From Halovivax asiaticus JCM 14624 (GTDB lineage Archaea > Halobacteriota > Halobacteria > Halobacteriales > Natrialbaceae): a stretch of 64,000 nt of DNA. Positions 1 to 64,000 of this stretch are shown here, piece after piece; the stretch's first letter is position 1, and each line of letters starts with the position of its first letter. The DNA lies in assembly GCF_000337515.1 (NCBI RefSeq), contig NZ_AOIQ01000014.1:294903-358902 (forward strand). Reading direction: 5' to 3'. A program made the position numbers and the translations under genes. A model generated the notes under the pieces. That model did no database searches and was not told where the DNA came from. It saw only the letters and a program-made list of their open reading frames with translations.

Positions 1-1627
1 CGCCCGGGAACACCGGGTCGTCGACGGTTCCGTTACTCGACATCACCATTACGCTCGGGAACGCGAGCGCGAATACCACCGCAACGGCGACGAACACCCG
101 CGGGTCCAGAGCTCGTGCGAGGTAGCCGAGGCCGACGACGCCGAGGATCGCCATCGGCGCGTACAGGAACGCGATCCAGCGCTGCGGAACGAAGTTGTTG
201 ATGCCGAATATCGGGAGGCCGAGAACGAACACCAGCATGATCGCGGTCGTGACGACCAGCGTCATCGTCGCCTGAGAGGCCCGGTTGCGGTGGAGTACGT
301 AGAGACACCCCGCGAGCGCGGCGAACAGGAGCAGGAGGAACCCCACCGTATCCATGTAGAGGGCGACCTCCTCGACGAACGACGGGCCGCCACCGCTCGC
401 GCCGCTACCGCCGGCGGCGCTCGATCCGCCGATGAGATTCAGGAGGCCGGCACTCGACGAGAGCGTCTCGACGAGGTAACTCAACACCAGCGAGAGGAAC
501 GGCTGGTCGGAACCCGCATACGGCGTGAACGACCACATGAACAGGGTGAATCCCGCGTCGAACACCAGCACGCCCGCGATCCGGACGGTCTGCTCCCCCT
601 CGAACGGGGTGAAGATGGTCGGCGAACTGGCGAAGGGGCCGTGCTCGACGAGGAACCGTGCGACGAGCGTCGACCCGAGTAGCACGAGCATGATGAACGT
701 CGACACCTGATGGGTGAGGATGAGTGCCATGGACGCGAGTATCAGGAGCACGAAGTCCCGAAGTCGGTACTCGATCCGCATCAATCGGACGAGCATGTAG
801 GTGATGGCGAGGAACACGACAAGGCCCTGGCTCGTCGGGATGAGGTGGATGCTCCACTCGACGGCGTAGTCAGCCAACGCGTACAGTGCGGCCGCGAGGA
901 TCGCCCACCGCTCGGCCACGAGCAGGTTTGCCGTCGCGTACACGAACAGCGACGACAGCACCATGATGGGACCGAGCGTGAGGTAGAGTGCGGTTCGGAG
1001 CGAGGTGTCGAACAGCGCCGCGCCGGTCACCACGTAGAGGTGGTAGAAAGGAGCCGCGTAGTGCTTGTCGTCGTCGATCGCCGCCAGCGTCCCCTCGGTC
1101 AGGATCGCATCGGCGAGTCGCGGAACGTGGGTCCAGATGTCGATCCCGATGAACCCCGGGTTCAGGTACAGCGCCGGAAGTCGGATCGCCGCCGCGAGAA
1201 CGACGATCTGCAGGAGCAGCCAGTCGCGGCTGAGATCCTCCTCGCGGACGAACAGGACCTGTCCGATCAGGAGCGTTCCGAGAACGCCCGCGATAGCGTA
1301 GAACAGTGGCGACCGTCCACCCGAGTGGACCGCGACGACGATCATCAGTGCCACGCCGAAGAAGACCGCGCTCGGGAGGATCGCCGAAGCGCGGGTGGGG
1401 AGTCGAGGGAGCGAGCGGTGGTGCGGGTGGCGATCGCTCGTCCCGGTGTACATCCCGACGAGGTAGAGCGCGCAGGCGACGCCGAGGACGATCGGAATCG
1501 TCTCGATGTAGATCTGGGAGACGAAAAACCGCAGCGGCACCAACGCGAGCGCGAGGAGGACGCCGGCGATGGCGGCCGCCTCGTCAAGGGGAATGCCGTC
1601 GAACCGGCCGCCGGATCGAATCGACAT
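1..1627 (-). CDS. Polytopic membrane protein, probable GT-C glycosyltransferase (3' end outside window)
   Basis: The frame is open from ATG at 1627 to the window edge, so at least 542 residues are present and the C-terminus is missing. It has many hydrophobic segments. After the first few comes a loop with FIGIDIWTHVP, an acidic motif of the kind found in the first outward loop of GT-C enzymes (the Dol-P-Man transferase, ArnT and oligosaccharyltransferase type), and a following HYAAPFYHLY stretch. The start overlaps the stop of the upstream GT4 gene (TGATG), so the two are co-translated in one operon. A role in moving a lipid-linked sugar at the outer membrane face is inference; a polymerase-like protein is the main alternative. 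Confidence 0.78.
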   Translation of the reverse strand, partial: MSIRSGGRFDGIPLDEAAAIAGVLLALALVPLRFFVSQIYIETIPIVLGVACALYLVGMYTGTSDRHPHHRSLPRLPTRASAILPSAVFFGVALMIVVAVHSGGRSPLFYAIAGVLGTLLIGQVLFVREEDLSRDWLLLQIVVLAAAIRLPALYLNPGFIGIDIWTHVPRLADAILTEGTLAAIDDDKHYAAPFYHLYVVTGAALFDTSLRTALYLTLGPIMVLSSLFVYATANLLVAERWAILAAALYALADYAVEWSIHLIPTSQGLVVFLAITYMLVRLMRIEYRLRDFVLLILASMALILTHQVSTFIMLVLLGSTLVARFLVEHGPFASSPTIFTPFEGEQTVRIAGVLVFDAGFTLFMWSFTPYAGSDQPFLSLVLSYLVETLSSSAGLLNLIGGSSAAGGSGASGGGPSFVEEVALYMDTVGFLLLLFAALAGCLYVLHRNRASQATMTLVVTTAIMLVFVLGLPIFGINNFVPQRWIAFLYAPMAILGVVGLGYLARALDPRVFVAVAVVFALAFPSVMVMSSNGTVDDPVFPG

Positions 1628-2583
1628 CAGGTCGCGCCCCCCAGTTGCGTCCCGAGCGAATCGGCGCCGCTCCGCGTCGCGTTCCGATCGGCACACACCC
1701 GTTCGTAGACCGCTCGAAGTCGCGCGCCGGTGGCTTCGAGTTGCCACTCCGGCGGGAGGGTCGCCCCCGCCGGCCGCGGCGCTTCGAGGACGCGGTCGAG
1801 TTCGGCCGCGAGTTCGTCGGTACTACTGCACACCGCGGTCCCCGGCACGTCGTCGACGAAGCCCACGTCGGTGGAGACGACCGGAACGCCACACGCCGCC
1901 GCCTCCTTGACGACCATCGGGCCGCTCTCGCGTCGGGACGTGACGAGCAGCGCGTCACTGGCGTTTAGATAGTGCGACATTTCGTGGTGGGGGACGCCAG
2001 TCACGGTCCGGAGGTCGGCGTCCGCGTCGGCCGCTTCGACCACGCGCTCGGCGCGAGGAAAGTCCTTCTCCGGGCGTTCGGGCGCGTACGGAAAGAGGAC
2101 GATCGTCTCGTCGTCGCTCCAGCCGACTCGGTCGCGGGCGCGATCGCGTGGAATCTGACGGAACCGGTCCGCGTCGACGCCGAACGGGACGAACGTATAG
2201 GGGCGACCGAGCGCCTCGGCCATCCGGCGACTCGGGAGGATCGTCGCGTCGGCGAGCCCGGCCGCCATCCTGCTCAGGCGGCACAGCCACTCGCGTTCGC
2301 TCATCAGGTCGGTCCCCCAGAAGGTGACGACGACCGGCCGCCGGGTCGCCGCGAGGGCGAACGGGGCGGTCAGCCCGTAGTTGGCGTGGACGAGGTCGTG
2401 ATCGTCGATCGCAGCGAGGACCTGTGGGTAGTAGCGAGCGTACTCCGCCACCGAGCGCGGCTCGTCGGGCCGGTAGGACCCCGGCACCTCGAGCACCGTC
2501 GATTCGACGCCGACGCCTTCGAGCGCGGTGACCTGGTCGTCGAAGAAGGGCCGGTGATTGGTGACCAGCTGGAGGACCTTCAT
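1627..2583 (-). CDS. Glycosyltransferase family 4 (GT-B fold)
   Basis: The protein has 318 residues from ATG 2583 and begins MKVLQLVTNHRPFFDDQV. I chose this start because the frame upstream is low-complexity and this ATG overlaps the stop of the preceding GT2 gene (ATGA). The C-terminal half has the retaining GT4 nucleotide-sugar site: a PEKDFPRAERVVEAA strand followed by ESGPMVVKEAAACGVPVVS, which fits the EX7E motif. It should transfer an activated sugar to a lipid-linked or nascent glycan on the cytoplasmic side. Donor and acceptor cannot be read from sequence. It sits in a run of overlapping minus-strand sugar genes. Confidence 0.88.
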   Translation of the reverse strand: MKVLQLVTNHRPFFDDQVTALEGVGVESTVLEVPGSYRPDEPRSVAEYARYYPQVLAAIDDHDLVHANYGLTAPFALAATRRPVVVTFWGTDLMSEREWLCRLSRMAAGLADATILPSRRMAEALGRPYTFVPFGVDADRFRQIPRDRARDRVGWSDDETIVLFPYAPERPEKDFPRAERVVEAADADADLRTVTGVPHHEMSHYLNASDALLVTSRRESGPMVVKEAAACGVPVVSTDVGFVDDVPGTAVCSSTDELAAELDRVLEAPRPAGATLPPEWQLEATGARLRAVYERVCADRNATRSGADSLGTQLGGAT

Positions 2584-3776
2584 TCGGCGCACACCTCCCG
2601 ATCGCGGTTGGCTCGCATGTCGAGCGTCATCGCGATCAGCAACGCCAGTCCGCCGATCGGAATCAGTACCACGCCCGCCACGCCGGTGATCGTCCCGCGT
2701 CGGTCGCCGTCGCTGGCCACCGCGGCTATCCCCCCGATCGCGCCCGCGACCACAGTGCAGATGCCGAAGCAGTAGAACAGCGCGAGCGGGTGAAAGTCCC
2801 TGACGAGGTACTTGACGCGGAGTCGCCAAAAGAATCGATCGAGCAGAAGCCCAGACAGTCGCGGGATGAACGACGAGTACTCGATGCTGCTCGTCTCGTC
2901 TCCGTACACCGCGGCCATCGGCACGTCTGCGACCGTATAGTCGTTCGCGTTGAGTTGCACCAGGACGTCGTTACAGAAGCCGTAGTCCTGGTAGAGATCG
3001 GACGGTCCGAGGGTCTCGAGCGCCTCCCGCGTGATGGCGGTGTAGCCGTTCTGCGGGTCCATCGTCTTCCAGTACCCGCTGGCAATCTTCGTGAGAAGCG
3101 TCAGTGACCAGTTACCGAAGAGCCGCCACCGCGTCATGCCCTCTCGGAACTCCGATTCGAGGAGGCGATTGCCCTTCGCATAGTCGGCCTCGTCCTCGAC
3201 GATCGGGTCGAGGAGCCGCGGGAGTTCGTCGGGATCCATCTGGGCGTCGCCGTTCATCACCGCGACCACGTCGACGTCGTCCGAGAGCGCCCGTTCGTAG
3301 CCGGTCGTGACCGCGCCGCCGACGCCCTGGTTTTCCGCGTGACGGATCGCCACGGCGCGCTCACCGACGTCGATCCCGCCGTCGGTTTTGGTGGCCTCCC
3401 CGACGGGTCGGTCCGCGTGCTCGGCGGACCGGAGCAGGTCGTCGACGGATCGGTCCGTCTCCTCGTCGGAGGTGAGGTGGCCGGGTTCTCGGGACGTTCG
3501 GTCGAATTTGCTGGCGGGCTGGTCCGATTCGCCGTCGGATCGGCGGGACGCAGACGCCGCGTCGGCCGACTCCCGGGACCCCTCGTCGGACTCGTCTGGT
3601 GACCGACTGGCCTGTTCGACGGCGCGACGAACGTGGTCCCACGTATCGTCGGTCGAACAGTCGTCGACCACGTAGATCCGGTCGACGAACGCCGGCATCG
3701 TCTCGACGACGGTGGCGACGAGCGCCGACTCGTTGTACGCCGGAACGACGACCCCCACGCGAGCATCCCGGTACAT
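2580..3776 (-). CDS. GT2 glycosyltransferase, DPM-synthase-like, with acidic insert and C-terminal membrane anchor
   Basis: The protein has 398 residues. The N-terminus VGVVVPAYNESALVATVV and VVDDCSTDDT are the nucleotide-binding part of a GT-A fold. NGDAQMDPDEL (about 175-185) is the metal-binding DXD equivalent. Two hydrophobic helices near 335-390 probably anchor it to the membrane. Such enzymes usually transfer a sugar to dolichyl phosphate. Residues about 54-138 form a Ser/Asp/Glu/Arg-rich low-complexity stretch, while AVAIRHAENQGVGGAVTTGY afterwards returns to the family pattern; normal relatives have only a short loop there. It overlaps the GT4 start by 4 nt and lies 1 nt after the dehydrogenase stop. 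Confidence 0.88.
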   Translation of the reverse strand: MYRDARVGVVVPAYNESALVATVVETMPAFVDRIYVVDDCSTDDTWDHVRRAVEQASRSPDESDEGSRESADAASASRRSDGESDQPASKFDRTSREPGHLTSDEETDRSVDDLLRSAEHADRPVGEATKTDGGIDVGERAVAIRHAENQGVGGAVTTGYERALSDDVDVVAVMNGDAQMDPDELPRLLDPIVEDEADYAKGNRLLESEFREGMTRWRLFGNWSLTLLTKIASGYWKTMDPQNGYTAITREALETLGPSDLYQDYGFCNDVLVQLNANDYTVADVPMAAVYGDETSSIEYSSFIPRLSGLLLDRFFWRLRVKYLVRDFHPLALFYCFGICTVVAGAIGGIAAVASDGDRRGTITGVAGVVLIPIGGLALLIAMTLDMRANRDREVCAE

Positions 3777-3777
3777 C

Positions 3778-5124
3778 TCACAGCCTCCGGTAGGTGAACC
3801 CGTGGTCGGTCACGTCGTCGGCGTCGAACACGCCGTTGACGTCCATCAGTACGGGGTCGTCGGCCGCGGCGTCGGCCGCGGCCGCGAGATCGAGGCGTTC
3901 GAACGCGTCGTGTGCGGTCGCCAGCAACACGCAGTCGACGCCGTCGAACGAGGGCACCTCGTGGACCTCGATGTCGAAGTGGTCGCGGATCACGTCGTCG
4001 GCCGCGTGGGGGTCGTGACCCGCGACATCGATGTCGTACTTCCGCAGGACGTCGATGACGCCTCGAACCTGCGAGGTGCGGATATCCGTGACGTTCGGCT
4101 TGTACGCCAGTCCGAGAACGAGCACCTCGCTCTCACCGAGCACCTTCCCCACGTCGTTCAGCGCCTTCAGCGTGACCTCGCCGACGTGTTTCGGCATGTA
4201 CTCGTTTATCTCCCGGCCCTTGAGGGTGAGCTTCGGCGTGTAGCCCTGCATCTCCGACCCGTACGCGAAGTAGAAGGGATCGACCGGGATGCAGTGGCCG
4301 CCGACGAGGCCGGGCGAGTAGTCGTGGAAGTTCCACTTCGTCCGGGCCGCGTCGAGGACTTCCTGGGTGTCGAGGCCCATTTGGTGAAACACGATCGAGA
4401 GTTCGTTGACCAGCGCGATGTTGATGTCCCGCTGGACGTTCTCGATGCACTTCGTCGCCTCCGCGGCCTCGATCGAACCCACCCGGTGGACGCCCGCGCC
4501 GACGACCGACTCGTAGAGGGTCGCCACGTCGTCGCGGACCTCGGGTTCGTCGGCGCCCACCACTTTGACGACGTCGCGGAGGCCGTGGTCGTCGTCGCCC
4601 GGCGAGGCACGTTCCGGCGAGTACGCCACGTGGAACCCCTCACCGGCCGTCAGTTCCGAGGACGATTCGAGCGCCGGGACCAGCACGTCCCGGGTCGCAC
4701 CCGGGTATACCGTCGACTCGAGGACGACCGTGGTTCCCGGCGTCATCCACTCGCCGATGGTGTGTCCCGCGCGCTCGACGTACCTGAAGTCGGGATTCTG
4801 GAACGCGTCGACCGGCGTCGGGACCGTGATGAAGACGTACTCGACCTCGGCGATGGCAGCGGGGTCGGCGGTGAACTGGACGTTGCTTTCGGCTATCGCC
4901 GCGTCGCCGACTTCGCCGGTCACGTCGACGTCCCGATCGAGTTGCCGAATTCTCGCTTCGTCGATGTCGTATCCGTGCACTTGCTGTCCCGCGTGGTCGA
5001 ACTCGATCGCCAGCGGGAGACCGACGTAGCCGAGACCCACCAGGCAGATGGGAACCGACTTCGGGCTGTGCTGCTGTCGCTCGATCCTCGACGCTCGCTC
5101 TGGGTTCTCGTTGTACGAACTCAT
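3778..5124 (-). CDS. Nucleotide-sugar dehydrogenase, TviB/WbpA-like (UDP-GlcNAc or UDP-GalNAc 6-dehydrogenase)
   Basis: The protein has 448 residues. An NAD-binding GLGYVGLPLA lies at about 30-39, and the catalytic cysteine is Cys278 in GLVGGHCIPVDPFYF. The sequences YSPERASPGDDDHGLRDVVK and TKWNFHDYSPGLVGGHC resemble the WbpA/TviB branch, which oxidises UDP-N-acetylhexosamines at C6, more than UDP-glucose dehydrogenases. It differs in kind from the second dehydrogenase at 6421-7674, so the locus probably makes two uronic acids. It has its own promoter-like element at 5191-5211. Substrate specificity is inferred. Confidence 0.88.
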   Translation of the reverse strand: MSSYNENPERASRIERQQHSPKSVPICLVGLGYVGLPLAIEFDHAGQQVHGYDIDEARIRQLDRDVDVTGEVGDAAIAESNVQFTADPAAIAEVEYVFITVPTPVDAFQNPDFRYVERAGHTIGEWMTPGTTVVLESTVYPGATRDVLVPALESSSELTAGEGFHVAYSPERASPGDDDHGLRDVVKVVGADEPEVRDDVATLYESVVGAGVHRVGSIEAAEATKCIENVQRDINIALVNELSIVFHQMGLDTQEVLDAARTKWNFHDYSPGLVGGHCIPVDPFYFAYGSEMQGYTPKLTLKGREINEYMPKHVGEVTLKALNDVGKVLGESEVLVLGLAYKPNVTDIRTSQVRGVIDVLRKYDIDVAGHDPHAADDVIRDHFDIEVHEVPSFDGVDCVLLATAHDAFERLDLAAAADAAADDPVLMDVNGVFDADDVTDHGFTYRRL

Positions 5125-5381
5125 GATAGTGTCTCTGAAGTGAATTTCTCCACAGTCGTCTCGTCGTGCGTCGCAAGCGGTCCAGCGGTCATTATTATAT
5201 GACTGATAAGCAGCCTGAGCCGCCCGAATTCGTGGACTCCGTCGGGCTCGCGGCGTCGTTGGACCCCATCCACCTCATTGCACCGTTGGATCCCGTCCAT
5301 CTCGCGGCGCCGTTGAACTCCAGCTATCTCACTGCGCCGTTGTACTCCGTCCATCTCGCGGCGCCGACGAACCCCGTTCAT
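5121..5381 (-). CDS. Small ORF with 9-residue tandem repeats, overlapping both neighbours
   Basis: The frame has 86 codons. Its ATG (5381-5379) overlaps the stop of the DUF354 gene as ATGA, and its stop (5123-5121) overlaps the start of the next dehydrogenase as ATGA. The first 50 residues are about five copies of a unit close to DGVQRRREM; the rest, GRLRLLISHIIMTAGPL onward, is not repetitive. No family is recognised. The repeats are 27 bp, so both strands stay open through them, which weakens the case for a protein. The exact stop/start overlaps at both ends are the main support for translation. Confidence 0.38.
   Translation of the reverse strand: MNGVRRRREMDGVQRRSEIAGVQRRREMDGIQRCNEVDGVQRRREPDGVHEFGRLRLLISHIIMTAGPLATHDETTVEKFTSETLS
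5191..5211 (-). promoter_or_regulatory. Shared glycan-locus promoter element (copy 1)
   Basis: Read on the minus strand: CTTATC, six bases, ATAATAA. It lies about 70 bp before the start of the TviB-like dehydrogenase (5124), inside the small repeat ORF. Spacing is identical to seven other copies in this window. Confidence 0.6.
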
Positions 5382-5393
5382 TTCGCGGCCCTC
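5232..5393. repeat. Six imperfect 27-bp tandem repeats
   Basis: The units start at 5232, 5259, 5286, 5313, 5340 and 5367. Divergence is moderate and alternate units are most alike, which suggests duplication of a two-unit block. The array begins in the last codons of the DUF354 gene. Because 27 is a multiple of three, copy-number change would keep the reading frame. Confidence 0.85.
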
Positions 5394-6424
5394 TCGACGA
5401 GCGTGCTGGTCAGCGAAACCACCTCGTCTCGCACCCGTCGCGAGCGCGATCGGTCGAGACTGACGTCGTCGGCGTCCAGGCCGGCGACGTGGTCGGCGAT
5501 GGCTTCGGGATCGCGCGAGTGATGGATCCGACCCTCGTCGACCAGTTCCTGGTCGACCGAGAGGAGCGTGTTTGGGAAGAACGACACCGCCGGTTTGCCC
5601 ATGCAGGCGGCCTCGCGGGCCATCGTTCCCGAACCCGTGAGGACGCATCGGGCGTGTGCCGCAAGTTGGAGACCGTCGTAGGCGTCCGACGGAACGTGCA
5701 CGCGCTCCGGGCTGAACGGCTCGGCGTACGTCTCGTCCCCGCGACCCCTTGGGAGGTAGACCACGTTGGTCCCGTCTTCGACCAGGGCGTCGAGGAGGTC
5801 CGGGACGATCGACCGGGCGTCGACGTACGCCGCGTCGAGCGCCTCGGGACGAACTACGACGTACTCCTCGAACGGAAGCCGATCGACGAACGTCGGATCG
5901 ACGTCGAAATCGGCGACGTAGATGTCCTCCTTGTAGCCGGGGTACGTGTAGACGGACGACGAGTCGGCGCCGTACTTTTCGAGCTCCGCCGTCTCGAACG
6001 CCGCCGGGACGACGGTGTAGGTGGCCCGGGCTTCGAGCCAGTTGTACAGTTCTTCGGCCCACAGCCCGTCGACGTGGGCGGTGATGTCGTTGTCCGTAAA
6101 GTGAATAGACGGGATGTTGCGCGCCTTCGACGCGAGGACGCACATGGCATTGCGCGACGACAGCGAGACGTCCGCTTTCGGCGTGTCGATCGCGAGCCGT
6201 GCGGTTCGATACGGGATGCCGACCTTCCGGAGGTGCGGGTTGTCGAAGTCGCGGCCGCGAACCTCGAAGTCGAATCCCACCTCGTCGGCCAGCGAGACGG
6301 TCTCGGTCTTCCGACGGACCGTCGTCGTCACCGCGATCTCGGGGAGTGCGTCGGTGAGGGCGCCGAACAGGAACGGGTGGGACGGACTCACGAGGTCCAC
6401 CCACGCGGCGTGGCGCTCGGTCAT
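5378..6424 (-). CDS. DUF354 family protein (UDP-GlcNAc 2-epimerase-like fold)
   Basis: The protein has 348 residues from ATG 6424, which overlaps the WecC stop (ATGA); the longer upstream frame is unlike protein. Sequence such as WVDLVSPSHPFLFGALTDAL at the N-terminus and VLTGSGTMAREAACMGKPAVSFFPN near 290-315 matches DUF354, a family with a GT-B/epimerase-like fold found in archaeal surface-polysaccharide loci. The biochemical role is not established to my knowledge. Its place between the WecC and TviB-like genes suggests a part in amino-sugar nucleotide or glycan synthesis. The last codons run into a 27-bp repeat array. Confidence 0.85.
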   Translation of the reverse strand: MTERHAAWVDLVSPSHPFLFGALTDALPEIAVTTTVRRKTETVSLADEVGFDFEVRGRDFDNPHLRKVGIPYRTARLAIDTPKADVSLSSRNAMCVLASKARNIPSIHFTDNDITAHVDGLWAEELYNWLEARATYTVVPAAFETAELEKYGADSSSVYTYPGYKEDIYVADFDVDPTFVDRLPFEEYVVVRPEALDAAYVDARSIVPDLLDALVEDGTNVVYLPRGRGDETYAEPFSPERVHVPSDAYDGLQLAAHARCVLTGSGTMAREAACMGKPAVSFFPNTLLSVDQELVDEGRIHHSRDPEAIADHVAGLDADDVSLDRSRSRRVRDEVVSLTSTLVERAAK

Positions 6425-7674
6425 AGCGTCACCACCGTCGCACCGGCGTCGCGCCAGCGCTCCCGGTCGAGGACGTCGCAGGCGTCGACGACGACGTCGT
6501 CCGCCATTCGGGCCGTCACGGTATCGGGAGCCAGCGACGCGTACTCGTCGTGGGCCGCCGTTACCACCAGCGCGTCCGCGTCTCGGGTCGCACCGTCGAG
6601 CGATTCGAGGCGGTGCGTCGAGTCGGAGACGTGCGGATCGTGGAGCGCGACCGTCGGGCCGCCGTGAGACTCGAGTTCCTCGGCGAGTGCGATTCCCGGA
6701 CTCCCACGGAGGTCGTCGACGTTCCCCTTGTAGGCGACGCCGAGAACCGCAACGTGGCGACCGTCGAGCGAGCCGAGTCGGCGGGAGACCTTGTCGGCCA
6801 CGTACGCGGGCATCCCGTCGTTGATCTCCCGAGCTCGTTCGACGAGGTCCAGCTGGTTCGAGCCGTGGCCCAGGAACCACGGATCTACCGGGAGGCAGTG
6901 GCCACCGACGCCGGGGCCGGGCTGGAGGAGGTCGACCCGTGGGTGGCGATTAGCGTCTTCGATGGCGGCCCGAGCGTCGATGCCGTAATCGTCGGCGAGT
7001 TTCGCGATCTCGTTCGCGAGGGCGACGTTCGCGTCCCGATAGGTGTTCTGCAGGAGTTTGACGAACTCCGCGGTCGTCGGGTCGCGCACGGTCGCGATCT
7101 CGCCCGTCACGACGGACTCGTACAGCCGTCGCGTCGCCTCGGTCGAGACGTCGGTGAAGCCGCCGACGAGCCGGTCGTTCGTTCGAAGCTCGGCGAGCGC
7201 TCGGCCGGGCATCACCGTCTCCGGGCTGTACGCGAGCGAGAAGTCGGCCCCCGCTTCGAGATCGGACGGCGCTTCGAGCGCCTCGAGGAACGGGCCGATC
7301 GTGGTCCCCGGCGGTACCGTCGATTCGAGAACCACGACGTCGTCGGCACGGAGCACCTCGCCGATCCCCTGCGCCGCGCTCCGGACGTACCGGAGGTCGG
7401 CTTCGCGGGCCGCCTCGTCGAACGGGGTTGGAACGCAGACGAGGTGATAGTCGGCCGTCGGCACCTCGGCGGCCACGCTGAGTGCGCCATCGGCTCGAAC
7501 CGCGGCGACGAGGTCGGCCAGTCCGTGCTCTTCGTAGTGGATGTCGCCGTTTTGAACCGTCTCTCGGACGGCCTCGTCGGTGTCGTAACCGGTGACCGCG
7601 TGGCCGGCGTCGGCAAGCACCGCGGCGGTCGGGAGACCGATGTAGCCGAGTCCGTGGACGCAGACGGACGTCAC
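6421..7674 (-). CDS. wecC: UDP-N-acetyl-D-mannosamine dehydrogenase
   Basis: The protein has 417 residues from a GTG at 7674 that overlaps the WecB stop (GTGA). GLGYIGLPTA (9-18) is the NAD site. PETVMPGRALAELRTNDRLV (about 151-170) and ANRHPRVDLLQPGPGVGGHC, ending at catalytic Cys260, are typical of WecC rather than UDP-glucose dehydrogenase. The reaction is UDP-ManNAc to UDP-ManNAcA with two NAD+. Direct coupling to the 2-epimerase gene that makes its substrate supports this. Further coupling to DUF354 by ATGA indicates one transcript from wecB onward. Confidence 0.88.
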   Translation of the reverse strand: MTSVCVHGLGYIGLPTAAVLADAGHAVTGYDTDEAVRETVQNGDIHYEEHGLADLVAAVRADGALSVAAEVPTADYHLVCVPTPFDEAAREADLRYVRSAAQGIGEVLRADDVVVLESTVPPGTTIGPFLEALEAPSDLEAGADFSLAYSPETVMPGRALAELRTNDRLVGGFTDVSTEATRRLYESVVTGEIATVRDPTTAEFVKLLQNTYRDANVALANEIAKLADDYGIDARAAIEDANRHPRVDLLQPGPGVGGHCLPVDPWFLGHGSNQLDLVERAREINDGMPAYVADKVSRRLGSLDGRHVAVLGVAYKGNVDDLRGSPGIALAEELESHGGPTVALHDPHVSDSTHRLESLDGATRDADALVVTAAHDEYASLAPDTVTARMADDVVVDACDVLDRERWRDAGATVVTL

Positions 7675-8771
7675 TGGACCACCTCCCTGGCAGGGGTCGC
7701 GGCGGACGCTTCGAGGATCCGACGCGCCGCGTCGCCATCGCCGAACGGATTGTCCCACTCGTCGTCGGCCGCGAGCACGACGCGGGCGGCCTCGGCGATC
7801 CGTTCGGGCGACACGCCGCCGAGTCTGTTGGCCCCGACCGCGATCGTCTCGGGCCGCTCGGTGTTCTCCCGGAGGGTGACACACGGCACGCCCAGCACGC
7901 AGGCTTCCTCCTGGACGCCGCCCGAGTCGGTCAGGATCAGCCTCGCCTCGGCTTCGAGTCGCAGGAAGTCGAGGTACTCGAGCGGTTCCACCGGCCGCAC
8001 CGTGTCGGGGACCGGCAGGTCGGATAGAACCTCCCGTGCGCGCGGGTGAACCGGATAGATCAGCTCCAGGTCGAACGCCCGGGCCACGCGGTCGATACCG
8101 GACAGAATGTCGGCGAAGCGCTCGGGTTCGTCGACGTTCTCGGCCCGGTGGAGCGTGACGAGGCCGTACTCGCCAGGGACGTCGCCGAGACCCTCGGGCA
8201 GGGTGTTCCGTTCGAGCGCGATTCGACGGTGGCGCTGTAACGCGTCGACGACCGTGTTCCCCGTGACGGTGATCCGGTCGGCCTCGATGCCTTCGTCCCG
8301 GAGGTTCGTCGCCGCCTCGGTGGTCGGGGCGAACAACTGGTCGGCGGTGTGGTCACAGATGATGCGGTTTACCTCTTCGGGCATCTGGCGGTCGTCACTC
8401 CGGAGACCGGCCTCGACGTGGGCGAGCTCGACGTCGAGTTTGCTCGCCGCGATGGTGGCGGCGAGCGTGGTGTTGGTGTCGCCCTGGACCAGCACCGTCC
8501 GCGGGTCGACGTCCAGAAGGACCGATTCGATGCCGGCGATCATGCTCCCGGTCTGTTCCCCGTGCGTGTCCGAGCCGACGCCGAGGGTGTGATCCGGCGA
8601 GGGGAGTTGGAGCTCCTCGAAGAACACCTCCGTGAGTCGCGGGGAGTAGTGCTGTCCGGTGTGGACGACGGTATGTGCAATATCGCGCCGACGACACTCC
8701 TGGATGATCGGCGCGAGCTTGATGATCTCGGGTCTCGTTCCCAGAACGATGGCCAGTTGTGCGGAGGTCAT
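7671..8771 (-). CDS. wecB: UDP-N-acetylglucosamine 2-epimerase (non-hydrolysing)
   Basis: The protein has 366 residues starting MTSAQLAIVLGTRPEIIKLA. The active-site regions of this family are present: LVQGDTNTTLAA, HVEAGLRS and MPEEVNRIICDH, carrying the expected Asp, Glu and Glu. It interconverts UDP-GlcNAc and UDP-ManNAc in the cytoplasm and feeds the adjacent WecC. The upstream frame has no other ATG, GTG or TTG close enough to replace this start. The promoter element at 8844-8865 leaves an untranslated leader of about 45 nt. Confidence 0.93.
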   Translation of the reverse strand: MTSAQLAIVLGTRPEIIKLAPIIQECRRRDIAHTVVHTGQHYSPRLTEVFFEELQLPSPDHTLGVGSDTHGEQTGSMIAGIESVLLDVDPRTVLVQGDTNTTLAATIAASKLDVELAHVEAGLRSDDRQMPEEVNRIICDHTADQLFAPTTEAATNLRDEGIEADRITVTGNTVVDALQRHRRIALERNTLPEGLGDVPGEYGLVTLHRAENVDEPERFADILSGIDRVARAFDLELIYPVHPRAREVLSDLPVPDTVRPVEPLEYLDFLRLEAEARLILTDSGGVQEEACVLGVPCVTLRENTERPETIAVGANRLGGVSPERIAEAARVVLAADDEWDNPFGDGDAARRILEASAATPAREVVQ

Positions 8772-8843
8772 ATGGATATCATCCGTCCGATGACGGTGGG
8801 ATTTCGAACGTACACGCTGGTTTCTCGGAAGCCACGGAACCGG

Positions 8844-8865
8844 CTTTATTACCGAGCTGATAAGC
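8844..8865 (-). promoter_or_regulatory. Shared glycan-locus promoter element (copy 2)
   Basis: Minus strand: CTTATC, six bases, GTAATAA, about 75 bp before wecB. It is divergent from copy 3, which starts 96 bp away. Confidence 0.6.
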
Positions 8866-8960
8866 GAATCAACGGAGCCATCTCCGGCGAAGTGTCCCCA
8901 CAGGGTGTCTCTCGACCGCCTGTCGGGCGTTTCGAGCGTGGCGCTCCGTCGAGCGTGGCG

Positions 8961-8984
8961 TTTAGCTGCTCTATAGTATTTCAC
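8961..8984 (+). promoter_or_regulatory. Shared glycan-locus promoter element (copy 3)
   Basis: TTTAGC, six bases, ATAGTAT. The AT-rich box lies 23-29 bp before ATG 9002, the distance of a leaderless archaeal promoter. It shares the core GCTCTATAG with copy 4 at 10361-10380. Confidence 0.6.
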
Positions 8985-9001
8985 GGCGACTCCGGAGTGA
9001 G

Positions 9002-9148
9002 ATGCAAATGAGTGCGGACACGCACGACAGGACGCTGGCGCCACATCCGACGGACGACGGACAGAACCGACGGTCGGGAGTGCGGTCTCGAATGGAGCCG
9101 GTCCAGGAGGGCCCCTCGAGAACGGAGAGAGCCGGAGGAAAGCGATGA
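9002..9148 (+). CDS. Short upstream ORF coupled to a membrane regulator
   Basis: The frame has 48 codons, beginning MQMSADTHDRTLAPHPTDDG. ATG 9002 is at leaderless distance from the element at 8961-8984, and the stop overlaps the next start as ATGA (9145-9148). Composition is polar and Arg-rich with no known domain. It could be a leader peptide that controls translation of the regulator, or the true N-terminal transcript start may simply lie here. Recognition is by context only. Confidence 0.45.
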   Translation: MQMSADTHDRTLAPHPTDDGQNRRSGVRSRMEPVQEGPSRTERAGGKR

Positions 9149-9762
9149 TCGGACGATCGCGCGCTATTTCGGCACCTCTTCGCTCAGTACTCGGCGGACT
9201 CGTCGTACCCATCGCAACCGCGACCCCGGTCGGCGCGACCCACGGAAACGCAGCCGTTCTCGACGGCGTTACAGCGGCCACGGCCCAGAATCTCGCCCTC
9301 GGGGTCGGCGCGGGTATCTCGAGTCGCGAGCTGGTGTTCGTCCTCGGCGGCGCCGTACTGGCACTGGCCGTCGTGACGGCGGGCCTCGCCTACCGGTACG
9401 AGCCGCGGATCGGTGCGGACCGCCGTCCGTCGGAAGACGGTTCGGAGCCGCTGGACCGGCCCGAATCGAACCGCGAAACCGAGCGATCTTACGATCCGGC
9501 CCCCGATCGGGAGCAGCCGTCGAGGCCCCTGACCGATTTCGAGCGGGTGGTCCGACTCCTCGAAGAGAACGAGGGGAAACTCCCGCAGAGCGAGATCGTC
9601 GCGCGGACGCCGTGGTCGAAGTCGAAAGTGAGCCGGCTCCTCACCCGGATGAACGACAACGACCAGGTCCGAAAGGTAAACGCCGGTCGACAGAACATCA
9701 TCGTCCTGCCCGGATCGGAACCCGACGAGCCGCACGTGCTGCCAGACGGCGATGGGATTTGA
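9145..9762 (+). CDS. Membrane-anchored winged-helix regulator (DUF7343-type)
   Basis: The protein has 205 residues: a weak signal or first hydrophobic segment at about 12-30, a clear transmembrane helix at about 62-84, a charged linker, then a winged helix at about 130-185 (KLPQSEIVARTPWSKSKVSR). The same domain ends the large regulator at 21949-23445 (RMRQSEIVEITDWSKAKVSR). It is likely to bind DNA while tethered to the membrane and so link envelope state to transcription. It is divergent from wecB, next to glmS and under a copy of the shared element, which makes it a candidate regulator of the locus; that link is inference. Confidence 0.82.
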   Translation: MIGRSRAISAPLRSVLGGLVVPIATATPVGATHGNAAVLDGVTAATAQNLALGVGAGISSRELVFVLGGAVLALAVVTAGLAYRYEPRIGADRRPSEDGSEPLDRPESNRETERSYDPAPDREQPSRPLTDFERVVRLLEENEGKLPQSEIVARTPWSKSKVSRLLTRMNDNDQVRKVNAGRQNIIVLPGSEPDEPHVLPDGDGI

Positions 9763-10360
9763 CACGCGGTATCGGTCGCCACTCGCTCGCCGTCGCTGTC
9801 GGTTCGACGTCGCCTTCGAAACGATCACTCGTTTCTTCGTCGAGGGGCGAGCCGCCCGACTCGCGCTCGCTCGCTCTGTCGTCTCTCGGACGGCCCCGGT
9901 GATGGCAGCGCGTACTCCCTTCCCACGGCATCGGCGCCATCGATACCCGCAGCGCCCCGCGAACCAACCAAATCACTCGGTCGTGGCCGCTCGTAGCGCT
10001 CGGGCGGCCGGTTGGCGAACACCCTCACGATGGACGACCAGTACTGCTCGATTCCGGGCGCCAGCGCTTCGATCCCGGTGCGGCCCGACTCGTGGGGACA
10101 GACACCGGGACGTGCTTCCCCGTCGAGAGCGGACAGAGCGCGGAATCCGACGGCCTGTCGATGCGTCGACGAACGATTCGATCGCACAGCCGGCCGTCGA
10201 CGGCGCGTTCGAGGGGACACGACGTGCACCGTCAGGTCCCGTACGGAGTGGGACCGTACACCGAACTCGAAACCGGGGCGTCGAGAGAACTCGATGCAAC
10301 GATCAGATCGGTGAACTCTCCCGGCGACCCGCCAGATCTTATTCGAGCGATAACCCGGTG
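9763..10360. other. Intergenic region without a supported gene
   Basis: About 600 bp of GC-rich sequence. The open frames here are Arg/Ser/Pro-rich, overlap on both strands and match nothing recognised. No RNA gene is visible. Confidence 0.5.
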
Positions 10361-10380
10361 CTTACCCGCTCTATAGGAAT
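10361..10380 (+). promoter_or_regulatory. Shared glycan-locus promoter element (copy 4)
   Basis: CTTACC, six bases, ATAGGAA. This is the most divergent of the eight copies. It lies 26-34 bp before ATG 10406 and is the only promoter-like sequence seen ahead of glmS. Confidence 0.5.
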
Positions 10381-10405
10381 AGGAAGGGCGGCCGACCGAA
10401 CGAGC

Positions 10406-10525
10406 ATGGAACCGACCAGTAGGCACAACAGTGAGCAGAAACGAACGCGGTCCATCCCCGGACGGTCTTCGACGGGTTCGCTAGACATCGGCGGCCGAGC
10501 CACCACCGACGGAGGGTGGATCTGA
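10406..10525 (+). CDS. Short upstream ORF preceding glmS
   Basis: The frame has 39 codons, beginning MEPTSRHNSEQKRTRSIPGR. ATG 10406 is at leaderless distance from the promoter element, and the stop (10523-10525) is 1 nt before the glmS ATG. The arrangement mirrors the short ORF at 9002-9148. No homology is recognised. A leader peptide acting on glmS translation is possible, as is a chance frame in a glmS leader. Confidence 0.4.
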   Translation: MEPTSRHNSEQKRTRSIPGRSSTGSLDIGGRATTDGGWI

Positions 10526-10526
10526 G

Positions 10527-12338
10527 ATGTGCGGAATTATCGCGCGCGTGGGCGAGGACGACGGCGTCGACCGGTTGCTCGGCGGCCTCGAACGCCTCGA
10601 ATACCGCGGCTACGACTCCGCGGGGATCGCGGTGGAGAACGGAACGGGCCTTGCGGTCCGGAAAGCCAGCGGCGAGGTGACCGACCTCAAACAGTCGGTG
10701 TCAGCCAGCCGGATCCACGGCGGGATCGGTATCGGCCACACCCGGTGGTCCACGCACGGCCCGCCGACCGACGATAACGCTCACCCGCACACCGACACGA
10801 CCGGCGAGGTCGCCGTCGTCCACAACGGGGTCATCGACAACCACGCCGCCCTCCGCCGGGAGCTCGAAGCGGCGGGCTGTGAGTTCACCAGCGACACGGA
10901 CACCGAAGTGGTTCCGCACCGCTTCGAGCGCTACCTGTCGGCCCATCCGCCGGAGGAAGCGTTCCGAAAGACGGTCCGCGATCTCGACGGGAGTTACGCC
11001 ATCGCGGCGATGGTCGAGGGTGTCGACGCGGTCTTCGCGGCCAGGCGCGGCTCACCGCTCGTCCTGGGAGTGAGCGACGAGGAATACTTCCTCGCCAGCG
11101 ACGTTCCCGCGTTCCTCGAACACACCGACGAGGTGATCTACTTCGAGGACGACGAGATCGGCGTCATCACGCCCGACCACGTCGAGATCACGACGCTCGA
11201 CGGCCGTCCCGTCGAGCGCGCGAGCGAGGTGGTGGCGTGGGACGCAGAAGAAACCAGCAAAGGCGAGTATCCCCACTACATGCGAAAGGAGATCGAGATG
11301 CAGGACGTCTCGCTGGCGAACGCTATCCAGGGTCGCATCGACGACGATGGGACCACCCCCGACCTCGATCCATTTCCGCCGGGGACCTTCGCGGCTATCG
11401 AGCGCATCCAGTTCGTCGCGTGCGGGACGTCCTTCCACGCGGCCAAGTACGGCGCGCAGTTGCTGAACAACGCCGGGATCCCGGCCCAGTCGTTCCGCGC
11501 GAGTGAGTACGACGACTCGATTCCGGTGGACGAGCAGACGCTGGTCGTGGCGGTGACCCAGAGCGGCGAGACGGCCGACACGCTTCGGGCGTTCGAGTGC
11601 GCGGCATCGGGGGGTGCACGCACCGTCGCGGTGACGAACGTGGTCGGGTCGACCGCGGCCCGCGAGGCCGACGACGCGCTGTTTATCCGCGCCGGACCCG
11701 AGATCGGAGTGGCCGCGACGAAGACGTTCTCCTCGCAGGTGGTCGTGCTCTCCCTGCTCGCGCATCGGGTCTCCGCCGACGTCGCCGACGTCGCCCCGTG
11801 GGACGACCCGGCTGCGTTCTACGACGCGCTCGAACGGCTCCCCGAGGACGTCCGTACCGTCCTCGACCGTGGCGATGCCGAGCGCGTCGCCGAGGAGTTC
11901 CTCGGGAGCGACGCGTTCTTCTTCATCGGTCGAGGTCCCGGCTACCCGGTCGCCATCGAAGGGGCGCTGAAGTTCAAGGAGATCACCTACGAACACGCCG
12001 AGGGCTTCGCCGCCGGGGAACTCAAGCACGGGCCGCTCGCGCTCGTTACGCCCCGGACGCCCGTGTTCACCGTCGTCACTGGTGACGACAACGGCACCAC
12101 GGTGACGAACGCCGAGGAAGCCCAGACCAGGGGTGCGCCCATCGTGGCGGTATCCGCGCCCGGCCACCGGATCGACGACGTGGCCGACGCCAGCTTGCAG
12201 ATCCCGGCGTCGCATCCCGACCTCGCCGGGTTGCTCGCCAACGTCCAGCTCCAGCTCCTCTCCTATCACACCGCCGATCGACTGGGCCGCGCGATCGATA
12301 AGCCGCGCAACCTCGCCAAGAGCGTCACCGTCGAGTGA
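10527..12338 (+). CDS. glmS: Glutamine--fructose-6-phosphate aminotransferase (isomerizing)
   Basis: The protein has 603 residues. It starts MCGIIARVGEDD with the Cys2 nucleophile of the N-terminal glutaminase; GHTRWSTHG and HNGVIDN follow. Two SIS isomerase domains cover about residue 280 to the end (FVACGTSFHAAKYG, TQSGETADT, FFIGRGPGYPVAIEGALKFK), closing with KPRNLAKSVTVE. It converts fructose-6-phosphate and glutamine to glucosamine-6-phosphate, the first step to UDP-GlcNAc and so to every amino sugar made by this locus. Length and motifs are normal. The stop overlaps the GTG of the asparagine-synthase-like gene. Confidence 0.96.
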   Translation: MCGIIARVGEDDGVDRLLGGLERLEYRGYDSAGIAVENGTGLAVRKASGEVTDLKQSVSASRIHGGIGIGHTRWSTHGPPTDDNAHPHTDTTGEVAVVHNGVIDNHAALRRELEAAGCEFTSDTDTEVVPHRFERYLSAHPPEEAFRKTVRDLDGSYAIAAMVEGVDAVFAARRGSPLVLGVSDEEYFLASDVPAFLEHTDEVIYFEDDEIGVITPDHVEITTLDGRPVERASEVVAWDAEETSKGEYPHYMRKEIEMQDVSLANAIQGRIDDDGTTPDLDPFPPGTFAAIERIQFVACGTSFHAAKYGAQLLNNAGIPAQSFRASEYDDSIPVDEQTLVVAVTQSGETADTLRAFECAASGGARTVAVTNVVGSTAAREADDALFIRAGPEIGVAATKTFSSQVVVLSLLAHRVSADVADVAPWDDPAAFYDALERLPEDVRTVLDRGDAERVAEEFLGSDAFFFIGRGPGYPVAIEGALKFKEITYEHAEGFAAGELKHGPLALVTPRTPVFTVVTGDDNGTTVTNAEEAQTRGAPIVAVSAPGHRIDDVADASLQIPASHPDLAGLLANVQLQLLSYHTADRLGRAIDKPRNLAKSVTVE

Positions 12339-14053
12339 CGACTGATTCGATGAACAGGGAACTTTTCGGAGTGTTTGGCGACAGCGAGACGTTTTCGCGC
12401 TTTCGGTCGCCGTCGTCGTTCGATCGCGTCGTCGAGGGGCGGTCGATCACCGTCGGCGTCCGGGACGTCGGAATCGGAATGCCGGGACGGACCGCCGTTC
12501 ACGCCGACGGCGATCGAGTATGTACACTCGTGGGGGAGGCGTACGCTCCCGGGTCGGCTACGTCACCGGCGGCGCTGGCGCTAGAGCGCAGGGACGCGTC
12601 CGGATTCGATGCGATGGCCGACGTGAGCGGCTCGTACCTCGCCGCGGTCGACACCGGCGAGACCGCCTACGTCGCCACCGACCCGGCTCGGACCGTCGAG
12701 TGTTTCTACGCCGACGCCTCCGGTGTGCGGGTGTTCGGGACCGACGCGTTCGAGGTGGCCCGGACCATCCCGGACTCGACCGTTCGGCGTGACAGTCTGC
12801 TCGAGTTCCTCCACTTGGGCGTCGTCCTCGGCGACAAGACGCTCGTGAGCGAACTCCATCGGGCGCCGTTCGACGGGAGACTCCACGCCGACGGGACCGG
12901 GACGTTCGACCGGTTCGTCTACCGACCGACCGAGTTCGACTACGTCGAGGCGCTCGCCGGCAGGCTCGAACGGGCGCTCGAACGCCGGCGTCACCTGCCG
13001 GGTCGAAAAGGACTGTTGTTGAGTGCGGGTTACGACTCGCGGGCGTTCCTCGCCGGGCCGACGGACGTCGACGCCTGTTACACGGTAACCCGTCAGAACG
13101 GCCGGGAAGCGGCGGTCGCAGCCCGAATCGCCGACCAGTACGGGAGCGATCATACCGCGTTCGAGGCCGACGGCGACTACCTGACCACCGGGTTTTCGAC
13201 CGTCCGGTACGGCAACGGTATCCGCGAGTCCATTCACGCACATCACGCGGCCTTCGCCGACCGGATGGACGTGGAGACGATGTACCACGGATTGCTGTTC
13301 GATACGTTCCTGCGCGGTCACTACCTGCCCAGAGACGAGTTTTCCGCGCTTGGTCACGCGCTCCCACGGTCCCGGCTCGCGACCGACTTCGACCCGGCGA
13401 CGAGTCTCGTGACCGATTCGTTCGGGTTCGTTCCGATAAGCGAGTGCGATGGGCTGGACGGCGAACTGCCCGCGGAGAGCCTGGCATTCGCACGAGATGC
13501 CGTCGGCCGGGAGTTCAGCCGACTCGCAGGTCGCTACGACTCGACCTACGACGGCTGTGCGGTCGTCGGCATCGCGAATCAGCCGACGGCGCCGTTCCGG
13601 ACGCACCTGGCGGATCACTTCCTCGAGTCGTTCCCCGCGGCTGACGGTGAACTCGTCGACTGGCACCTCCGGACGCCGCCAGAATATCGCAACACGCGAA
13701 CGTTCCGCCGGGCGCTGGAGCGGATCGACGGCGACGTCCTCCGCCACCGCCCGCCGGACCGTCCGCACGACTCGGTTACCCTCAACGAGGTCGAGCAGTT
13801 CGTCCGGGAGCGAGCGCCGTTTCTCGACGCCTTCGAGAACGCGTGGCCCGATCGGCGCGAAGAGTACGAGCGGGCGAATCTCGACGACGAACTGTTCCCG
13901 GACCAACCGTCCCTCCACGGCCTTCCGGTGTTACTGAAGCTCCGAATCAACGACGCGACGACGTGGCTCGGGCGCCTGGAGTGCGACACGGAACCCGAAC
14001 CGGCCCGTCTCCTCTCGCCGCCCGCCGAGCAGTTTCGGCTTCGGTCGGAGTGA
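12335..14053 (+). CDS. Asparagine-synthase-like protein with degenerate glutaminase half
   Basis: The protein has 572 residues from a GTG that overlaps the glmS stop (GTGA); an ATG at 12350 is an alternative start. The C-terminal half has an ATP-pyrophosphatase loop, KGLLLSAGYDSRAFLAG (about 225-241), like the SGGxDS of AsnB. The N-terminus reads MNRELFGVFGDSETF, so the catalytic Cys that must follow Met1 in class II glutaminases is absent. It may use free ammonia, another glutaminase, or have another adenylate-forming role. Translational coupling to GlmS suggests work on the same sugar pathway, for example amidation of a uronic acid; this is speculation. Confidence 0.75.
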   Translation: MTTDSMNRELFGVFGDSETFSRFRSPSSFDRVVEGRSITVGVRDVGIGMPGRTAVHADGDRVCTLVGEAYAPGSATSPAALALERRDASGFDAMADVSGSYLAAVDTGETAYVATDPARTVECFYADASGVRVFGTDAFEVARTIPDSTVRRDSLLEFLHLGVVLGDKTLVSELHRAPFDGRLHADGTGTFDRFVYRPTEFDYVEALAGRLERALERRRHLPGRKGLLLSAGYDSRAFLAGPTDVDACYTVTRQNGREAAVAARIADQYGSDHTAFEADGDYLTTGFSTVRYGNGIRESIHAHHAAFADRMDVETMYHGLLFDTFLRGHYLPRDEFSALGHALPRSRLATDFDPATSLVTDSFGFVPISECDGLDGELPAESLAFARDAVGREFSRLAGRYDSTYDGCAVVGIANQPTAPFRTHLADHFLESFPAADGELVDWHLRTPPEYRNTRTFRRALERIDGDVLRHRPPDRPHDSVTLNEVEQFVRERAPFLDAFENAWPDRREEYERANLDDELFPDQPSLHGLPVLLKLRINDATTWLGRLECDTEPEPARLLSPPAEQFRLRSE

Positions 14054-14195
14054 GTTGCCCGGAACCCGTTTCAGCGGTTCGGTCGCGCAGTGGCTGACCG
14101 TCAGTTTGTCCTCGGTGATCGTCAGTTCTTCCGTCACTGTCGGTTGAGACGTGGCGGCCGCTTCGTCGGCCGTGTCGGTACGGAAATCATCACTC

Positions 14196-14227
14196 GGCTA
14201 AACCCCCGTCCTGAAGGGCGCAGGGAG
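14196..14227. mobile_element. Solo TnpB-element end-like sequence
   Basis: GGCTAAACCCCC, a TCCTGAAGGGCGC hairpin-like part and CAGGGAG follow the order seen at the end of the TnpB element near 40185-40212 (minus strand: GGCTAAAACCTCG, then CCCCAAAGGGCGAGG). No transposase gene is nearby. It is probably a relic or solo end between two convergent genes. Confidence 0.35.
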
Positions 14228-14228
14228 T

Positions 14229-16343
14229 TCACCCGTCTGAATCGTCAGCCAGAATATCGTCGATCAGGGAACCGAACAGGCCGTCCGACTCGTTGCTGTC
14301 GCCAGAGCCATCGTCCGACTCGTTTCCGTCTCCGATGCTGCCGTCGTCGTCTGATTCGTTGCCATCGCCGATACTTCCGCCATCATCCGACTCGTTTCCG
14401 TCGCCGATACTTCCGCCGTCGTCTGATTCATTGCCGTCACCGATGCTGCCGCCGTCGTCTGATTCATTTCCGTCACCGATGCTGCCGCCGTCGTCTGATT
14501 CGTTGCCGTCGCCGATGCCACCATCATCCGACTCGTTTCCGTCACCGATGCCGCCGCCGTCGGATTGGTTGTCATCACCATCCGAGACGGTGTCGTCGCC
14601 ATCGGTCGAATTCTCGCTCGTCCCCTCCTCACCGGTGGCGGTATCGCCCGTCGCGTTCTCGGTCGGGTCGGTTGGTTCCGACGTCAGATCGGGCAACGTG
14701 ATCTCGATATCGTCGTCACCCATCGGTATCGGCGTGCCGAGCATGGTCGAACTCGCGCCGACGACGATCATGACCACGCCCGCGAGCATCAGAACGCGCT
14801 GGAACAACCGGACTGCGTCAGCGCCGGACGAGAACTCGACTCGGCGCTTGAGCGATGCCGCTCCCGATCCGACGACGGGGAGCGACGAGGCGATCGCGAG
14901 CACTTCGGTGAAACCGATCGCCCCGGTCAGAAGCGCGAGGATGGCGAAGATGGCCGCCCCACCGACGGGGACGATCGCGAGCGAGAGTAACGGCGCCTCG
15001 ACGTACATCGAGAGGGCGACGACCAGCGGAGCGCTCAGGCCGATCGTGACCCCGACGCGAAGGGGGCGCGCGTCGGCCAGCGGGTCGAACCCGAGACGGC
15101 GGGCGCTCCAGACGTGCAAGAAGAACATCAGCCCGTAGCTGACGCTCGTCGCCACCGCCGCCCCGTGCATGCCGAACTGGGCGATCAGGACCCAATTGAG
15201 GACGACGTTGACGAGGGCGACCACGCCGGTCGCCGCGATGAGCGGTCGGAGGTTGCCGTTGGCCTGTGCGATCGCGAGGACGGGGCGGGCGATCGCGAAC
15301 CCGACCGCACCCGGAAGCAACAGGTACAGCGGGGCGAGCGAGGCGACGTACTCGTCCGGCCAGAGCAGCGGGATCGCGATCGGTGCGAGCGTTGCGATAC
15401 CGACCGCGAGCAAGGCGGTGAGCAGCAGGGTGTACCGCGTGATCTTCGCGGCCATCCGACTGACGCGTTCGTGATCGCCCCGTGACCAGAGCTCCGACGT
15501 CGAGTGCAGCAGGACCGTCTGCAGCGCCATCGGAACGACCCAGAGGAACTCCGCGAGGACCAGCGCGACCTTGTAGAACGCGGTCGACGGTCCGTCGACG
15601 AACACGCGAATCATCATCACGTCGACGTGGTACAGCGACATCAGCAACGCCACCAGGACGATGCTCATCCCGTTGAACGAGAGGAGTTCGCGCCGGGGAA
15701 ACGACCGGGGCGGGATGCGAAGCGTCTCGAGGATCGAGACGCGCCGGGCGACGAGAACGAAGCCGACGAGCGCCGGCACCGTGCTGCCGACGATGTGCCC
15801 GACCAGGACTCCCTCGACACCGTAGCCGAGGGCGGCGAGTCCCAGCGCGATCCCCACGAACGTAAACCGATGGAGTATCGTGAGCGACTCCGCGTACGGT
15901 TCGAGACCGAATCCCATCAACGTCCGTTTGACGTAGGAACGAAACTGCGCAGCAACGACGAGGCCCGCGAGGAGGACGAAGTACCGCCGGAACCGCTCGC
16001 CTTCGACCAGCCTCGGCAGCAGGTCAGAGCCCGCGAACCACACCATCAGCCCCGAACCCGCCAGCCCGAGCAGGATCGCTAGCCGAAAGTAGAACCCGAC
16101 GACGTGCTCGCTCCACGCCGCTTCCGACCGGTTCTCGCCCAGAAACTTCTGGACGCCATCGGTCACGCCCGAGCTGACGAATATCATGAAGATGGAGAAC
16201 GCCGACAGCAGGAAACTGTAATCACCGTAGTCGGATTCGCCGAGCAGCGTCGCTAACAGTGGAGACGTGACGATACCGAGTGCCAATACGAGCACCTTCG
16301 TTCCGAGGATCGACACGAAGCCGCGGGTAATACTTCGACTCAT
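14229..16343 (-). CDS. Wzx-type polysaccharide flippase with sequon-rich repeat tail
   Basis: The protein has 704 residues. Residues 1-500 form a 12-14-helix MATE/Wzx-like exporter that should flip lipid-linked glycan across the membrane (start MSRSITRGFVSILGTKVLVL). One more hydrophobic helix lies at about 515-536. Beyond it is a tail of roughly 165 residues, very rich in Asp, Gly, Ser and Asn, with eight NES triplets in repeats near GGSIGDGNESDD plus NAT, NST and NQS: eleven N-X-S/T sequons. Family members normally end near residue 500. If the extra helix exports the tail, it could itself be glycosylated. The gene follows the GlmU-like gene by 37 nt. Confidence 0.9.
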   Translation of the reverse strand: MSRSITRGFVSILGTKVLVLALGIVTSPLLATLLGESDYGDYSFLLSAFSIFMIFVSSGVTDGVQKFLGENRSEAAWSEHVVGFYFRLAILLGLAGSGLMVWFAGSDLLPRLVEGERFRRYFVLLAGLVVAAQFRSYVKRTLMGFGLEPYAESLTILHRFTFVGIALGLAALGYGVEGVLVGHIVGSTVPALVGFVLVARRVSILETLRIPPRSFPRRELLSFNGMSIVLVALLMSLYHVDVMMIRVFVDGPSTAFYKVALVLAEFLWVVPMALQTVLLHSTSELWSRGDHERVSRMAAKITRYTLLLTALLAVGIATLAPIAIPLLWPDEYVASLAPLYLLLPGAVGFAIARPVLAIAQANGNLRPLIAATGVVALVNVVLNWVLIAQFGMHGAAVATSVSYGLMFFLHVWSARRLGFDPLADARPLRVGVTIGLSAPLVVALSMYVEAPLLSLAIVPVGGAAIFAILALLTGAIGFTEVLAIASSLPVVGSGAASLKRRVEFSSGADAVRLFQRVLMLAGVVMIVVGASSTMLGTPIPMGDDDIEITLPDLTSEPTDPTENATGDTATGEEGTSENSTDGDDTVSDGDDNQSDGGGIGDGNESDDGGIGDGNESDDGGSIGDGNESDDGGSIGDGNESDDGGSIGDGNESDDGGSIGDGNESDDDGSIGDGNESDDGSGDSNESDGLFGSLIDDILADDSDG
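14280..14552 (-). repeat. In-frame repeats (mostly 36 bp) in the flippase tail
   Basis: These encode eight GDGNESDD-type units with periods of 10-13 residues, most often 12. The codons vary between copies, so this is not a recent identical expansion throughout. Confidence 0.88.
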
Positions 16344-16380
16344 TCGGTTACCGGCTGCGGCGTTCGGTCATGGTGGACCA

Positions 16381-17562
16381 CTATGCATCCCGGTCGACGT
16401 CCGCCCCCGGGAGCGTCGTCGTTCCTGGGGACAGTCGCACCCCCGGCTGGAGGTTGGTGTCGATGCCCGTCTTCGCGTCGTCGCCGACGACGACGCCGAA
16501 CTTCCGCCGGCCGGTCGAGATCCGCTCGCCCTTCACGGTCAGCTTAACGTCGCGTTCGTCGTGGCGAAGGTTGGCGACGTTCGTCCCCGCACCGAAGTTC
16601 ACGTCGCGCCCGAGCACGCTGTCGCCGACGTAGGCGAGGTGACCGATCGTGGCTCCGCGCCGGAGGACGCTGTTTTTCACCTCGACCGCGTGTCCCACCG
16701 TCGCGTCCGGTCCGACGACCGTCCCGCCCCGGACGTAGGCGTTCGGCCCGACCGTCGCGCCCTGTCGAAGGATCGCCGGCCCCTCGACGACGACGCCAGG
16801 CTTGACGATCGCTCCCGCCTCGACGACGACCGACCCGTCGAGCGTCGCGTCGTCGTTCACGTCGCCGTCGACTCGGCGCTCGATGTCGCCCAGGCGTCGC
16901 TCGTTCGCTTCGAGCAGTTCCCACGGCCGGCCGACGTCGAGCCACTCGTCGAGTTCGACCGCGGTCACGTCGTAGGCCTCGATCACGCGCGAGAGCACGT
17001 CGGTGAGTTCGTGCTCGCCACGCTCGCTCTCCGGAACGTCGAGCCAGGAGATCGCCACCTCGGGAAAGACGTACGCCCCCGCGTTGGCGAGGTCGGTGGG
17101 CGGGTCGTCCGGTTTCTCGACGATGTCAGTGACGGTCCGCCCGTCGGTCGACAGGACGCCGTAGTTCGTCGGATCCGCGACCTGGTGCGCACCGACCGCG
17201 GGCCCCGACTCGAAGAGGGTTCGAATACTCTCGACGTCGTAGAGGTTGTCGCCGTTGAGGACGGCGAACTCTCTACGGAGGTGGTCGCTCGCAGCCCGGA
17301 CGGCGTCGGCGGTCCCCGCCTGTTCGGTCTGGACCGCGTACGCGACCGGGGTGCCAGCGTACTCTTCGCCGAAATACTCGCGTACCTGGTCGGCCCCGTA
17401 GCCGACGACCAGCACGAGTTCGTCGGCGCCCGCCTCGACCGCCGCATCGGCGACGTGCGCGACGAGCGGCCGGTCGACGACGGGGAGCATCGGTTTCGCA
17501 GTCTCGTCGGACAGCGGACGCATGCGCGTCCCCTTCCCTGCTGCCAGAATTACGGCTTGCAT
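16381..17562 (-). CDS. Bifunctional sugar-1-phosphate nucleotidyltransferase/acetyltransferase (GlmU-like)
   Basis: The protein has 393 residues. The N-terminus ILAAGKGTRMRPLSDETAKP is the nucleotidyltransferase signature, with VLNGDNLYD as the metal-binding part. From about residue 245 a left-handed beta helix of hexapeptide repeats (GAIVKPGVVVEGPAILRQGA and following) indicates acyltransfer. Haloarchaeal enzymes of this kind are thought to make UDP-GlcNAc from GlcN-1-P in two steps; a dTDP- or UDP-glucose product is the alternative. The promoter element at 17589-17612 is about 30 bp from the ATG. The flippase gene follows in the same direction. Confidence 0.88.
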   Translation of the reverse strand: MQAVILAAGKGTRMRPLSDETAKPMLPVVDRPLVAHVADAAVEAGADELVLVVGYGADQVREYFGEEYAGTPVAYAVQTEQAGTADAVRAASDHLRREFAVLNGDNLYDVESIRTLFESGPAVGAHQVADPTNYGVLSTDGRTVTDIVEKPDDPPTDLANAGAYVFPEVAISWLDVPESERGEHELTDVLSRVIEAYDVTAVELDEWLDVGRPWELLEANERRLGDIERRVDGDVNDDATLDGSVVVEAGAIVKPGVVVEGPAILRQGATVGPNAYVRGGTVVGPDATVGHAVEVKNSVLRRGATIGHLAYVGDSVLGRDVNFGAGTNVANLRHDERDVKLTVKGERISTGRRKFGVVVGDDAKTGIDTNLQPGVRLSPGTTTLPGADVDRDA

Positions 17563-17588
17563 CCTAGGTCGTCAGTTCCGTCACGAGT

Positions 17589-17612
17589 GGGTTTACTATT
17601 CGACAGCTAACC
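17589..17612 (-). promoter_or_regulatory. Shared glycan-locus promoter element (copy 5)
   Basis: Minus strand: GTTAGC, six bases, ATAGTAA, ending about 30 bp before the GlmU-like start at 17562, consistent with a leaderless mRNA. Confidence 0.65.
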
Positions 17613-17729
17613 GGGTCGGCCGCCGCCCGATATCCCGGCGCCATCGACGTGCCCTCACCATCGAGTGGGGTGTCAGAGCCGGTTATCCACGATATAAGTA
17701 TTCGATGAACGGTCGTAGCCATCCATCGA

Positions 17730-18086
17730 ATGAGTTCGAAACCCACCGTGCGTTCGAAACACACCACCTGCGAGCAACCGACTCCTCCCTCGGTGAGTAC
17801 CCGGGTGTGTCTGGCGCTGGCGGCGGCGGACGACGTGCACCCGTGGGAGTCGTCGCCGCTGTACGACGCGATCGACCACGGCGTCCTGGAGGCGCTGGAA
17901 GCGCTGGAGACGCGAGACAGCCGAGCGTGGCAGTTCGAGTTCGACACCGGCGTACACACCGTCGCGGTGACGAGCAGCGGAACGGTCTCCGTCGACGGCG
18001 TCGCCTTCTCCGATTCCGACCTCCGGGAGGCGCTCGATTCCCTCGACGACAACGGGTACTTCGATCGACCGCTCGACCGGCACTAG
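17730..18086 (+). CDS. HalOD1 output-domain protein
   Basis: The protein has 118 residues. The sequence STRVCLALAAADDVHPWESS followed by PLYDAIDHGVLEALE and a short beta section matches HalOD1, a haloarchaeal domain often found alone or in two-component outputs. Its molecular function is not known to me. A TATA-like ATATAAGTA sequence at about 17692-17700 is 30 bp upstream, so the mRNA is probably leaderless. It is divergent from the GlmU-like gene and convergent with the sulfatase-like gene. Confidence 0.8.
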   Translation: MSSKPTVRSKHTTCEQPTPPSVSTRVCLALAAADDVHPWESSPLYDAIDHGVLEALEALETRDSRAWQFEFDTGVHTVAVTSSGTVSVDGVAFSDSDLREALDSLDDNGYFDRPLDRH

Positions 18087-18182
18087 AGGGGCGGTCGTGC
18101 CGAGAGGTAGCGAAAATCGACCGCAGCGGGAGCAAGAGGGGTCGGCCGCAGCAGGAGTGAGAGACGCCGACAGCGTCGGGAG

Positions 18183-19427
18183 CTAGAGGTGGTCAGCTGC
18201 GGCGAGTCGGGTCGCAGCCGCGGCGATGCGCTCGCGCTCTGCGTGCGATTCGTGCCAGTCGTCGACCAGCCGAGCACCGAGTTCGCGCAGTTCGGGGGCG
18301 TCACACTCGGTCGTCTCACCGGTCGAGCGATCGTACAGTTCGTCGCCGTCGGGTTGCCAGATGTACTTCCAGGTCTCGCCCGTGACGGCGACTTTCGGCA
18401 TTCGGTTGTGCGAGAAGGCGTACGTGTCGAGGGCGGCCTCGTAGTCCTCTTCGCGGGCGAGCGACGTGAGTAACTCGGGCAGGTTCCGAAGGGGCAGCGG
18501 TCGCTCGACACGACCCGTCGGACCGTTGGCCACGACCAGCGGCACGTCGATCAGTTCGTCGTAGAGGTCTCGACCGTGACCGTACATCCCGTGGTCACCG
18601 AAGGCTTCGCCGTGGTCGCCGTGAACGACGAAGAGCGGGTCGCCGCCGAACTCGGCGGTCGCGCGGCCGACGAATTCGTCGGTGTACCGGATCGTATCCT
18701 CGTACGTCTGCGTCAGGACGCCGTGGAACGGCCGTACGAGGCCGTCGCCGGCACGGTCGGCGAACAGCGCGAGGTTCGCCGGATAGGTCACCAGCGACGA
18801 TCGGGATCGATACCCCGTCGGCGGCAGGTACGGTAGGTGCGCGTCGACCAGGAACACCCACAGGAAGTACGGTTCGTCGGCGGATTCGGTCCACGCGACG
18901 ATGTCGTCGTAGAACGCTTCCCACGACATGAACATGTCCTGGCCCTGCCACCAGTTCATCGCCTTCAGAACCAGCGACGAGAGCGGATTCGATCGTTCGC
19001 CGTCCGCGAGAAACCCCTTCGAGGCGTCGGTCTCCATGAAATCCTCGAAGTGGTCGAAACCGTCGTTGAAGCCGAAGTATCGGGACGTCCACGGGTTCGC
19101 GGTGAACGCGGCGGTCTCGTACCCCATCCGCGAGAACCGCTGGGCGACGGTGTCACGGGCCGCGAGGTGCTCTCGGATGTAGGCTTTCATCGAGGCCCGA
19201 TCGCTGCCGCGAGCACCGTCGCGCTCGACGGGGAACTCGCCGGTCAAGAACGTGGTCGCCGAGCCGTGGGTTGCCGGCGCCGGCGCGACGGCGTTCTCGA
19301 ACACGAGCCCGTCGGCCGCGAGCTCGTCCAGATTCGGGGTGAGCCCGCCATCGTTACCACCGAACCCGCAGTGATCGGCGCGGATGCTGTCGATCGTCAC
19401 CAGAACGACGCTTCGGCTGTCGGACAT
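18183..19427 (-). CDS. Sulfatase-like hydrolase/transferase of the alkaline phosphatase superfamily
   Basis: The protein has 414 residues and no signal peptide. VTIDSIRADHCG supplies the first metal aspartate, and VVHGDHGEAFGDHGMYGHG the second metal site. The nucleophile region reads PAPATHGSATTFLTG: where arylsulfatases have Cys or Ser of the C/S-x-P-x-R signature, a Thr aligns and the following Pro and Arg are missing. A formylglycine-dependent sulfatase is therefore unlikely; a Thr-nucleophile phospho- or glycan-modifying enzyme is more plausible. The promoter element at 19450-19473 and its place beside the glycan genes support a role in surface polymers. Confidence 0.82.
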   Translation of the reverse strand: MSDSRSVVLVTIDSIRADHCGFGGNDGGLTPNLDELAADGLVFENAVAPAPATHGSATTFLTGEFPVERDGARGSDRASMKAYIREHLAARDTVAQRFSRMGYETAAFTANPWTSRYFGFNDGFDHFEDFMETDASKGFLADGERSNPLSSLVLKAMNWWQGQDMFMSWEAFYDDIVAWTESADEPYFLWVFLVDAHLPYLPPTGYRSRSSLVTYPANLALFADRAGDGLVRPFHGVLTQTYEDTIRYTDEFVGRATAEFGGDPLFVVHGDHGEAFGDHGMYGHGRDLYDELIDVPLVVANGPTGRVERPLPLRNLPELLTSLAREEDYEAALDTYAFSHNRMPKVAVTGETWKYIWQPDGDELYDRSTGETTECDAPELRELGARLVDDWHESHAERERIAAAATRLAAADHL

Positions 19428-19449
19428 GGCCTACCGCCTGCGCGTCACC

Positions 19450-19473
19450 GGGTTTATTATCCCGTCGCTAAGG
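19450..19473 (-). promoter_or_regulatory. Shared glycan-locus promoter element (copy 6)
   Basis: Minus strand: CTTAGC, six bases, ATAATAA, about 26 bp before the sulfatase-like start at 19427. This is one of two exact matches to the consensus. Confidence 0.7.
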
Positions 19474-19543
19474 TCGTCAGCCGCAGCTGAACCGGAGATA
19501 ACGATGACCTGAGCTTTTGTGGTCGGCGATCGGGTGGCGAGGT

Positions 19544-19783
19544 ATGGAACAAGTCCACGGATCGACGCCCGAACCCACTCGCAGCATCGAGATTCCCGAC
19601 CGACTCGTCGATCGGATCGAGCGACGCCTCGCACGAACCGACTTCGAGACGCCCGAGGCGTACGCCTCGTACGTCCTCGAGGAAGTACTGGCACAGGTCG
19701 AGTCGGAGACCGACGACGGCTACGAGCAGGTGGACGGCGACGAAGTCGAAGACCGGCTCAAGTCACTCGGCTACCTCGAGTGA
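19544..19783 (+). CDS. Small ribbon-helix-helix-like protein
   Basis: The protein has 79 residues from ATG 19544. I prefer this start to a GTG at 19517 because a TTTTGT box lies about 30 bp upstream. SIEIPDRLVDRIERRLARTD then a helix ending LEEVLAQVE resembles CopG/ParD-type ribbon-helix-helix proteins. The acidic C-terminus ends VEDRLKSLGYLE. It is divergent from the sulfatase-like gene and might regulate it; no toxin gene accompanies it. Confidence 0.72.
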   Translation: MEQVHGSTPEPTRSIEIPDRLVDRIERRLARTDFETPEAYASYVLEEVLAQVESETDDGYEQVDGDEVEDRLKSLGYLE

Positions 19784-20629
19784 TCGTCGTCGCGTCGCCT
19801 CGTGCGACGCGAGACACCGCACGGAGGACGTCCAGGCCGATCGAGATCGGCCGCCTCGATCTGCGCGGCCGCTTCGACCGTGCCGTCCCCCGACTGCGAC
19901 ACCGGGCGCCCGGAGTCGTCGTCCTGTCACGGCGTCGTGCAGCCGAGCAGTCCGCTTTTTCGTGCACGGACGAGAAAACACGCCGTCCACCTCGGTCCGG
20001 CCCGCGTCCTGGGCGTCGACCTCGTCGTCGCTACCGCCCATTCGGGACGCGTCGCCGGGGTTCGACACGCTGGGGCGGCCGCCGTCCAGCCCGTCACTCC
20101 GTCGACGGGGGCGTTCGACTGCTACTTCCGGTACCTCGTCTCGCATCCGCGTCTTGATGGCGTACTCGACCGGTAACGGCTTCGTCCGACCACGAAACGG
20201 TCGCCATTAGCACGTGAATAGGGAGAACGGATACCGACATCTTTCGAGTCGGAGCGTCCCGCTCCAGGAGGTGATATCCGCAACGAATCGTGACTCGTAT
20301 CTGATCGGCCGACACGCCGACGGGCGGTATTGGGCCGCGCCACATTCATTCTGGGGGTGCGTAGCGTTCGAGGTCGACGGGTTCGTGTCCCCGTCGGAGA
20401 CGGAAGCCTCGGTCGCCCGTCGGTAATTCCGTAGAGCTCCCTCTTCCCATCGTCCCTCGCCGGACTTCGATCGGTCGCCGGGCACGTCGTCACGAGATGA
20501 ACGACGTGCCCGGCGACGATCTGCGTCGCTCGTCGACATGGCTATCGAATCGAAGAGCGGCGTCCGCGGGAGGTGCGTGCGGGACGGGTCGAGGAAAACG
20601 ACACCGAGTGAGTGCGCTTCGGCGGGCAA
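19784..20629. other. Long region without a supported gene
   Basis: About 850 bp. Frames exist on both strands but are Arg/Ser/Pro-rich, mutually overlapping and unrecognised. A GTG-started frame at 20214-20426 (70 codons) has the least unlikely composition, but neither promoter nor homology supports it. This may be decayed coding DNA. Confidence 0.45.
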
Positions 20630-21271
20630 TTACTCGTCCGAGTGACTCGCGATCCAGTTCGCAGCGAACACGGCGACGGCGATCACGGCGATCGCGGCGC
20701 CGACTCCCGACGGGACGATGGTGTTCGCGAGAGTCGCGTAGATACCGGCGACGAGGGCGACACTGGCGCCCACGTACGCGTGAGCTGGCTCCCAGCTGAA
20801 CGCCTCGGTCTGCGTGTCGGGCGTGTCGCGTTCGCGGGTGGCATCACCGGCGTCGTGCATCGGGCGTTCGGACACGTCGTCGCGCAGCGACGGTTCCTCG
20901 TCGAGGTAGCGGTCGAAGGCGGCGGCACGTTCGGTCCGTTCGACGATGCCGCGGTTTTGCTGGTACTCGATGATTCCCTCGTCGTCTAGCTTCGGGAGGT
21001 GAGATTGGTAGAGCGCGATGTAGACGCGCTGGCGTTCCTGTGACTTGAGCGCGGCGACCGTCGTATCGTGTTCGAAGGCCGCAATGCGCTCGGTGATGTC
21101 GGTCATCTTGGCCGGCGTGTCGAACTCCTGCAGGTACTTGAGGACGAGCCGACGGCGGCGACACTGGAGTATGTGGAAGATTTCGTCGCGTGCGATCGTG
21201 TTCTCGGTGACGTCGTCGGCGTCGGACTCTTCGACGGCCTGTACGTCAACCGATTCCGTATTCACTGTCAT
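20630..21271 (-). CDS. DUF7344 winged-helix protein with two C-terminal membrane helices
   Basis: The protein has 213 residues. Residues about 28-115 form a DUF7344 winged helix (FHILQCRRRRLVLKYLQEF, then ALYQSHLPKLDDEGIIEYQQ). Two hydrophobic segments at about 163-210 end the protein. It is probably a membrane-tethered regulator. A TTATATTA box at about 21306-21313 lies roughly 35-42 bp before the ATG. Neighbours are empty intergenic regions, so its targets are unknown. Confidence 0.8.
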   Translation of the reverse strand: MTVNTESVDVQAVEESDADDVTENTIARDEIFHILQCRRRRLVLKYLQEFDTPAKMTDITERIAAFEHDTTVAALKSQERQRVYIALYQSHLPKLDDEGIIEYQQNRGIVERTERAAAFDRYLDEEPSLRDDVSERPMHDAGDATRERDTPDTQTEAFSWEPAHAYVGASVALVAGIYATLANTIVPSGVGAAIAVIAVAVFAANWIASHSDE

Positions 21272-21948
21272 GGGCAGACAAGACCTGCCTTTCCGAGCCG
21301 GGAGCTAATATAAGGCAGACTGTTACCGATGTGAGACTGTTTCGGAACCGTTGTTTCGGACCGTTCCGATCGTTTCATCGGTGTCTCCGGCGCTACTGGC
21401 CCCTATCACCTCCGTTCCGAGCGCGATAGCCGAGCCAGTCCGTTCGCGCGACGTCGCGATCGGAGAAACTGAAACTCGACGGCATCGAGCGGGTCGCGGC
21501 CGCCTGATGTCGACGACCGGGCCCCCACGCTCGTCTTCGCGGTCGAATCCGTCGAAGAGGGGGCGTTCATCCGTATCGGTCGGCCCAGTCTCTCCAGTAC
21601 CGCTCCGGATCGGTACGTTCTCCATCCCGAAGGTGCCGTCAATCGGTCGAATCGGGGCGTCGCGTCGGATGACTGGACGCCTGTTCGCACCGCTCGTGGC
21701 GGCCACGGCCGTCCCGGCGAATTCGAGCCGCGGGCTGGACCCACGTGCCGCTATATCGACGGACGGAACGGTTCAGCGCGATTGCCGCGACCCCGTGAAA
21801 CGCTTCGATGACGGACGGCGGTCGGGTCGCCCCCGCGTGGAATCTGGTGTCAGACGGCCCCATCGGTAGCGATGTCAGACAGGGCCGTCGCGACCTACGC
21901 CAGCCCAGCATAGGCGTGTCGCGCGGTCGTATCGCCGCCGCTACCGGC
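21272..21948. other. Intergenic region without a supported gene
   Basis: This holds the promoter of the DUF7344 gene near 21306 and then about 580 bp in which frames on both strands are low-complexity. No RNA gene or repeat was recognised. Confidence 0.45.
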
Positions 21949-23445
21949 CTACGGTCGGGTCGTGGTAGCGGTTAGTCTACCAGGCCCGCTCGGCGCGGAC
22001 GCCTGCCTGGAAATCGCGATCTCCGGCACCGCGTCCCCGAGGCAGATGAGGTTCTCGCGGCCGACCCGGACCTTGGTGATGGAGCCGCCGTCGGCCATCT
22101 CGGAGAGGCGCCTGCTGACCTTGGCTTTCGACCAGTCCGTGATCTCGACGATCTCGCTCTGTCGCATTCGTCCGGTTTCGGCGCGAAGCATCCGCTCGAT
22201 GAGTTCCTCGTCGGAGACGAGCCGATCCTCGGCCCGCTCGACGACGTCGGTTGCGGACTCCCCGTCGGATTCCGTCGGCGTGTACAGGTCGGATTCCAAT
22301 TCGACGGCCTCCGGACGTTCGTCGCCCACGATCGTCGGGGCGCGTCGGAGGGGGTTCGCTGCGAGCTCTCGCAGGCTGGAGCCCATCGACGCGAGACCGC
22401 GTCTGGTCGCGACGACCGTGAGAGCGACGCCACCGAGGAACCCGAGGAGAACCGGGAGCCACGCGGGTGAGAGCCGGTCCATCGGGTCGGTGCCGTACGT
22501 CACTTCTATCCTGTCGTTCAGCATGTCACCGTCGCTGTCGGTGAGCATCGGGTCCGTTCCGTACAGATTTATCTCTTCGTCATCGGTCAGCCCGTCGCCG
22601 TCGGTGTCTGCGTCAGTCGGATCCGAGCCGACGGCAAGTTCCTTCCCATCCACGAGACCGTCGTCGTCCGTATCCGCCCGATACGGGACGGTGCCGGCTT
22701 CTAATTCCGTCGCATCCGCGAGGCCGTCGCCGTCGGTATCGGCGGTCGCCGGGTCGGTGCCGTGTTCGTAGACCTCCGCCCTATCCGCGAGGCCGTCGCC
22801 ATCGGTATCGGCGGTCGTCGGGTCGGAGCCGTGTTCGTAGACCTCCGGCCCGTCCGCGAGACCGTCGCCGTCGCTGTCTGGCACCGTCACGTTCGTGGAG
22901 TGGTTTCGTTCTTGCTCGTTGGACAGTCCGTCGTCGTCGAGGTCCCCCGACTTCTCGACGAAGGTGATCTGTTGAGAGTCGAGCGTTGCGTCGGTGGTCG
23001 CGTTTTTCAGACTGAGAGTCAGTTGAGTCGAGTCGACCGGTTGCGTGTGGTTCTGTGAGAGAGAGACGGTGGTCGTGGTAGCGTTCGCCCCGCTTTCGGT
23101 CGTGACGAACTGCTCGCACGTGGGTGCCGTATCGTTCGAATCGTCGGAGAGACAGAGCGCGTACGCTCCGGGCGACTGCACCGAGCCAGTGGCGTTGAAT
23201 CGATCGCTCGTCGACAGCCAGAAGTACTGCGTTCCGTTCACGGTCGCGAACTCGTCTGCTGCTGTCGTGATGGTAGCGTCCGTTGCGTTGACCGCGATCG
23301 ATCCGTTGATCTGCACGGCCGAACCATTCGTCGCGTTCGCGTCGGGAGTCGCGCCGCTGGCTACAGCGGCGTGAGGTAGTATCCCCGCGGTGAGGAGGAG
23401 AATGAGTACGACGGTTACCCTTCTCCGAGTGATTTCGACTCTCAT
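21949..23445 (-). CDS. Transmembrane regulator: external TSP3-like calcium repeats, internal winged helix
   Basis: The protein has 498 residues. A signal sequence occupies 1-30. An external region at 31-165 carries about ten N-X-S/T sequons. Residues about 168-322 hold seven DxDxDG-type loops (for example ADTDGDGLADRAEVYEHGTD), as in thrombospondin type 3 calcium-binding repeats. A transmembrane helix lies at about 328-347. The cytoplasmic part ends with a DUF7343-type winged helix at about 412-470 (RMRQSEIVEITDWSKAKVSR). It could sense calcium, a glycan or the cell surface outside and act on DNA inside without a kinase. A TATATAG box at 23476-23482 gives a leaderless mRNA. Confidence 0.88.
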   Translation of the reverse strand: MRVEITRRRVTVVLILLLTAGILPHAAVASGATPDANATNGSAVQINGSIAVNATDATITTAADEFATVNGTQYFWLSTSDRFNATGSVQSPGAYALCLSDDSNDTAPTCEQFVTTESGANATTTTVSLSQNHTQPVDSTQLTLSLKNATTDATLDSQQITFVEKSGDLDDDGLSNEQERNHSTNVTVPDSDGDGLADGPEVYEHGSDPTTADTDGDGLADRAEVYEHGTDPATADTDGDGLADATELEAGTVPYRADTDDDGLVDGKELAVGSDPTDADTDGDGLTDDEEINLYGTDPMLTDSDGDMLNDRIEVTYGTDPMDRLSPAWLPVLLGFLGGVALTVVATRRGLASMGSSLRELAANPLRRAPTIVGDERPEAVELESDLYTPTESDGESATDVVERAEDRLVSDEELIERMLRAETGRMRQSEIVEITDWSKAKVSRRLSEMADGGSITKVRVGRENLICLGDAVPEIAISRQASAPSGPGRLTATTTRP

Positions 23446-23975
23446 ATTCTGATTGTGAGAGACTCTTATTCCACGACTATATACCTTCTGATCAATAAAA
23501 CAGACGATTAGCCATTCACTTCTCGGTTTTCACTCATACGTCCACGAAACAGTATTTATACTATTGTTTTATATATTGATTTTCAATTGTCAGACGCTCG
23601 GCGTCTATTTTCCGGCCTGTATCAGGAAAATTATCCGGTTCCAGCTGGACAGAATCGGCTCTCGATCGCCGAAGCGCCGAGACGATGAGCGAACGAGCAT
23701 CGGTTACAGCGCTCGCTAGTAATTTGACCCTCGAGAAGCTTCGAGATCGCCTTAGTAGGGCGCTAAGACTTGGCTTAGTTACCTGCTAAAGATAGTTTCG
23801 GCCGATATCGATCGGGAACTGACCCGGATCGACCGGCTGCCGATTCACGATCGCCTCCAGCGGCTGGCGGATCTGTCACTGGGCGCGTGCGTCGGCAACG
23901 AATCGGTCGAACGCTCGCGTCGTCGCCACTTACCAGCTGAATAGTAAGGGCGACCCGAACCGGAGGACCAATCGC
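23446..23975. other. AT-rich divergent intergenic region
   Basis: 23500-23600 is markedly AT-rich. An open stretch from 23759 to 23943 reads LSYLLKIVSADIDRELTRID and onward, ending RRRHLPAE, but has no start codon; it may be the tail of a lost gene. Three dyads at 23730-23791 are listed separately. Confidence 0.5.
23730..23791. promoter_or_regulatory. Cluster of three inverted repeats, operator-like
   Basis: CTCGA and TCGAG with a 6-nt spacer (23730-23745); CTTAG and CTAAG with a 7-nt spacer (23751-23767); CTTAG and CTAAAG with a 7-nt spacer (23774-23791). The last two are 23 bp apart, about two helical turns. They lie about 190-245 bp before the lipoprotein gene. The half-site CTTAG also begins the shared promoter element. 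Confidence 0.4.
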
Positions 23976-24887
23976 ATGAAACTACGAATAAACCGATCCG
24001 TCGGCATCGCCGTGGCGATGAGCCTCATGCTCGTGCTGGCGGGCTGCGCCGGTCTCGGCGGCGGCGACGGAGCGACGCCGGAGTCGAACGAAACGGCCGG
24101 TGACGGTCTCGATAACGAAACGGACAACGAGTCGGATGACGGAGCGACGAACGAGTCGTCGGGCGACGCGGACGCCGCAGCGAGCGGTTCGATCCTGCTC
24201 GCGGTGGACGGGGTCGATACCCACCCCGAAGCCGAGTCGGCCGACGACGAGTCGAGTGCGAACGCGAGTTTCTGGCTCGGCGGTGACGGCGAGCACACCT
24301 GGCACGCCGGGGACGCGTCGGTCACCCTCGACGGGGCGCTAGGGCAGTTGGATATCGACGCCGAAGCCGACTCGCTGACCTACGACGGGACGACCTACGA
24401 GGACGGAGACGAGACGACCGTCAGCTATCGAGTGAACGGTGAATCGGTCGACCCAGCCGAATACGAACTCGAGGACGGCGACGCCGTCTTCGTCACCGTC
24501 CACACGGAGAACACGGAGACGCCCGGAGCGTACTTCGAGGAGAGCCATCCCCATCCCCACGGGACCCTCGAGCTAACCGTCGACGACACCACCGTCGACT
24601 TCTCCGAAGAGAAGTACACTCACGCCGACGATTACTTCCACTTCCACAGCGGCGAGGAGCCGGGTCGATGGCACGGTCACTCGATCAACGTCACGATCGA
24701 GTACGCGCTGTCGACGCTCCCCGGCATAGAAGTGACGGAGGACAGCATCACGTACGATAATACGACCTACGAGGCAGGTGACGACGCCGAGATCGACGTT
24801 ACCGTGAACGGCGAGTCGGTCGACCCCACTACGTACATCCTCAAAGACGGTGATGCCGTAGAGATCGTCGTCGAAGAGGACGAGTAA
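23976..24887 (+). CDS. Lipoprotein with two repeated domains and a His-rich middle
   Basis: The protein has 303 residues. A signal peptide ends in the lipobox LAGCAG (Cys about 24), so it should be lipid-anchored outside. An Asn/Asp/Ser-rich linker follows, then two copies of a domain: TYDGTTYEDGDETTVSYRVN, SVDPAEYELEDGDAVFVTV, and later TYDNTTYEAGDDAEIDVTVN, SVDPTTYILKDGDAVEIVV. Between them lie HPHPHG and YFHFHSGEEPGRWHGHS, a dense His cluster suited to metal binding. A metal-binding or metal-sensing surface protein is inferred; the family is not named with certainty. A frameshifted relative lies at 27352-27629. Confidence 0.82.
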   Translation: MKLRINRSVGIAVAMSLMLVLAGCAGLGGGDGATPESNETAGDGLDNETDNESDDGATNESSGDADAAASGSILLAVDGVDTHPEAESADDESSANASFWLGGDGEHTWHAGDASVTLDGALGQLDIDAEADSLTYDGTTYEDGDETTVSYRVNGESVDPAEYELEDGDAVFVTVHTENTETPGAYFEESHPHPHGTLELTVDDTTVDFSEEKYTHADDYFHFHSGEEPGRWHGHSINVTIEYALSTLPGIEVTEDSITYDNTTYEAGDDAEIDVTVNGESVDPTTYILKDGDAVEIVVEEDE

Positions 24888-25632
24888 CGACCGAGAACCG
24901 TCTTCCACGACGGCTCGCGGGTGGTATCGTTGGATCCACAACGACGCATCGTGGATCCACCACGCTTTCTTCGGCCAAGCGGCGCTCGTGGCGAGGGACC
25001 ACACTGGCTACCGAGCGATCTTATCACGGCGATCGTACCGTGTTCCGGTTCCGTACGACTATGAGGCCGACCGGCCCATCGATCACCCCGGCCAGTCGCA
25101 CGGGGCCGAACGGTGCGTCACGGGAAGAGACGACGGACGCGGGGACCACCATGACCGGTTCGATGCGTGCGTCGTCTCCCCGCGAACGGGCGCGTCTCAG
25201 GTCGAGACACGGACCCGTTAGTGGTGGCCGTCGACCCGGTCTATCGAACCACTCAATCACCGTGGCAACGTCCCCAGCGGGTGCGACACTGTAAGAGTCG
25301 GTGAGGAGGGCCGGTCGCGGTGTGAGCCAGCCCGGATGGCGAAGCGCCGACGGGGCGTCGGACGCCGTCCCGCGTGAGCCGACCACTACAGCGTCTCGGC
25401 CGAGACCGGTCGCCGGTTCGTTCTCGACCCGTCCGGGTTTGGCGCCGCTGCTGCCTCGTCACCGAAAACACTTGCAGGCAGACGACGCACACTCCCAGAT
25501 CGTACCAAGCCGAAACTCGTGCCGGCGACGCTGATCGAAACGACGGACAGGACTGGCGTCGCCCGCCGGACCGAGCGAAAAGACCGTTGGACGCCCGATC
25601 GACATCGACTCCGTGGCGACGATGAACTGTCG
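24888..25632. other. Intergenic region with tandem palindromes after the lipoprotein gene
   Basis: CGTTGGATCCACAACG (24928-24943) and CGTGGATCCACCACG (24950-24964) are tandem dyads sharing a GGATCC core, about 40 bp past the lipoprotein stop and followed by CTTTCTT. They may serve as a terminator or operator. The remaining 650 bp has no supported gene. Confidence 0.45.
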
Positions 25633-25977
25633 TTATTTCCCCGGCGACCCGTCAGCCCGCCGGTCGTCGGTCGTTCCCGCCGAATAGACGAGTCCGACGT
25701 CCATGTCGAAGACGAGTGCTCCCTCCACGTCGAGGGACTGGAGGTGGTCGCGGTACAGTGCATCGTGGATGACGGCGTACGCATTCACGTCCGCGGTCGC
25801 GATGAGCCGTTCGGCGAGTTCGCCCACGGTGATCGGCGTCCGGGACTGCTCGACGGCCGTTCGAACGCGTCGGCGGAACGCCTCGTACCCGATCGACGTG
25901 TCTGGCGGTAATTCCGTGCGTATCGGGCCGCTCACCGGTCTAGAATTCGAATCTGAGGGGGACTCCTGCCAGCTCAT
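25633..25977 (-). CDS. DUF7344 winged-helix protein, soluble
   Basis: The protein has 114 residues. A helix-turn-helix portion (AFRRRVRTAVEQSRTPITVG then ELAERLIATADV) is followed by ALYRDHLQSLDVEGALVFDM, the layout of DUF7344. Unlike the 20630 protein it has no membrane helices. A TATTTATC box at about 26006-26013 is 30-35 bp upstream. A GTTG dyad directly behind that box may be an operator shared with the divergent 26179 gene. Confidence 0.72.
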   Translation of the reverse strand: MSWQESPSDSNSRPVSGPIRTELPPDTSIGYEAFRRRVRTAVEQSRTPITVGELAERLIATADVNAYAVIHDALYRDHLQSLDVEGALVFDMDVGLVYSAGTTDDRRADGSPGK

Positions 25978-26020
25978 CTATAGGCGGACGTCTCTGTGCC
26001 CGGGGATAAATATGGTGTGT

Positions 26021-26129
26021 CGTTGCAAATTTCAACGGAGCGTACCCACCGCAAAGCGCTACTGGCGCACTCACCCGGTGATCCCGACGGCCGACTATGT
26101 GGTCGCTAAGTTGTTGCGACGGACGCAAC
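26021..26129. promoter_or_regulatory. Two GTTG...CAAC dyads in a divergent promoter region
   Basis: CGTTG and CAACG with a 7-nt spacer (26021-26037) lie just upstream of the TATA box of the minus-strand gene. GTTGCG and CGCAAC with a 5-nt spacer (26113-26129) lie about 50 bp before the plus-strand start. Between them, 26094-26110 (minus strand) reads CTTAGC, six bases, ATAGTCG, a partial copy of the shared promoter element. Confidence 0.45.
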
Positions 26130-26178
26130 GATCGAGCCCATTTACCTGTACACGACGATCACGCCGAAGAGAACGCCC

Positions 26179-26361
26179 GTGACCAACACCGAGATAGACA
26201 CGACCGACTGGACCGCTGAAGAGTTCGAGTCCGCGCTGGCGGACCTGATACAGACTGCGAAGCGGAGCAACGTTCAGACCCCGCGAGCGTTGGACGTCAC
26301 GGACGAAGCCGATGGCATCGAGTGGATGGTCGAGATCACCCGGCTCGACCGGCGTCGGTGA
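26179..26361 (+). CDS. Small conserved-looking hypothetical protein
   Basis: The protein has 60 residues from a GTG and is acidic: DWTAEEFESALADLIQTAKR, then DVTDEADGIEWMVEITRL. The composition fits a real haloarchaeal protein, but no family is recognised. It precedes the HTH_10 regulator by 43 nt on the same strand and may share its transcript. Confidence 0.55.
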   Translation: MTNTEIDTTDWTAEEFESALADLIQTAKRSNVQTPRALDVTDEADGIEWMVEITRLDRRR

Positions 26362-26404
26362 ACCGGACTGGCCGTGTGCGAACACCTAGCCGCGATCCCC
26401 TTTC

Positions 26405-27094
26405 ATGAGTAGTGATCCCGACGAGTCGGACGTCGCTCGCCGACCGTACGCGCTCTTCGTCCGCGTTCGACTCGACCACCCGACGCTGCCGCTGCTGCCC
26501 GCGCTGGCCGATGCCCCGGAGACGCACGTCCGGCCCCGATCGCCGATCCTCGGTACGCAGCGGCTCTTCGTCTCCGTATTCGGCGGCGACGTGGCGGCAT
26601 TCGAGTCCGGTCTCGCCGACGACCCGACAGTCACCGATCCCGCGCTCGTGAGAGCGCTCGCGGATCGGCGAATCTACCGTCTCGGCCTCTCGGCTCGGGG
26701 ACGGAAACGGCTCTCTCCGATCGATGTTGCGGACGCCTACGTGCACGATGCCGAAGGGGCACACGACGGCTGGCGACTTCGGATGGAGGTCCCGGACCGC
26801 GACTCGCTCATCGAGTTCGTTCGCGCGTGTCGGAACGCCGGCGTCGACCCGTCGATCCGGCGGGTACGGGACACCGACGGCGTCGAGCACCGCCACGCCT
26901 ACGGACTCAGCCCCGAACAGGAACGCATCCTTCGGGTCGCGTACGAGACCGGATACTTCGACATTCCGCGAAAAGTCTCCCAGACCAACCTGGCCGAGTC
27001 GTTCGACCGCTCGACCTCGGCGGTCTCGCAGCAACTCCGCCGCGCGACGGCGGAACTCATCGGAGGCACCCTCCTCGCCCGGCGTGAGTACTGA
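26405..27094 (+). CDS. HTH_10 (Bat-type) transcriptional regulator
   Basis: The protein has 229 residues. The N-terminal 150 residues form a ligand- or partner-binding region typical of haloarchaeal Bat-like proteins. The C-terminus GLSPEQERILRVAYETGYFD, then PRKVSQTNLAESFDRSTSAV is the HTH_10 DNA-binding domain. The function is transcriptional control of unknown targets. The small gene at 26179 is directly upstream. The C-terminus LLARREY is complete. Confidence 0.88.
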   Translation: MSSDPDESDVARRPYALFVRVRLDHPTLPLLPALADAPETHVRPRSPILGTQRLFVSVFGGDVAAFESGLADDPTVTDPALVRALADRRIYRLGLSARGRKRLSPIDVADAYVHDAEGAHDGWRLRMEVPDRDSLIEFVRACRNAGVDPSIRRVRDTDGVEHRHAYGLSPEQERILRVAYETGYFDIPRKVSQTNLAESFDRSTSAVSQQLRRATAELIGGTLLARREY

Positions 27095-27351
27095 CCCCTC
27101 CCGCGGCGACTACACAACCGCGTGCGAGGAACCCGCGACGACTGCCCAGTGGTGCGAGGATCGCCGTGAGGACGGCGTCCGTCCGCGGCACCACGGGTAC
27201 CAAATCGCTCGGCCCGTTCTTCGGCGGGCGCGTCGGTACGATCCCGTGTCCACTGCAAGATCCACCAGGAGACGACCTTGATACCGCCTAAACCACCGAA
27301 TAGGGGCCTGATAGTAAATCCCGAACGCACCCCATCTGAGACACGGCTATC

Positions 27352-27629
27352 TTGCCACCCGATGGCCGGACACTCCGGCGCGTCGGCATTGTGGCCGCGA
27401 TCGGCGTACTGATCGCACCGGCTGTGCGGCTCTCGAGTCGGAGGTGCTTGGATCGTTCTACGTCGACGCCCGGTCTGACTCCCTGGCGGACGACGGGACG
27501 ACCTACCGCGGCGACGAGTCCGGCACCACCGTCTCCATCACGGTCAACGGAAACGAAGTCGATCCCGCGACGTACCGCCGCAAGGATGGCGACGACGTCA
27601 GAATCGTCGTTGAGTCGGACGGGTCGTGA
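27352..27629 (+). pseudogene. Frameshifted relative of the His-rich lipoprotein
   Basis: Frame 1 from TTG 27352 encodes a signal-like RRVGIVAAIGVLIAPA. Shifting frame near 27424 gives CAALESEVLGSFYVDARSDS, as if a lipobox Cys followed. The rest (DDGTTYRGDESGTTVSITVN, EVDPATYRRKDGDDVRIVV) aligns with the repeat domain of the 23976 protein. One frame change separates signal peptide and domain, and the first domain and His cluster are absent. A decayed paralog is likely. A sequencing error, or a true short protein from ATG-less 27444, are alternatives. Confidence 0.6.
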
Positions 27630-27749
27630 TCGGCACGAACCAGTCGGATCGACGAAACGCCCTGGTCCGATGTTTAAAAGGTGGCTAGTCTAATGCAAGC
27701 GACCATTGTTCTCGAATACGTGATATTCACCGTTCACAGACTATGACGT

Positions 27750-29372
27750 GTGGATATCATTATGGCATGGAGAGGTAATTCAGACGATACTTCAGCAACG
27801 AAGCGCAACGAATCAGCGACCGACCAATCGACGAGTTCCGTTCCTCGGCGGGAATATCTCGCGGCGCTTGGTTCGACTGGTCTTCTCGCCAGCGCAGCGC
27901 CTCCGCTCGTCGAGCGGGCCACTGCGGCGTCGACCGACAGAATCGATCAATTGAGCGACGAATACGGCACCGTCGTGAACGTGGCCGACGCCGGCGCCGA
28001 CACGACGGGGACCGAATCGATCACGTGGGTTCTCGACGCACACGCGGGCGACGATACGCTCTTCGTCTTCCCGCCGGGCCGATACCGAATGAACGAGGAG
28101 TTCCGTCACACCGGCTTCGACCACTTCGGGATGGTTGGCACCGACGCCACCATCGTTCCGGGCGACTACTACGAGTTCGAGTGGTTCAACCGCCGGCTCT
28201 TCCGTCTCGGCGTCTACCACGACCCGGGCCACGACCTGCTGGTCGAAGGGTTCACCATCGACCAGACGGCTCCCGACACCGGCATTCGAGCTATCGAGGC
28301 CCAAATCTCCGACGGGCTCACCGTCCGCGACGTGACGATCAACGGAACACACGACAGCGGGACCTGGGGCCCCGGCCTGTTCGACGTGACGGACCCGGAC
28401 GGAACCGGGATCGTCGAGGGGTTCCGGGCACCCGCGGGTGCGGAGTGGGTGTCGAACACGCCCAACGCCGGCAACCTCTGGCGCGGCCCCACCGGTATCA
28501 TGGTGAGTCGGTACCACCGCGGGACGGTCGAACTCGCCGACTGCCAGCTCGGCGGCTTCCCCGACAACGGCGTCTACGCTGGAAACGCCAACGGGACCGT
28601 GATCGTCCGGCGCGGCGTCTACCGCAACAGCCACGCCAGTAACCTCCGAATCGGCGGGGACGGGAGCCGGATCGTGGGCGCGACCGTCATCGTCGACGAC
28701 AATCACGAGTACTTCACGAACCAGCGCGGTATTCGCCTCGACCAGGGGTCGTGGCTCCAGGTGCTCGACACGGCGGTCGTGCTCGAACAACCGAACGGTA
28801 ACGGCATCACCGTCCTCGACGGGGTCGAATCGGCCCGCATTCACAATTCCTCGGTGACCCAACACACCGACCGCACCAACCAGGCCATCGTGGTCGAGGA
28901 GTTCGCCGGCCCGACCTACGTCCAGCAGTCCCGCGTGGAGATGCACGGAGGCGGAAACGCGATCGAGATCAAAGGCGTCGGCGAGCCCGGCGAGGTGGGC
29001 TGCTCGGACGTCACCATCACGGGCCCCGCGTCGGGGGCGGTCTTCCGGAACGCGATCCGGTGTGAACGCGACAACTGCGAGTTCCGTGGGCTGGACATCG
29101 ACCAGCCCGGGAGCGACTACCGCCGCGCCCTCGAGATCAACGCCGACGACTGCCTCGTCTACGAGGGCACGTACGAATCGACCCACCACCCCATCGTGGT
29201 CACCGGCACGGGGACGTGGATAGAGTCGGCTGAGATGAACTCCTACGACGGATACGAGGCGATCCGATTGACCGATACGAGCGCGGACGTCAGACTCAAA
29301 GCCAACACGCTGGTCGGGGGCGTCCTCGACCTCGGCTGCGACGGGCTTTCGATGTCCGGAAACGCGATCTAA
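27750..29372 (+). CDS. Tat-exported right-handed beta-helix protein 1
   Basis: The protein has 540 residues from GTG 27750 (ATG 27762 also possible); a GATATT sequence about 25 bp upstream favours the GTG. A twin-arginine signal, VPRREYLAALGSTGLLASAA, at about 31-50 means export of a folded protein. The rest is rich in short beta turns with YHRGTVELADCQLGGFPDNG and DCLVYEGTY, typical of pectate-lyase-like beta helices that bind, cleave or epimerise polysaccharides. It is clearly paralogous to the 31177 protein; the two flank DUF1616 and YdjM-like membrane genes. Catalytic residues are not identifiable by eye. Confidence 0.85.
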   Translation: MDIIMAWRGNSDDTSATKRNESATDQSTSSVPRREYLAALGSTGLLASAAPPLVERATAASTDRIDQLSDEYGTVVNVADAGADTTGTESITWVLDAHAGDDTLFVFPPGRYRMNEEFRHTGFDHFGMVGTDATIVPGDYYEFEWFNRRLFRLGVYHDPGHDLLVEGFTIDQTAPDTGIRAIEAQISDGLTVRDVTINGTHDSGTWGPGLFDVTDPDGTGIVEGFRAPAGAEWVSNTPNAGNLWRGPTGIMVSRYHRGTVELADCQLGGFPDNGVYAGNANGTVIVRRGVYRNSHASNLRIGGDGSRIVGATVIVDDNHEYFTNQRGIRLDQGSWLQVLDTAVVLEQPNGNGITVLDGVESARIHNSSVTQHTDRTNQAIVVEEFAGPTYVQQSRVEMHGGGNAIEIKGVGEPGEVGCSDVTITGPASGAVFRNAIRCERDNCEFRGLDIDQPGSDYRRALEINADDCLVYEGTYESTHHPIVVTGTGTWIESAEMNSYDGYEAIRLTDTSADVRLKANTLVGGVLDLGCDGLSMSGNAI

Positions 29373-29378
29373 TCCCGT

Positions 29379-29400
29379 CTTAGCTGACCGATAATAATGG
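29379..29400 (+). promoter_or_regulatory. Shared glycan-locus promoter element (copy 7)
   Basis: CTTAGC, six bases, ATAATAA. This is an exact consensus match starting 7 bp after the beta-helix stop. The AT box ends about 29 bp before ATG 29426. Confidence 0.7.
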
Positions 29401-29425
29401 GGCGAGTGTTCGTCGCTTCCCGCTG

Positions 29426-30496
29426 ATGGAGCTACGCAACCTCCGCGGATATCTCGACCTGCTGGTCGCGCTCTCGTGGGTGGTACTCGCCGCAGCTGTG
29501 GTCGCCGTTTCCCTCCACGGAATCGTGCGTCTCGTTCTTCTCGTCCCGATCGTGGTGTTTCTCCCCGGATACGCCGTCGTCTCGCTGTCGTATCCGACCG
29601 CCGGCTCGCCGACGACGGAGTCGGCCAACGGCGGGTCGAATGCCGGCCTTCGAGCCAGGTTCGCACGCGACAATCACGCGATCGGCGGCGTCGAGCGAAT
29701 CCCGCTCGCGATCGTCTGGAGTCTCGTCGTCGTCCCCGGAATCGCACTGGGAGTCCACTTCTCGCCGTCCCCCATCGCGGCCGAGCCGTTACAGGCTGGA
29801 GTCTTCGGCGTGACGGCCGCATTGTTGGTCGCGGCCACCGTAGCCCGCGCTCGCCACCCCGCGAACGAACGGTTCGTCGCCTCGCTTCCGAGGCTCCCGG
29901 ATCGATCGTCCGGGTTCGGGAGCGCATCGTCACCGCTCGGGACGCAGGCGTCGTCGACGTCTCACCCCGGTGCGCGGCTGCTACTCGTCGTGAGTCTGCT
30001 GGTGCTCGCGTCGTCGGTCGGCTATGCCTTCGCCGCATCACCCCACGACGAGCGTTTCACCGAACTTTCTATCCAGTCCGGCGAGGTGACTAACGAGACC
30101 ACCGCGCTGTATCCGTCGACGCTCGTCGACGGGCAAGCGGCGGACTTCGAGTTCGCCGTCGGCAATCACGAGGGGTCGTCGGTCGAGTACGAGTACGTGG
30201 TCGCTCTCCAACATCTCGACGGAAGCGACGCGGAACCGGTCGTCGTCGACGAGCGGGCGGCCGAGCGCGGCGAGTTCGAACTCGCCGACGGCGAGACCCG
30301 AACCGTTACGGCGGACGTGACGCCGGAGACCACCGGCGACGACGTCCGAATCGTCGTTCTCCTCTACCGCGACGGTGCGCCGGCGGACCCGAGCCTCGAG
30401 AACGCCTACCGGTCGCTTCGACTCCCCGTCGACGTCACGGCGTCCGACTCTGTCGCCGCTAGTTCGGCGCGCCAGGCGCCGGGGAGCGACCGCTGA
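29426..30496 (+). CDS. DUF1616 membrane protein
   Basis: The protein has 356 residues. MELRNLRGYLDLLVALSWVV starts a group of membrane helices (about 10-55, 90-135, 170-200). The C-terminal 150 residues form an external beta domain with acidic character (VGNHEGSSVEYEYVVALQHL). DUF1616 proteins are common in archaeal surface-polysaccharide and glycosylation loci, with no assigned chemistry known to me. It has its own promoter copy and overlaps the next gene (TGATG), so both are co-translated. Confidence 0.85.
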   Translation: MELRNLRGYLDLLVALSWVVLAAAVVAVSLHGIVRLVLLVPIVVFLPGYAVVSLSYPTAGSPTTESANGGSNAGLRARFARDNHAIGGVERIPLAIVWSLVVVPGIALGVHFSPSPIAAEPLQAGVFGVTAALLVAATVARARHPANERFVASLPRLPDRSSGFGSASSPLGTQASSTSHPGARLLLVVSLLVLASSVGYAFAASPHDERFTELSIQSGEVTNETTALYPSTLVDGQAADFEFAVGNHEGSSVEYEYVVALQHLDGSDAEPVVVDERAAERGEFELADGETRTVTADVTPETTGDDVRIVVLLYRDGAPADPSLENAYRSLRLPVDVTASDSVAASSARQAPGSDR

Positions 30497-31092
30497 TGTG
30501 GCCGTGGGAGCACGTCGCCTTCGCATACCTGCTGGCGTCGCTGATCAGCCGCGGGGTCTACGGGAAATCCCCCGACGGGCGGGTGGCGCTCGCGGCCGGG
30601 TTCGGTGCCCTCTTTCCCGACCTCGTCGACAAGCCTCTCTCGTGGACGGTCGGCGTGTTTCCGTCGGGATACGCGGTCGCACACTCCGCGTTCGTCTACC
30701 CGGTGTTCGCGTTGCTCGTGTGGTCGCGGCTCGGCCGCCGCGGGTCGGAGCCCCTCGCGGTCGCGTTCCTCGTCGGCCACGCCTCCCACCTCGTCGGCGA
30801 CGTGGTGTACCCGTTCGTCCTCGGCGACGAATTGGCCCTCACGGCCGTGCTGTGGCCGATACTACCGTCGCCGCCGGCCCCGACGGGGGCCGGACTGATC
30901 GCCCGAACGACGTTCTTCCTTCGGGAGTGGGTCGTCCGCCTCCGGGCGCTCGAGCTCGGGCCGCTCTTCGTGTTCGAACTCGCGCTGGCCGGGGCGGTCG
31001 TCGCCGTCTGGCTATACGACGGCGCGCCCGTCGTCGCGGAGTGTCGGTCGATCCTGGCCAACTGGGTAGACGGGGCCTCACACACCGGCTGA
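30496..31092 (+). CDS. YdjM/DUF457-like membrane-bound metal-dependent hydrolase
   Basis: The protein has 198 residues with several membrane helices. MWPWEHVAFAYLLASLISRG, GALFPDLVDKPL, AHSAFVYP and GHASHLVGDVVYPF place His and Asp residues as in the YdjM-type family of predicted metal-dependent membrane hydrolases. The start overlaps the DUF1616 stop. Its place between two secreted beta-helix genes suggests a part in glycolipid or polymer processing; substrate unknown. Confidence 0.8.
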   Translation: MWPWEHVAFAYLLASLISRGVYGKSPDGRVALAAGFGALFPDLVDKPLSWTVGVFPSGYAVAHSAFVYPVFALLVWSRLGRRGSEPLAVAFLVGHASHLVGDVVYPFVLGDELALTAVLWPILPSPPAPTGAGLIARTTFFLREWVVRLRALELGPLFVFELALAGAVVAVWLYDGAPVVAECRSILANWVDGASHTG

Positions 31093-31176
31093 GTGCATTG
31101 CCAATCGTTGTGCAACAGTTTCTTCGGCGAAACGGTATGTAACATATAATAGCAATTTATGAGTGGCGGCCGGTGG

Positions 31177-32667
31177 ATGCAACCCAACGACGACACCTCG
31201 AACCGGTCGAACAGGCGAACGTTTCTGACGACGGCGACGGCCGCAGCGACAGCTGCGACCTCGGTCGCGATCACGGGTACCAGTTCCGCACAGTCCAGCG
31301 GGTACGGAACCGTCGTGGACGTAGTCGAGGCCGGTGCCGACAACACCGGGAGCGAACCGATAAACCCGGTCCTGAACCGACTCGCCGGCGTCGGGACGAC
31401 GGATACCCTTCTCCGGTTCCCGCCGGGGACGTACGCGATGGACGAGATGTTTCGAACCGCCGGCTACGACCATATCGGGTTCGTCGGGGACGACGCGACC
31501 ATCGTTCCGACGCCGAACTTCGATACGAGCGCGCCGTGGCTCTTCCGGCTTGGGGTACTTGCCAACCCCGGCCGGAACCTCCGCTTCGAGGGATTCACGT
31601 TCGACTACAGGGCGCCGGACACGGGTGTCCGGGCGCTCGAGGCCCAGGTCACGACCGGACTGTCGGTCCGCGACGTTCGAGTCGTCGGCGAGCACGACGG
31701 CGGCACGTTCGGCCCGGCGCTGTTCACCGTCCTCGACCCCGACGGCTGGGGGACGGTCGAACGGTTCGCGGCCCCGGACGGCGGCGAGTACTCCGTGAAC
31801 ACGCCCGGCGATATCGAGGTCGGACCGACCGGCGTCCTCGTGAGTCCCTACCATCGCGGGACCCTCCGGCTGCGGGACCTCGATATCGGGGGCTTCCCGG
31901 ACAACGGGCTGTACGCCTCGACGCCGGACGGTCGCGTGCTGGTCGAAGGCGGTCGATTCCGGAACAGCAACGTCGCGAACGTTCGCATCGCCGGTGACGG
32001 CAGCGCCGTCTTGGGGACTCGAATCGAAGTCGACGCAAATCGACCCGAGGACGTCAACCAGCGGGGTCTTCGCCTCGACGAAGGCCGGGACCTCCGCGCT
32101 GAGAACGTCAGCATCGGCCTGAGCCGACCCAACGGGTACGCCCTTTCGGTTCAGGACGACGTCGAGACGGCACACATCGAGGGTGTCGAGATCACGGTCG
32201 GTGACCGGCCGAACACCGCGATGGTCGTCTCACCGACCGCGAACCACGTCTCGATCGACGACACGGAGATCCACCTCGACGGCGGCGGATACGGGCTGGC
32301 CATCTTCGGCGACGCGCCTGGCCCCATCGTCGCCCGAAACCTGTCGATTTCCGGCTGGGCGACCGGCCAAGCGGGTCGCCCTGCGGTCCTCTGTTATCGC
32401 GATCACTGCGAGTTTCACGACCTCGAAGTCTACCAGCCCGGAACCGATCGGCGCGCCATCGACGTTCACGGAGACGACTGTCTCGTCTCCGGCGGCACCT
32501 ACATGGCGAGTAACTATCCCCTGTACAACACCGGCTCGCGAACCCGCTTCCACGGTGTGACCGCCGACTCGTGGGGGGAGTATCCCGCGCTCTACCTGCT
32601 CGACGGCGACGGGATCGAGATCGTCGACTGCACGCTCTACGGCGGCATTCGAGAGAGGGAGCCGTAG
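31177..32667 (+). CDS. Tat-exported right-handed beta-helix protein 2
   Basis: The protein has 496 residues from ATG 31177, beginning MQPNDDTSNRSNRRTFLTTA. I prefer this start to ATG 31159 because a TATAAT box at 31145-31150 is then at the normal 27-32 bp. The NRRTFLTTATAAATAATSVA signal is twin-arginine. It shares long motifs with the 27750 protein (FPPGTYAMDEMFR, GFVGDDATIVP, SPYHRGTLRLRDLDIGGFPD, DDCLVSGGTY), so the two arose by duplication. A polysaccharide-active surface protein is the best guess. Confidence 0.85.
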   Translation: MQPNDDTSNRSNRRTFLTTATAAATAATSVAITGTSSAQSSGYGTVVDVVEAGADNTGSEPINPVLNRLAGVGTTDTLLRFPPGTYAMDEMFRTAGYDHIGFVGDDATIVPTPNFDTSAPWLFRLGVLANPGRNLRFEGFTFDYRAPDTGVRALEAQVTTGLSVRDVRVVGEHDGGTFGPALFTVLDPDGWGTVERFAAPDGGEYSVNTPGDIEVGPTGVLVSPYHRGTLRLRDLDIGGFPDNGLYASTPDGRVLVEGGRFRNSNVANVRIAGDGSAVLGTRIEVDANRPEDVNQRGLRLDEGRDLRAENVSIGLSRPNGYALSVQDDVETAHIEGVEITVGDRPNTAMVVSPTANHVSIDDTEIHLDGGGYGLAIFGDAPGPIVARNLSISGWATGQAGRPAVLCYRDHCEFHDLEVYQPGTDRRAIDVHGDDCLVSGGTYMASNYPLYNTGSRTRFHGVTADSWGEYPALYLLDGDGIEIVDCTLYGGIREREP

Positions 32668-32965
32668 CGAGCCTTCGGAATTGCGAACGGTAAACGAAGC
32701 AACCCGTGAGCCGCGAGGGCCGAGTGCTGAGAGGGCCTCGAGATAGTCGAGCGGGGAGCGTAAGCGACCCGTGAGCCGCGAGGGCACTGCGACGGTTGCC
32801 ACGGAACGCGCCGATACGTCGTAGACGGCGAGCGTCCCGGTCGATCGTCCGTCTCACATTGGGGACCGGCGGTCGCGTCGTGCGTACGGACCTGATCGGC
32901 GTGACCGTCTGCTGGCGAGCGTGCTGGACGACGCAGAACGGACAGTTCGCGCCCGCCCAGCACGG
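32668..32965. other. Intergenic region with a 19-bp direct repeat
   Basis: ACCCGTGAGCCGCGAGGGC occurs at 32702-32720 and again at 32767-32785. The region around it is GC-rich and partly self-complementary. No gene is supported. Confidence 0.55.
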
Positions 32966-32989
32966 CTTAGCCGGTCCGTAGTAATGACC
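32966..32989 (+). promoter_or_regulatory. Shared glycan-locus promoter element (copy 8)
   Basis: CTTAGC, six bases, GTAGTAA, with the AT box about 29 bp before ATG 33012. This spacing supports that ATG over the GTG at 33006. Confidence 0.68.
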
Positions 32990-33011
32990 GGACTGTTCGT
33001 ATACCGTGGCG

Positions 33012-33974
33012 ATGCCCACCGTTTCGGTCGTTATCCCGACGTACAACCGAGCCGCGTTACTCTCCAGAGCCATCGACAGCGTCCTCGCGCAGACGGCCGA
33101 CGATTTCGAGCTCCTCGTGGTCGACGACGGATCGACGGACGACACCGAGGCCGTCGTCACGGGCTACCGCGACGACCGGGTTCGGTACATCGCGCACGAC
33201 ACCAATCGCGGCGCGAACCAGGCACGAAACACCGGGATCGACGCCGCCGACGGCGACTTCGTCGCGTTCCTCGATTCCGACGACGAGTGGCGCCCCCGGA
33301 AGCTCGAAGCCCAGCTCGACCGCCTCGCTACTGACGACGAGTTCGTCGCAGTCTACTGCGATTACGACGTCAAAATTCCCGGTGTTCAGGGTTCCATCAG
33401 GGAGACGGCCGCCACCGTGCTTTCGATCGGCGCCGGCGACGACCGGGTCGAAGGGAGCGACGAACTCGTGGGGCCGACGCTGGCCGATACGTTCCACACC
33501 GGAGCCGGTTCGACGTTGCTCGTTCGGACCGAGATCGCCCAGCGCATCGGCGGCTTCGACGAGTCGCTCGGCTGGTTTCAGGATCCCGACTTTCTGTTGC
33601 GAGTCCTCGAAGCGGGGAAACTCGCCCACGTCCCCACGGAGTTAGTCGTGCGCCATTACTCGGGGTGGCCAGACGCCGACACGGCGGCCGCGGCCGACGA
33701 GGAATTCCTGGCGAAACACGACGACCTGGTCCGGGAGTCCGAGTCACGAGGCTACGACGTACACGGTTCGCACGCGCTCATTCTCGCCAAGTATTACCTC
33801 CGGGAGGGACGGTTCCGGACGGGACTTCGCCAACTCCGGCGAGCGTCCGTCGGCCCACGAGAGGTCCCGTCGGTGATGTGGTTCGCCGCGTCAGGCGGTC
33901 GACGGTGGCGGTCGGTGCTGTTTGCGACGTCCGTCGTCGGGTTCGGGGCGATGCTCGCCCGACGACGCCGATAA
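33012..33974 (+). CDS. Glycosyltransferase family 2
   Basis: The protein has 320 residues, beginning MPTVSVVIPTYNRAALLSRA. LLVVDDGSTDDTEAVV and FVAFLDSDDEWRPRKLEAQL carry the nucleotide and DXD metal sites of a GT-A fold. GAGSTLLVRTEIAQRIGGFD and GWFQDPDFLLRVLE are the acceptor-side regions usual in GT2. It is a cytoplasmic enzyme adding one sugar to a growing glycan. The start at 33012 follows from promoter spacing. It lies alone, but its promoter ties it to the glycan regulon. Confidence 0.92.
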   Translation: MPTVSVVIPTYNRAALLSRAIDSVLAQTADDFELLVVDDGSTDDTEAVVTGYRDDRVRYIAHDTNRGANQARNTGIDAADGDFVAFLDSDDEWRPRKLEAQLDRLATDDEFVAVYCDYDVKIPGVQGSIRETAATVLSIGAGDDRVEGSDELVGPTLADTFHTGAGSTLLVRTEIAQRIGGFDESLGWFQDPDFLLRVLEAGKLAHVPTELVVRHYSGWPDADTAAAADEEFLAKHDDLVRESESRGYDVHGSHALILAKYYLREGRFRTGLRQLRRASVGPREVPSVMWFAASGGRRWRSVLFATSVVGFGAMLARRRR

Positions 33975-34208
33975 GTCGCGTTCACCAGCCGTCGATGCGT
34001 CGGCGGCTCGACCGTCAGACGTGCCGTGTCACTCCCGGAACGAGACCGCCACCGTGTCGTCGTGGGTCGCTCCGACGGCAGGATCGACGTCTCAGAACCG
34101 AAACACTCCCGCTACTCGGATCAGCTTCGCGTACTCGATAGTGCGTCTCGTCCCGAGTCGACTACTCGGTCATCGGATTCGCGATGCGCACCGAGAACCG
34201 ACGGCCGC

Positions 34209-34637
34209 TCACCGCGCAATTGGCGAGAACCGATCCGTCAGCGCGACGACGCTGGCTGCGGCGGCGACGATGTGCATGCCGACGAGTACCGCCACGGCAC
34301 CGACGGTCGCGCCGGGTTCGTTCTGGAGCACCCAGTAATCCGGGCCGAACGACAGGAGGAGGACGACCGCGGCGACGATCACGAACGTCCGATCCGGCTG
34401 GTCGGACCGGCGCGTGAGCAGGCCGAAGACGAGCGTTGCGCCGAGCACGCCGAGGACCGTAAAGAGCGCGACCGGGCCGACGGACAGCTGTTGAATCGAC
34501 GCGACGAGGTCGGCCGCGAGGACGGCGCCGAGCAGGAGGCCGTTGCCCACCAGCGCGAGGACGAGAGCGACGACGCCTCTGACGGCGAGCGTCGCGGTCG
34601 GGATCGATTCACCGGCGGCGTCGAATTGCGATGCCAT
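34209..34637 (-). CDS. DUF6069-like four-helix membrane protein
   Basis: The protein has 142 residues from ATG 34637 (MASQFDAAGESIPTATLAVR). Four hydrophobic segments are spaced as in DUF6069 proteins, ending VGMHIVAAAASVVALTDRFS. The frame continues upstream of this ATG but changes to unlikely sequence. Function unknown. It is divergent from the ThDP enzyme gene. Confidence 0.7.
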   Translation of the reverse strand: MASQFDAAGESIPTATLAVRGVVALVLALVGNGLLLGAVLAADLVASIQQLSVGPVALFTVLGVLGATLVFGLLTRRSDQPDRTFVIVAAVVLLLSFGPDYWVLQNEPGATVGAVAVLVGMHIVAAAASVVALTDRFSPIAR

Positions 34638-34753
34638 GTGTCTGTCCGGCGAGTTGCACGCAGGACGGTTAGAGTGTACCCATTTCGCTTCGCCGCCAGC
34701 CACCCTCGGGACGAACACGGCCGTTGAAATACTCGCCTCCCGAACGGCCGAGC

Positions 34754-36412
34754 ATGCGCGTGAGCACTGCGGTCGTCGACCGGCTCGCCGAGAGCGGGAT
34801 CGAGGCCGTCTTCGGGATCCCGGGGAAGCAAACGCTGCCGTTGAACGAGGCGATCGGTGGGCGCGACGACGTCCGGTTCGTCATGGCTCGCCACGAGACC
34901 GCCGTCTCGCACCAGGCGTGGGGCTACGCCGAGACCAGCGGCAAGACTGCGGCGACAGTCGTCGTTCCGGGGCCGGGTGACATGAACGCGATGAACGGGC
35001 TGAAGAACGCGTACAACGACTGTACGCCGCTGGTCCACATCGCCGTCGAGACGGAACCCGAGATCCGCGGCGGTGAGGGCATCCACGAGACGCCGCCGGA
35101 CACCTACGACAACGTCGTCAAGGAGAACGTCCTCGTCGAACGCCCGGAGGGCGCGGTCGCCGCGCTCGAGGAGGCCATCGCTATCGCCGAGACGGCCCCG
35201 ACGGGTCCCGTCCGGGTGGGCATCCCGAAGAACTTCCTCGGAAAGGATGTGGCCGTGGCCGAGCCGCCCGAGTTTTCGCGGGACGGGCCGTCCGGCGCCG
35301 CGGAGGCAGACGTCGCGGCCGCCGCGGACCTCCTCGCCGACGCCGACGAACCGGTCGTCATCGCCGGCGGCGGCGTCCGATCGGCGGACGCGAGCGTCGA
35401 TCTGGAGGCCGTCGCGACGCGACTAGACGCGCCCGTCGTGACTACATACAAGGGCAAGGGGACGATCCCGGCCGACCACCCGCTCTCGGCCGGCACGCTC
35501 TCGGGGAGCGCCCCGCCGGCACTCCTCTCCTTACTCGCCGAGGCTGACGCCGCACTCGCCGTCGGGACGAACTTCGACGCGGTCGCGACTCGCGCCTGGT
35601 CCGTCGACGTACCCGACGAGCTGGTCCACGTCACGCTCGATCCGGACGATCTGGGAACGGGCTACGAACCCGCCGTCAGCCTTCTGGCGGACGCCGCCGA
35701 CGCGCTCCCGGCCATCGGGGAGGCCCTCGCCGAGCGCGACGTCGCCGGCCCGACCGGTGCCGACGAGACGCCGGGTTCCGACCGCGCGGCGGCCGTCCGT
35801 GACGATTTCGCCGAACACATCGCCGAGCTGGAGGTGACCGACGCCCCACTCACCTCCGTCACTGCACTCGAAACGGTCCGCGACGCCCTCTCCCGCGAGA
35901 CCGTCGTCGCGGCCGACGCCGGCGGCTTCCGCGTCTGGGGACTCAACGCCTTCCCCGCCTACGGCCCGCGATCCTACGTCAACCCCGGCTCCTGGGCGAC
36001 CATGGGCACCGGCCTCCCGTCGGGGATCGGTGCGCAGGTCGCGAACCCGGACGAAGACGTCGTCGTCCTCACCGGGGACGGCGGGTTCATGATGTGCATC
36101 CACGAGATCCACACCGCCGTCGCCGAGGACCTCCCGCTCACGATCGTCGTCTTCCGCAACGAGGACTACGCGATCATCAGTGAGGAGGCCGAACGCTCCT
36201 ACGCACTCGCCGAGAGCGCCTACGGCTGGCCCGACGCGCCGATCGACTTCGTCGCGATGGCCGAGAGCATGGGGATGACGGCTCGACGCGCGGAGGGCCG
36301 GGACGCGGTGGCCGAGGCGGTCTCGGAAGCCGTTTCGGCTGACGAGCCGGTCCTCGTCGAGGTCCCGACGGACCCGCACGAACCGCAGGCCAGCGAGTGG
36401 CTCGCGGAGTGA
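34754..36412 (+). CDS. Thiamine-diphosphate-dependent enzyme, acetolactate-synthase-like
   Basis: The protein has 552 residues from ATG 34754, with a GAAATACT box about 27 bp upstream. The Glu in RHETAVSHQAWGYAE is the ThDP-activating residue. A central domain holds PVVTTYKGKGTIPADHPLSA. LTGDGGFMMCIHEIHTAVAE starts the ThDP/Mg site. The order PYR, central and PP domains is that of acetolactate synthase, benzoylformate decarboxylase and relatives. No ilvN or other isoleucine/valine gene is adjacent, so a catabolic decarboxylase or carboligase is as likely as a biosynthetic one. Confidence 0.85.
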   Translation: MRVSTAVVDRLAESGIEAVFGIPGKQTLPLNEAIGGRDDVRFVMARHETAVSHQAWGYAETSGKTAATVVVPGPGDMNAMNGLKNAYNDCTPLVHIAVETEPEIRGGEGIHETPPDTYDNVVKENVLVERPEGAVAALEEAIAIAETAPTGPVRVGIPKNFLGKDVAVAEPPEFSRDGPSGAAEADVAAAADLLADADEPVVIAGGGVRSADASVDLEAVATRLDAPVVTTYKGKGTIPADHPLSAGTLSGSAPPALLSLLAEADAALAVGTNFDAVATRAWSVDVPDELVHVTLDPDDLGTGYEPAVSLLADAADALPAIGEALAERDVAGPTGADETPGSDRAAAVRDDFAEHIAELEVTDAPLTSVTALETVRDALSRETVVAADAGGFRVWGLNAFPAYGPRSYVNPGSWATMGTGLPSGIGAQVANPDEDVVVLTGDGGFMMCIHEIHTAVAEDLPLTIVVFRNEDYAIISEEAERSYALAESAYGWPDAPIDFVAMAESMGMTARRAEGRDAVAEAVSEAVSADEPVLVEVPTDPHEPQASEWLAE

Positions 36413-36442
36413 CCGCCGAACGGAGATCGCGCACTGGCGAGT

Positions 36443-37414
36443 TTACGGTCTGATCCCGGCTACCACGTCGACGACATCGACCAGCGCGTTTCGTTTCAGG
36501 AGAGCGAATCCGAGCGCGACGAGCGAGAACCCGGCGACTGCGCCCGGGCCGATCGTCTCGCCCAGGACGAAGACGCCGGCGACCGTCGCGACGACCGGGA
36601 CGAGGTACGAGACCAGTGCTACCTCGAACGCACCGTACTTCTCGAGGATCGCGAAGTAGATCAGGAAGGCGACCGCGGTCGAGAAGACGCCGAGGTAGAG
36701 GACGGCGCCGACGGCGGTCGGGTTCGTTCCTTCGCCGACGAGGTGTTCACCCGCGACCTCGCTCGCCGCGTGGAGGACGAGTGCGCCGACGGCCATCGAC
36801 CATCCGGTCAGGGCGACGCGGTCGATTGCGGGGGAAAAGCGCTGCACGAGGACGCCGCCGAGGGCGATGCTGCACACCTGTCCGACGACGAGCAGTCGCG
36901 CCGCCGTGTCACCGGCCAGCAGCGCGCCCGGATCGGGGGAGATGACCAGCCCGACGCCGACGAATCCGATCGCGACGCCGACGACGCCGACCCTCGTCAG
37001 GTGTTCGTCGAGCAGTACGATCGCCAGCAGGGCCGTCACGATCGGGGCCAGCGATTGCAAGATGGCAGCGATGCCGCTCGGGACGGTCTGCTGGGCGACG
37101 AACAACAGGCCGTTACCGGCGACCAGAAAACAGCCGCCGGCGGCGATCGCTGCAAGGTCGTCCCGACGCGTCGGAACCCACCCGTCGATGCGAATCGCGG
37201 CGACGGCGAGCAGGAGGATCGCAGCCACGTCGTAGCGCAACCCCGCGAAGAAAAGCGGCGGTAGGGAGTCGAGACCCACGCTGATCGCGGGAAACGACAG
37301 CCCCCACAGGACAGACAGCACCAGAAAGAGCGAGACGTCGAGCGATCGTGACACGGCGACGAGTTGGGCCGGGAGTTCCAAGGCGCTGGCGGTGGCTGCA
37401 CGGATCGCCGCCAT
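36443..37414 (-). CDS. EamA-family (DMT superfamily) transporter
   Basis: The protein has 323 residues with ten predicted helices in two EamA halves: LFLVLSVLWGLSFPAISVGL opens the first and ALTGWSMAVGALVLHAASEV the second. GLVISPDPGAL and FVLGETIGPGAVAGFSLV are typical. It is probably a metabolite exporter; the substrate cannot be read from sequence. It converges with the ThDP enzyme gene and diverges from rpiA. Confidence 0.87.
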   Translation of the reverse strand: MAAIRAATASALELPAQLVAVSRSLDVSLFLVLSVLWGLSFPAISVGLDSLPPLFFAGLRYDVAAILLLAVAAIRIDGWVPTRRDDLAAIAAGGCFLVAGNGLLFVAQQTVPSGIAAILQSLAPIVTALLAIVLLDEHLTRVGVVGVAIGFVGVGLVISPDPGALLAGDTAARLLVVGQVCSIALGGVLVQRFSPAIDRVALTGWSMAVGALVLHAASEVAGEHLVGEGTNPTAVGAVLYLGVFSTAVAFLIYFAILEKYGAFEVALVSYLVPVVATVAGVFVLGETIGPGAVAGFSLVALGFALLKRNALVDVVDVVAGIRP

Positions 37415-37485
37415 CGACGCCGGCCGGTCCGTCGTCTCGCCGCGAGACGACTGGTTTTTTGCCGGTCCCCTTCCCCTAGGCGCGT

Positions 37486-38169
37486 ATGAAAGCGGGTGAC
37501 GGATCGGCCGAGGCGAAGCGCCGGGCGGGGCACGCGGCGGCCGACGCCGTCGAGGATGGGACGGTCGTCGGCCTCGGGACCGGGAGCACGGCGGCCTACG
37601 CCATCGAGGCGATCGGCCGGGCCGTCGAGAACGGCCTGGACGTCCGCGGCGTCGCGACCTCCGCGGAATCGGTCCAGTTGGCCCGCGAATGTGGGATCCC
37701 GCTGACCACGCTGGCGGCCGTCGACGGTATTGATCTCGCGATCGACGGCGCCGACCAGGTGGCCGACGGCGACCTGATCAAGGGCGGCGGGGCCGCCCAC
37801 ACGCGCGAGAAGCTGATCGACGCGGCGGCAGACCGCTTCCTCGTGGTCGTCGACGACTCGAAGCTGGCCGATCGGCTCGACTGGCCGGTCCCCGTCGCCG
37901 TCCTCCAGGGGGCCGAGTCGGTCGTTGCCGAACGGCTTCGGGAACTCGGCGGCGATCCCACGCTGCGCGAGGCCGAGCGAAAGGACGGCCCGGTCGTCAC
38001 CGACGACGGCCACCTCGTCCTCGACTGTGACTTCGGTCCGATCGACGATCCGGAGGCACTCGCGACCGACCTCTCGGCGATCCCGGGCGTCGTCGAACAC
38101 GGCCTGTTCGTCGATCTCGCCGACGAGATCTACGTCGGCAGCGCGGACGGCGTCGACGTACTGCAGTGA
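37486..38169 (+). CDS. rpiA: Ribose-5-phosphate isomerase A
   Basis: The protein has 227 residues. [17 protein letters not shown] is the phosphate-binding loop, [10 protein letters not shown] and [11 protein letters not shown] are the catalytic regions, and [11 protein letters not shown] follows. It converts ribose-5-phosphate to ribulose-5-phosphate for nucleotide precursors. Length and motifs are normal. A TTTTTT run at about 37453 lies about 30 bp before the ATG and may serve as its promoter box. Confidence 0.96.
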
Positions 38170-38180
38170 GTTCGGGCGGC

Positions 38181-38645
38181 TTACTGTGTGACTCGTTCGA
38201 CGAGGGTGTCCGCCTGTGCGTCTCGTTCGTCCGCTTCCGTATCGCGCTGAGCGGCCAGCGCGACGACGGCCAGGTAGAGCACGCCCAGGGCCCGCGTGGC
38301 GGGGACGACCCACGACTTCAGTTTCAACTCGTGCGGATTCTCGTAGGCGAAGGACTGACTGAATCGGATCAGCGGTCGCGGTGCGAGCACGGCGAGGAGG
38401 CCGGCGATCGTGAGCGCGCCGCTGGTCACCGGCGTCCGGCGGCGGCCGCGGCGAAGTTCCCAGACGAACAGGGCGCCTTCCAGCCGGGCGAGCGCGAGCA
38501 CCTCGGAGCGCAACCGGCCGTCACCAGGATTTTCGAGCCCGATCCGTTCACAGGCGTCGATCACCGGCTGCGGGGCGACGATCTCGACGAGCCCGAACGC
38601 GATCAACACCGTTCTGGCCCCTCGCGAGAGCGGATGGCGAGCCAT
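38181..38645 (-). CDS. Haloarchaeal membrane protein, unknown function
   Basis: The protein has 154 residues from ATG 38645 (MARHPLSRGARTVLIAFGLV). About three hydrophobic segments are present (RTVLIAFGLVEIVAPQPVID, TIAGLLAVLAPRPLIRF and ALGVLYLAVVALAAQ), with two related halves around APQPVIDACERIG and APRPLIRFSQSFA, suggesting an internal duplication. No family is named. It converges with rpiA with an 11-nt gap. Confidence 0.65.
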   Translation of the reverse strand: MARHPLSRGARTVLIAFGLVEIVAPQPVIDACERIGLENPGDGRLRSEVLALARLEGALFVWELRRGRRRTPVTSGALTIAGLLAVLAPRPLIRFSQSFAYENPHELKLKSWVVPATRALGVLYLAVVALAAQRDTEADERDAQADTLVERVTQ

Positions 38646-38754
38646 ACGCCGCGGTACCACGACCCGCGCGAAAAAGCCCGACCACGGAAACGCCCCTACG
38701 GAACACCGTCCGAACGGATCGGCTAAACTACCGTGATTTCCGCCTCTTGTCTGC

Positions 38755-40220
38755 TTGACATCCTCCCCGCCCTGAAGGGCGAGGATTCCCGAGCGTTGGG
38801 ATATTACGGTTCGCAACCCGCCTGTTCGCTCGGTGCGAAACGCCCCGAGGTTTGATTGAACAGGTAGGCTACTGGCCGTGCCAAACGGCCGTTACTCATA
38901 TCCTCGGTTGGAGGATTCTGAGTTATCTTTCTGCGAATGTTCACCGCACCATTCACGTCTGCGTTCATCGTCGCACCGCACGACTTACAGACGTACAGGC
39001 CACGCTCCACACGATTCGCGTCACGCTTCCGACCACAACACGAGCACGTCTTCGACGTGTCTCGCTCGTCCTTTCGGTCAACGAGGATGCCGTGTTCCTC
39101 CGCCTTGTATTCGAGCAGACTGGTGAAGCGGTCGAACTCCCACCCGTGGAGCTTCTTGTTCCCACTACGCCCCCAGTTGCGAGAGTCGCCGTTCGCATCC
39201 GCTCGAATCTCCCTCAAGTCACCGATTGCGATACGACCAATCCCGTGGTCGATACACCGCTCAACGATGTGTTTGGTGAGAGAGTGCAGGAAATGGTCTT
39301 TCCGACGCGAGAGTTTCTGTCGGGTACGAAGGGCACGGCGGGAGGGGCCGTTCTCGCCTTCGGTATCGTACTCGTCTCGCGTGTAGTAGTGCTTGTCCTG
39401 TTTCAGCACGTTCCCCGGATACAACGCAGCGTTACCATCATCGTAAGCGATCGCGAGGTAGTTGCTAATCCCGAGGTCGATGCCCGCCGTATTATCACCG
39501 GGTGCGTCCTCGACGGCGATTTTGACGTTGCAGACGAGGTGGAGTTCCCAGCGGTTGCCGTTCCACACGGCTCTGACCTGCTGGATATTCTCCACGGTCA
39601 CGTCGGGCCGAGTTTCGTACTCCGCGAGGATGAAGTCTGAACGGTGCTGTTTGAGGTTGAAACCCTTACTCAGGCGGAGTTGACTGTGCTTAGAATCGTG
39701 TTTGATGCCCATTTGCTTCCACGTCACGGTGGAACGTGGATGGGTGTCACCTCGCTTGCGGTAGCCAGGCGGATTCGCGTCTGTGTCACCGTTCTTGCGC
39801 TTTTTGAACCAACCGTTGAACGCCTCAGCGAGTTCTTCGAGAACACGCTGACTTGACTGCGAATGCAGGTCACTATAGCGTTCGTGATCTTTTAATTCGC
39901 GCTTGAGGTCGTCTTCAGACGGAATCTCGCCGGTATCGTCCCACTCTTGTTGGGTGTGGTAGCGGGCGACGTTCCACAGTTTCGATGCTGAGTGCCCGCA
40001 CTCGTCGAGGTCGTCACTCACTTGGGTGTGGTTGACGATTTTCGCTCGATAGGTCCGGGTTGTCTCCAGCATCGAACTGTGCTCATAAGTACTTATTAAT
40101 ATAGGAATATTAAAAGTAACGACTGGGCGTGGAATATCCGGCGAAGCTATCGAGCGTGGGTAGGGTAGGGCCTGTCGGCTGTATCCTCGCCCTTTGGGGC
40201 GAGGTTTTAGCCTCGCAAAT
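38755..40220 (-). mobile_element. IS200/IS605-type element carrying only tnpB (IS1341-like)
   Basis: The element is bounded by hairpins. At the tnpB 3' side, CCTCCCCGCCCTGAAGGGCGAGG is centred on about 38773; at the 5' side, CCTCGCCC, TTTG and GGGCGAGG lie near 40185-40204. Exact ends are not resolved. No Y1 transposase (TnpA) gene is present, so movement would need one in trans. The 3' hairpin region is where the guide RNA of TnpB systems would end. The element sits between the 38181 gene and fni and disrupts no visible gene. Confidence 0.8.
38804..40072 (-). CDS. tnpB: TnpB, RuvC-like RNA-guided nuclease, active-site Glu replaced
   Basis: The protein has 422 residues from ATG 40072 (MLETTRTYRAKIVNHTQVSD); longer upstream frames run into the element's end hairpin. 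Asp199 in AGIDLGISN and Asp372 in MNADVNGAVNIRR are the first and last RuvC residues. The zinc ribbon is Cys343/346 and Cys362/365. In the middle motif RIAIGDLREIR the position normally held by Glu (as in IVVEDL) is Gly284. Other haloarchaeal TnpBs may share this form, so it could be lineage-specific, with Glu287 taking over, or the nuclease could be weak or inactive. Confidence 0.92.
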   Translation of the reverse strand: MLETTRTYRAKIVNHTQVSDDLDECGHSASKLWNVARYHTQQEWDDTGEIPSEDDLKRELKDHERYSDLHSQSSQRVLEELAEAFNGWFKKRKNGDTDANPPGYRKRGDTHPRSTVTWKQMGIKHDSKHSQLRLSKGFNLKQHRSDFILAEYETRPDVTVENIQQVRAVWNGNRWELHLVCNVKIAVEDAPGDNTAGIDLGISNYLAIAYDDGNAALYPGNVLKQDKHYYTRDEYDTEGENGPSRRALRTRQKLSRRKDHFLHSLTKHIVERCIDHGIGRIAIGDLREIRADANGDSRNWGRSGNKKLHGWEFDRFTSLLEYKAEEHGILVDRKDERDTSKTCSCCGRKRDANRVERGLYVCKSCGATMNADVNGAVNIRRKITQNPPTEDMSNGRLARPVAYLFNQTSGRFAPSEQAGCEP

Positions 40221-40286
40221 TCCATAATCATCGGTTTGGCACCGAAACGAACGGTTTTTGCCGGGTTGTACCGATCGGTGGGCTAG

Positions 40287-41348
40287 ATGCCCGAGACAGC
40301 CGATCGAAAGGACGACCACATTCGGATCATCGAAGAAGAAGACGTCGAGACGAGCGGGACCGGCTTCGCCGACGTGGAACTGGTGCATGAGGCGCTGCCG
40401 GAGATCCACCGCGACGAGATCGACCAGTCTGTCACGCTGTTCGGGCACGAACTGTCGGCGCCGATCGTCATCGAGAGCATGACGGGCGGCCACCCGAACA
40501 CGACGGCGCTCAACCGTAACCTGGCCGCGGCCGCCCAGGAGACGGGAATCGCGATGGGCGTCGGCAGCCAGCGCGCCGGTCTCGAACTCGACGACCCCGA
40601 CCTGCTCGAATCGTACACCGTCGTGCGCGACGTCGCCCCGGATGCCGTTCTCTACGGCAACATCGGTGCGGCTCAGCTCGACGAGTACGGCGTGGCCGAG
40701 GTCGAACGCGCCGTCGAGATGATCGACGCCGACGCGATGGCGATCCACCTCAACTTCCTTCAGGAGGCTGTCCAGCCGGAGGGTGACGTCGACGCACGCG
40801 GCTGTCTCGAGGCGATCGAGCGGGTTGCCGAGGGGCTCTCCGTGCCCGTCGTCGTCAAAGAGACCGGCAACGGTATCTCGGGGAAGACGGCCGAGCGACT
40901 CACCGATGCCGGTGTCGACGCCATCGACGTCGCCGGGCGGGGCGGCACGACCTGGTCCGGCATCGAGGCCTACCGCGCCAGGGCTGTGGGCGCGGATCGG
41001 CAGGCAGCGGTCGGCGAGCGATTCCGGCGCTGGGGCCTGCCGACGGCCGTCAGCACGATCGAGGCGGCCGACGTCCACGACTGCGTGATCGCCAGCGGTG
41101 GCGTTCGTTCCGGTCTCGACATCGCGAAGGCGATCACGCTCGGCGCCCGGGCTGGCGGACTCGCGAAACCGTTCCTTGGACCGGCGGCCGAGGGGACTGA
41201 CGCCGTCGTCGACCTGATCGAGACGCTGCAACTGGAACTCGAGACCGCGATGTTCGTCACGGGCTCGCAGCAGGTGGCGGATCTCCGGACGGCGGAGCAC
41301 GTCGTGCTCGGTCGAACGAAGACGTACCTGTCCGAACGCGCGCCGTGA
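40287..41348 (+). CDS. fni: Isopentenyl-diphosphate delta-isomerase, type 2
   Basis: The protein has 353 residues. [55 protein letters not shown] and [19 protein letters not shown] are the FMN- and substrate-binding motifs of type 2 IPP isomerase. It interconverts IPP and DMAPP to supply archaeal isoprenoid lipids, including the dolichol carriers used in glycan assembly. A TTTTTG box near 40254 is about 30 bp upstream. The IS end lies about 60 bp away without touching the gene. Confidence 0.95.
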
Positions 41349-41602
41349 GCAGGTCGGCTCACCCGTGCGAACTCACCCCCTGCGCGCGATCTCCCTCCTA
41401 TCTAATCTGCCAACCAAAATCGATCGCCGTCCGCCGATCGACCGGTGGCTCGATCGGCAGTTGACTTCATTCTTCGAAGCGTTGAACCGATACAGGGGCT
41501 ACTGATCCCGCCTCAATCCCTCCTTGAACTTGTTATCTGAATACTTTAATTCGGACAGTGGGGAATATTTATAACCCTCTCTCCTGTCGTCTCCGCCGGA
41601 GC

Positions 41603-42976
41603 ATGGGATCGCGAACCGAGGGCGACGACGGGCCGATTCGGCGCACCGACTCGCTGGAGGCGTTGCTCCAGGCGACCGATCGGGACACGGAGGAGATCGT
41701 CGAGGCGCTCCGTGAGAGCGGCCCGCGACGGCACGTCTCCGAGTCGAGCGTCGACGAGGTCCTCGAGACGGCTTCGCGCCCGCAGGCTGCGGACGACGAT
41801 GCGTTCGCGCTCTCCGGCGGTCCCACACGTACGATTTCGACGACCGGTATCGACGAGGTGTTCGAGACACTGGAATCGGAGGCACCACCGCTCTCGACGG
41901 CCTCGGCTCGCGACGCCGCGTCACAATCGGCCACCGAACCCGACGCCTCGACGACTGCGAATGAGTCCGAATCGACCAGCGAACCTGCCGACGCGGCTGG
42001 TGAGTCTACTACTCCCTCGCTCGCCGAAGTGGACGGCCAGCAGCACGCGGAGGCGACGACGGTCGCGTCGCTCTCCGGTGGCGGCCCACGACGGACGGTC
42101 TCCGAGCAGAGCGTCGACGACATCCTCTCGCTGCTCGACGACGAGGAGCCGGATACGACCGATTCGGACGCGGCTGCCGCCGATCTCAGACCGGACGACG
42201 CCGGCGACGCGCTGGCATCGTTACTCGCCGACGCCGAGCCACCAACTGGGTCGACCGAACCGTCGAGCGAGTGCGATGAACCGGAGCGATCACAGGCGAC
42301 GGACGAGGCGTCGGTGAGCGTCGAACCGTCGAACACGGTAGATGCCGCCGTCTCGGCCCTCGAAACGCACGCTCCGGGCGACGGCGGTGATATCGCCGAG
42401 TCGAATCACGGCGCCGACGATTCCCGTGCGGAAGCGACCGACTGCTCGTTCGAGTGGGGTCCACACGAAACGGGGGACGAAGCCGACGTGTCCGACGCGA
42501 ATCCGGGACCGGTTACCACCGAACAGCCACCGACACCCGACGATGCAGGGGCGCTCGTCACCCGGGCCGAACTCGAAGAGATCGCCGCGCTCGTCTCGGA
42601 ACCCGAATCGACGCCGACTCGTCCCGACTCGGCCGAAGCGGCAACGGGCCACTCCGCCTCGGCCGAGCCGAGAACGGTCGGCCCGGCCCGTAGTGGGGAA
42701 GCGAGCGGGGTGACGGACGAGGCCACAGGGGCCCCGTCGAGTCCGTCAACCGTCGTGGTCAGTGTCGATACGGTCCTCGCCCCGACGGCCGAGCAGTCCG
42801 GTGATCGCAACTCCGTGGTGACCGACCGGCGCCGTCGATCGGCGTCGACCGAATCGCCTGCCAGTTCGGCGACTGGAGAACGAGGGACCGAGGAACGTGG
42901 ACGGGAACCCGCCAACACGAGTGGACCGCTTCGATCGCTCTGGCGTCGCCTCCGAAAGTGGGTGACTCGGCGCTAA
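41603..42976 (+). CDS. Acidic disordered protein with repeated GPxR...VDE motifs and a basic C-terminal helix
   Basis: The protein has 457 residues from ATG 41603, placed by an ATTTATAA box at 41565-41572; the open frame before it would overlap that box. Most of the chain is Asp/Glu/Ser/Thr/Ala-rich and probably unfolded. Three related motifs occur: GPRRHVSESSVDEVLETA (40-57), GPTRTISTTGIDEVFETL (73-90) and GPRRTVSEQSVDDILSLL (161-178); GPIRRTDSLEALLQA near 11-25 may be a fourth. The end, PLRSLWRRLRKWVTRR, is a basic amphipathic helix. A scaffold or adaptor that binds partners through the motifs is inferred. No family is recognised. Confidence 0.75.
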   Translation: MGSRTEGDDGPIRRTDSLEALLQATDRDTEEIVEALRESGPRRHVSESSVDEVLETASRPQAADDDAFALSGGPTRTISTTGIDEVFETLESEAPPLSTASARDAASQSATEPDASTTANESESTSEPADAAGESTTPSLAEVDGQQHAEATTVASLSGGGPRRTVSEQSVDDILSLLDDEEPDTTDSDAAAADLRPDDAGDALASLLADAEPPTGSTEPSSECDEPERSQATDEASVSVEPSNTVDAAVSALETHAPGDGGDIAESNHGADDSRAEATDCSFEWGPHETGDEADVSDANPGPVTTEQPPTPDDAGALVTRAELEEIAALVSEPESTPTRPDSAEAATGHSASAEPRTVGPARSGEASGVTDEATGAPSSPSTVVVSVDTVLAPTAEQSGDRNSVVTDRRRRSASTESPASSATGERGTEERGREPANTSGPLRSLWRRLRKWVTRR

Positions 42977-43128
42977 CTGATCGAGTGGGCCTCCCTATTC
43001 GAGTGGCTGCTACCCGGTCGATTGGACGAGTGCACACTAACTGGCCGAGCCGAGGCTACCGGGGAAAAATACGCGTCCACCGCCCGTCGCTCGGGAGTCG
43101 GTGAACGGAAAACGCAGTCGAAGTGACC

Positions 43129-43296
43129 TTACAGGTCGCGCGGCTGGACGGTCTTTCGGTCGTTCGCTTCGGCACGTCGTGCGGCGTCGTCGAGGAGGGC
43201 TTCGACTTCCTCGTCGAGTGCGTCGTAGAAGTCCGAGGCGACGTTCTTGTCATCGAGCGCTTCCTTCACTGCGGCCTTGACGATAAGGTCTGCCAT
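43129..43296 (-). CDS. DUF1931-like small protein
   Basis: The protein has 55 residues: MADLIVKAAVKEALDDKNVA, then SDFYDALDEEVEALLDDAAR and RAEANDRKTVQPRDL. It resembles short haloarchaeal DUF1931 proteins, which have a histone-fold-like pattern, and the closing RAEANDRKTVQPRDL is histone-like. A CTTATAAG box at 43322-43329 is about 30 bp upstream, so the mRNA is leaderless. A DNA-binding or architectural role is suggested by the fold only. Confidence 0.85.
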   Translation of the reverse strand: MADLIVKAAVKEALDDKNVASDFYDALDEEVEALLDDAARRAEANDRKTVQPRDL

Positions 43297-43583
43297 ACGG
43301 TTATCCCGTTCTGCGCACCCCCTTATAAGCGTTCTGTTTAATACACGCTATAGCGCCCCTGAGGATGGCACGAGCGGGTGTCTGGGGGCACGTTTCCACC
43401 GAAACCTATATGATGGATGAGGAATGCAGCCGAGTCTTGGCCCGTCACGTCGCGTGTCGACTCCTCGCGCGCGCTCTGGCCCGTGCACCGCCGAGCGAGG
43501 GATCGGTGCATCCGTCCACTCGACGAGCCGGGGCTCGCGATTCCGGACGGGAGGCTTTTGTCGATCCGCTCGAACGCCAGCGT
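43297..43583. other. Promoter and hairpin-rich leader region before the GIY-YIG gene
   Basis: CGAAACCTATATG at 43400-43412 looks like a BRE and TATA box, giving a start near 43435 and a leader of about 150 nt. That leader has a 6-bp stem (CCGTCC with GGACGG, about 43513-43551) around CGAGCC, GG, GGCTCG. GC content makes chance hairpins common, so no RNA gene is claimed. Confidence 0.4.
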
Positions 43584-43832
43584 ATGTCCCGGCACGTCGT
43601 CTACGTCCTCCACTGCGCCGACGGGACGCTCTATACCGGATACACGACGGATCTCGAGCGTCGCGTCGACGAGCACAACGCCGGCGAGGGGGCGAAGTAC
43701 ACGCGTTCGCGGACGCCCGTCGAGGTCGTCCACGTCGAGCGATTCGACTCGCGATCGGCGGCGATGTCCCGAGAGTACGAGATCAAACAGTATTCGCGAC
43801 GCCGGAAAGAGCGCCTCGTCGGGTTCTCGTAG
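43584..43832 (+). CDS. GIY-YIG domain protein (YhbQ-like)
   Basis: The protein has 82 residues from ATG 43584. [20 protein letters not shown] contains the GIY-YIG equivalents (VYV and YTG), then [20 protein letters not shown] with the conserved Arg and the His-Asn pair, and a Glu in REYEIKQ. Length fits stand-alone UPF0213/YhbQ proteins, linked to DNA repair or nucleic-acid cleavage. The open frame before this ATG is low quality. Confidence 0.88.
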
Positions 43833-43874
43833 ACGCGAGAGACGCTCGTCCGCTCGTCGATTCGACGTGTGTCG

Positions 43875-44462
43875 TCAGTCGTCGGCGGCGGTCGGCTGGA
43901 CACAGTGCTCGTCGATGAACGCGTACTCGACGAGTCGTTCGCCGAGCGTCTCGACGCGTTCTTCGAGCGCCGCGTCGCGGAACGCACGGCCGTCGATGGC
44001 GTCCGGCGCGGCGACGAAGGCGTCGCTCGCGTTCCTGATCCCGACCTGGTGCGGCAGGGTCCAGCCGTGGACGCCGCGGACCGTCGATCGCATATGTTCG
44101 AGCGTCGAGCCGTAACTCCCGCCGCCGGCGGTGGCGAGCAGGCCGACGGTAGTGTCTTCGTACTCGTCCCACCCGCAGTAGTCGTGGAAATTCTTCAGTG
44201 CGCCCGAGTACGAACCATGATAGACGGGCGTGCCGAGCGCGACGGCGTCGGCGTCGCGGACGTGTCGGCAGGCGTTCTCGGCGTCGTCCTGCTGGTCGAC
44301 GTTTGGGTCGTAGACGGGCAGGTCGTACTCACGGAGGTCGAGGAGGTGGGTCTCGGCGCCGGCGTTGGCAGCCGCCTGGAGGACGTATCGGAGGGCGGTT
44401 CGCGTGTAGCTGTCCTCGCGAAGGCTGCCGACCACCGCCAGCACGGTCGGTGTACGAGTCAT
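43875..44462 (-). CDS. NADPH-dependent FMN reductase family protein
   Basis: The protein has 195 residues. VLAVVGSLREDSYTRTALRY is the FMN phosphate loop, and GTPVYHGSYSGALKNFHDYC is the second flavin region. It has a flavodoxin-like fold and probably reduces FMN, quinones or related acceptors with NAD(P)H. It converges with the GIY-YIG gene and diverges from the methyltransferase. Confidence 0.9.
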   Translation of the reverse strand: MTRTPTVLAVVGSLREDSYTRTALRYVLQAAANAGAETHLLDLREYDLPVYDPNVDQQDDAENACRHVRDADAVALGTPVYHGSYSGALKNFHDYCGWDEYEDTTVGLLATAGGGSYGSTLEHMRSTVRGVHGWTLPHQVGIRNASDAFVAAPDAIDGRAFRDAALEERVETLGERLVEYAFIDEHCVQPTAADD

Positions 44463-44578
44463 GGGGCCCGTTCGACGGCGAATCGTATAGACGCGTCGTC
44501 TTTGCGATCGGTTCGCGTCGCCGCGTTCTTCGCCGAAGAACCCTCACTTTTTTGTCCATTACCCGTCTCGTCCTCCCA

Positions 44579-45340
44579 ATGCACAACAGTGATGGCTCGT
44601 ATCGTGCGGAGCGAGCCAGGTTCTACGACGAACAGCTTCGCGAGACCGACCGCCCGGATGTCGCGTACTACCGCGAGCTAGCGACGGCGGTCGACGGTCC
44701 GGTGCTGGAGGCCGCCTGCGGCACCGGTCGTATCTCCCTCGAACTACTCGCGGCGGGCGTCGACGTGGACGGCTTCGACCTCTCACCCGACGCGCTCGCC
44801 GTCCTTCGGGAAAACGCGGCCGAGCGCGGCCTCGATCCCGCCGTCTGGACGGCCGACCTCACCGATTTCGCCGTCGATCGCGAGTACGCCCTCGTGACGT
44901 GTCCGTTCAACGCGATCCAGCACCTGCGGACCGTCGACGACCAGCTGGCGGCGCTCGAATCCGCTCACGACGCGCTCGAACCCGGTGGTCGCTTCGTCTT
45001 CGACACGTTCGTCCCAGGTTTCGACGTGATCTGTGAGACCTACGGCGAGTGGCAGCCTCGCACGGTCACGCACCGGGGGACGGAACACGACCTTCGAACG
45101 CGGACTCGCCTCGTCGACGAGGTCGAACAGTACTTCGAGGTCGAGACGGAGCTGTCCGACCCGGCCGGTGACGTCGTCTTCAGCGAGACAGACCGCCTCT
45201 CCATGCTGCCGAAACAGCACGTTGAACTGCTGGCCAGACAGTCGCCGTTCGCGGACTGGACCGTCACCGGCGACTTCACCGACGAGGCGATCGCGGACGG
45301 CGATACGATTCAGGTCTGGGAACTCACGCGAGCGGTGTGA
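44579..45340 (+). CDS. Class I SAM-dependent methyltransferase
   Basis: The protein has 253 residues from ATG 44579 (MHNSDGSYRAERARFYDEQL), which follows a TTTTTTG box by about 30 bp. VLEAACGTGRISLELLAAG is motif I for S-adenosylmethionine, GFDLSPDALAVLREN motif II, and LVTCPFNAIQHL the post-I region. The substrate is unknown; a small molecule is likely, as no RNA- or DNA-binding extension is present. Confidence 0.88.
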   Translation: MHNSDGSYRAERARFYDEQLRETDRPDVAYYRELATAVDGPVLEAACGTGRISLELLAAGVDVDGFDLSPDALAVLRENAAERGLDPAVWTADLTDFAVDREYALVTCPFNAIQHLRTVDDQLAALESAHDALEPGGRFVFDTFVPGFDVICETYGEWQPRTVTHRGTEHDLRTRTRLVDEVEQYFEVETELSDPAGDVVFSETDRLSMLPKQHVELLARQSPFADWTVTGDFTDEAIADGDTIQVWELTRAV

Positions 45341-45385
45341 CCGCTGTGGGTCGAACACCCGCCAGTTTCGGCACGAGCGTTGCAT

Positions 45386-45534
45386 CCTCGCGAACGGAGT
45401 GAGCGAGGTTCCCGTCGGCGAAGCCGACGACTTTTTCATCGAAGTTTTTCAGCCAACGCGGGACCGTCGGTCCCGCGAGCCGTGCGAACGGCGCTTCGCG
45501 CCGTGAGCAGAGAGCGGGTCGCAGTCGGCGACCC
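45386..45534. repeat. Five consecutive hairpins in an intergenic region
   Basis: CCTCGC...GCGAGG (45386-45409); GTCGGC, GAA, GCCGAC (45414-45428); GCGGGACC, GTC, GGTCCCGC (45458-45476); ACGGCGC, TTC, GCGCCGT (45488-45504); GGGTCGC, AGTCG, GCGACCC (45516-45534). All stems are perfect. They lie between the methyltransferase stop and the phosphohexomutase gene. Confidence 0.7.
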
Positions 45535-45590
45535 CGACGAAGAAAGAGTTCGGTCGTCGACTTTTTATCAGGTGACGATGGACGGTCGGT

Positions 45591-46985
45591 ATGGAGCAGA
45601 TCTCGTTCGGGACCGACGGCTGGCGGGCGACACTGGAGACGTTCACCGCGCCGCGGGTCCGGATGGTCGGCCAGGCCGTCGCGACGTACCTGCGTGCGGA
45701 AGGCGAGACGGCCCCGGTGGCGATCGGCTACGACGCCCGGGAGACCTCGCGCGGCTTCGCCGAGGAGCTGTCGCGCGTCCTGTGTGCGAACGGGTTCGAC
45801 GTGGTGCTCTCGGCGCGTGACTGTCCGACGCCGGTGGTCGCCCACGCGATCGTCGAGCGGGAGCTGGCCGGGGCGCTCGTCGTCACGGCCTCGCACAACC
45901 CGCCCGAGTACAACGGCGTGAAGTTCATCCCCGGCGATGGCGCTCCGGCACTCCCCGCGGTGATGGACGCGATCGGCGACCGACTCGCCGAACCCGAGGC
46001 GCTGCCCGAGTCCGAGCACGGAACCGTCGAGGAGGTCGATCTTCGCGGATCACACGCCGCGGCCGCCCGCGATCGACTCGACGCGATCGCCCCCGGTACC
46101 GTCGATTCGATCGCCGGCCTCACCGTCGCCTACGACGCCATGCACGGCTCCGGTCGCGGATACGCGGACCGGCTCCTGTCGGAAGCGGGCGCGTCCGTCG
46201 AGCGCCTCCGGTGCGAACGCGACCCCGACTTCGGTGGGACGCCGCCGGAACCCGCCACGGCAAACCTGCAGGACCTGATCGAGCACGTCCAGCGCGGTGA
46301 CGCCGACCTCGGGATCGCCAACGACGGCGACGCGGATCGAATTGCGGTCGTGACGCCCGAACGCGGCCTCGTCGACGAGAACCTCTTCTTCGCGGCGCTG
46401 TACGACTGGCTCTTGACGTTCGATTCGGGGCCGGCCGTCCGAACGGTGTCGACTACGTACCTGATCGACCGCGTCGCCGCGGCCCACGACGAGACCGTCC
46501 ACGAGGTACCGGTTGGCTTCAAGTGGGTCGCGCAGGCGATGGCCGACCACGACGCGCTCGTCGGCGGCGAGGAGTCGGGCGGGTTCACCGTCCGCGGGCA
46601 CGTTCGCGAGAAGGACGGCGTGTTCGTGGCGTTGCTCGCCGCGGCCATGCATGCCGACGAGCCGATCGACGCTCGCGTCGATCGCCTCCTCGCGGACTAC
46701 GGGGCGGTGGTCCAGGACAAGCGTAGCGTCGACTGTCCCGACGCGGAGAAGGCGCGAGTCATCGAGGCGCTCGCCTACGAGATCCCCCAGTCGGTGGCCG
46801 GCGAGCCCGTCGAGGACGTCAATACGGCGGACGGGTTCAAACTCCAGCTCGCGGACGGTTCGTGGTTGCTCGTGCGCCCCAGCGGGACCGAACCCGTGTT
46901 ACGGGTGTACGCCGAGGCGAGCGACGACGAGCGCGTCGACGCACTGCTTACCGAGGGAACCGACCTGGTCGCCCGACTGGTCTGA
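45591..46985 (+). CDS. Phosphohexomutase (phosphoglucomutase/phosphomannomutase, GlmM-like)
   Basis: The protein has 464 residues. FGTDGWRATL at the N-terminus, TASHNPPEYNGVKF with the phosphoserine, DAMHGSGRGYADRL, IANDGDADRIAVV for the metal site, GGEESGGFTV and RPSGTEPVLRVYAE for substrate phosphate are all present. It interconverts hexose-6- and 1-phosphates. Glucosamine phosphate is a plausible substrate because GlmS and a GlmU-like enzyme are also encoded here, but glucose or mannose phosphate cannot be excluded. A TTTTTATC box about 30 bp upstream gives a leaderless mRNA. Confidence 0.93.
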   Translation: MEQISFGTDGWRATLETFTAPRVRMVGQAVATYLRAEGETAPVAIGYDARETSRGFAEELSRVLCANGFDVVLSARDCPTPVVAHAIVERELAGALVVTASHNPPEYNGVKFIPGDGAPALPAVMDAIGDRLAEPEALPESEHGTVEEVDLRGSHAAAARDRLDAIAPGTVDSIAGLTVAYDAMHGSGRGYADRLLSEAGASVERLRCERDPDFGGTPPEPATANLQDLIEHVQRGDADLGIANDGDADRIAVVTPERGLVDENLFFAALYDWLLTFDSGPAVRTVSTTYLIDRVAAAHDETVHEVPVGFKWVAQAMADHDALVGGEESGGFTVRGHVREKDGVFVALLAAAMHADEPIDARVDRLLADYGAVVQDKRSVDCPDAEKARVIEALAYEIPQSVAGEPVEDVNTADGFKLQLADGSWLLVRPSGTEPVLRVYAEASDDERVDALLTEGTDLVARLV

Positions 46986-47091
46986 GTCGGTCCCGTCGGC
47001 CGCTGCCCGCCCGTCGAACCCCGCCAGACAACCCCCGTCGAACCGTTGTGCCGGCCCGGATTTTACGAGTTGTGGGCGCGTCAGACCCCCT

Positions 47092-47373
47092 ATGTCATCG
47101 GACGGCGACGCGGCCAGAATGGAACTGGGAGCCGACGCCTGGCACCAGGACGAGGACGGGAGCTACTACATCGACTGTCCGGAGTGTGGATCCGCGGCGA
47201 CGATCGCGAATATCGTCGCCCACGGCCGGTGCAACGGCTACCTGAACGATCGCGAGTCGGACACGGACCTCGACGAGGCGGCGATGAGCTGTACGGCCGA
47301 ACTCTCCCTCGAACTGGTCTACACCTCGGATCCGTCGGTTTCGGGTGCGGACGAGGCCGTCGGTGGGGAGTAA
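47092..47373 (+). CDS. Small cysteine-containing haloarchaeal protein
   Basis: The protein has 93 residues from ATG 47092, about 30 bp after a GATTTTAC box. MELGADAWHQDEDGSYYIDC followed by PECGSAATIANIVAHGRCNG has a CPxCG knuckle, then HGRC, and a later Cys in AAMSCTAELSLEL, so a zinc site is possible. No family is recognised. Confidence 0.65.
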   Translation: MSSDGDAARMELGADAWHQDEDGSYYIDCPECGSAATIANIVAHGRCNGYLNDRESDTDLDEAAMSCTAELSLELVYTSDPSVSGADEAVGGE

Positions 47374-47438
47374 CGTGGACGGAACTTACGTTCAATCTGT
47401 CACGGTTTCCGATCGGACTCGGGCCGACGAACCCGCGG

Positions 47439-47891
47439 TTACTGCCGACAAATTCCACTATACCGGTCGTCCTCCATTCGAACGATTTCGAACCCGAGCG
47501 CCTCGTAGAACGGTCGAACGGAGCCGTGGAAGTGGGCGGTCAGGCGTCCCTCGCGTTCTATCGCCGCGTCGACGAGCGCCGCGCCGATCCCTCGGCCGCG
47601 ATGGCTGTTCCTGACCGCGATCGCGTCGATGTGGGCCCCGCGTTCACGCGGGCTGGCTGGCATCGAATCCGGTTCTCGGCCCGTGGCGGCCGGCTCCGGT
47701 TTCAGGACGATCGCCCCGCGGACCGTTCCGGCGCCGTCGGTCGCGACGAGGGCGTCGTCCGCGGCGATTGTCGGTTCGAGGGGCGCGAATTCGAGCATCG
47801 CGGCGTCGAGAATTCGTCGAACGGAAAGCGAATCGTCGGGTGTCGCCGGCCGAATCGTGGCGGGGACTGACGGCTCGGCCACGCAGATCAC
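47439..47891 (-). CDS. GNAT-family N-acetyltransferase
   Basis: The protein has 150 residues from a GTG overlapping the samp2 stop (GTGA). HIDAIAVRNSHRGRGIGAAL is motif A with the acetyl-CoA loop (R-G-R-G-I-G), and HGSVRPFYEALGFEIVRMED is motif B. The acceptor is unknown. Coupling to the ubiquitin-like SAMP2 gene means both are made from one message. Confidence 0.88.
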   Translation of the reverse strand: MICVAEPSVPATIRPATPDDSLSVRRILDAAMLEFAPLEPTIAADDALVATDGAGTVRGAIVLKPEPAATGREPDSMPASPRERGAHIDAIAVRNSHRGRGIGAALVDAAIEREGRLTAHFHGSVRPFYEALGFEIVRMEDDRYSGICRQ

Positions 47892-48118
47892 CCGCCCTTG
47901 ATGAGCCGGAGGACGGTCACCTCGTCGGTCTCGACGGGCTGGTCTTCGGGAACGGGGTGGCCGTCGACGAGGACGCTCACCTCGTGGGGGCTGTAGTCGA
48001 TGGCTGCGAGGAGTTCCGCGTACGTCGGGGGTGACGACCTGGCGGCCGGTGTCCCTTCGGCCGTCTCGAGGTCGACCTCGTGCGTCTCCTCGCCCTTGAC
48101 GTCGACGGTCACGCGCAT
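47888..48118 (-). CDS. samp2: Small archaeal ubiquitin-like modifier SAMP2
   Basis: The protein has 76 residues from ATG 48118: MRVTVDVKGEETHEVDLETA, then a short insert, AELLAAIDYSPHEVSVLVDG and PVETDEVTVLRLIKGG. The beta-grasp pattern and the C-terminal VLRLIKGG with diglycine are those of haloarchaeal SAMP2, which is activated by UbaA and used both for protein modification and for sulfur transfer to tRNA wobble uridine. It is about ten residues longer than the Haloferax protein as I recall it, because of the ETAEGTPAARSSPP segment. Confidence 0.9.
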   Translation of the reverse strand: MRVTVDVKGEETHEVDLETAEGTPAARSSPPTYAELLAAIDYSPHEVSVLVDGHPVPEDQPVETDEVTVLRLIKGG

Positions 48119-48248
48119 GGCCGGCCGTTCGGGCCGGAGTGGCTTGAGGGCGTCGTCGAGGGAACGTGACCGGGGGACCCCTCCGTTTTCGACGGACGCG
48201 CCGACGTCGTCTCGGCTGTCGCCGCTCGATCGTCCCGCTCGCTCCCCC

Positions 48249-49727
48249 TCATCGCAGGACGTCGAGCAGTTCCGGAACGAGATTAAGCTGGGCCGCCGCA
48301 CCCATGAGGCCGAAGACGACGACGGCGAGCAGACTGAGCGCGTAGTAAGCGACCCACGTCCTGGAGGGCTGGAACGCTTCGGGGAGGTTCTTCTTCACGA
48401 CGTACCAGTTCGCCGGGTAGAAGAGGCTCTCGGTGACCGCCAGGATCGCCGCGACGGTGACGACGAACGTGACCGGGACGTTCCCCAGCGCGAGGACGAC
48501 GACGCTGCTCGCGACGACGGTCGTGCAGACGACCGCCCGGCGAACCGTCTCACTGTCCGGGCTTCGGTCCCCGAGCACCATCGGCGAGATATCGCCGGCG
48601 GCCCGCGAGGCCCCGTCGAGGAGCGTGATGACCGTCGAGTACAGCGCGGCGAAGCCGCCCACGAGCATGGCCCAGAACGACCACTCGCCGAACGAATCCG
48701 AGAGCACCTGCCCGAGTTCGTACGCGAAGTTCGCGTCATCGAGCGGGGTCGGGTAGAGGACGTTCGACGACAGCACGATCATGGCCGCGACCAGCAGGAA
48801 GCTGAACGCGTATCCGATGTTGAAGTCACGTCGGCCGGTCCGGATCCACTCGCGGATGTAGTCGTGGTACCGCTCGTCGTCGGGATCGAGGTCCGCGTCG
48901 CGGAGCTGACTCGCGCCTTCCCCTTTCGCCGTACTCCAGCTTCCGATCAGCACGCTCGTGCTGAACCCGGTGGGGGCGAATCCCGCGGCCGCGGCGAACA
49001 AGCCGACGAAGACGACCGTGCGTTCGCCACCGAGATCGGGTGAGATGGCCGTCTCCGCCACGACATCGAGCGAGGGCGGGCCGACGACGGCGCCGAGGAC
49101 CAGCAGGATGCCGAGGACGATCGTGAATCCGAGGAGGATCTTCTCCAGGAGCGTGTAGCGGGCGAAGACCACAAGGGCGCCGGCGATCCCAACGAGGACG
49201 ACGAACGTCTGGGGGACCGATAGCGGGACCAGCGGGCTCACGAGCGCGGCGCTCGAGAGGCCGACGCCCGCGGTGATCGCGGCGTAGCCGATCACGAAGA
49301 CGCCGAGTGTATACCACTGCATCCAGTTCGCCGGGCCGGGGAGCTGGTCGTAGGCCTCGACCGGATTCCCGCCGATCCCGTAGTTGTACCGGATGCCGAG
49401 CTCCCAGGCACCGTACTTGACCAGGTAGATGAACGCGAAGACCCAGATCGCGAACAGTCCGAAGGTTGCTCCCATCGTCGGCCCGAGGACGATGTGGCTG
49501 CCGCCGATCCCGATCAGCGCCCAGAGCATCGAGGGACCGAAGTGATTCCGGAAGAAACCGGCCCAGTCGTCGCTCGGGTAGTCCAGATCGACGTGGTCTT
49601 CCCCGTCTGTTACGGTCCCGCCGTCGGAACGACTGTCCCCGCCTGGTTCTGTCCTGCCGCCGGGCTGCCCGTTCCCGCTGGAGTGGGTCTCGTTCCCAGA
49701 TTGCCTGTCCTCGTTTCTATCGGCCAT
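48249..49727 (-). CDS. Nramp-like membrane transporter with altered metal motifs
   Basis: The protein has 492 residues. An acidic disordered N-terminus of about 55 residues precedes some eleven to twelve helices. FGPSMLWALIGIGGSHIVLG lies where Nramp has its DPG motif, and AAAGFAPTGFSTSVLIGSWS where it has the MPH motif. Overall layout and the W-A-x-K context fit the Nramp superfamily, but both canonical metal-binding motifs differ, so manganese or iron transport cannot be assumed. A YDQLPGPANWMQWYTLGVFV loop is characteristic of this subgroup. It lies upstream of samp2 with a 130-nt gap. Confidence 0.75.
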   Translation of the reverse strand: MADRNEDRQSGNETHSSGNGQPGGRTEPGGDSRSDGGTVTDGEDHVDLDYPSDDWAGFFRNHFGPSMLWALIGIGGSHIVLGPTMGATFGLFAIWVFAFIYLVKYGAWELGIRYNYGIGGNPVEAYDQLPGPANWMQWYTLGVFVIGYAAITAGVGLSSAALVSPLVPLSVPQTFVVLVGIAGALVVFARYTLLEKILLGFTIVLGILLVLGAVVGPPSLDVVAETAISPDLGGERTVVFVGLFAAAAGFAPTGFSTSVLIGSWSTAKGEGASQLRDADLDPDDERYHDYIREWIRTGRRDFNIGYAFSFLLVAAMIVLSSNVLYPTPLDDANFAYELGQVLSDSFGEWSFWAMLVGGFAALYSTVITLLDGASRAAGDISPMVLGDRSPDSETVRRAVVCTTVVASSVVVLALGNVPVTFVVTVAAILAVTESLFYPANWYVVKKNLPEAFQPSRTWVAYYALSLLAVVVFGLMGAAAQLNLVPELLDVLR

Positions 49728-49870
49728 ACTGTACAGCTGTCTCCCCTCCTATTCACAGTTGTGTCGCTTCCACTCTACTTGCGGTACGACCGCGCGTTGG
49801 GACGGGAAGCGGCGCCGGTGCCGTGAACCGGTGATGCGATCGACGAGCCGTCGCAAACTCGTCTGCGCTC

Positions 49871-50581
49871 TCACTCGTACGCGGCGTCGAAGAACGCCGC
49901 TTCGAGGTCGACCGTTCGGGCGAAGATGTCGGCGACGCGAGCCCGGCGCTCCGGGGACAGTCGCGGGCCGTACGTGTCGAGCTGGTCGATCAGCCAGTCG
50001 GTGTAAGTCTCGAACTCGTCGATCACGTGGATCTCGATCCACTCGTCGAGGTACCACTGATCGAACTCGGCGCCGGCGTCGGCGACGTGACTGCACCAGT
50101 CGCGGTAGACCCATTCCGCGGCCGCGGTGACGGCCAGTGACTCCTCGTAGGCGCCCTCGGTGGCCGCGCGGAGCATGAAGTCGTTGAACGCGGCCGTCGT
50201 GGGGTGAACCTTCGGCGCCTCACGGCCGGCCTCGGGGACGCCCAGTTCGTCGAACGCCCGCTGGAAGTAGTCGTTCTCGCCCCCGGTGAGGACGGTCAAC
50301 GACTCGGCGAGGGTGTTCATCTCCGCCATCGTGTGCGCCTGGCTCGCCGCGTGGGCAGTGAGTCGTGCGCCGGCCTCCAGGAACTGGTAGTCCTGAACGA
50401 GGTACCGTTCGAAGACGTCGTCGGGCAGGTCGCCGTCGCGGTATTCGGCGACGAATCGGTGGCGCGTCGCCGCTTCCCAATCCGAGCGGTCGCGGAGCCA
50501 CTCCGAGAAGGCGCCGTCGGCGTCGGGATCGTACGCGCCCGTCATCTCCGCGGTCGTCTCGGAACCGCTCCGATCGGTCAC
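49871..50581 (-). CDS. TenA-family protein lacking the usual catalytic cysteine
   Basis: The protein has 236 residues from a GTG that overlaps the stop of the upstream tenA (GTGA). DDVFERYLVQDYQFLEAGAR and DEWIEIHVIDEFETYTDWLI follow the TenA helical fold. Where typical TenA has Cys (YPCGQGY), this reads VTAAAEWVYRDW, so thiaminase II chemistry is doubtful. It may have another role in thiamine or pyrimidine salvage, perhaps as partner of the adjacent TenA. Confidence 0.83.
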   Translation of the reverse strand: MTDRSGSETTAEMTGAYDPDADGAFSEWLRDRSDWEAATRHRFVAEYRDGDLPDDVFERYLVQDYQFLEAGARLTAHAASQAHTMAEMNTLAESLTVLTGGENDYFQRAFDELGVPEAGREAPKVHPTTAAFNDFMLRAATEGAYEESLAVTAAAEWVYRDWCSHVADAGAEFDQWYLDEWIEIHVIDEFETYTDWLIDQLDTYGPRLSPERRARVADIFARTVDLEAAFFDAAYE

Positions 50582-51237
50582 GCTGACCACCCTTCCTTCG
50601 CGTAACACATCTCCCAGAATTCGTGTTCGAGCCGGGCGCTCGTCAGGAACGCCTCGCGCATGGCCTCGCGCTCGCCGGGGTTGCGCTCGGCGCAGTCGTC
50701 GACGAGGGCCCGCATCCAGTCGGCCACTTCGTAAAACTCGTCGCTGGTGTACATCTCGATGAAAGGCGTGTAGCGGTGCTCCTCGTCGGCCCGCTCGGCC
50801 ATGTGTTCGGCGACGTCGAGGTAGCCCTGACCGCAGGGGTAGACCGCGGCGGCGATCTCGGGCAGGGTTCCCTCGTGGGCCGTCCGGACGAGGAAGTTGG
50901 TGTAGGCGACGCAGGTCGGCGCTTTCTGCGTCGAATCGAGGTCCTCGCGGCTGATGCCGTAGTCCGCGGCGAACGACCGGTGGAGGTCCATTTCGATGTC
51001 GAGCGTGGTGTGAGCGACGTTCAGGAGCCCAGCCATCCGCTCCTCCCGCCGGGCCTTGGTCGCTGCGATGGCGAACGTTCGCGCGTAGTCCAGCAGGTAT
51101 CGGTAGTCCTGCTCCACCCAGTGACGGAAGGCGTCGGGATCGAGCGTCCCGTCGGCCAGTTCCGTGACGAACGGGTGCTCGTACTGCGCTTCCCAGATTT
51201 CGGTGCCGGCGTCGAGCAGTTCGTCGCTAAAGGCCAT
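50578..51237 (-). CDS. tenA: Thiaminase II / aminopyrimidine aminohydrolase
   Basis: The protein has 219 residues. FRHWVEQDYRYLLDYARTFA, then AAAVYPCGQGYLDVAEHMAE with the catalytic Cys, and LEHEFWEMCY near the end with the acid are the TenA hallmarks. The enzyme hydrolyses degraded thiamine pyrimidines for salvage. A CCTATTACG sequence at about 51256-51264 serves as a leaderless promoter. The region lacks a TPP-riboswitch-like sequence, so control is probably at the promoter. Confidence 0.92.
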   Translation of the reverse strand: MAFSDELLDAGTEIWEAQYEHPFVTELADGTLDPDAFRHWVEQDYRYLLDYARTFAIAATKARREERMAGLLNVAHTTLDIEMDLHRSFAADYGISREDLDSTQKAPTCVAYTNFLVRTAHEGTLPEIAAAVYPCGQGYLDVAEHMAERADEEHRYTPFIEMYTSDEFYEVADWMRALVDDCAERNPGEREAMREAFLTSARLEHEFWEMCYAKEGWSA

Positions 51238-51303
51238 GCAGGGACGTTGGGCAGCCTACGTAATAGGTGGTGGTAGTATCGGGTTGTCGATCGTCAGGCG
51301 CCT

Positions 51304-51318
51304 GGTTTCAGCTGAACC
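51304..51318. promoter_or_regulatory. Near-perfect palindrome between divergent genes
   Basis: GGTTTCAGCTGAACC, with one extra T in the left arm, lies between the tenA and S66 peptidase promoters. It is a possible operator. Confidence 0.3.
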
Positions 51319-51368
51319 GGTCGCCGCTCCTGCTAACCATTTTAGGTGTCGCGTGAGAAGGCGAACGT

Positions 51369-52475
51369 ATGCCCGCTGACGAATTCGTCGTTCCGCCGGC
51401 ACTCGAACCCGGAGACAAGGTCGCGATCGTCGCCACCTCGTCCGGCGCGGCGGCGACGTTCCCGCACGTCTACGAACTGGGACTCGAGCGAATCCGGGAG
51501 GAGTTCGACCTCGAACCGGTCGCATACCCGACCGCCACGGCCGACCAGGAGACGCTGGCGGCGGACCCGGAGATGCGTGCCCGCGACGTCGAGGAGGCCT
51601 TCCGCGATCCGGAGATATCGGGCGTCATCACGACGCTTGGCGGCGACGACCAGATTCGAATCCTGCCACACATAGATCCCGACGTCCTACGGGAGAACCC
51701 GACGCGCTTCTTCGGCTACAGCGACAACACGATCCTCGCATCGTACCTCTGGGACCTGGGCATCGTCTCCTATCAGGGTCCCTCCGTCATGACGGAGTTC
51801 GCGATGCAGGGGGCGATGTTCGACCACACCGTCGAGTACACCCGCCGGGCGCTCTTCGAGGAGACGATCGGCGAGATCGGGCCGGCCGAGACGTTCTCGG
51901 ATCACGATCTGAACTGGGCCGACCCCGAAAACCTGGATCGCCGTCGCGAGACGGAGGACGCCGACGGCTGGCGCTGGGCTGGTGGGAGCGACCCTGCTGG
52001 CGATGCGGCCGGCGACGCGGACGGATCCGGAGGAGCCGTCACGGGCCGCACCTGGGGCGGGTGCCTCACCGTCCTCGATCAGCTTCTGGCAGCGGACGTC
52101 GGCGTGCCGGACCCGGCCGACGTCGACGGTGGGGTGTTCCTGCTGGAGACGTCTGAGGTCATGCCCGACCCGTGGGAGGCACGCCAGTTCCTGACGGCTA
52201 TGGGTGAGCGAGGACTGCTGACCCGGTTCGACGCCGTCGTCGTCGGTCGTGCGAAGGCCCGCAACGCTTTCGAGGAGCCGCCGGCCGACGAGCGCCGCGA
52301 GTACCGCGCGGATCTCCGGGCGGAGATCGAAGACACGATCGCGCTGTACAACCCCGACGTGCCGATCGTCTTCGACGTCGAGTTCGGCCACTGCGCGCCG
52401 ACGGTGCCTGTTCCCGTGGGTGCGATGGCGACGGTCGACCCCGTCGACGAGCGCCTCTCGTTCGACGGGGCGTGA
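51369..52475 (+). CDS. S66-family peptidase (LD-carboxypeptidase/MccF-like)
   Basis: The protein has 368 residues. GDKVAIVATSSGAAATFPHV opens the fold, Ser118 in FFGYSDNTILA is the nucleophile, LETSEVMPDPW gives the Glu and FDVEFGHCAPTVPVPVG the His. WGGCLTVLDQLL is typical of MccF-like members. Haloarchaea lack murein, so a role in hydrolysing acyl-amino or peptidyl-nucleotide compounds, or general peptide work, is more likely than cell-wall cleavage. An ATTTTAGG box 30 bp upstream gives a leaderless mRNA. A Gly/Asp/Ala-rich loop near 200-222 is a lineage insert. Confidence 0.88.
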   Translation: MPADEFVVPPALEPGDKVAIVATSSGAAATFPHVYELGLERIREEFDLEPVAYPTATADQETLAADPEMRARDVEEAFRDPEISGVITTLGGDDQIRILPHIDPDVLRENPTRFFGYSDNTILASYLWDLGIVSYQGPSVMTEFAMQGAMFDHTVEYTRRALFEETIGEIGPAETFSDHDLNWADPENLDRRRETEDADGWRWAGGSDPAGDAAGDADGSGGAVTGRTWGGCLTVLDQLLAADVGVPDPADVDGGVFLLETSEVMPDPWEARQFLTAMGERGLLTRFDAVVVGRAKARNAFEEPPADERREYRADLRAEIEDTIALYNPDVPIVFDVEFGHCAPTVPVPVGAMATVDPVDERLSFDGA

Positions 52476-52581
52476 CGGCCGTCGCTCGAATCCTGCGGAC
52501 ACTCTTGGCGACGGCTTGCCACGTCGATCGTGCAGAGAACGGGTGGCGGTGGCAAACGGGTGGTGGCGACGCCGGCGGGCG

Positions 52582-52788
52582 TTAGCGCAGGTCGCCCCCA
52601 CGACCGCCCGGCCCCACGCTGGGGAGGACGGCTCGCCTGGCCGGCTGTCCCGCCTCGTCGTGCGCGCCGACGAGGTACCTGGCGAGTTCTTCTTGCGTAT
52701 GATTTCTGCAGAGGTGATCTTCGAGGGTACGATCCGGGGCGAGTGTCGTCTCGCAGACCGGACAGTCGACGGCTGGTTCGAATGCCAT
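52582..52788 (-). CDS. Small C2H2-type zinc-finger protein
   Basis: The protein has 68 residues from ATG 52788. AVDCPVCETTLAPDRTLEDH followed by LCRNHT has two Cys and two His in C2H2 spacing. Haloarchaea encode many such short proteins, often regulatory. The C-terminus is Gly/Arg-rich. Targets unknown. Confidence 0.7.
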   Translation of the reverse strand: MAFEPAVDCPVCETTLAPDRTLEDHLCRNHTQEELARYLVGAHDEAGQPARRAVLPSVGPGGRGGDLR

Positions 52789-52945
52789 TACTGAAATTGC
52801 GTTCAGCGGAGCCACTCATATGGGTGTAGCTTGCATATGCGTCGCCGGCGCCGCGTCCGTCGCTGGCGAACACGGGCGATAGCGCTGTCCGCCGCCCGAA
52901 TCGTCCTTCGGTCGTTTTATCTTCGGCCTTCCCCTGTCTCCCGGT

Positions 52946-53935
52946 ATGACCGAGGCCGACGCCGAGACGGAGTCGTCGCCGGATCCGACCGGCATCTGGA
53001 TCGAGAAGTACCGGCCGGAGTCGCTGGACGACGTCAAGGGTCACGAGAATATCGTGCCGCGCCTGCGCAAGTACGTCGAGCAGGACGATCTGCCCCACCT
53101 CATGTTCGCGGGGCCGGCCGGCGTGGGGAAGACGGCCTCGGCGGGGGCCATCGCCCGTGAACTCTACGGCGAGGACTGGCGCGAACACTTTCTCGAGCTC
53201 AACGCCTCCGACGAGCGGGGGATCGACGTGGTTCGCGATCGGATCAAGAACTTCGCGCGGTCGTCGTTCGGCGGCGTCGAGTACCGCATCATCTTCTTAG
53301 ACGAGGCCGACGCGCTGACCTCCGACGCTCAGTCCGCGTTGCGCCGAACGATGGAGCAGTTCTCGCACAACACCCGTTTTATCCTCTCGTGTAACTACTC
53401 CAGCCAGATCATCGACCCCATCCAGTCGCGGTGTGCCGTCTTCCGCTTCACGGAACTCTCCGACGAGGCCATCGAGGCCCAGACCCGCGAGATCGCCGAG
53501 ACGGAGGGCATCTCGCTGACCGACGACGGCGTCGACGCGCTCGTCTACGCCGCCGCGGGCGACATGCGAAAGGCCATCAACGGGCTCCAGGCGGCCGCCG
53601 TCATGGGCGAGGAAGTCGACGAGGAGGCCGTCTTCGCGATCACGTCGACGGCGCGGCCGGAGGAGGTCGAGCGGATGGTCGACCAGGCCATCGGCGGCGA
53701 CTTCACCGCCGCGCGGGCGACGCTCGAGGACCTGCTGACCGATCGCGGGCTCGCCGGCGGCGACGTCATCGACCAACTGCACCGCTCGGCCTGGGAGTTC
53801 GACCTCGGCGAACACGAGACCGTCCGGCTGCTGGAACGGCTGGGCGAGGTGGACTACCGGATCACCGAGGGCGCGAACGAGCGCTTGCAGCTAGAGGCGA
53901 TGCTGGCGCATCTGGCACTCGAAGACGGGACGTAA
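52946..53935 (+). CDS. rfcS: Replication factor C small subunit
   Basis: The protein has 329 residues and no intein. [20 protein letters not shown], Walker [13 protein letters not shown], Walker [21 protein letters not shown] and the SRC motif [11 protein letters not shown] are all present. It is one of the clamp-loader ATPases that load PCNA on DNA. A GTTTTATC box about 33 bp upstream gives a leaderless mRNA. Confidence 0.97.
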
Positions 53936-53985
53936 CCCGAACGGAACGCTTCTGAAGAACGGCCAACGAGGTGCCTCGGCCGGGT

Positions 53986-54177
53986 ATGAGTTCGACGCAC
54001 TTCGAACTCTCCGACCGGTTTTTCGGTTCGGCCACCTCAGAGAACCGTATGGGCGACCCGTTCGAACGGCGGCGAACGACGGTACGGACTGTCTCGAGTA
54101 CAGCTCGGTTTCGAGCGGCGGGCTCGGTGGTGAGACCGAACCGCACGCAGTCGTTCACGGGGGTGATCAGCGGATGA
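53986..54177 (+). CDS. Short ORF coupled to a DUF6159-like gene
   Basis: The frame has 63 codons from ATG 53986 (MSSTHFELSDRFFGSATSEN). The stop overlaps the next start as ATGA. Composition is Ser/Thr/Arg-rich and unrecognised, and no clear TATA box is seen. It is listed because it repeats the arrangement at 9002-9148 and 10406-10525; a chance frame is quite possible. Confidence 0.28.
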   Translation: MSSTHFELSDRFFGSATSENRMGDPFERRRTTVRTVSSTARFRAAGSVVRPNRTQSFTGVISG

Positions 54178-55016
54178 GTCTCCGTGACCGGCTCGGAACC
54201 GGGTTTCGACTCGCGGGTGGCAGCCTCGCAGTGCTTCGCGCGAACCCGGGGTTATCCGTCTATCCGCTCCTGGGCGGCCTCGCAACCGTCGCGTACATCG
54301 TCACCGTCTTCGGCGGATTCGTCGCGCTGGGTGGCTCGGAGTCGCTCGCCCTCGTGCTCGCGTTGCTGGTGGGTGCGTACGCGGGGTCGATTTTCCTCGT
54401 CTCGTTCAGCATCGCGGCGCTCGTCTGGGCGAGCCGGGAAACGTTCGCCGGCCGGACGCCGTCGGTCCGCGACGCGTTTCGCGCCGCCGCCGGTCACACC
54501 CCGGCGCTTCTGGTCTGGGCGATCCTGAGCGCGTTCGTCGGCCTCGCGCTGCAGCTCCTCGAGGAATCGAGCGATATCGTCGGCACCATCCTCTCGGCGC
54601 TGCTCAACACCGGGTGGCTCGCGCTGACGTACTTCGTCATTCCGGTCGTCGTCCTCGAAGATGTCGGACCGACCGCGATGGTCCAGGAGAGCGGGCGGCT
54701 CATCCGCGACACCTGGGGCGAGACGCTCGGGTCGGAGTTCGGCGTCGGGTTCGTCACCGCCCTCTTGCTCGTTCCGGGCCTGGTGGTCGGCGTTGCGTTG
54801 TACGTCGTCGTCCCCGGTGATTCGGCCCTCCTCGTCGCCCTCCTCGGTGGTGGGTTGCTCGCCAGTCTCGGTCTGCTCGCCGGCTACACGCTCGGTGCGA
54901 TCGCGAAAACGGCGCTGTACGTCTTCGCGCGATCTGGAACCGTGCCCGGCGAGTTCGACGAATCGGTGTTCGCCGCGGCCGCGGCGCCGTCCGGTCCCGA
55001 GGTCGATCGGCGCTGA
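54174..55016 (+). CDS. DUF6159-like polytopic membrane protein
   Basis: The protein has 280 residues with six or so helices. MSLRDRLGTGFRLAGGSLAV, then LRANPGLSVYPLLGGLATVA, and later YFVIPVVVLEDVGPTAMVQE with SGRLIRDTWGETLGSEFGVG, fit DUF6159. Function unknown. Its stop lies 3 nt from the convergent regulator's stop. Confidence 0.82.
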   Translation: MSLRDRLGTGFRLAGGSLAVLRANPGLSVYPLLGGLATVAYIVTVFGGFVALGGSESLALVLALLVGAYAGSIFLVSFSIAALVWASRETFAGRTPSVRDAFRAAAGHTPALLVWAILSAFVGLALQLLEESSDIVGTILSALLNTGWLALTYFVIPVVVLEDVGPTAMVQESGRLIRDTWGETLGSEFGVGFVTALLLVPGLVVGVALYVVVPGDSALLVALLGGGLLASLGLLAGYTLGAIAKTALYVFARSGTVPGEFDESVFAAAAAPSGPEVDRR

Positions 55017-55019
55017 GCG

Positions 55020-55481
55020 CTACAGCCAGTCGAGGAGGGACTTGAGCGGCGATAGCGCGCCCCGGACTGCGAGGACGACAGCCCCAATTCCGAGCGCCGA
55101 CGCGTACTCCGTGAACACCGACTCCAGTGCTTGTTGGTCGTCAGAGGTACCGAAAAACAGCAGCTTCGGTTCCGTTGCCGGGCCATAGACGGCCATCTCG
55201 CGGCCCTTCTCGGAGTATACCGTCTCGTGGTGCTCGATCAGGTTCGCATCGCGCAGTTTCTCGATGTGGTAGCCGACCGTCTGGACCGAGATGTCGAGTT
55301 CGGTCGCGAGTTCCGCCGCGGCCATCGGCTCCCGGTGTACCGCACGAAACGCCGCCTGTGCGGTCTCGGACTGGAGCGCTCCGAGAATTTCGCCGGCGTG
55401 ATCGTCGTCGAGGCAGACGACTCGGGGTGTCTCGCTGCGATCGACCGCCGCGTCAGACTCTCTCGAGAAAAGTCGTCCCAT
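55020..55481 (-). CDS. ArsR-like winged-helix regulator with C-terminal hydrophobic segment
   Basis: The protein has 153 residues. AAFRAVHREPMAAAELATEL, DISVQTVGYHIEKLRDANLI and EHHETVYSEKGREMAVYGPA form a winged helix of the ArsR/HTH_20 kind. Near the end ALGIGAVVLAVRGALSPLKS may be a membrane-associated helix. It is probably a repressor or sensor with unknown targets. Confidence 0.85.
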   Translation of the reverse strand: MGRLFSRESDAAVDRSETPRVVCLDDDHAGEILGALQSETAQAAFRAVHREPMAAAELATELDISVQTVGYHIEKLRDANLIEHHETVYSEKGREMAVYGPATEPKLLFFGTSDDQQALESVFTEYASALGIGAVVLAVRGALSPLKSLLDWL

Positions 55482-55738
55482 CGGTACGTTCGCGTTTTCG
55501 GCTGCCCTCCTAACGTCACCGATAACGTAGAAGCAGTTCGAAGGTATCGCCGGGTTCCGATCGCGATAGCGGCGGCGACGTCACCGAGCAACGGCACTGT
55601 CCGTTCGGGACCTCGCCTTCGGTGCCCATGCGGCTCCGACTGCTGGCGCGGCTAGACGGAGTGGAGCGGGTACCGCACGACGAGCCCCGTTGATGGCGGC
55701 GCTCGCGTTCGAGGGAGGCGTCGGATCTCGGCGGCCGG

Positions 55739-57904
55739 TTACTCCGCTTCGCCTTCTTCGACCCGAATGTCGAATCGCGCGCCGCCCGCCGCTCCCTCTT
55801 CGGCCGTGACCGACCAGCCGTGGCCCGCGGCGATCTCGGTGACGATCGAGAGCCCGAGGCCAGTGCCGTCGTGGCTCGTCGTGTAGCCGAACTCGAAGAG
55901 CCGGTCGAAGTCGACCTCGTCGCCGAAACCGCAGCCGTCGTCGGCCACTGCGAAGCCGTCGGGCGTGTCAGCGACGGTGATCGTGAGCGCCTGTTCGTCG
56001 CCGTCGGGTGCGCCGTGTTCGACGCAGTTGCGAAAGAGGTTCTCGAGGAGCTGTCGGAAGCGACTCCGGTCGGCCTCGACGGTGGCCGTCGTGGGCAGGT
56101 CGAGCGTCGCCGCGCCGGTATCGACGTTCGCCCAGGCGTCGCTGGCGACGGCGGAGAGGTCGACGGGCGCCGTCTCCGTGACCTCGCCACCCTCGCGGGC
56201 GAGCGTGAGGACGTCGTCGACGATGTCGAACGACCGGTCGATGCCACGTTCGGCTTCGTCGAGCATCGAGAGGTCGCCCGTCTGTCGTGCCTGTTCGATG
56301 TAGCCCGCGGCGACGGACAGCGGATTGCGCAGGTCGTGACTGAGAACGCTCGCGAAGCGGTCGAGGCGTTCGTTCTGCTCGCGGAGTTCGCGCTCGCGGC
56401 GTTTCTGGACGGTGATGTCGGTGTAGATGGCGAAGCCCTCGGGGCTGTGTTCGCCGAGCTGGAGGGGGACGACGTCGATTCTGACGTCTCTGAGGCCCTC
56501 GGCCGTCTCCCGTTTGGTCACGTGCTGGACGGTCTCGCCGGCCAGCAGGGCCTCGTTGAGCGCGTTGCCCTCGTCCTCGAAGCCGGGCGGGACGATGTAG
56601 TCGTCGACGCTCTCGCCCATGACGGTCGCGCGCTCGTAGCCGAAGACCGCCTCGAAGGCGTCGTTGACGTCGCGGACGACCGGTTCGTCGTCGACGAACT
56701 CGAATCGGATGGCGGGATCGGGAACGTTGGCGAACAGCGCGGAGAGGCGGTCGTGTTCCTCGACGACGTCCTGTTCGGCGCGCAGGCGGGCGAGCGATTC
56801 GGCGACGTGCGCAGCGAGCAGTTCGACGAGTTCGCGATCGCTCTCGTCGTACGCGTCCCGCGTCGTGGAGATGGCCTGGAAGACCCCGAACTCGCCGACC
56901 GGGACGCTGATGCACGAGCGGAAGTCGCCGACCTCGGTGTGGGTGCGGTCGTCGGCGGCCGCGTCTTCGATCGTGGTGGACTCGCCGGTCTCGTAGGTCT
57001 CGCCCATGAGGCCATACTCGAGCGGGAGCGGCCCGATCTCTTCGCGGATGGGCCAGGAGGGGCGGCCTTTCGGGACGAATTCGCCGTCCTCGACGATCCC
57101 GAGGTAGCAGACGTCGATGTCGAGGATGCGTTCGGCGGTGTCGACCGCGCGCTCGAAGAGCGTCTCCTCGGAGTCGGCGCTGGTGATGCCGAGCGTGCCC
57201 TCGTGGAGGCGAGTGACGATCTCGCGACGTTCGCGCAGGCGGGCTTCGACGCGGATGCGTCGCAGGGTTTCGGCGACGTGGGAGGCGAGGATCTCGGCGA
57301 GTTCGACGTCGCGGTCGTCGAATCCGGCGTACTCGGTCGAGATGGCCTGGAAGACGCCGTCCGAGTCGCCGATGGGGACGCTGATGGCCGATTTGAAGCG
57401 GTCGCTGGCGGGCTGGGCGACGGGATGGTGTTCGGCGTCGTCGATGTGGAAACTCTCGCCGGTCCGGAAGGTCTCGCCCGCGAGCCCCTTCGTTGGCCGA
57501 AACTCCATCTCGTAGTCGAGCGGGAAGGCGGAGGTCCCCGCGCGCTGGACGAGCCAGTCCCCGTCGTCGCGTTCCTCGTGGATGAGGACCGCGGTGGTGT
57601 CGAAGTCGAGGACGCCCTTGGCGGTGTCGACGGCGAGGTCGAACAGCTCGGCTTCCTCGCGACAGGCGACGATCTCCGTCGCCATCTCGTGTAATCGGGC
57701 GATCTTCGAGCGGTCGTCCTCTGTGGGAAGTTCCGTGGACGACTCCGATTCCGCGGCTGTGGCCGCCGCGTCGCTGGCGCTCCCGTCGGTCGCCTCGTGT
57801 TCGGGCGGCGAGAGCGGTTCGCCGCCGTCGGTGGTCGCCTCGTCGGTCCGCTCGCCAGGCTCGGGGCAGGTGGCGTCGTCGCCGGGTCCGATGTTCCCTG
57901 TCAT
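55739..57904 (-). CDS. GAF-GAF-PAS sensor histidine kinase
   Basis: The protein has 721 residues, soluble. After an acidic N-terminus come GAF1 (about 65-200, LHEMATEIVACREEAELFDL onward), GAF2 (about 215-350), PAS (about 375-490), a dimerisation/phosphoacceptor helix with the His in FASVLSHDLRNPLSVAAGY, and an ATPase with N box ENLFRNCVEHG and G boxes DDGCGFGDEVD and GTGLGLSIV. Two small-molecule GAF sensors and a PAS domain feed a cytoplasmic kinase. No response regulator is adjacent, as is common for haloarchaeal orphan kinases. Confidence 0.93.
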   Translation of the reverse strand: MTGNIGPGDDATCPEPGERTDEATTDGGEPLSPPEHEATDGSASDAAATAAESESSTELPTEDDRSKIARLHEMATEIVACREEAELFDLAVDTAKGVLDFDTTAVLIHEERDDGDWLVQRAGTSAFPLDYEMEFRPTKGLAGETFRTGESFHIDDAEHHPVAQPASDRFKSAISVPIGDSDGVFQAISTEYAGFDDRDVELAEILASHVAETLRRIRVEARLRERREIVTRLHEGTLGITSADSEETLFERAVDTAERILDIDVCYLGIVEDGEFVPKGRPSWPIREEIGPLPLEYGLMGETYETGESTTIEDAAADDRTHTEVGDFRSCISVPVGEFGVFQAISTTRDAYDESDRELVELLAAHVAESLARLRAEQDVVEEHDRLSALFANVPDPAIRFEFVDDEPVVRDVNDAFEAVFGYERATVMGESVDDYIVPPGFEDEGNALNEALLAGETVQHVTKRETAEGLRDVRIDVVPLQLGEHSPEGFAIYTDITVQKRRERELREQNERLDRFASVLSHDLRNPLSVAAGYIEQARQTGDLSMLDEAERGIDRSFDIVDDVLTLAREGGEVTETAPVDLSAVASDAWANVDTGAATLDLPTTATVEADRSRFRQLLENLFRNCVEHGAPDGDEQALTITVADTPDGFAVADDGCGFGDEVDFDRLFEFGYTTSHDGTGLGLSIVTEIAAGHGWSVTAEEGAAGGARFDIRVEEGEAE

Positions 57905-58810
57905 AGGTTCTGCTCGCTGGTCGAGGCCGGGCTGGTGTCAGTGGGTACAGCGGACTTGCCCGTTATGAATCTGCCGAGAAACGTATCATTTCTTTCGGAA
58001 TCGGCCGTTACTACGTGGTTTGGATGTGGCAAAATTATCTGGTACTATCGACGAATATCCGGTTTGTACTGCCGGCAAATTCGGCGCCCGCTCGCTATTT
58101 TCGACCCGAGTCGTGTAAGTATATGGGAACTGTTGGGCTGTTGGCCGATCACGTTTCGTCCGACGATGGGGCCGGTAAATAATCGACATTCGTCTCGGGC
58201 GCGAAGTGGCCGTAGAGCCGCTCATCCGGCCGTAGCGGCAATTTGCAGGCGCTATAATCGCGACAGCATTGGATATGCGCTTGCCCCGTCGGTTCGGCTG
58301 CGGGGGAGTCGAGCGCCGCGAGAGTTAGCCCGGTGACTCATCACCGGTTGCGTCGGACCGCATAGGGGCGACTCAGGATACAGCGTCGGGACTGCGACTG
58401 CTCCCCCGTGGGGACGATCTGTGCTGGCACCGCGTCACCTGCGTCTCCTTCGTCCGTCCGGAGTCGGTCTCCGGCAGCCCACCGGTCGGTGGCTTCGTGG
58501 GTTCCGTTTGCCAGTGCCCGTCACGGGTACCGATTCGGTGGCCACCCGGGACGAGCTGGACTGGAGAACTTCCCTCGTGGGCTCTTCGGACCACGCTGCG
58601 AACAGCAGGTCGCGGAGCGATTCACGAACGGGAAGGCTCTCGGCCTGCCCGGCCCGGACGCTGATCCCTGGCATACAGACCGGAAGGGGACTGACAGTAC
58701 TGATGGCAACGCATCAGCTATGAATTACTATCTATGGGTTTCGATATATCGGCGACTGAATGCGGGCGTTACGTGAGTGCCGAGTGCCCAACGGCGCGAC
58801 GGCGGGCCGC
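57905..58810. other. Long intergenic region without a supported gene
   Basis: About 900 bp. One clean dyad, CCGGTGA, CTCA, TCACCGG, is at 58330-58347. Frames at 58408-58776 (+) and 58435-58674 (-) overlap and are unlike known proteins. Nothing resembling a tRNA was found. Confidence 0.45.
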
Positions 58811-59242
58811 TCACCCCGACTCGGCGGGCGTGACGAGGAGCGAGTACAGCAGGGCGCAGAGACCGAGAACCTCGCTCGCCCGATTCGCGAGCGGCTGGTA
58901 GACGGTGTAGACACGCGGGTCGAGGGCGACCAGCTGCCCGACCGTGTCCACGGCGAGCGAGAGCGCCGTCGGGACGACGGTGATGAGACAGAGACCGGTG
59001 GCGAGGTAGAGCATGCGAACGCTGTCGTTTCGCCGGTAGCCACGGAACGCGTGAAAGACGATGAACAGCGCCAGTCCGAGCGCGATCAGGGAGGCCGACA
59101 GCACGAGGAGGTAGTCGGACCGGGGCTGGATGGGAGCCGCGGCCGGCGGGGTGAGCAGTTCGCGGGTCAGACCGGTCGATTGGGGCGTCGGGAGCGGCGC
59201 CAGGTCCGTCGGGATCGCTGCCGCGGGTACTCGGGGACGCAT
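58811..59242 (-). CDS. DUF7521-like membrane protein
   Basis: The protein has 143 residues from ATG 59242, which overlaps the upstream stop (TGATG). Three helices are visible: LLVLSASLIALGLALFIVFH, MLYLATGLCLITVVPTALSL and ASEVLGLCALLYSLLV. FRGYRRNDSVRMLYLATGL is the DUF7521 pattern. These proteins are often paired with a winged-helix regulator, as here. Function unknown. Confidence 0.75.
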   Translation of the reverse strand: MRPRVPAAAIPTDLAPLPTPQSTGLTRELLTPPAAAPIQPRSDYLLVLSASLIALGLALFIVFHAFRGYRRNDSVRMLYLATGLCLITVVPTALSLAVDTVGQLVALDPRVYTVYQPLANRASEVLGLCALLYSLLVTPAESG

Positions 59243-59589
59243 CAGAGTCCCTCCCACATGTCGGTGAAGCGGTCGGCGAGGTCGCCGGTCGGTTGTGCAT
59301 CGATCGAGACGACGAACCCGTCTTCGGTGAGCGCGACCGTGAGCTCGTCCAGTCGGGCCTCGTACGTGCTGTAGTGGTTCCCGTCCGGTCGGGGGACGTG
59401 GTGCTCGGCGAGGAGCCCGCACTCGACGAGTCGCTCGGCGCGTCGGTAGACCGTCGAGACGGAGATATCACAGGCGTCGCCGAGGTCGCTCGCCGACTTG
59501 GCCTCGGTGCGCGTCTCCCGGAGGATCGCCCGGGCGTACTCGTCGTCTAAGAGGGCGAGCACCTCGTCCGCGTTCGGCTCGTCAGTCAC
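59242..59589 (-). CDS. Winged-helix DNA-binding protein
   Basis: The protein has 115 residues from GTG 59589 (VTDEPNADEVLALLDDEYAR). The frame is open to ATG 59742, but those extra residues are low-complexity, so the shorter start is preferred. AKSASDLGDACDISVSTVYR then RAERLVECGLLAEHHV is the helix-turn-helix and wing. It is coupled to the DUF7521-like gene, and together they may form a regulator and membrane sensor pair. Confidence 0.83.
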   Translation of the reverse strand: MTDEPNADEVLALLDDEYARAILRETRTEAKSASDLGDACDISVSTVYRRAERLVECGLLAEHHVPRPDGNHYSTYEARLDELTVALTEDGFVVSIDAQPTGDLADRFTDMWEGL

Positions 59590-59734
59590 GCCGAACCACG
59601 TCCGTCCCGTGTGGCGGGCTCGGGTGCCCGTCGTCAGCGGTGGTCGCGTTCGCGGGGTCGACCGCCCGACCGGTGCGGCGAGCGTCATCCTGTGGGCTCC
59701 GTGTCCAGTGCATCCCTTCGGGGCGGTTCGTGCG

Positions 59735-60130
59735 TCACTCATGTTGCCGGGCGCGCATAAACGCCGCGGCGAGCGCGTACTCGATCGTGACGGTCGCGAG
59801 GAAGGCGACGGCCCCCGCGTACCCGTCCGGGGCTGCGATCCGTGCGAGTTGCAAGAGCCCGACGAAGAGCCCCACCGTGACGAGTGCGGCCGAGACGGTC
59901 CACACTGCCGCGGCGGCCCCGCCGTAGGTGACCGGCCAGACCTGGTCGTAGACGTACGGGACGAACACCGCGACGGTGATCGCCAGGTACAGCCCGTTCG
60001 CCCGCAGCTGGGGGACCTGGGACGACGCGAGCAGGGCGGTGACCGCGAGCACGACCGAGACGACGCTCACGGTGAGGTCGGTCGTCAGTTCATCCGTGAG
60101 GCGCGAACGGAGTGATCGGGCGTTCGACAT
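59735..60130 (-). CDS. Four-helix membrane protein, unknown function
   Basis: The protein has 131 residues from ATG 60130 (MSNARSLRSRLTDELTTDLT). Four hydrophobic segments follow, ending with VAFLATVTIEYALAAAFMRA. No family is recognised. It lies upstream of the winged-helix/DUF7521 pair on the same strand. Confidence 0.68.
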   Translation of the reverse strand: MSNARSLRSRLTDELTTDLTVSVVSVVLAVTALLASSQVPQLRANGLYLAITVAVFVPYVYDQVWPVTYGGAAAAVWTVSAALVTVGLFVGLLQLARIAAPDGYAGAVAFLATVTIEYALAAAFMRARQHE

Positions 60131-60249
60131 ACCTGCGTGTTGCGGTGCCGGTGATAAGGCGATTACCCGCGTTCGCTGGGTCGGCGAACGCGGTCGGCGC
60201 GGGACGTCGCTTCGCTTCCGCGTCGCCGGTCGTCGCTCGTTCGTCGACA

Positions 60250-60903
60250 TCAGCGGTCCGTTCCCCGCGACGGGCGATCGGCGGTCGTGAGGTACCACGC
60301 GACGATCGTCGACTGGCCGCGTCGCAGGACGCGACTCGCCGTGGACTTGTCGACGTCCAGGGCCGCCGCCAGCTCCGCGAGGGTGCACTCGCGCGGGGTC
60401 TCGAAGTAGCCCTCGCGGAGGCCGGCGTTCAGGACTTCCCGCTGGCGATCGGTGAGCAACCCCGTTCCGTCGTCGCCGTGGACGAGCGACAGCAATTCGG
60501 CGCTGCGGTCGAGTTCGTCGAGCCCCGCGCCGAATCGGTCGAACGCCTCCCGCCCGCCGACGAAGTCGAACTCGTACCAGCCGTTCTCGACGAGCACCGG
60601 GTACTCGACGGGGACCGACGCCGCCGCGACGAACTCGTAGAGCCCGGTGTCGGTCGTCTCGTACGTGGCGAGGCCGCGCCCGTCCTCGACCGCCAGCTGC
60701 TCGTAGTCGACGATCGACGGGTGCGCTTCGATCGCGTCGCCGACGGCCCCCGGATCGTCGTGGGTAACCTCGCCGAGTTCGACGGCTGTCGCGTCGGCGC
60801 GCACGCCGGCGAGGAGGCGGAACGTGGCGTCCGGGACGCCCTCGGAGATCTCGAGGATCCACGTCTCCGGCGGCAGTTCGATGCGAAACCGCGCGGCGAT
60901 CAT
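60250..60903 (-). CDS. HTH_10 (Bat-type) transcriptional regulator
   Basis: The protein has 217 residues from ATG 60903 (MIAARFRIELPPETWILEIS). A ligand-binding-like N-terminal region is followed by LLTDRQREVLNAGLREGYFE, then PRECTLAELAAALDVDKSTA, the HTH_10 domain. Divergent from the DUF4188 gene 84 bp away, it may control it. Confidence 0.88.
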   Translation of the reverse strand: MIAARFRIELPPETWILEISEGVPDATFRLLAGVRADATAVELGEVTHDDPGAVGDAIEAHPSIVDYEQLAVEDGRGLATYETTDTGLYEFVAAASVPVEYPVLVENGWYEFDFVGGREAFDRFGAGLDELDRSAELLSLVHGDDGTGLLTDRQREVLNAGLREGYFETPRECTLAELAAALDVDKSTASRVLRRGQSTIVAWYLTTADRPSRGTDR

Positions 60904-60986
60904 GCGCGCCCTCCCTCGGGTGCGCGATGCGCTGGCCCCAACATGTTGCACTAACCGGTACCTTGCTTCGGTCCCCAGTAAAACCC

Positions 60987-61637
60987 ATGTTCGGATCCAT
61001 CGCCGCCGGGGTTCGCCGCGCGTTCCCCGGCGTCGGCTCGACGGCGGACGGACGCGACGAGTCTTCGGATGGCGGCGGAATCGGGGAGGCGGCGGGAAGT
61101 GAGCGGGACGAGATGCCGGGGCGCGGGTACGCGAGGGACGGCGCGCCGGTTCACGCCGACGGGGCGGACGAGGGCGTGGTCTTCATCGTCGGCATGCGGA
61201 TCAATTCGTTCTGGAAGCTCCACCGCTGGGTGCCCGTCCTGCTGGCGGCGCCGCGGCTCGTCAGGGAGCTGGAAGCGGAGCCGGAGTCGGCGCTCCTGGG
61301 GAGCTGGACGTTCCTCTCGCCGCCGCGGACGATCGGGTTCGTCCAGTACTGGGAGTCCGCCGAGGCGCTCCAGTCCTACGCCCGCGACCCGGATCGCGGG
61401 CACGTCGACGCCTGGCGGACGTACGCCGAGCGGGGCGGCGACGGGGCCGTCGGCGTCTGGCACGAGACGTACCCCTTCGAGGAGTACGAGACGCTCTACA
61501 GCGACGTGCCGCCGCGCGGCCTGGGCGCGGTGGCGGGGACGGACCTGGTGCCCGCGACTGGCGCGTCCGAGACGGGTGCCGATCGGCTCGACGCGAGTGG
61601 GGAGGCGGGTGAACGCGGGGCGGTCGACAGCGGGTGA
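60987..61637 (+). CDS. DUF4188 protein (possible heme-dependent or monooxygenase-like fold)
   Basis: The protein has 216 residues from ATG 60987. After a Gly/Asp/Glu-rich N-terminus, VFIVGMRINSFWKLHRWVPV, FVQYWESAEALQSYARDPDR, GVWHETYPFEEYETLYSDVP match DUF4188, a ferredoxin-like fold related to phenylacetaldoxime-dehydratase-type proteins. The substrate is unknown. Divergent from the HTH_10 regulator. Confidence 0.82.
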   Translation: MFGSIAAGVRRAFPGVGSTADGRDESSDGGGIGEAAGSERDEMPGRGYARDGAPVHADGADEGVVFIVGMRINSFWKLHRWVPVLLAAPRLVRELEAEPESALLGSWTFLSPPRTIGFVQYWESAEALQSYARDPDRGHVDAWRTYAERGGDGAVGVWHETYPFEEYETLYSDVPPRGLGAVAGTDLVPATGASETGADRLDASGEAGERGAVDSG

Positions 61638-61697
61638 TTCTTCCCGCGAGCCGTCGCGACACCGATCCTTCATGAGGGCCCCGCCGTTAGTTCTGCC

Positions 61698-61886
61698 ATG
61701 AACCCGGCCGGTGTGTTCGTCATCCTGTTCGGCGTTGCGATCGTCTTGGTCCCGGGAAAACTGCTCACGCTGTCGTTCTTCGGGACGATCGACGGCGAGT
61801 CGCTCTCGACGGGCGGGAAACTGTTCTACCGGGTGATCGGCGTCTTCTTCGCTCTCGGCGGCGTCGCCGTGACGTTCGGGTACTGA
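61698..61886 (+). CDS. Small two-helix membrane protein
   Basis: The protein has 62 residues: MNPAGVFVILFGVAIVLVPG forms the first helix and GKLFYRVIGVFFALGGVAVT the second. It is unrecognised, but its hydrophobicity and codon use fit a real gene. Confidence 0.65.
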   Translation: MNPAGVFVILFGVAIVLVPGKLLTLSFFGTIDGESLSTGGKLFYRVIGVFFALGGVAVTFGY

Positions 61887-61937
61887 CCGGTGTCGGTACG
61901 GAATCGGTTTCGCCGGCCGACGTTCCACGCACCCATA

Positions 61938-61948
61938 ACTATATATTA
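61938..61948 (+). promoter_or_regulatory. Strong TATA-like box before a structured leader
   Basis: ACTATATATTATT spans 61938-61950. An archaeal start 25-30 nt downstream would fall at about 61968-61974, directly at the first base of the long stem at 61971. Confidence 0.65.
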
Positions 61949-61970
61949 TTCCACACCTAACGCGAGAACG

Positions 61971-62067
61971 GAAGCCACGTCCTCCATGGCACGCGCGGGG
62001 ACATGCGCCGTGTAAATGTCCCGGGTGGGATCAGCACCCGAGACGTGGCTTCTCCCTCATACGAGGG
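61971..62067 (+). ncRNA. Candidate structured RNA or cis-regulatory leader
   Basis: GAAGCCACGTC (61971-61981) pairs perfectly with GACGTGGCTTC (62042-62052). Inside, GGGACAT (61998-62004) pairs with ATGTCCC (62016-62022), and directly after it GGGTG (62023-62027) pairs with CACCC (62035-62039). So an 11-bp helix closes two adjacent hairpins. Next, CCCTC (62054-62058) pairs with GAGGG (62063-62067), which is Shine-Dalgarno-like and 14 nt before ATG 62082. The layout resembles an aptamer plus a ribosome-site-masking hairpin. It is not a tRNA: no T-loop or acceptor pattern. No known riboswitch family was recognised. Confidence 0.5.
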
Positions 62068-62081
62068 CACCGATAGAAGCC

Positions 62082-62222
62082 ATGCTTAGAGATTCACCAT
62101 CGAGACAAAAAGCTCTCGCACACCTGTGGTATCGTCAGCCGAAGCACTACCCCGAATTCGTCTGGGATTCGAAACTCGTCGAGGATCTGGTTCTCAGGTT
62201 CGGCACTCTGAAGGTGAACTGA
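62082..62222 (+). CDS. Small hypothetical protein after the structured leader
   Basis: The protein has 46 residues from ATG 62082 (MLRDSPSRQKALAHLWYRQP). An ATG at 62016 is in frame but lies inside the predicted RNA stem, so the later start is preferred. The sequence is rich in aromatic and basic residues and ends VEDLVLRFGTLKVN. No family is recognised. It is followed after 1 nt by the zinc-ribbon gene, so the two are coupled. Confidence 0.5.
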   Translation: MLRDSPSRQKALAHLWYRQPKHYPEFVWDSKLVEDLVLRFGTLKVN

Positions 62223-62223
62223 G

Positions 62224-62451
62224 ATGGGCCGCTACGACTACGACGAGCCGGAGCCGGACGAGCCGTGTCCGCGCTGTGGGCAGGATCTGGAGCAGACGGA
62301 CTGGGCCAAACTGCGGGCTGTCCACGACGGGCCGTCCGCTGCTGGGTATCGAGATTCGGAGAAGCGGATGTGCGTGGACTGCCTGGCAGCGCTCGGGATG
62401 CTAGAGTTCGAGATGAACGGTGTGTCTGGGGGTGGACAGAGATCGGTGTGA
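62224..62451 (+). CDS. Small zinc-ribbon protein
   Basis: The protein has 75 residues. DEPCPRCGQDLEQ and MCVDCLAALGML give two CxxC knuckles about 36 residues apart, a zinc ribbon. The N-terminus MGRYDYDEPEPDEP is acidic. Such short ribbons occur in haloarchaeal proviruses and integrated elements as well as chromosomes. It starts 1 nt after the preceding stop. Confidence 0.68.
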   Translation: MGRYDYDEPEPDEPCPRCGQDLEQTDWAKLRAVHDGPSAAGYRDSEKRMCVDCLAALGMLEFEMNGVSGGGQRSV

Positions 62452-62737
62452 GGGTGGCATGTAAGTGGGGGACTTGCCTAGTACTGTTCTGCAGTTGAGT
62501 TGGCCGTGATCAAGACAATGTAAATTTTGCCTTTCTAATGTGGCTGGCGTTTGTTTTTTTATGTACAGTATAGATGGCTGTAATTTCGACCTGATCCCAT
62601 CCTAGGGGTCTCAATCTACTGTCTCTCGTGAACACGGAGATCCTGGTGATGTGTTCATTCAGTGGAAAGCAGAGTTGTTAAGCCACGATCACTGGGGTTG
62701 AGCAATCACGATTTCCACTATTCGGACGCACCCACAT
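62452..62737. other. Transition to AT-rich DNA, no gene
   Basis: Base composition falls sharply after about 62460. T-runs (for example GTTTTTTT near 62550) may terminate transcription from the zinc-ribbon gene. No integrase, direct repeat or tRNA end was recognised at the border. Confidence 0.5.
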
Positions 62738-63589
62738 TCATAATAAGAGGGTTTTAATAAGCACCGAATATACATATGTCGAAATAATCGCAGAGAGAAG
62801 AAAATAAAACAAGAATTGGTACACTCTCTTACGATAATCTTCTCTAAGTAGAATTTCTTTAATCAAATATTTATTTATGATATAATATGATTCGATGGGA
62901 TTCTCTACATGGTTGATCAACTTCCCAATAATCACAACAGTGTTTTTGGCCATTATATATGTGAGTAGAACTATCCATAGAGTCTCGAAAATGGAGAATA
63001 TTTGCCCGGATTCGAGCTCAACGAGGGCAGAGCCTACTGAGGAGCGTGTATACCAGTTCAAAATTAATTCAACAATAGATCCGAAACTATCGAAGGGGAC
63101 TGATGGATCAAAACCCTCCGCATTTGTGATATTTGAAAAAATGTTCCGGAGCAAATCACGGGACAATGCCCAGATCAACCAAAATATAAAAGCAATAATA
63201 ATTATTGATACTGCTCGATAGCTTTGCTTGCTGATTCTACACACTGTCTCGAATTCCAAATTTTCCTCAACAGTGTAGAAATCCGTTTTCACAGAACTTG
63301 TAGTTATAGAATCCAGTGAAATGCGTATCAATACCAGAACCACTCTTATGAGATAGTATATAAAAAATGTGGTGCTTGTAAGGGCCATCACTGCAAAAAC
63401 GAACGGGATTATTGGAACAGAATAGGACCCCTGTATAACATATGCAAAAGCAAGCAAGAACAAGGAGATGATTGTGAATAAGGATGGAATTCCTAAAAGG
63501 AAACAAAATGTCCTCATTTTTGCTACATACTCATCGAGCAGTCTATCTACCGCATTAATCAATTCCGGGTCGATTTGTGCTCCTGGCAT
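62738..63589 (-). CDS. Unrecognised multi-helix membrane protein in AT-rich DNA
   Basis: The protein has 283 residues. Six or so hydrophobic segments (FCFLLGIPSLFTIISLFLLA, IIPFVFAVMALTSTTFFIYY, VSIIIIAFIFWLIWALSRDL, IFETLWIVLLTYIMAKNTVV and FLFYFLLSAIISTYVYSVLI) alternate with charged loops. Ile, Phe, Tyr and Asn are common, unlike the acidic GC-coded proteins elsewhere in the window; one 60-nt line inside the gene (62881) is 35% GC. This suggests acquisition from another source. No function can be assigned. Confidence 0.75.
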   Translation of the reverse strand: MPGAQIDPELINAVDRLLDEYVAKMRTFCFLLGIPSLFTIISLFLLAFAYVIQGSYSVPIIPFVFAVMALTSTTFFIYYLIRVVLVLIRISLDSITTSSVKTDFYTVEENLEFETVCRISKQSYRAVSIIIIAFIFWLIWALSRDLLRNIFSNITNAEGFDPSVPFDSFGSIVELILNWYTRSSVGSALVELESGQIFSIFETLWIVLLTYIMAKNTVVIIGKLINHVENPIESYYIINKYLIKEILLREDYRKRVYQFLFYFLLSAIISTYVYSVLIKTLLL

Positions 63590-64000
63590 AGATTCTAAGA
63601 AAATAGTCTATACTCGATTGGAGCGAAATGTGTAATCGATTTAGATATATCTGTCTATCCCAGTATCCTCGATACCGAGATTTGTTTAGCAATGTTCTCT
63701 GCCACCACTCGCTTGCCTCTCCAGTTCCTCTAATTGTTCCTCGATCTCTATCAGATGACACTCGTGAGCTAGCAAAATCGAAATATGGTGGTCATCTTCG
63801 GATTATGATGTTTCTGCAACATCCCAGCGCCAGAGCGGTTACGAATATGATCGAAAAGGCGCCTGAACTGATACTGATGCTGTGTACGGAGTGCTAGATG
63901 ATACATCGACCACTATTTTCGACTGCTTCCACTGGAGTATGCAGTGCGGAGTGAGTCGGTGTGGTGTAATTTTTTTGGCGTTGTCCCCTAGGGACCCGCT
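63590..64000. other. AT-rich tail of window, no supported gene
   Basis: Short frames at 63555-63761 (-) and 63628-63897 (+) overlap each other, and neither is recognised. A run of seven T at about 63970-63976 could be a terminator. Any gene continuing to the right is not visible. Confidence 0.45.

Follow-up and report, generated by a model that had tools for sequence, protein, structure and literature searches.

A multicopy leader RNA of Natrialbaceae that looks like a switch at the start codon of small haloarchaeal genes

Few structured cis-regulatory RNAs of haloarchaea appear to have been described. One of the closest known systems is found in the halovirus PhiH1, annotated from mapped transcripts: its early-lytic transcript T1 has a 151-nt leader, and the 5' end of an antisense RNA, T(ant), lies 1 nt ahead of the first ORF. 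Through T(ant), T1 becomes accessible to cleavage close to this ORF (PMC4284463). Haloarchaea are reported to work without Shine-Dalgarno use at 5'UTRs (Kramer 2014, as cited in PMC6728339), and termination-reinitiation was strict in 9 of 9 overlapping gene pairs of Haloferax (PMC6728339). The leader described here, from a 64,000-nucleotide stretch of Halovivax asiaticus DNA (the window), belongs to a family of hundreds of copies, each behind its own promoter, across Natrialbaceae and some of their viruses. Judged from sequence comparison, it appears to represent a class of RNA switch not described before, by which the start of a small gene is opened or closed. The features of the locus are as follows.

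61933-61945, + strand: promoter, BRE/TATA (CCATAACTATATA); family consensus CAGTAG.TATAWG at -35 to -23
61968-61971, + strand: predicted transcription start at the first P1 bases, from TATA spacing
61971-61981, + strand: P1 5' strand (GAAGCCACGTC), backed by folding and both alignments
61993-62008, + strand: GCGC and GCGC around the P2 5' strand, perhaps a pseudoknot or another hairpin, not shared by the whole leader family
61998-62004, + strand: P2 5' strand, backed by the alignments
62016-62022, + strand: P2 3' strand, with a conserved AAA just before it, backed by the alignments
62023-62039, + strand: P3, near-invariant stem GGGUG/CACCC with a variable 7-nt loop at 62028-62034 (GGATCAG)
62042-62052, + strand: P1 3' strand (GACGTGGCTTC), the proposed switching strand
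62054-62067, + strand: P4 hairpin CCCTC-ATAC-GAGGG, from folding and copy comparison
62076-62084, + strand: GAAGCC plus AUG; 9 bp with 62044-62052 are possible, giving a second helix in which the start codon would be hidden
62082-62222, + strand: ORF1, 46 aa; N-terminal codons conserved, tail sequence-neutral and open to ORF2
62101-62118, + strand: P5 inverted repeat CGAGA-CAAAAAGC-TCTCG inside ORF1, covarying in the family
62107-62111, - strand: AAAAA box at +25 to +29 of ORF1, candidate antisense TATA with a predicted antisense start near 62082
62224-62451, + strand: ORF2, 75 aa, CxRC...CVDCLAALGMLEF, putative zinc-binding microprotein

The leader spans 61968-62053 of the window on the + strand. 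P1 (61971-61981/62042-62052) has 11 bp, P2 (61998-62004/62016-62022) 7 bp and an 11-nt loop, P3 (62023-62027/62035-62039) 5 bp and a 7-nt loop, and P4 (62054-62058/62063-62067) 5 bp; the ATG of ORF1 lies at 62082. These helices and loops, the promoter and the ATG were all found where a preliminary description had placed them. As a single sequence the leader folds at -51.7 kcal/mol (z -2.8; equalled by 2 of 200 shuffles). The minimum-energy fold gives the P2 region another pairing, and the comparative alignment backs the P2 described earlier.

No covariance model of Rfam 15 matched 61938-62082 at the gathering threshold; the best match (E 0.36) was on the other strand and at chance level. Elsewhere in the window, 38764-38928 on the - strand matches RF02656 (sot0042, a sense overlapping transcript; gathering score 88) with 96.2 bits. 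The leader belongs to a multicopy family of RNAs that Rfam does not list. Blastn against its own genome retrieved 18 copies, 11 of which were used to build the covariance model R1. This model matches 28 places in the same genome; each of four congeners has 25-33 matches, and in other Natrialbaceae genera the number reaches 29. The window copy, itself one of the building sequences and drawn from copies found first by blastn, scores 83.3 bits (E 4e-17) and has the core P1, P2 and P3 with GAAAUGYCCCGGGUG..CACCCGAGACGUGGCUUC. In a class-wide sample (E <= 1e-5), the leader occurs in 58 of 101 Natrialbaceae genomes, a total taken from the genome list of the class-wide pattern search, and in 2 of about 290 other haloarchaea. 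A DNA pattern of the core gave true members solely in Natrialbaceae within a named genome collection (Natrinema, Natrialba, Halopiger, Natronorubrum, Halostagnicola, Natrarchaeobius, Natronobiforma and other genera); the bacterial and viral matches of the first core pattern failed R1 and were rejected as chance.

Comparison of the copies supports the three core helices. In the R1-based alignment of 101 copies, 94.7% of the cells are paired, against 92.3% in shuffles and 24-52% when slid, and 67 cells have both sides changed, against 17.8 in shuffles (reached by 0 of 500). A sequence-only alignment gives 89.9% against 87.0% paired, and 89 against 31.5 double-change cells; R2, one of three RNA models, was built without structure and serves as an unbiased aligner. 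Chance folding of a single copy is excluded by the own-genome copies together with this excess of double changes over shuffles. Homologs with compensatory changes, proposed earlier as a check, exist for P1, P2 and P3. P2 pairs swap G-C for A-U in 28-29 copies. It occurs in a long form, with CGC/GCG around the 5' strand and a pseudoknot possible, and in a short form with a GAAA loop; a universal P2 pseudoknot was rejected, just 48% of its cells being paired in the sequence-only alignment. P3 combines a near-invariant stem with a loop of 6-7 nt that differs from copy to copy, and P4 is a small hairpin of free sequence.

The promoter is fixed as well. CAGTAG.TATAWG stands at -35 to -23 before ACGGAAG in 150 copies, and transcription is therefore expected from the first P1 bases; this spacing agrees with an earlier prediction of a start near 61971, placing it at about 61968-61971. 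Copy contexts are varied and common ends were not found, so a transposon or MITE was rejected. Some copies occupy shared sites across genera (rpS15/recJ, RNase J/GGPP synthase). An eCIS_core (PF13699) gene adjoins about 18 of 154 copies (among them L077-L086, L225 and L241 of Natronobiforma, L021 and L133 of the genome studied here, L057, L062 and L123). In Natronobiforma, the upstream 780 bp are common to many leader copies. Tandem leader pairs occur at L193 and L107, spaced about 0.5 kb and 1.7 kb, and a defence-system library search gave no match.

The relation of P1 to the start codon suggests what the fold may do. The P1 3' strand, GUGGCUUC, is complementary both to the 5'-end GGAAGCC and to the start-codon sequence GAAGCCAUG, and a conserved second copy of the P1 5' strand stands directly before AUG (GAAGCC-AUG). 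Across the family the sequence before the start codon is RAAGCC, TTGCC or CACC. ACC before AUG is found in 6 of 6 copies with GGU in the P1 3' strand (Fisher p about 1e-6), four of these six showing GGUUUC with AAACC, and one C less before AUG is found in 6 of 7 copies with one G less against 6 of 144 others (p about 4e-7); the copies with concerted changes span several genera yet are related, and those within a genus are not independent. Own start pairings also bind better than swapped ones (-10.72 against -10.25 kcal/mol; 0 of 2000 permutations). Overall, 83.4% of the cells of the start pairing are paired, against 31-53% when slid, a figure for which column shuffles do not separate pairing from conservation; some copies (GTCACC, GTTGCC) retain CCAUG alone. 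A switch between P1 and the start pairing is likely, as the concerted changes support it.

The explanation preferred here, held with evenly balanced confidence, is that the leader may act in cis as a translational switch, with a relationship to haloviruses and probably an antisense RNA as its partner. We infer that the leader switches, which of its states is ON and which OFF, that the genes of this locus are coupled, and that an antisense RNA takes part. The RNA would start at the first P1 bases. In the ON state P1 would form between the 5' end and 62042-62052, leaving the ORF1 start codon free; in the OFF state the P1 3' strand would pair with GAAGCCAUG, extending P4 into one long stem in which the start codon is hidden. 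Folding makes P1 more stable than the start-codon helix by a median of 5.9 kcal/mol (3.3 in the window copy); P1 being energetically favoured, an outside factor would be needed to switch. The earlier claim of a new structured regulatory leader, in which promoter, folded domain and small coupled genes line up, gained support. The ribosome site once proposed to be masked by P4 did not hold up: the 3' arm of P4 varies freely (GGGUUU, AUUUG, GCUUG, CCUG and others) and a GAGG-like Shine-Dalgarno sequence is not kept. The start codon is the likelier masked element, because the copy of the P1 5' strand is conserved right before AUG.

A ligand-binding riboswitch could use the same strands. P1, P2 and P3 would then form an aptamer in which a metabolite or ion closes P1 and frees the start codon, and the copies, up to 33, would make one regulon answering one signal. 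The three-helix junction, the near-invariant P3 stem, the conserved GAAA and CCCGAGAC fit such an aptamer, as do the P1 3' strand in the role of switching strand and the presence of the same core ahead of many paralogous genes. This explanation is nevertheless unlikely: the genes downstream are those of small Cys-rich proteins, a PadR-like regulator and viral operons rather than metabolic or transport genes, the junction tolerates both the long and the short form of P2, and similarity to riboswitches of Rfam was not found.

The two ORFs behind the leader are under different constraint. The N-terminus of ORF1 is conserved across the family as MFRKTPSRQKGLAR or MIAYILPGYKRPAR and its tail is free; past codon 15 the changes by codon position are 100:122:112, that is, no detectable protein constraint, against 168:140:371 in ORF2, where the protein is constrained. 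Of 117 copies, 57 have the stop of ORF1's own frame at the ORF2 start; the two other frames stop there in 8 and 5. Lacking codon-position bias and yet reaching the start of ORF2, ORF1 therefore seems to be a carrier frame for ribosomes. In three copies (L127, L132, L133) it continues in frame, and in L127 and L133 a Cys-rich motif lies in that same frame. An ORF1 kept open to ORF2 without protein constraint fits translational coupling, and in the preferred reading ribosomes would reach ORF2 through ORF1 and make the small Cys-rich protein by termination-reinitiation. In L012, a copy of the same genome (G000 C8:192554-192635), an extra base in the P5 loop frameshifts ORF1 to 17 codons while the leader and the P5 stem are kept. 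In a subgroup from Halopiger and Natrinema (L057-L062, L065, L137, L203, L230) the conserved ORF1 is longer (MIAYPLPRHKRLARHSVRS...) and an ORF2 could not be recognised.

ORF2 was found independently in 117 of 152 copies as a small four-cysteine protein of dissimilar types. C15, C18, C50 and C53 are invariant in 18 ORF2 proteins of under about 100 aa, in two C(P)XCG-like motifs. Searches of Pfam and NCBIfam gave no match and the PDB sequences no convincing one; the predicted fold, a low-confidence model (pLDDT 66), has no significant fold match in the PDB. Many of the chromosomal microprotein genes behind the leader are unannotated. As the usual neighbour of the leader and a protein under constraint, ORF2 might itself be the regulator: a zinc-finger ORF2 protein, or a shared host protein, would bind the repeated GGAAGCC or P3 and repress its own translation. 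GAAGCC does occur twice per leader, and small haloarchaeal zinc-finger proteins such as Brz act as regulators (PMC2253796). Such autoregulation is quite unlikely, however, in that one leader core stands before dissimilar ORF2 types (CxxC...CxDC and CPxCG...PCGC) and about a fifth of the copies are without a recognisable ORF2.

P5 lies within codons 6-13 of ORF1 and covaries at amino-acid-changing positions (AGA..CTC in 79 copies, GGN..CCC in 36, mixed in 1). Its centre, WWAAA at +25 to +29, is A/T in 97-100% of 150 copies at a fixed distance from the start codon. A TATA box would lie just there if an antisense RNA began at the start codon. Such an antisense partner is a good hypothesis; a lysine codon or an RNA hairpin would be other reasons for the A/T box. 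In the preferred reading, the signal that turns the switch would most likely be antisense RNA from this box, as with T(ant) on PhiH1 T1. Another reading is that P5 serves solely as an RNA hairpin, or as the DNA operator of a dimeric repressor, that antisense RNA plays no part and that the switch answers temperature, salt or transcription speed alone. The covariation of the P5 stems where amino acids change, and their retention with new sequence in the viral relatives, speak for this reading. It is very unlikely, however: the A/T centre sits at a fixed, promoter-fitting distance from the start codon, and PhiH1 has such an antisense RNA. Pairing of P5 with GAGAC of the P1/P3 junction was rejected; P5 becomes GGGAT/GTCCC where the junction keeps GAGAC.

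Viral and distant relatives were retrieved with a pattern of the switch alone, GTGGCTTCC-N8-30-AAGCCATG, which matched 51 of 392 Halobacteria genomes; the reversed control gave few matches. It retrieved L275-L278 in other families, as well as a group in Natrinema that stands ahead of a PadR-like protein. Among 181 viral matches, 3 hold once P1 and P3 are required (L344, L346 and L365, on halovirus contigs), and a further viral pattern added no members. At L346 and L365 the leader is preceded by a winged-helix gene on the opposite strand and followed by small Cys-rich genes, with integrase and Cdc6-like genes nearby. The viral relatives keep P5 with a different stem sequence. A protein behind the leader in Natrinema falls into phrog_4278, as does the first T1 gene of both PhiH1 and PhiCh1. 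Blastn of the window leader and two viral relatives against phages found nothing.

The suggestion that the site was possibly acquired stands in part. The copy lies where GC drops from about 0.66-0.73 to 0.36, and its family includes relatives in viruses; the leader, by contrast, is rich in GC. Right behind the operon, at 62500-64000 of the window, GC drops from about 0.7 to 0.36-0.45, and a 283-aa hydrophobic ORF (62738-63589, - strand) lies in this low-GC stretch.

The variable P3 loops allow the preferred reading to be extended. The genome studied here has 21 different P3 loops among 22 copies on an invariant stem, and YUNR or its complement occurs in 56 of 108 distinct loops, against 33.8 in shuffles. 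Pairing of the loop with its own mRNA was rejected, own pairs being no better than swapped ones. In the preferred reading P3 would be the landing site of the antisense RNA. Tentatively, a portable viral sense/antisense switch may have spread to as many as 33 chromosomal copies per genome in Natrialbaceae, the P3 loops serving as addresses, with dozens of copy-specific, antisense-controlled microprotein genes. The start-codon switch is testable, as reporters exist in Haloferax, and it raises a testable question about translation control in organisms without Shine-Dalgarno use at 5'UTRs. The family also links microprotein genes on chromosomes with a halovirus lysis control region and, if true, the switch would give a structural reading for the classical, little-explained T(ant) antisense of PhiH1.

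CopA/CopT is a copy-specific antisense RNA system with U-turn (YUNR) loops. The leader family resembles it in the variable loop on a constant stem and in the enrichment of P3 loops for YUNR or its complement; the antisense partner of the leader and the contact site at P3 are, unlike those of CopA/CopT, proposals from sequence. With translational riboswitches the leader shares a three-helix domain at the very 5' end; its P1 3' strand would likewise be the switching strand, and the start region the alternative partner. In contrast to them, no ligand is known, the start codon rather than a Shine-Dalgarno sequence would be masked, and ORF1 lies between the switch and ORF2. ORF2 is like the C(P)XCG zinc-finger microproteins of Haloferax volcanii in size, four cysteines and acidity (PMC11241148, PMC6562870), and differs from them in having no Pfam or NCBIfam match and in sitting behind this leader in the copies studied. 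PhiH1 T1 and PhiCh1 have no detectable sequence similarity to the family and an unrelated P1 sequence; their leader occurs once in each virus, whereas the family reaches 33 copies in a genome, and the published accounts consulted give no structural switch. The likeness is one of architecture alone. In both viral leaders the 5' end pairs near the leader end (GAGCAGG/CCUGCUC in PhiH1, GAGCAAGCG/CGCUUGCUC in PhiCh1), and a second GAGC directly ahead of AUG allows the same P1 strand to reach the start codon. Small CxxC genes lie downstream, with phrog_4278 common in one case, and the antisense start of T(ant) at the start codon is matched in position by the candidate A/T box of the leader family.
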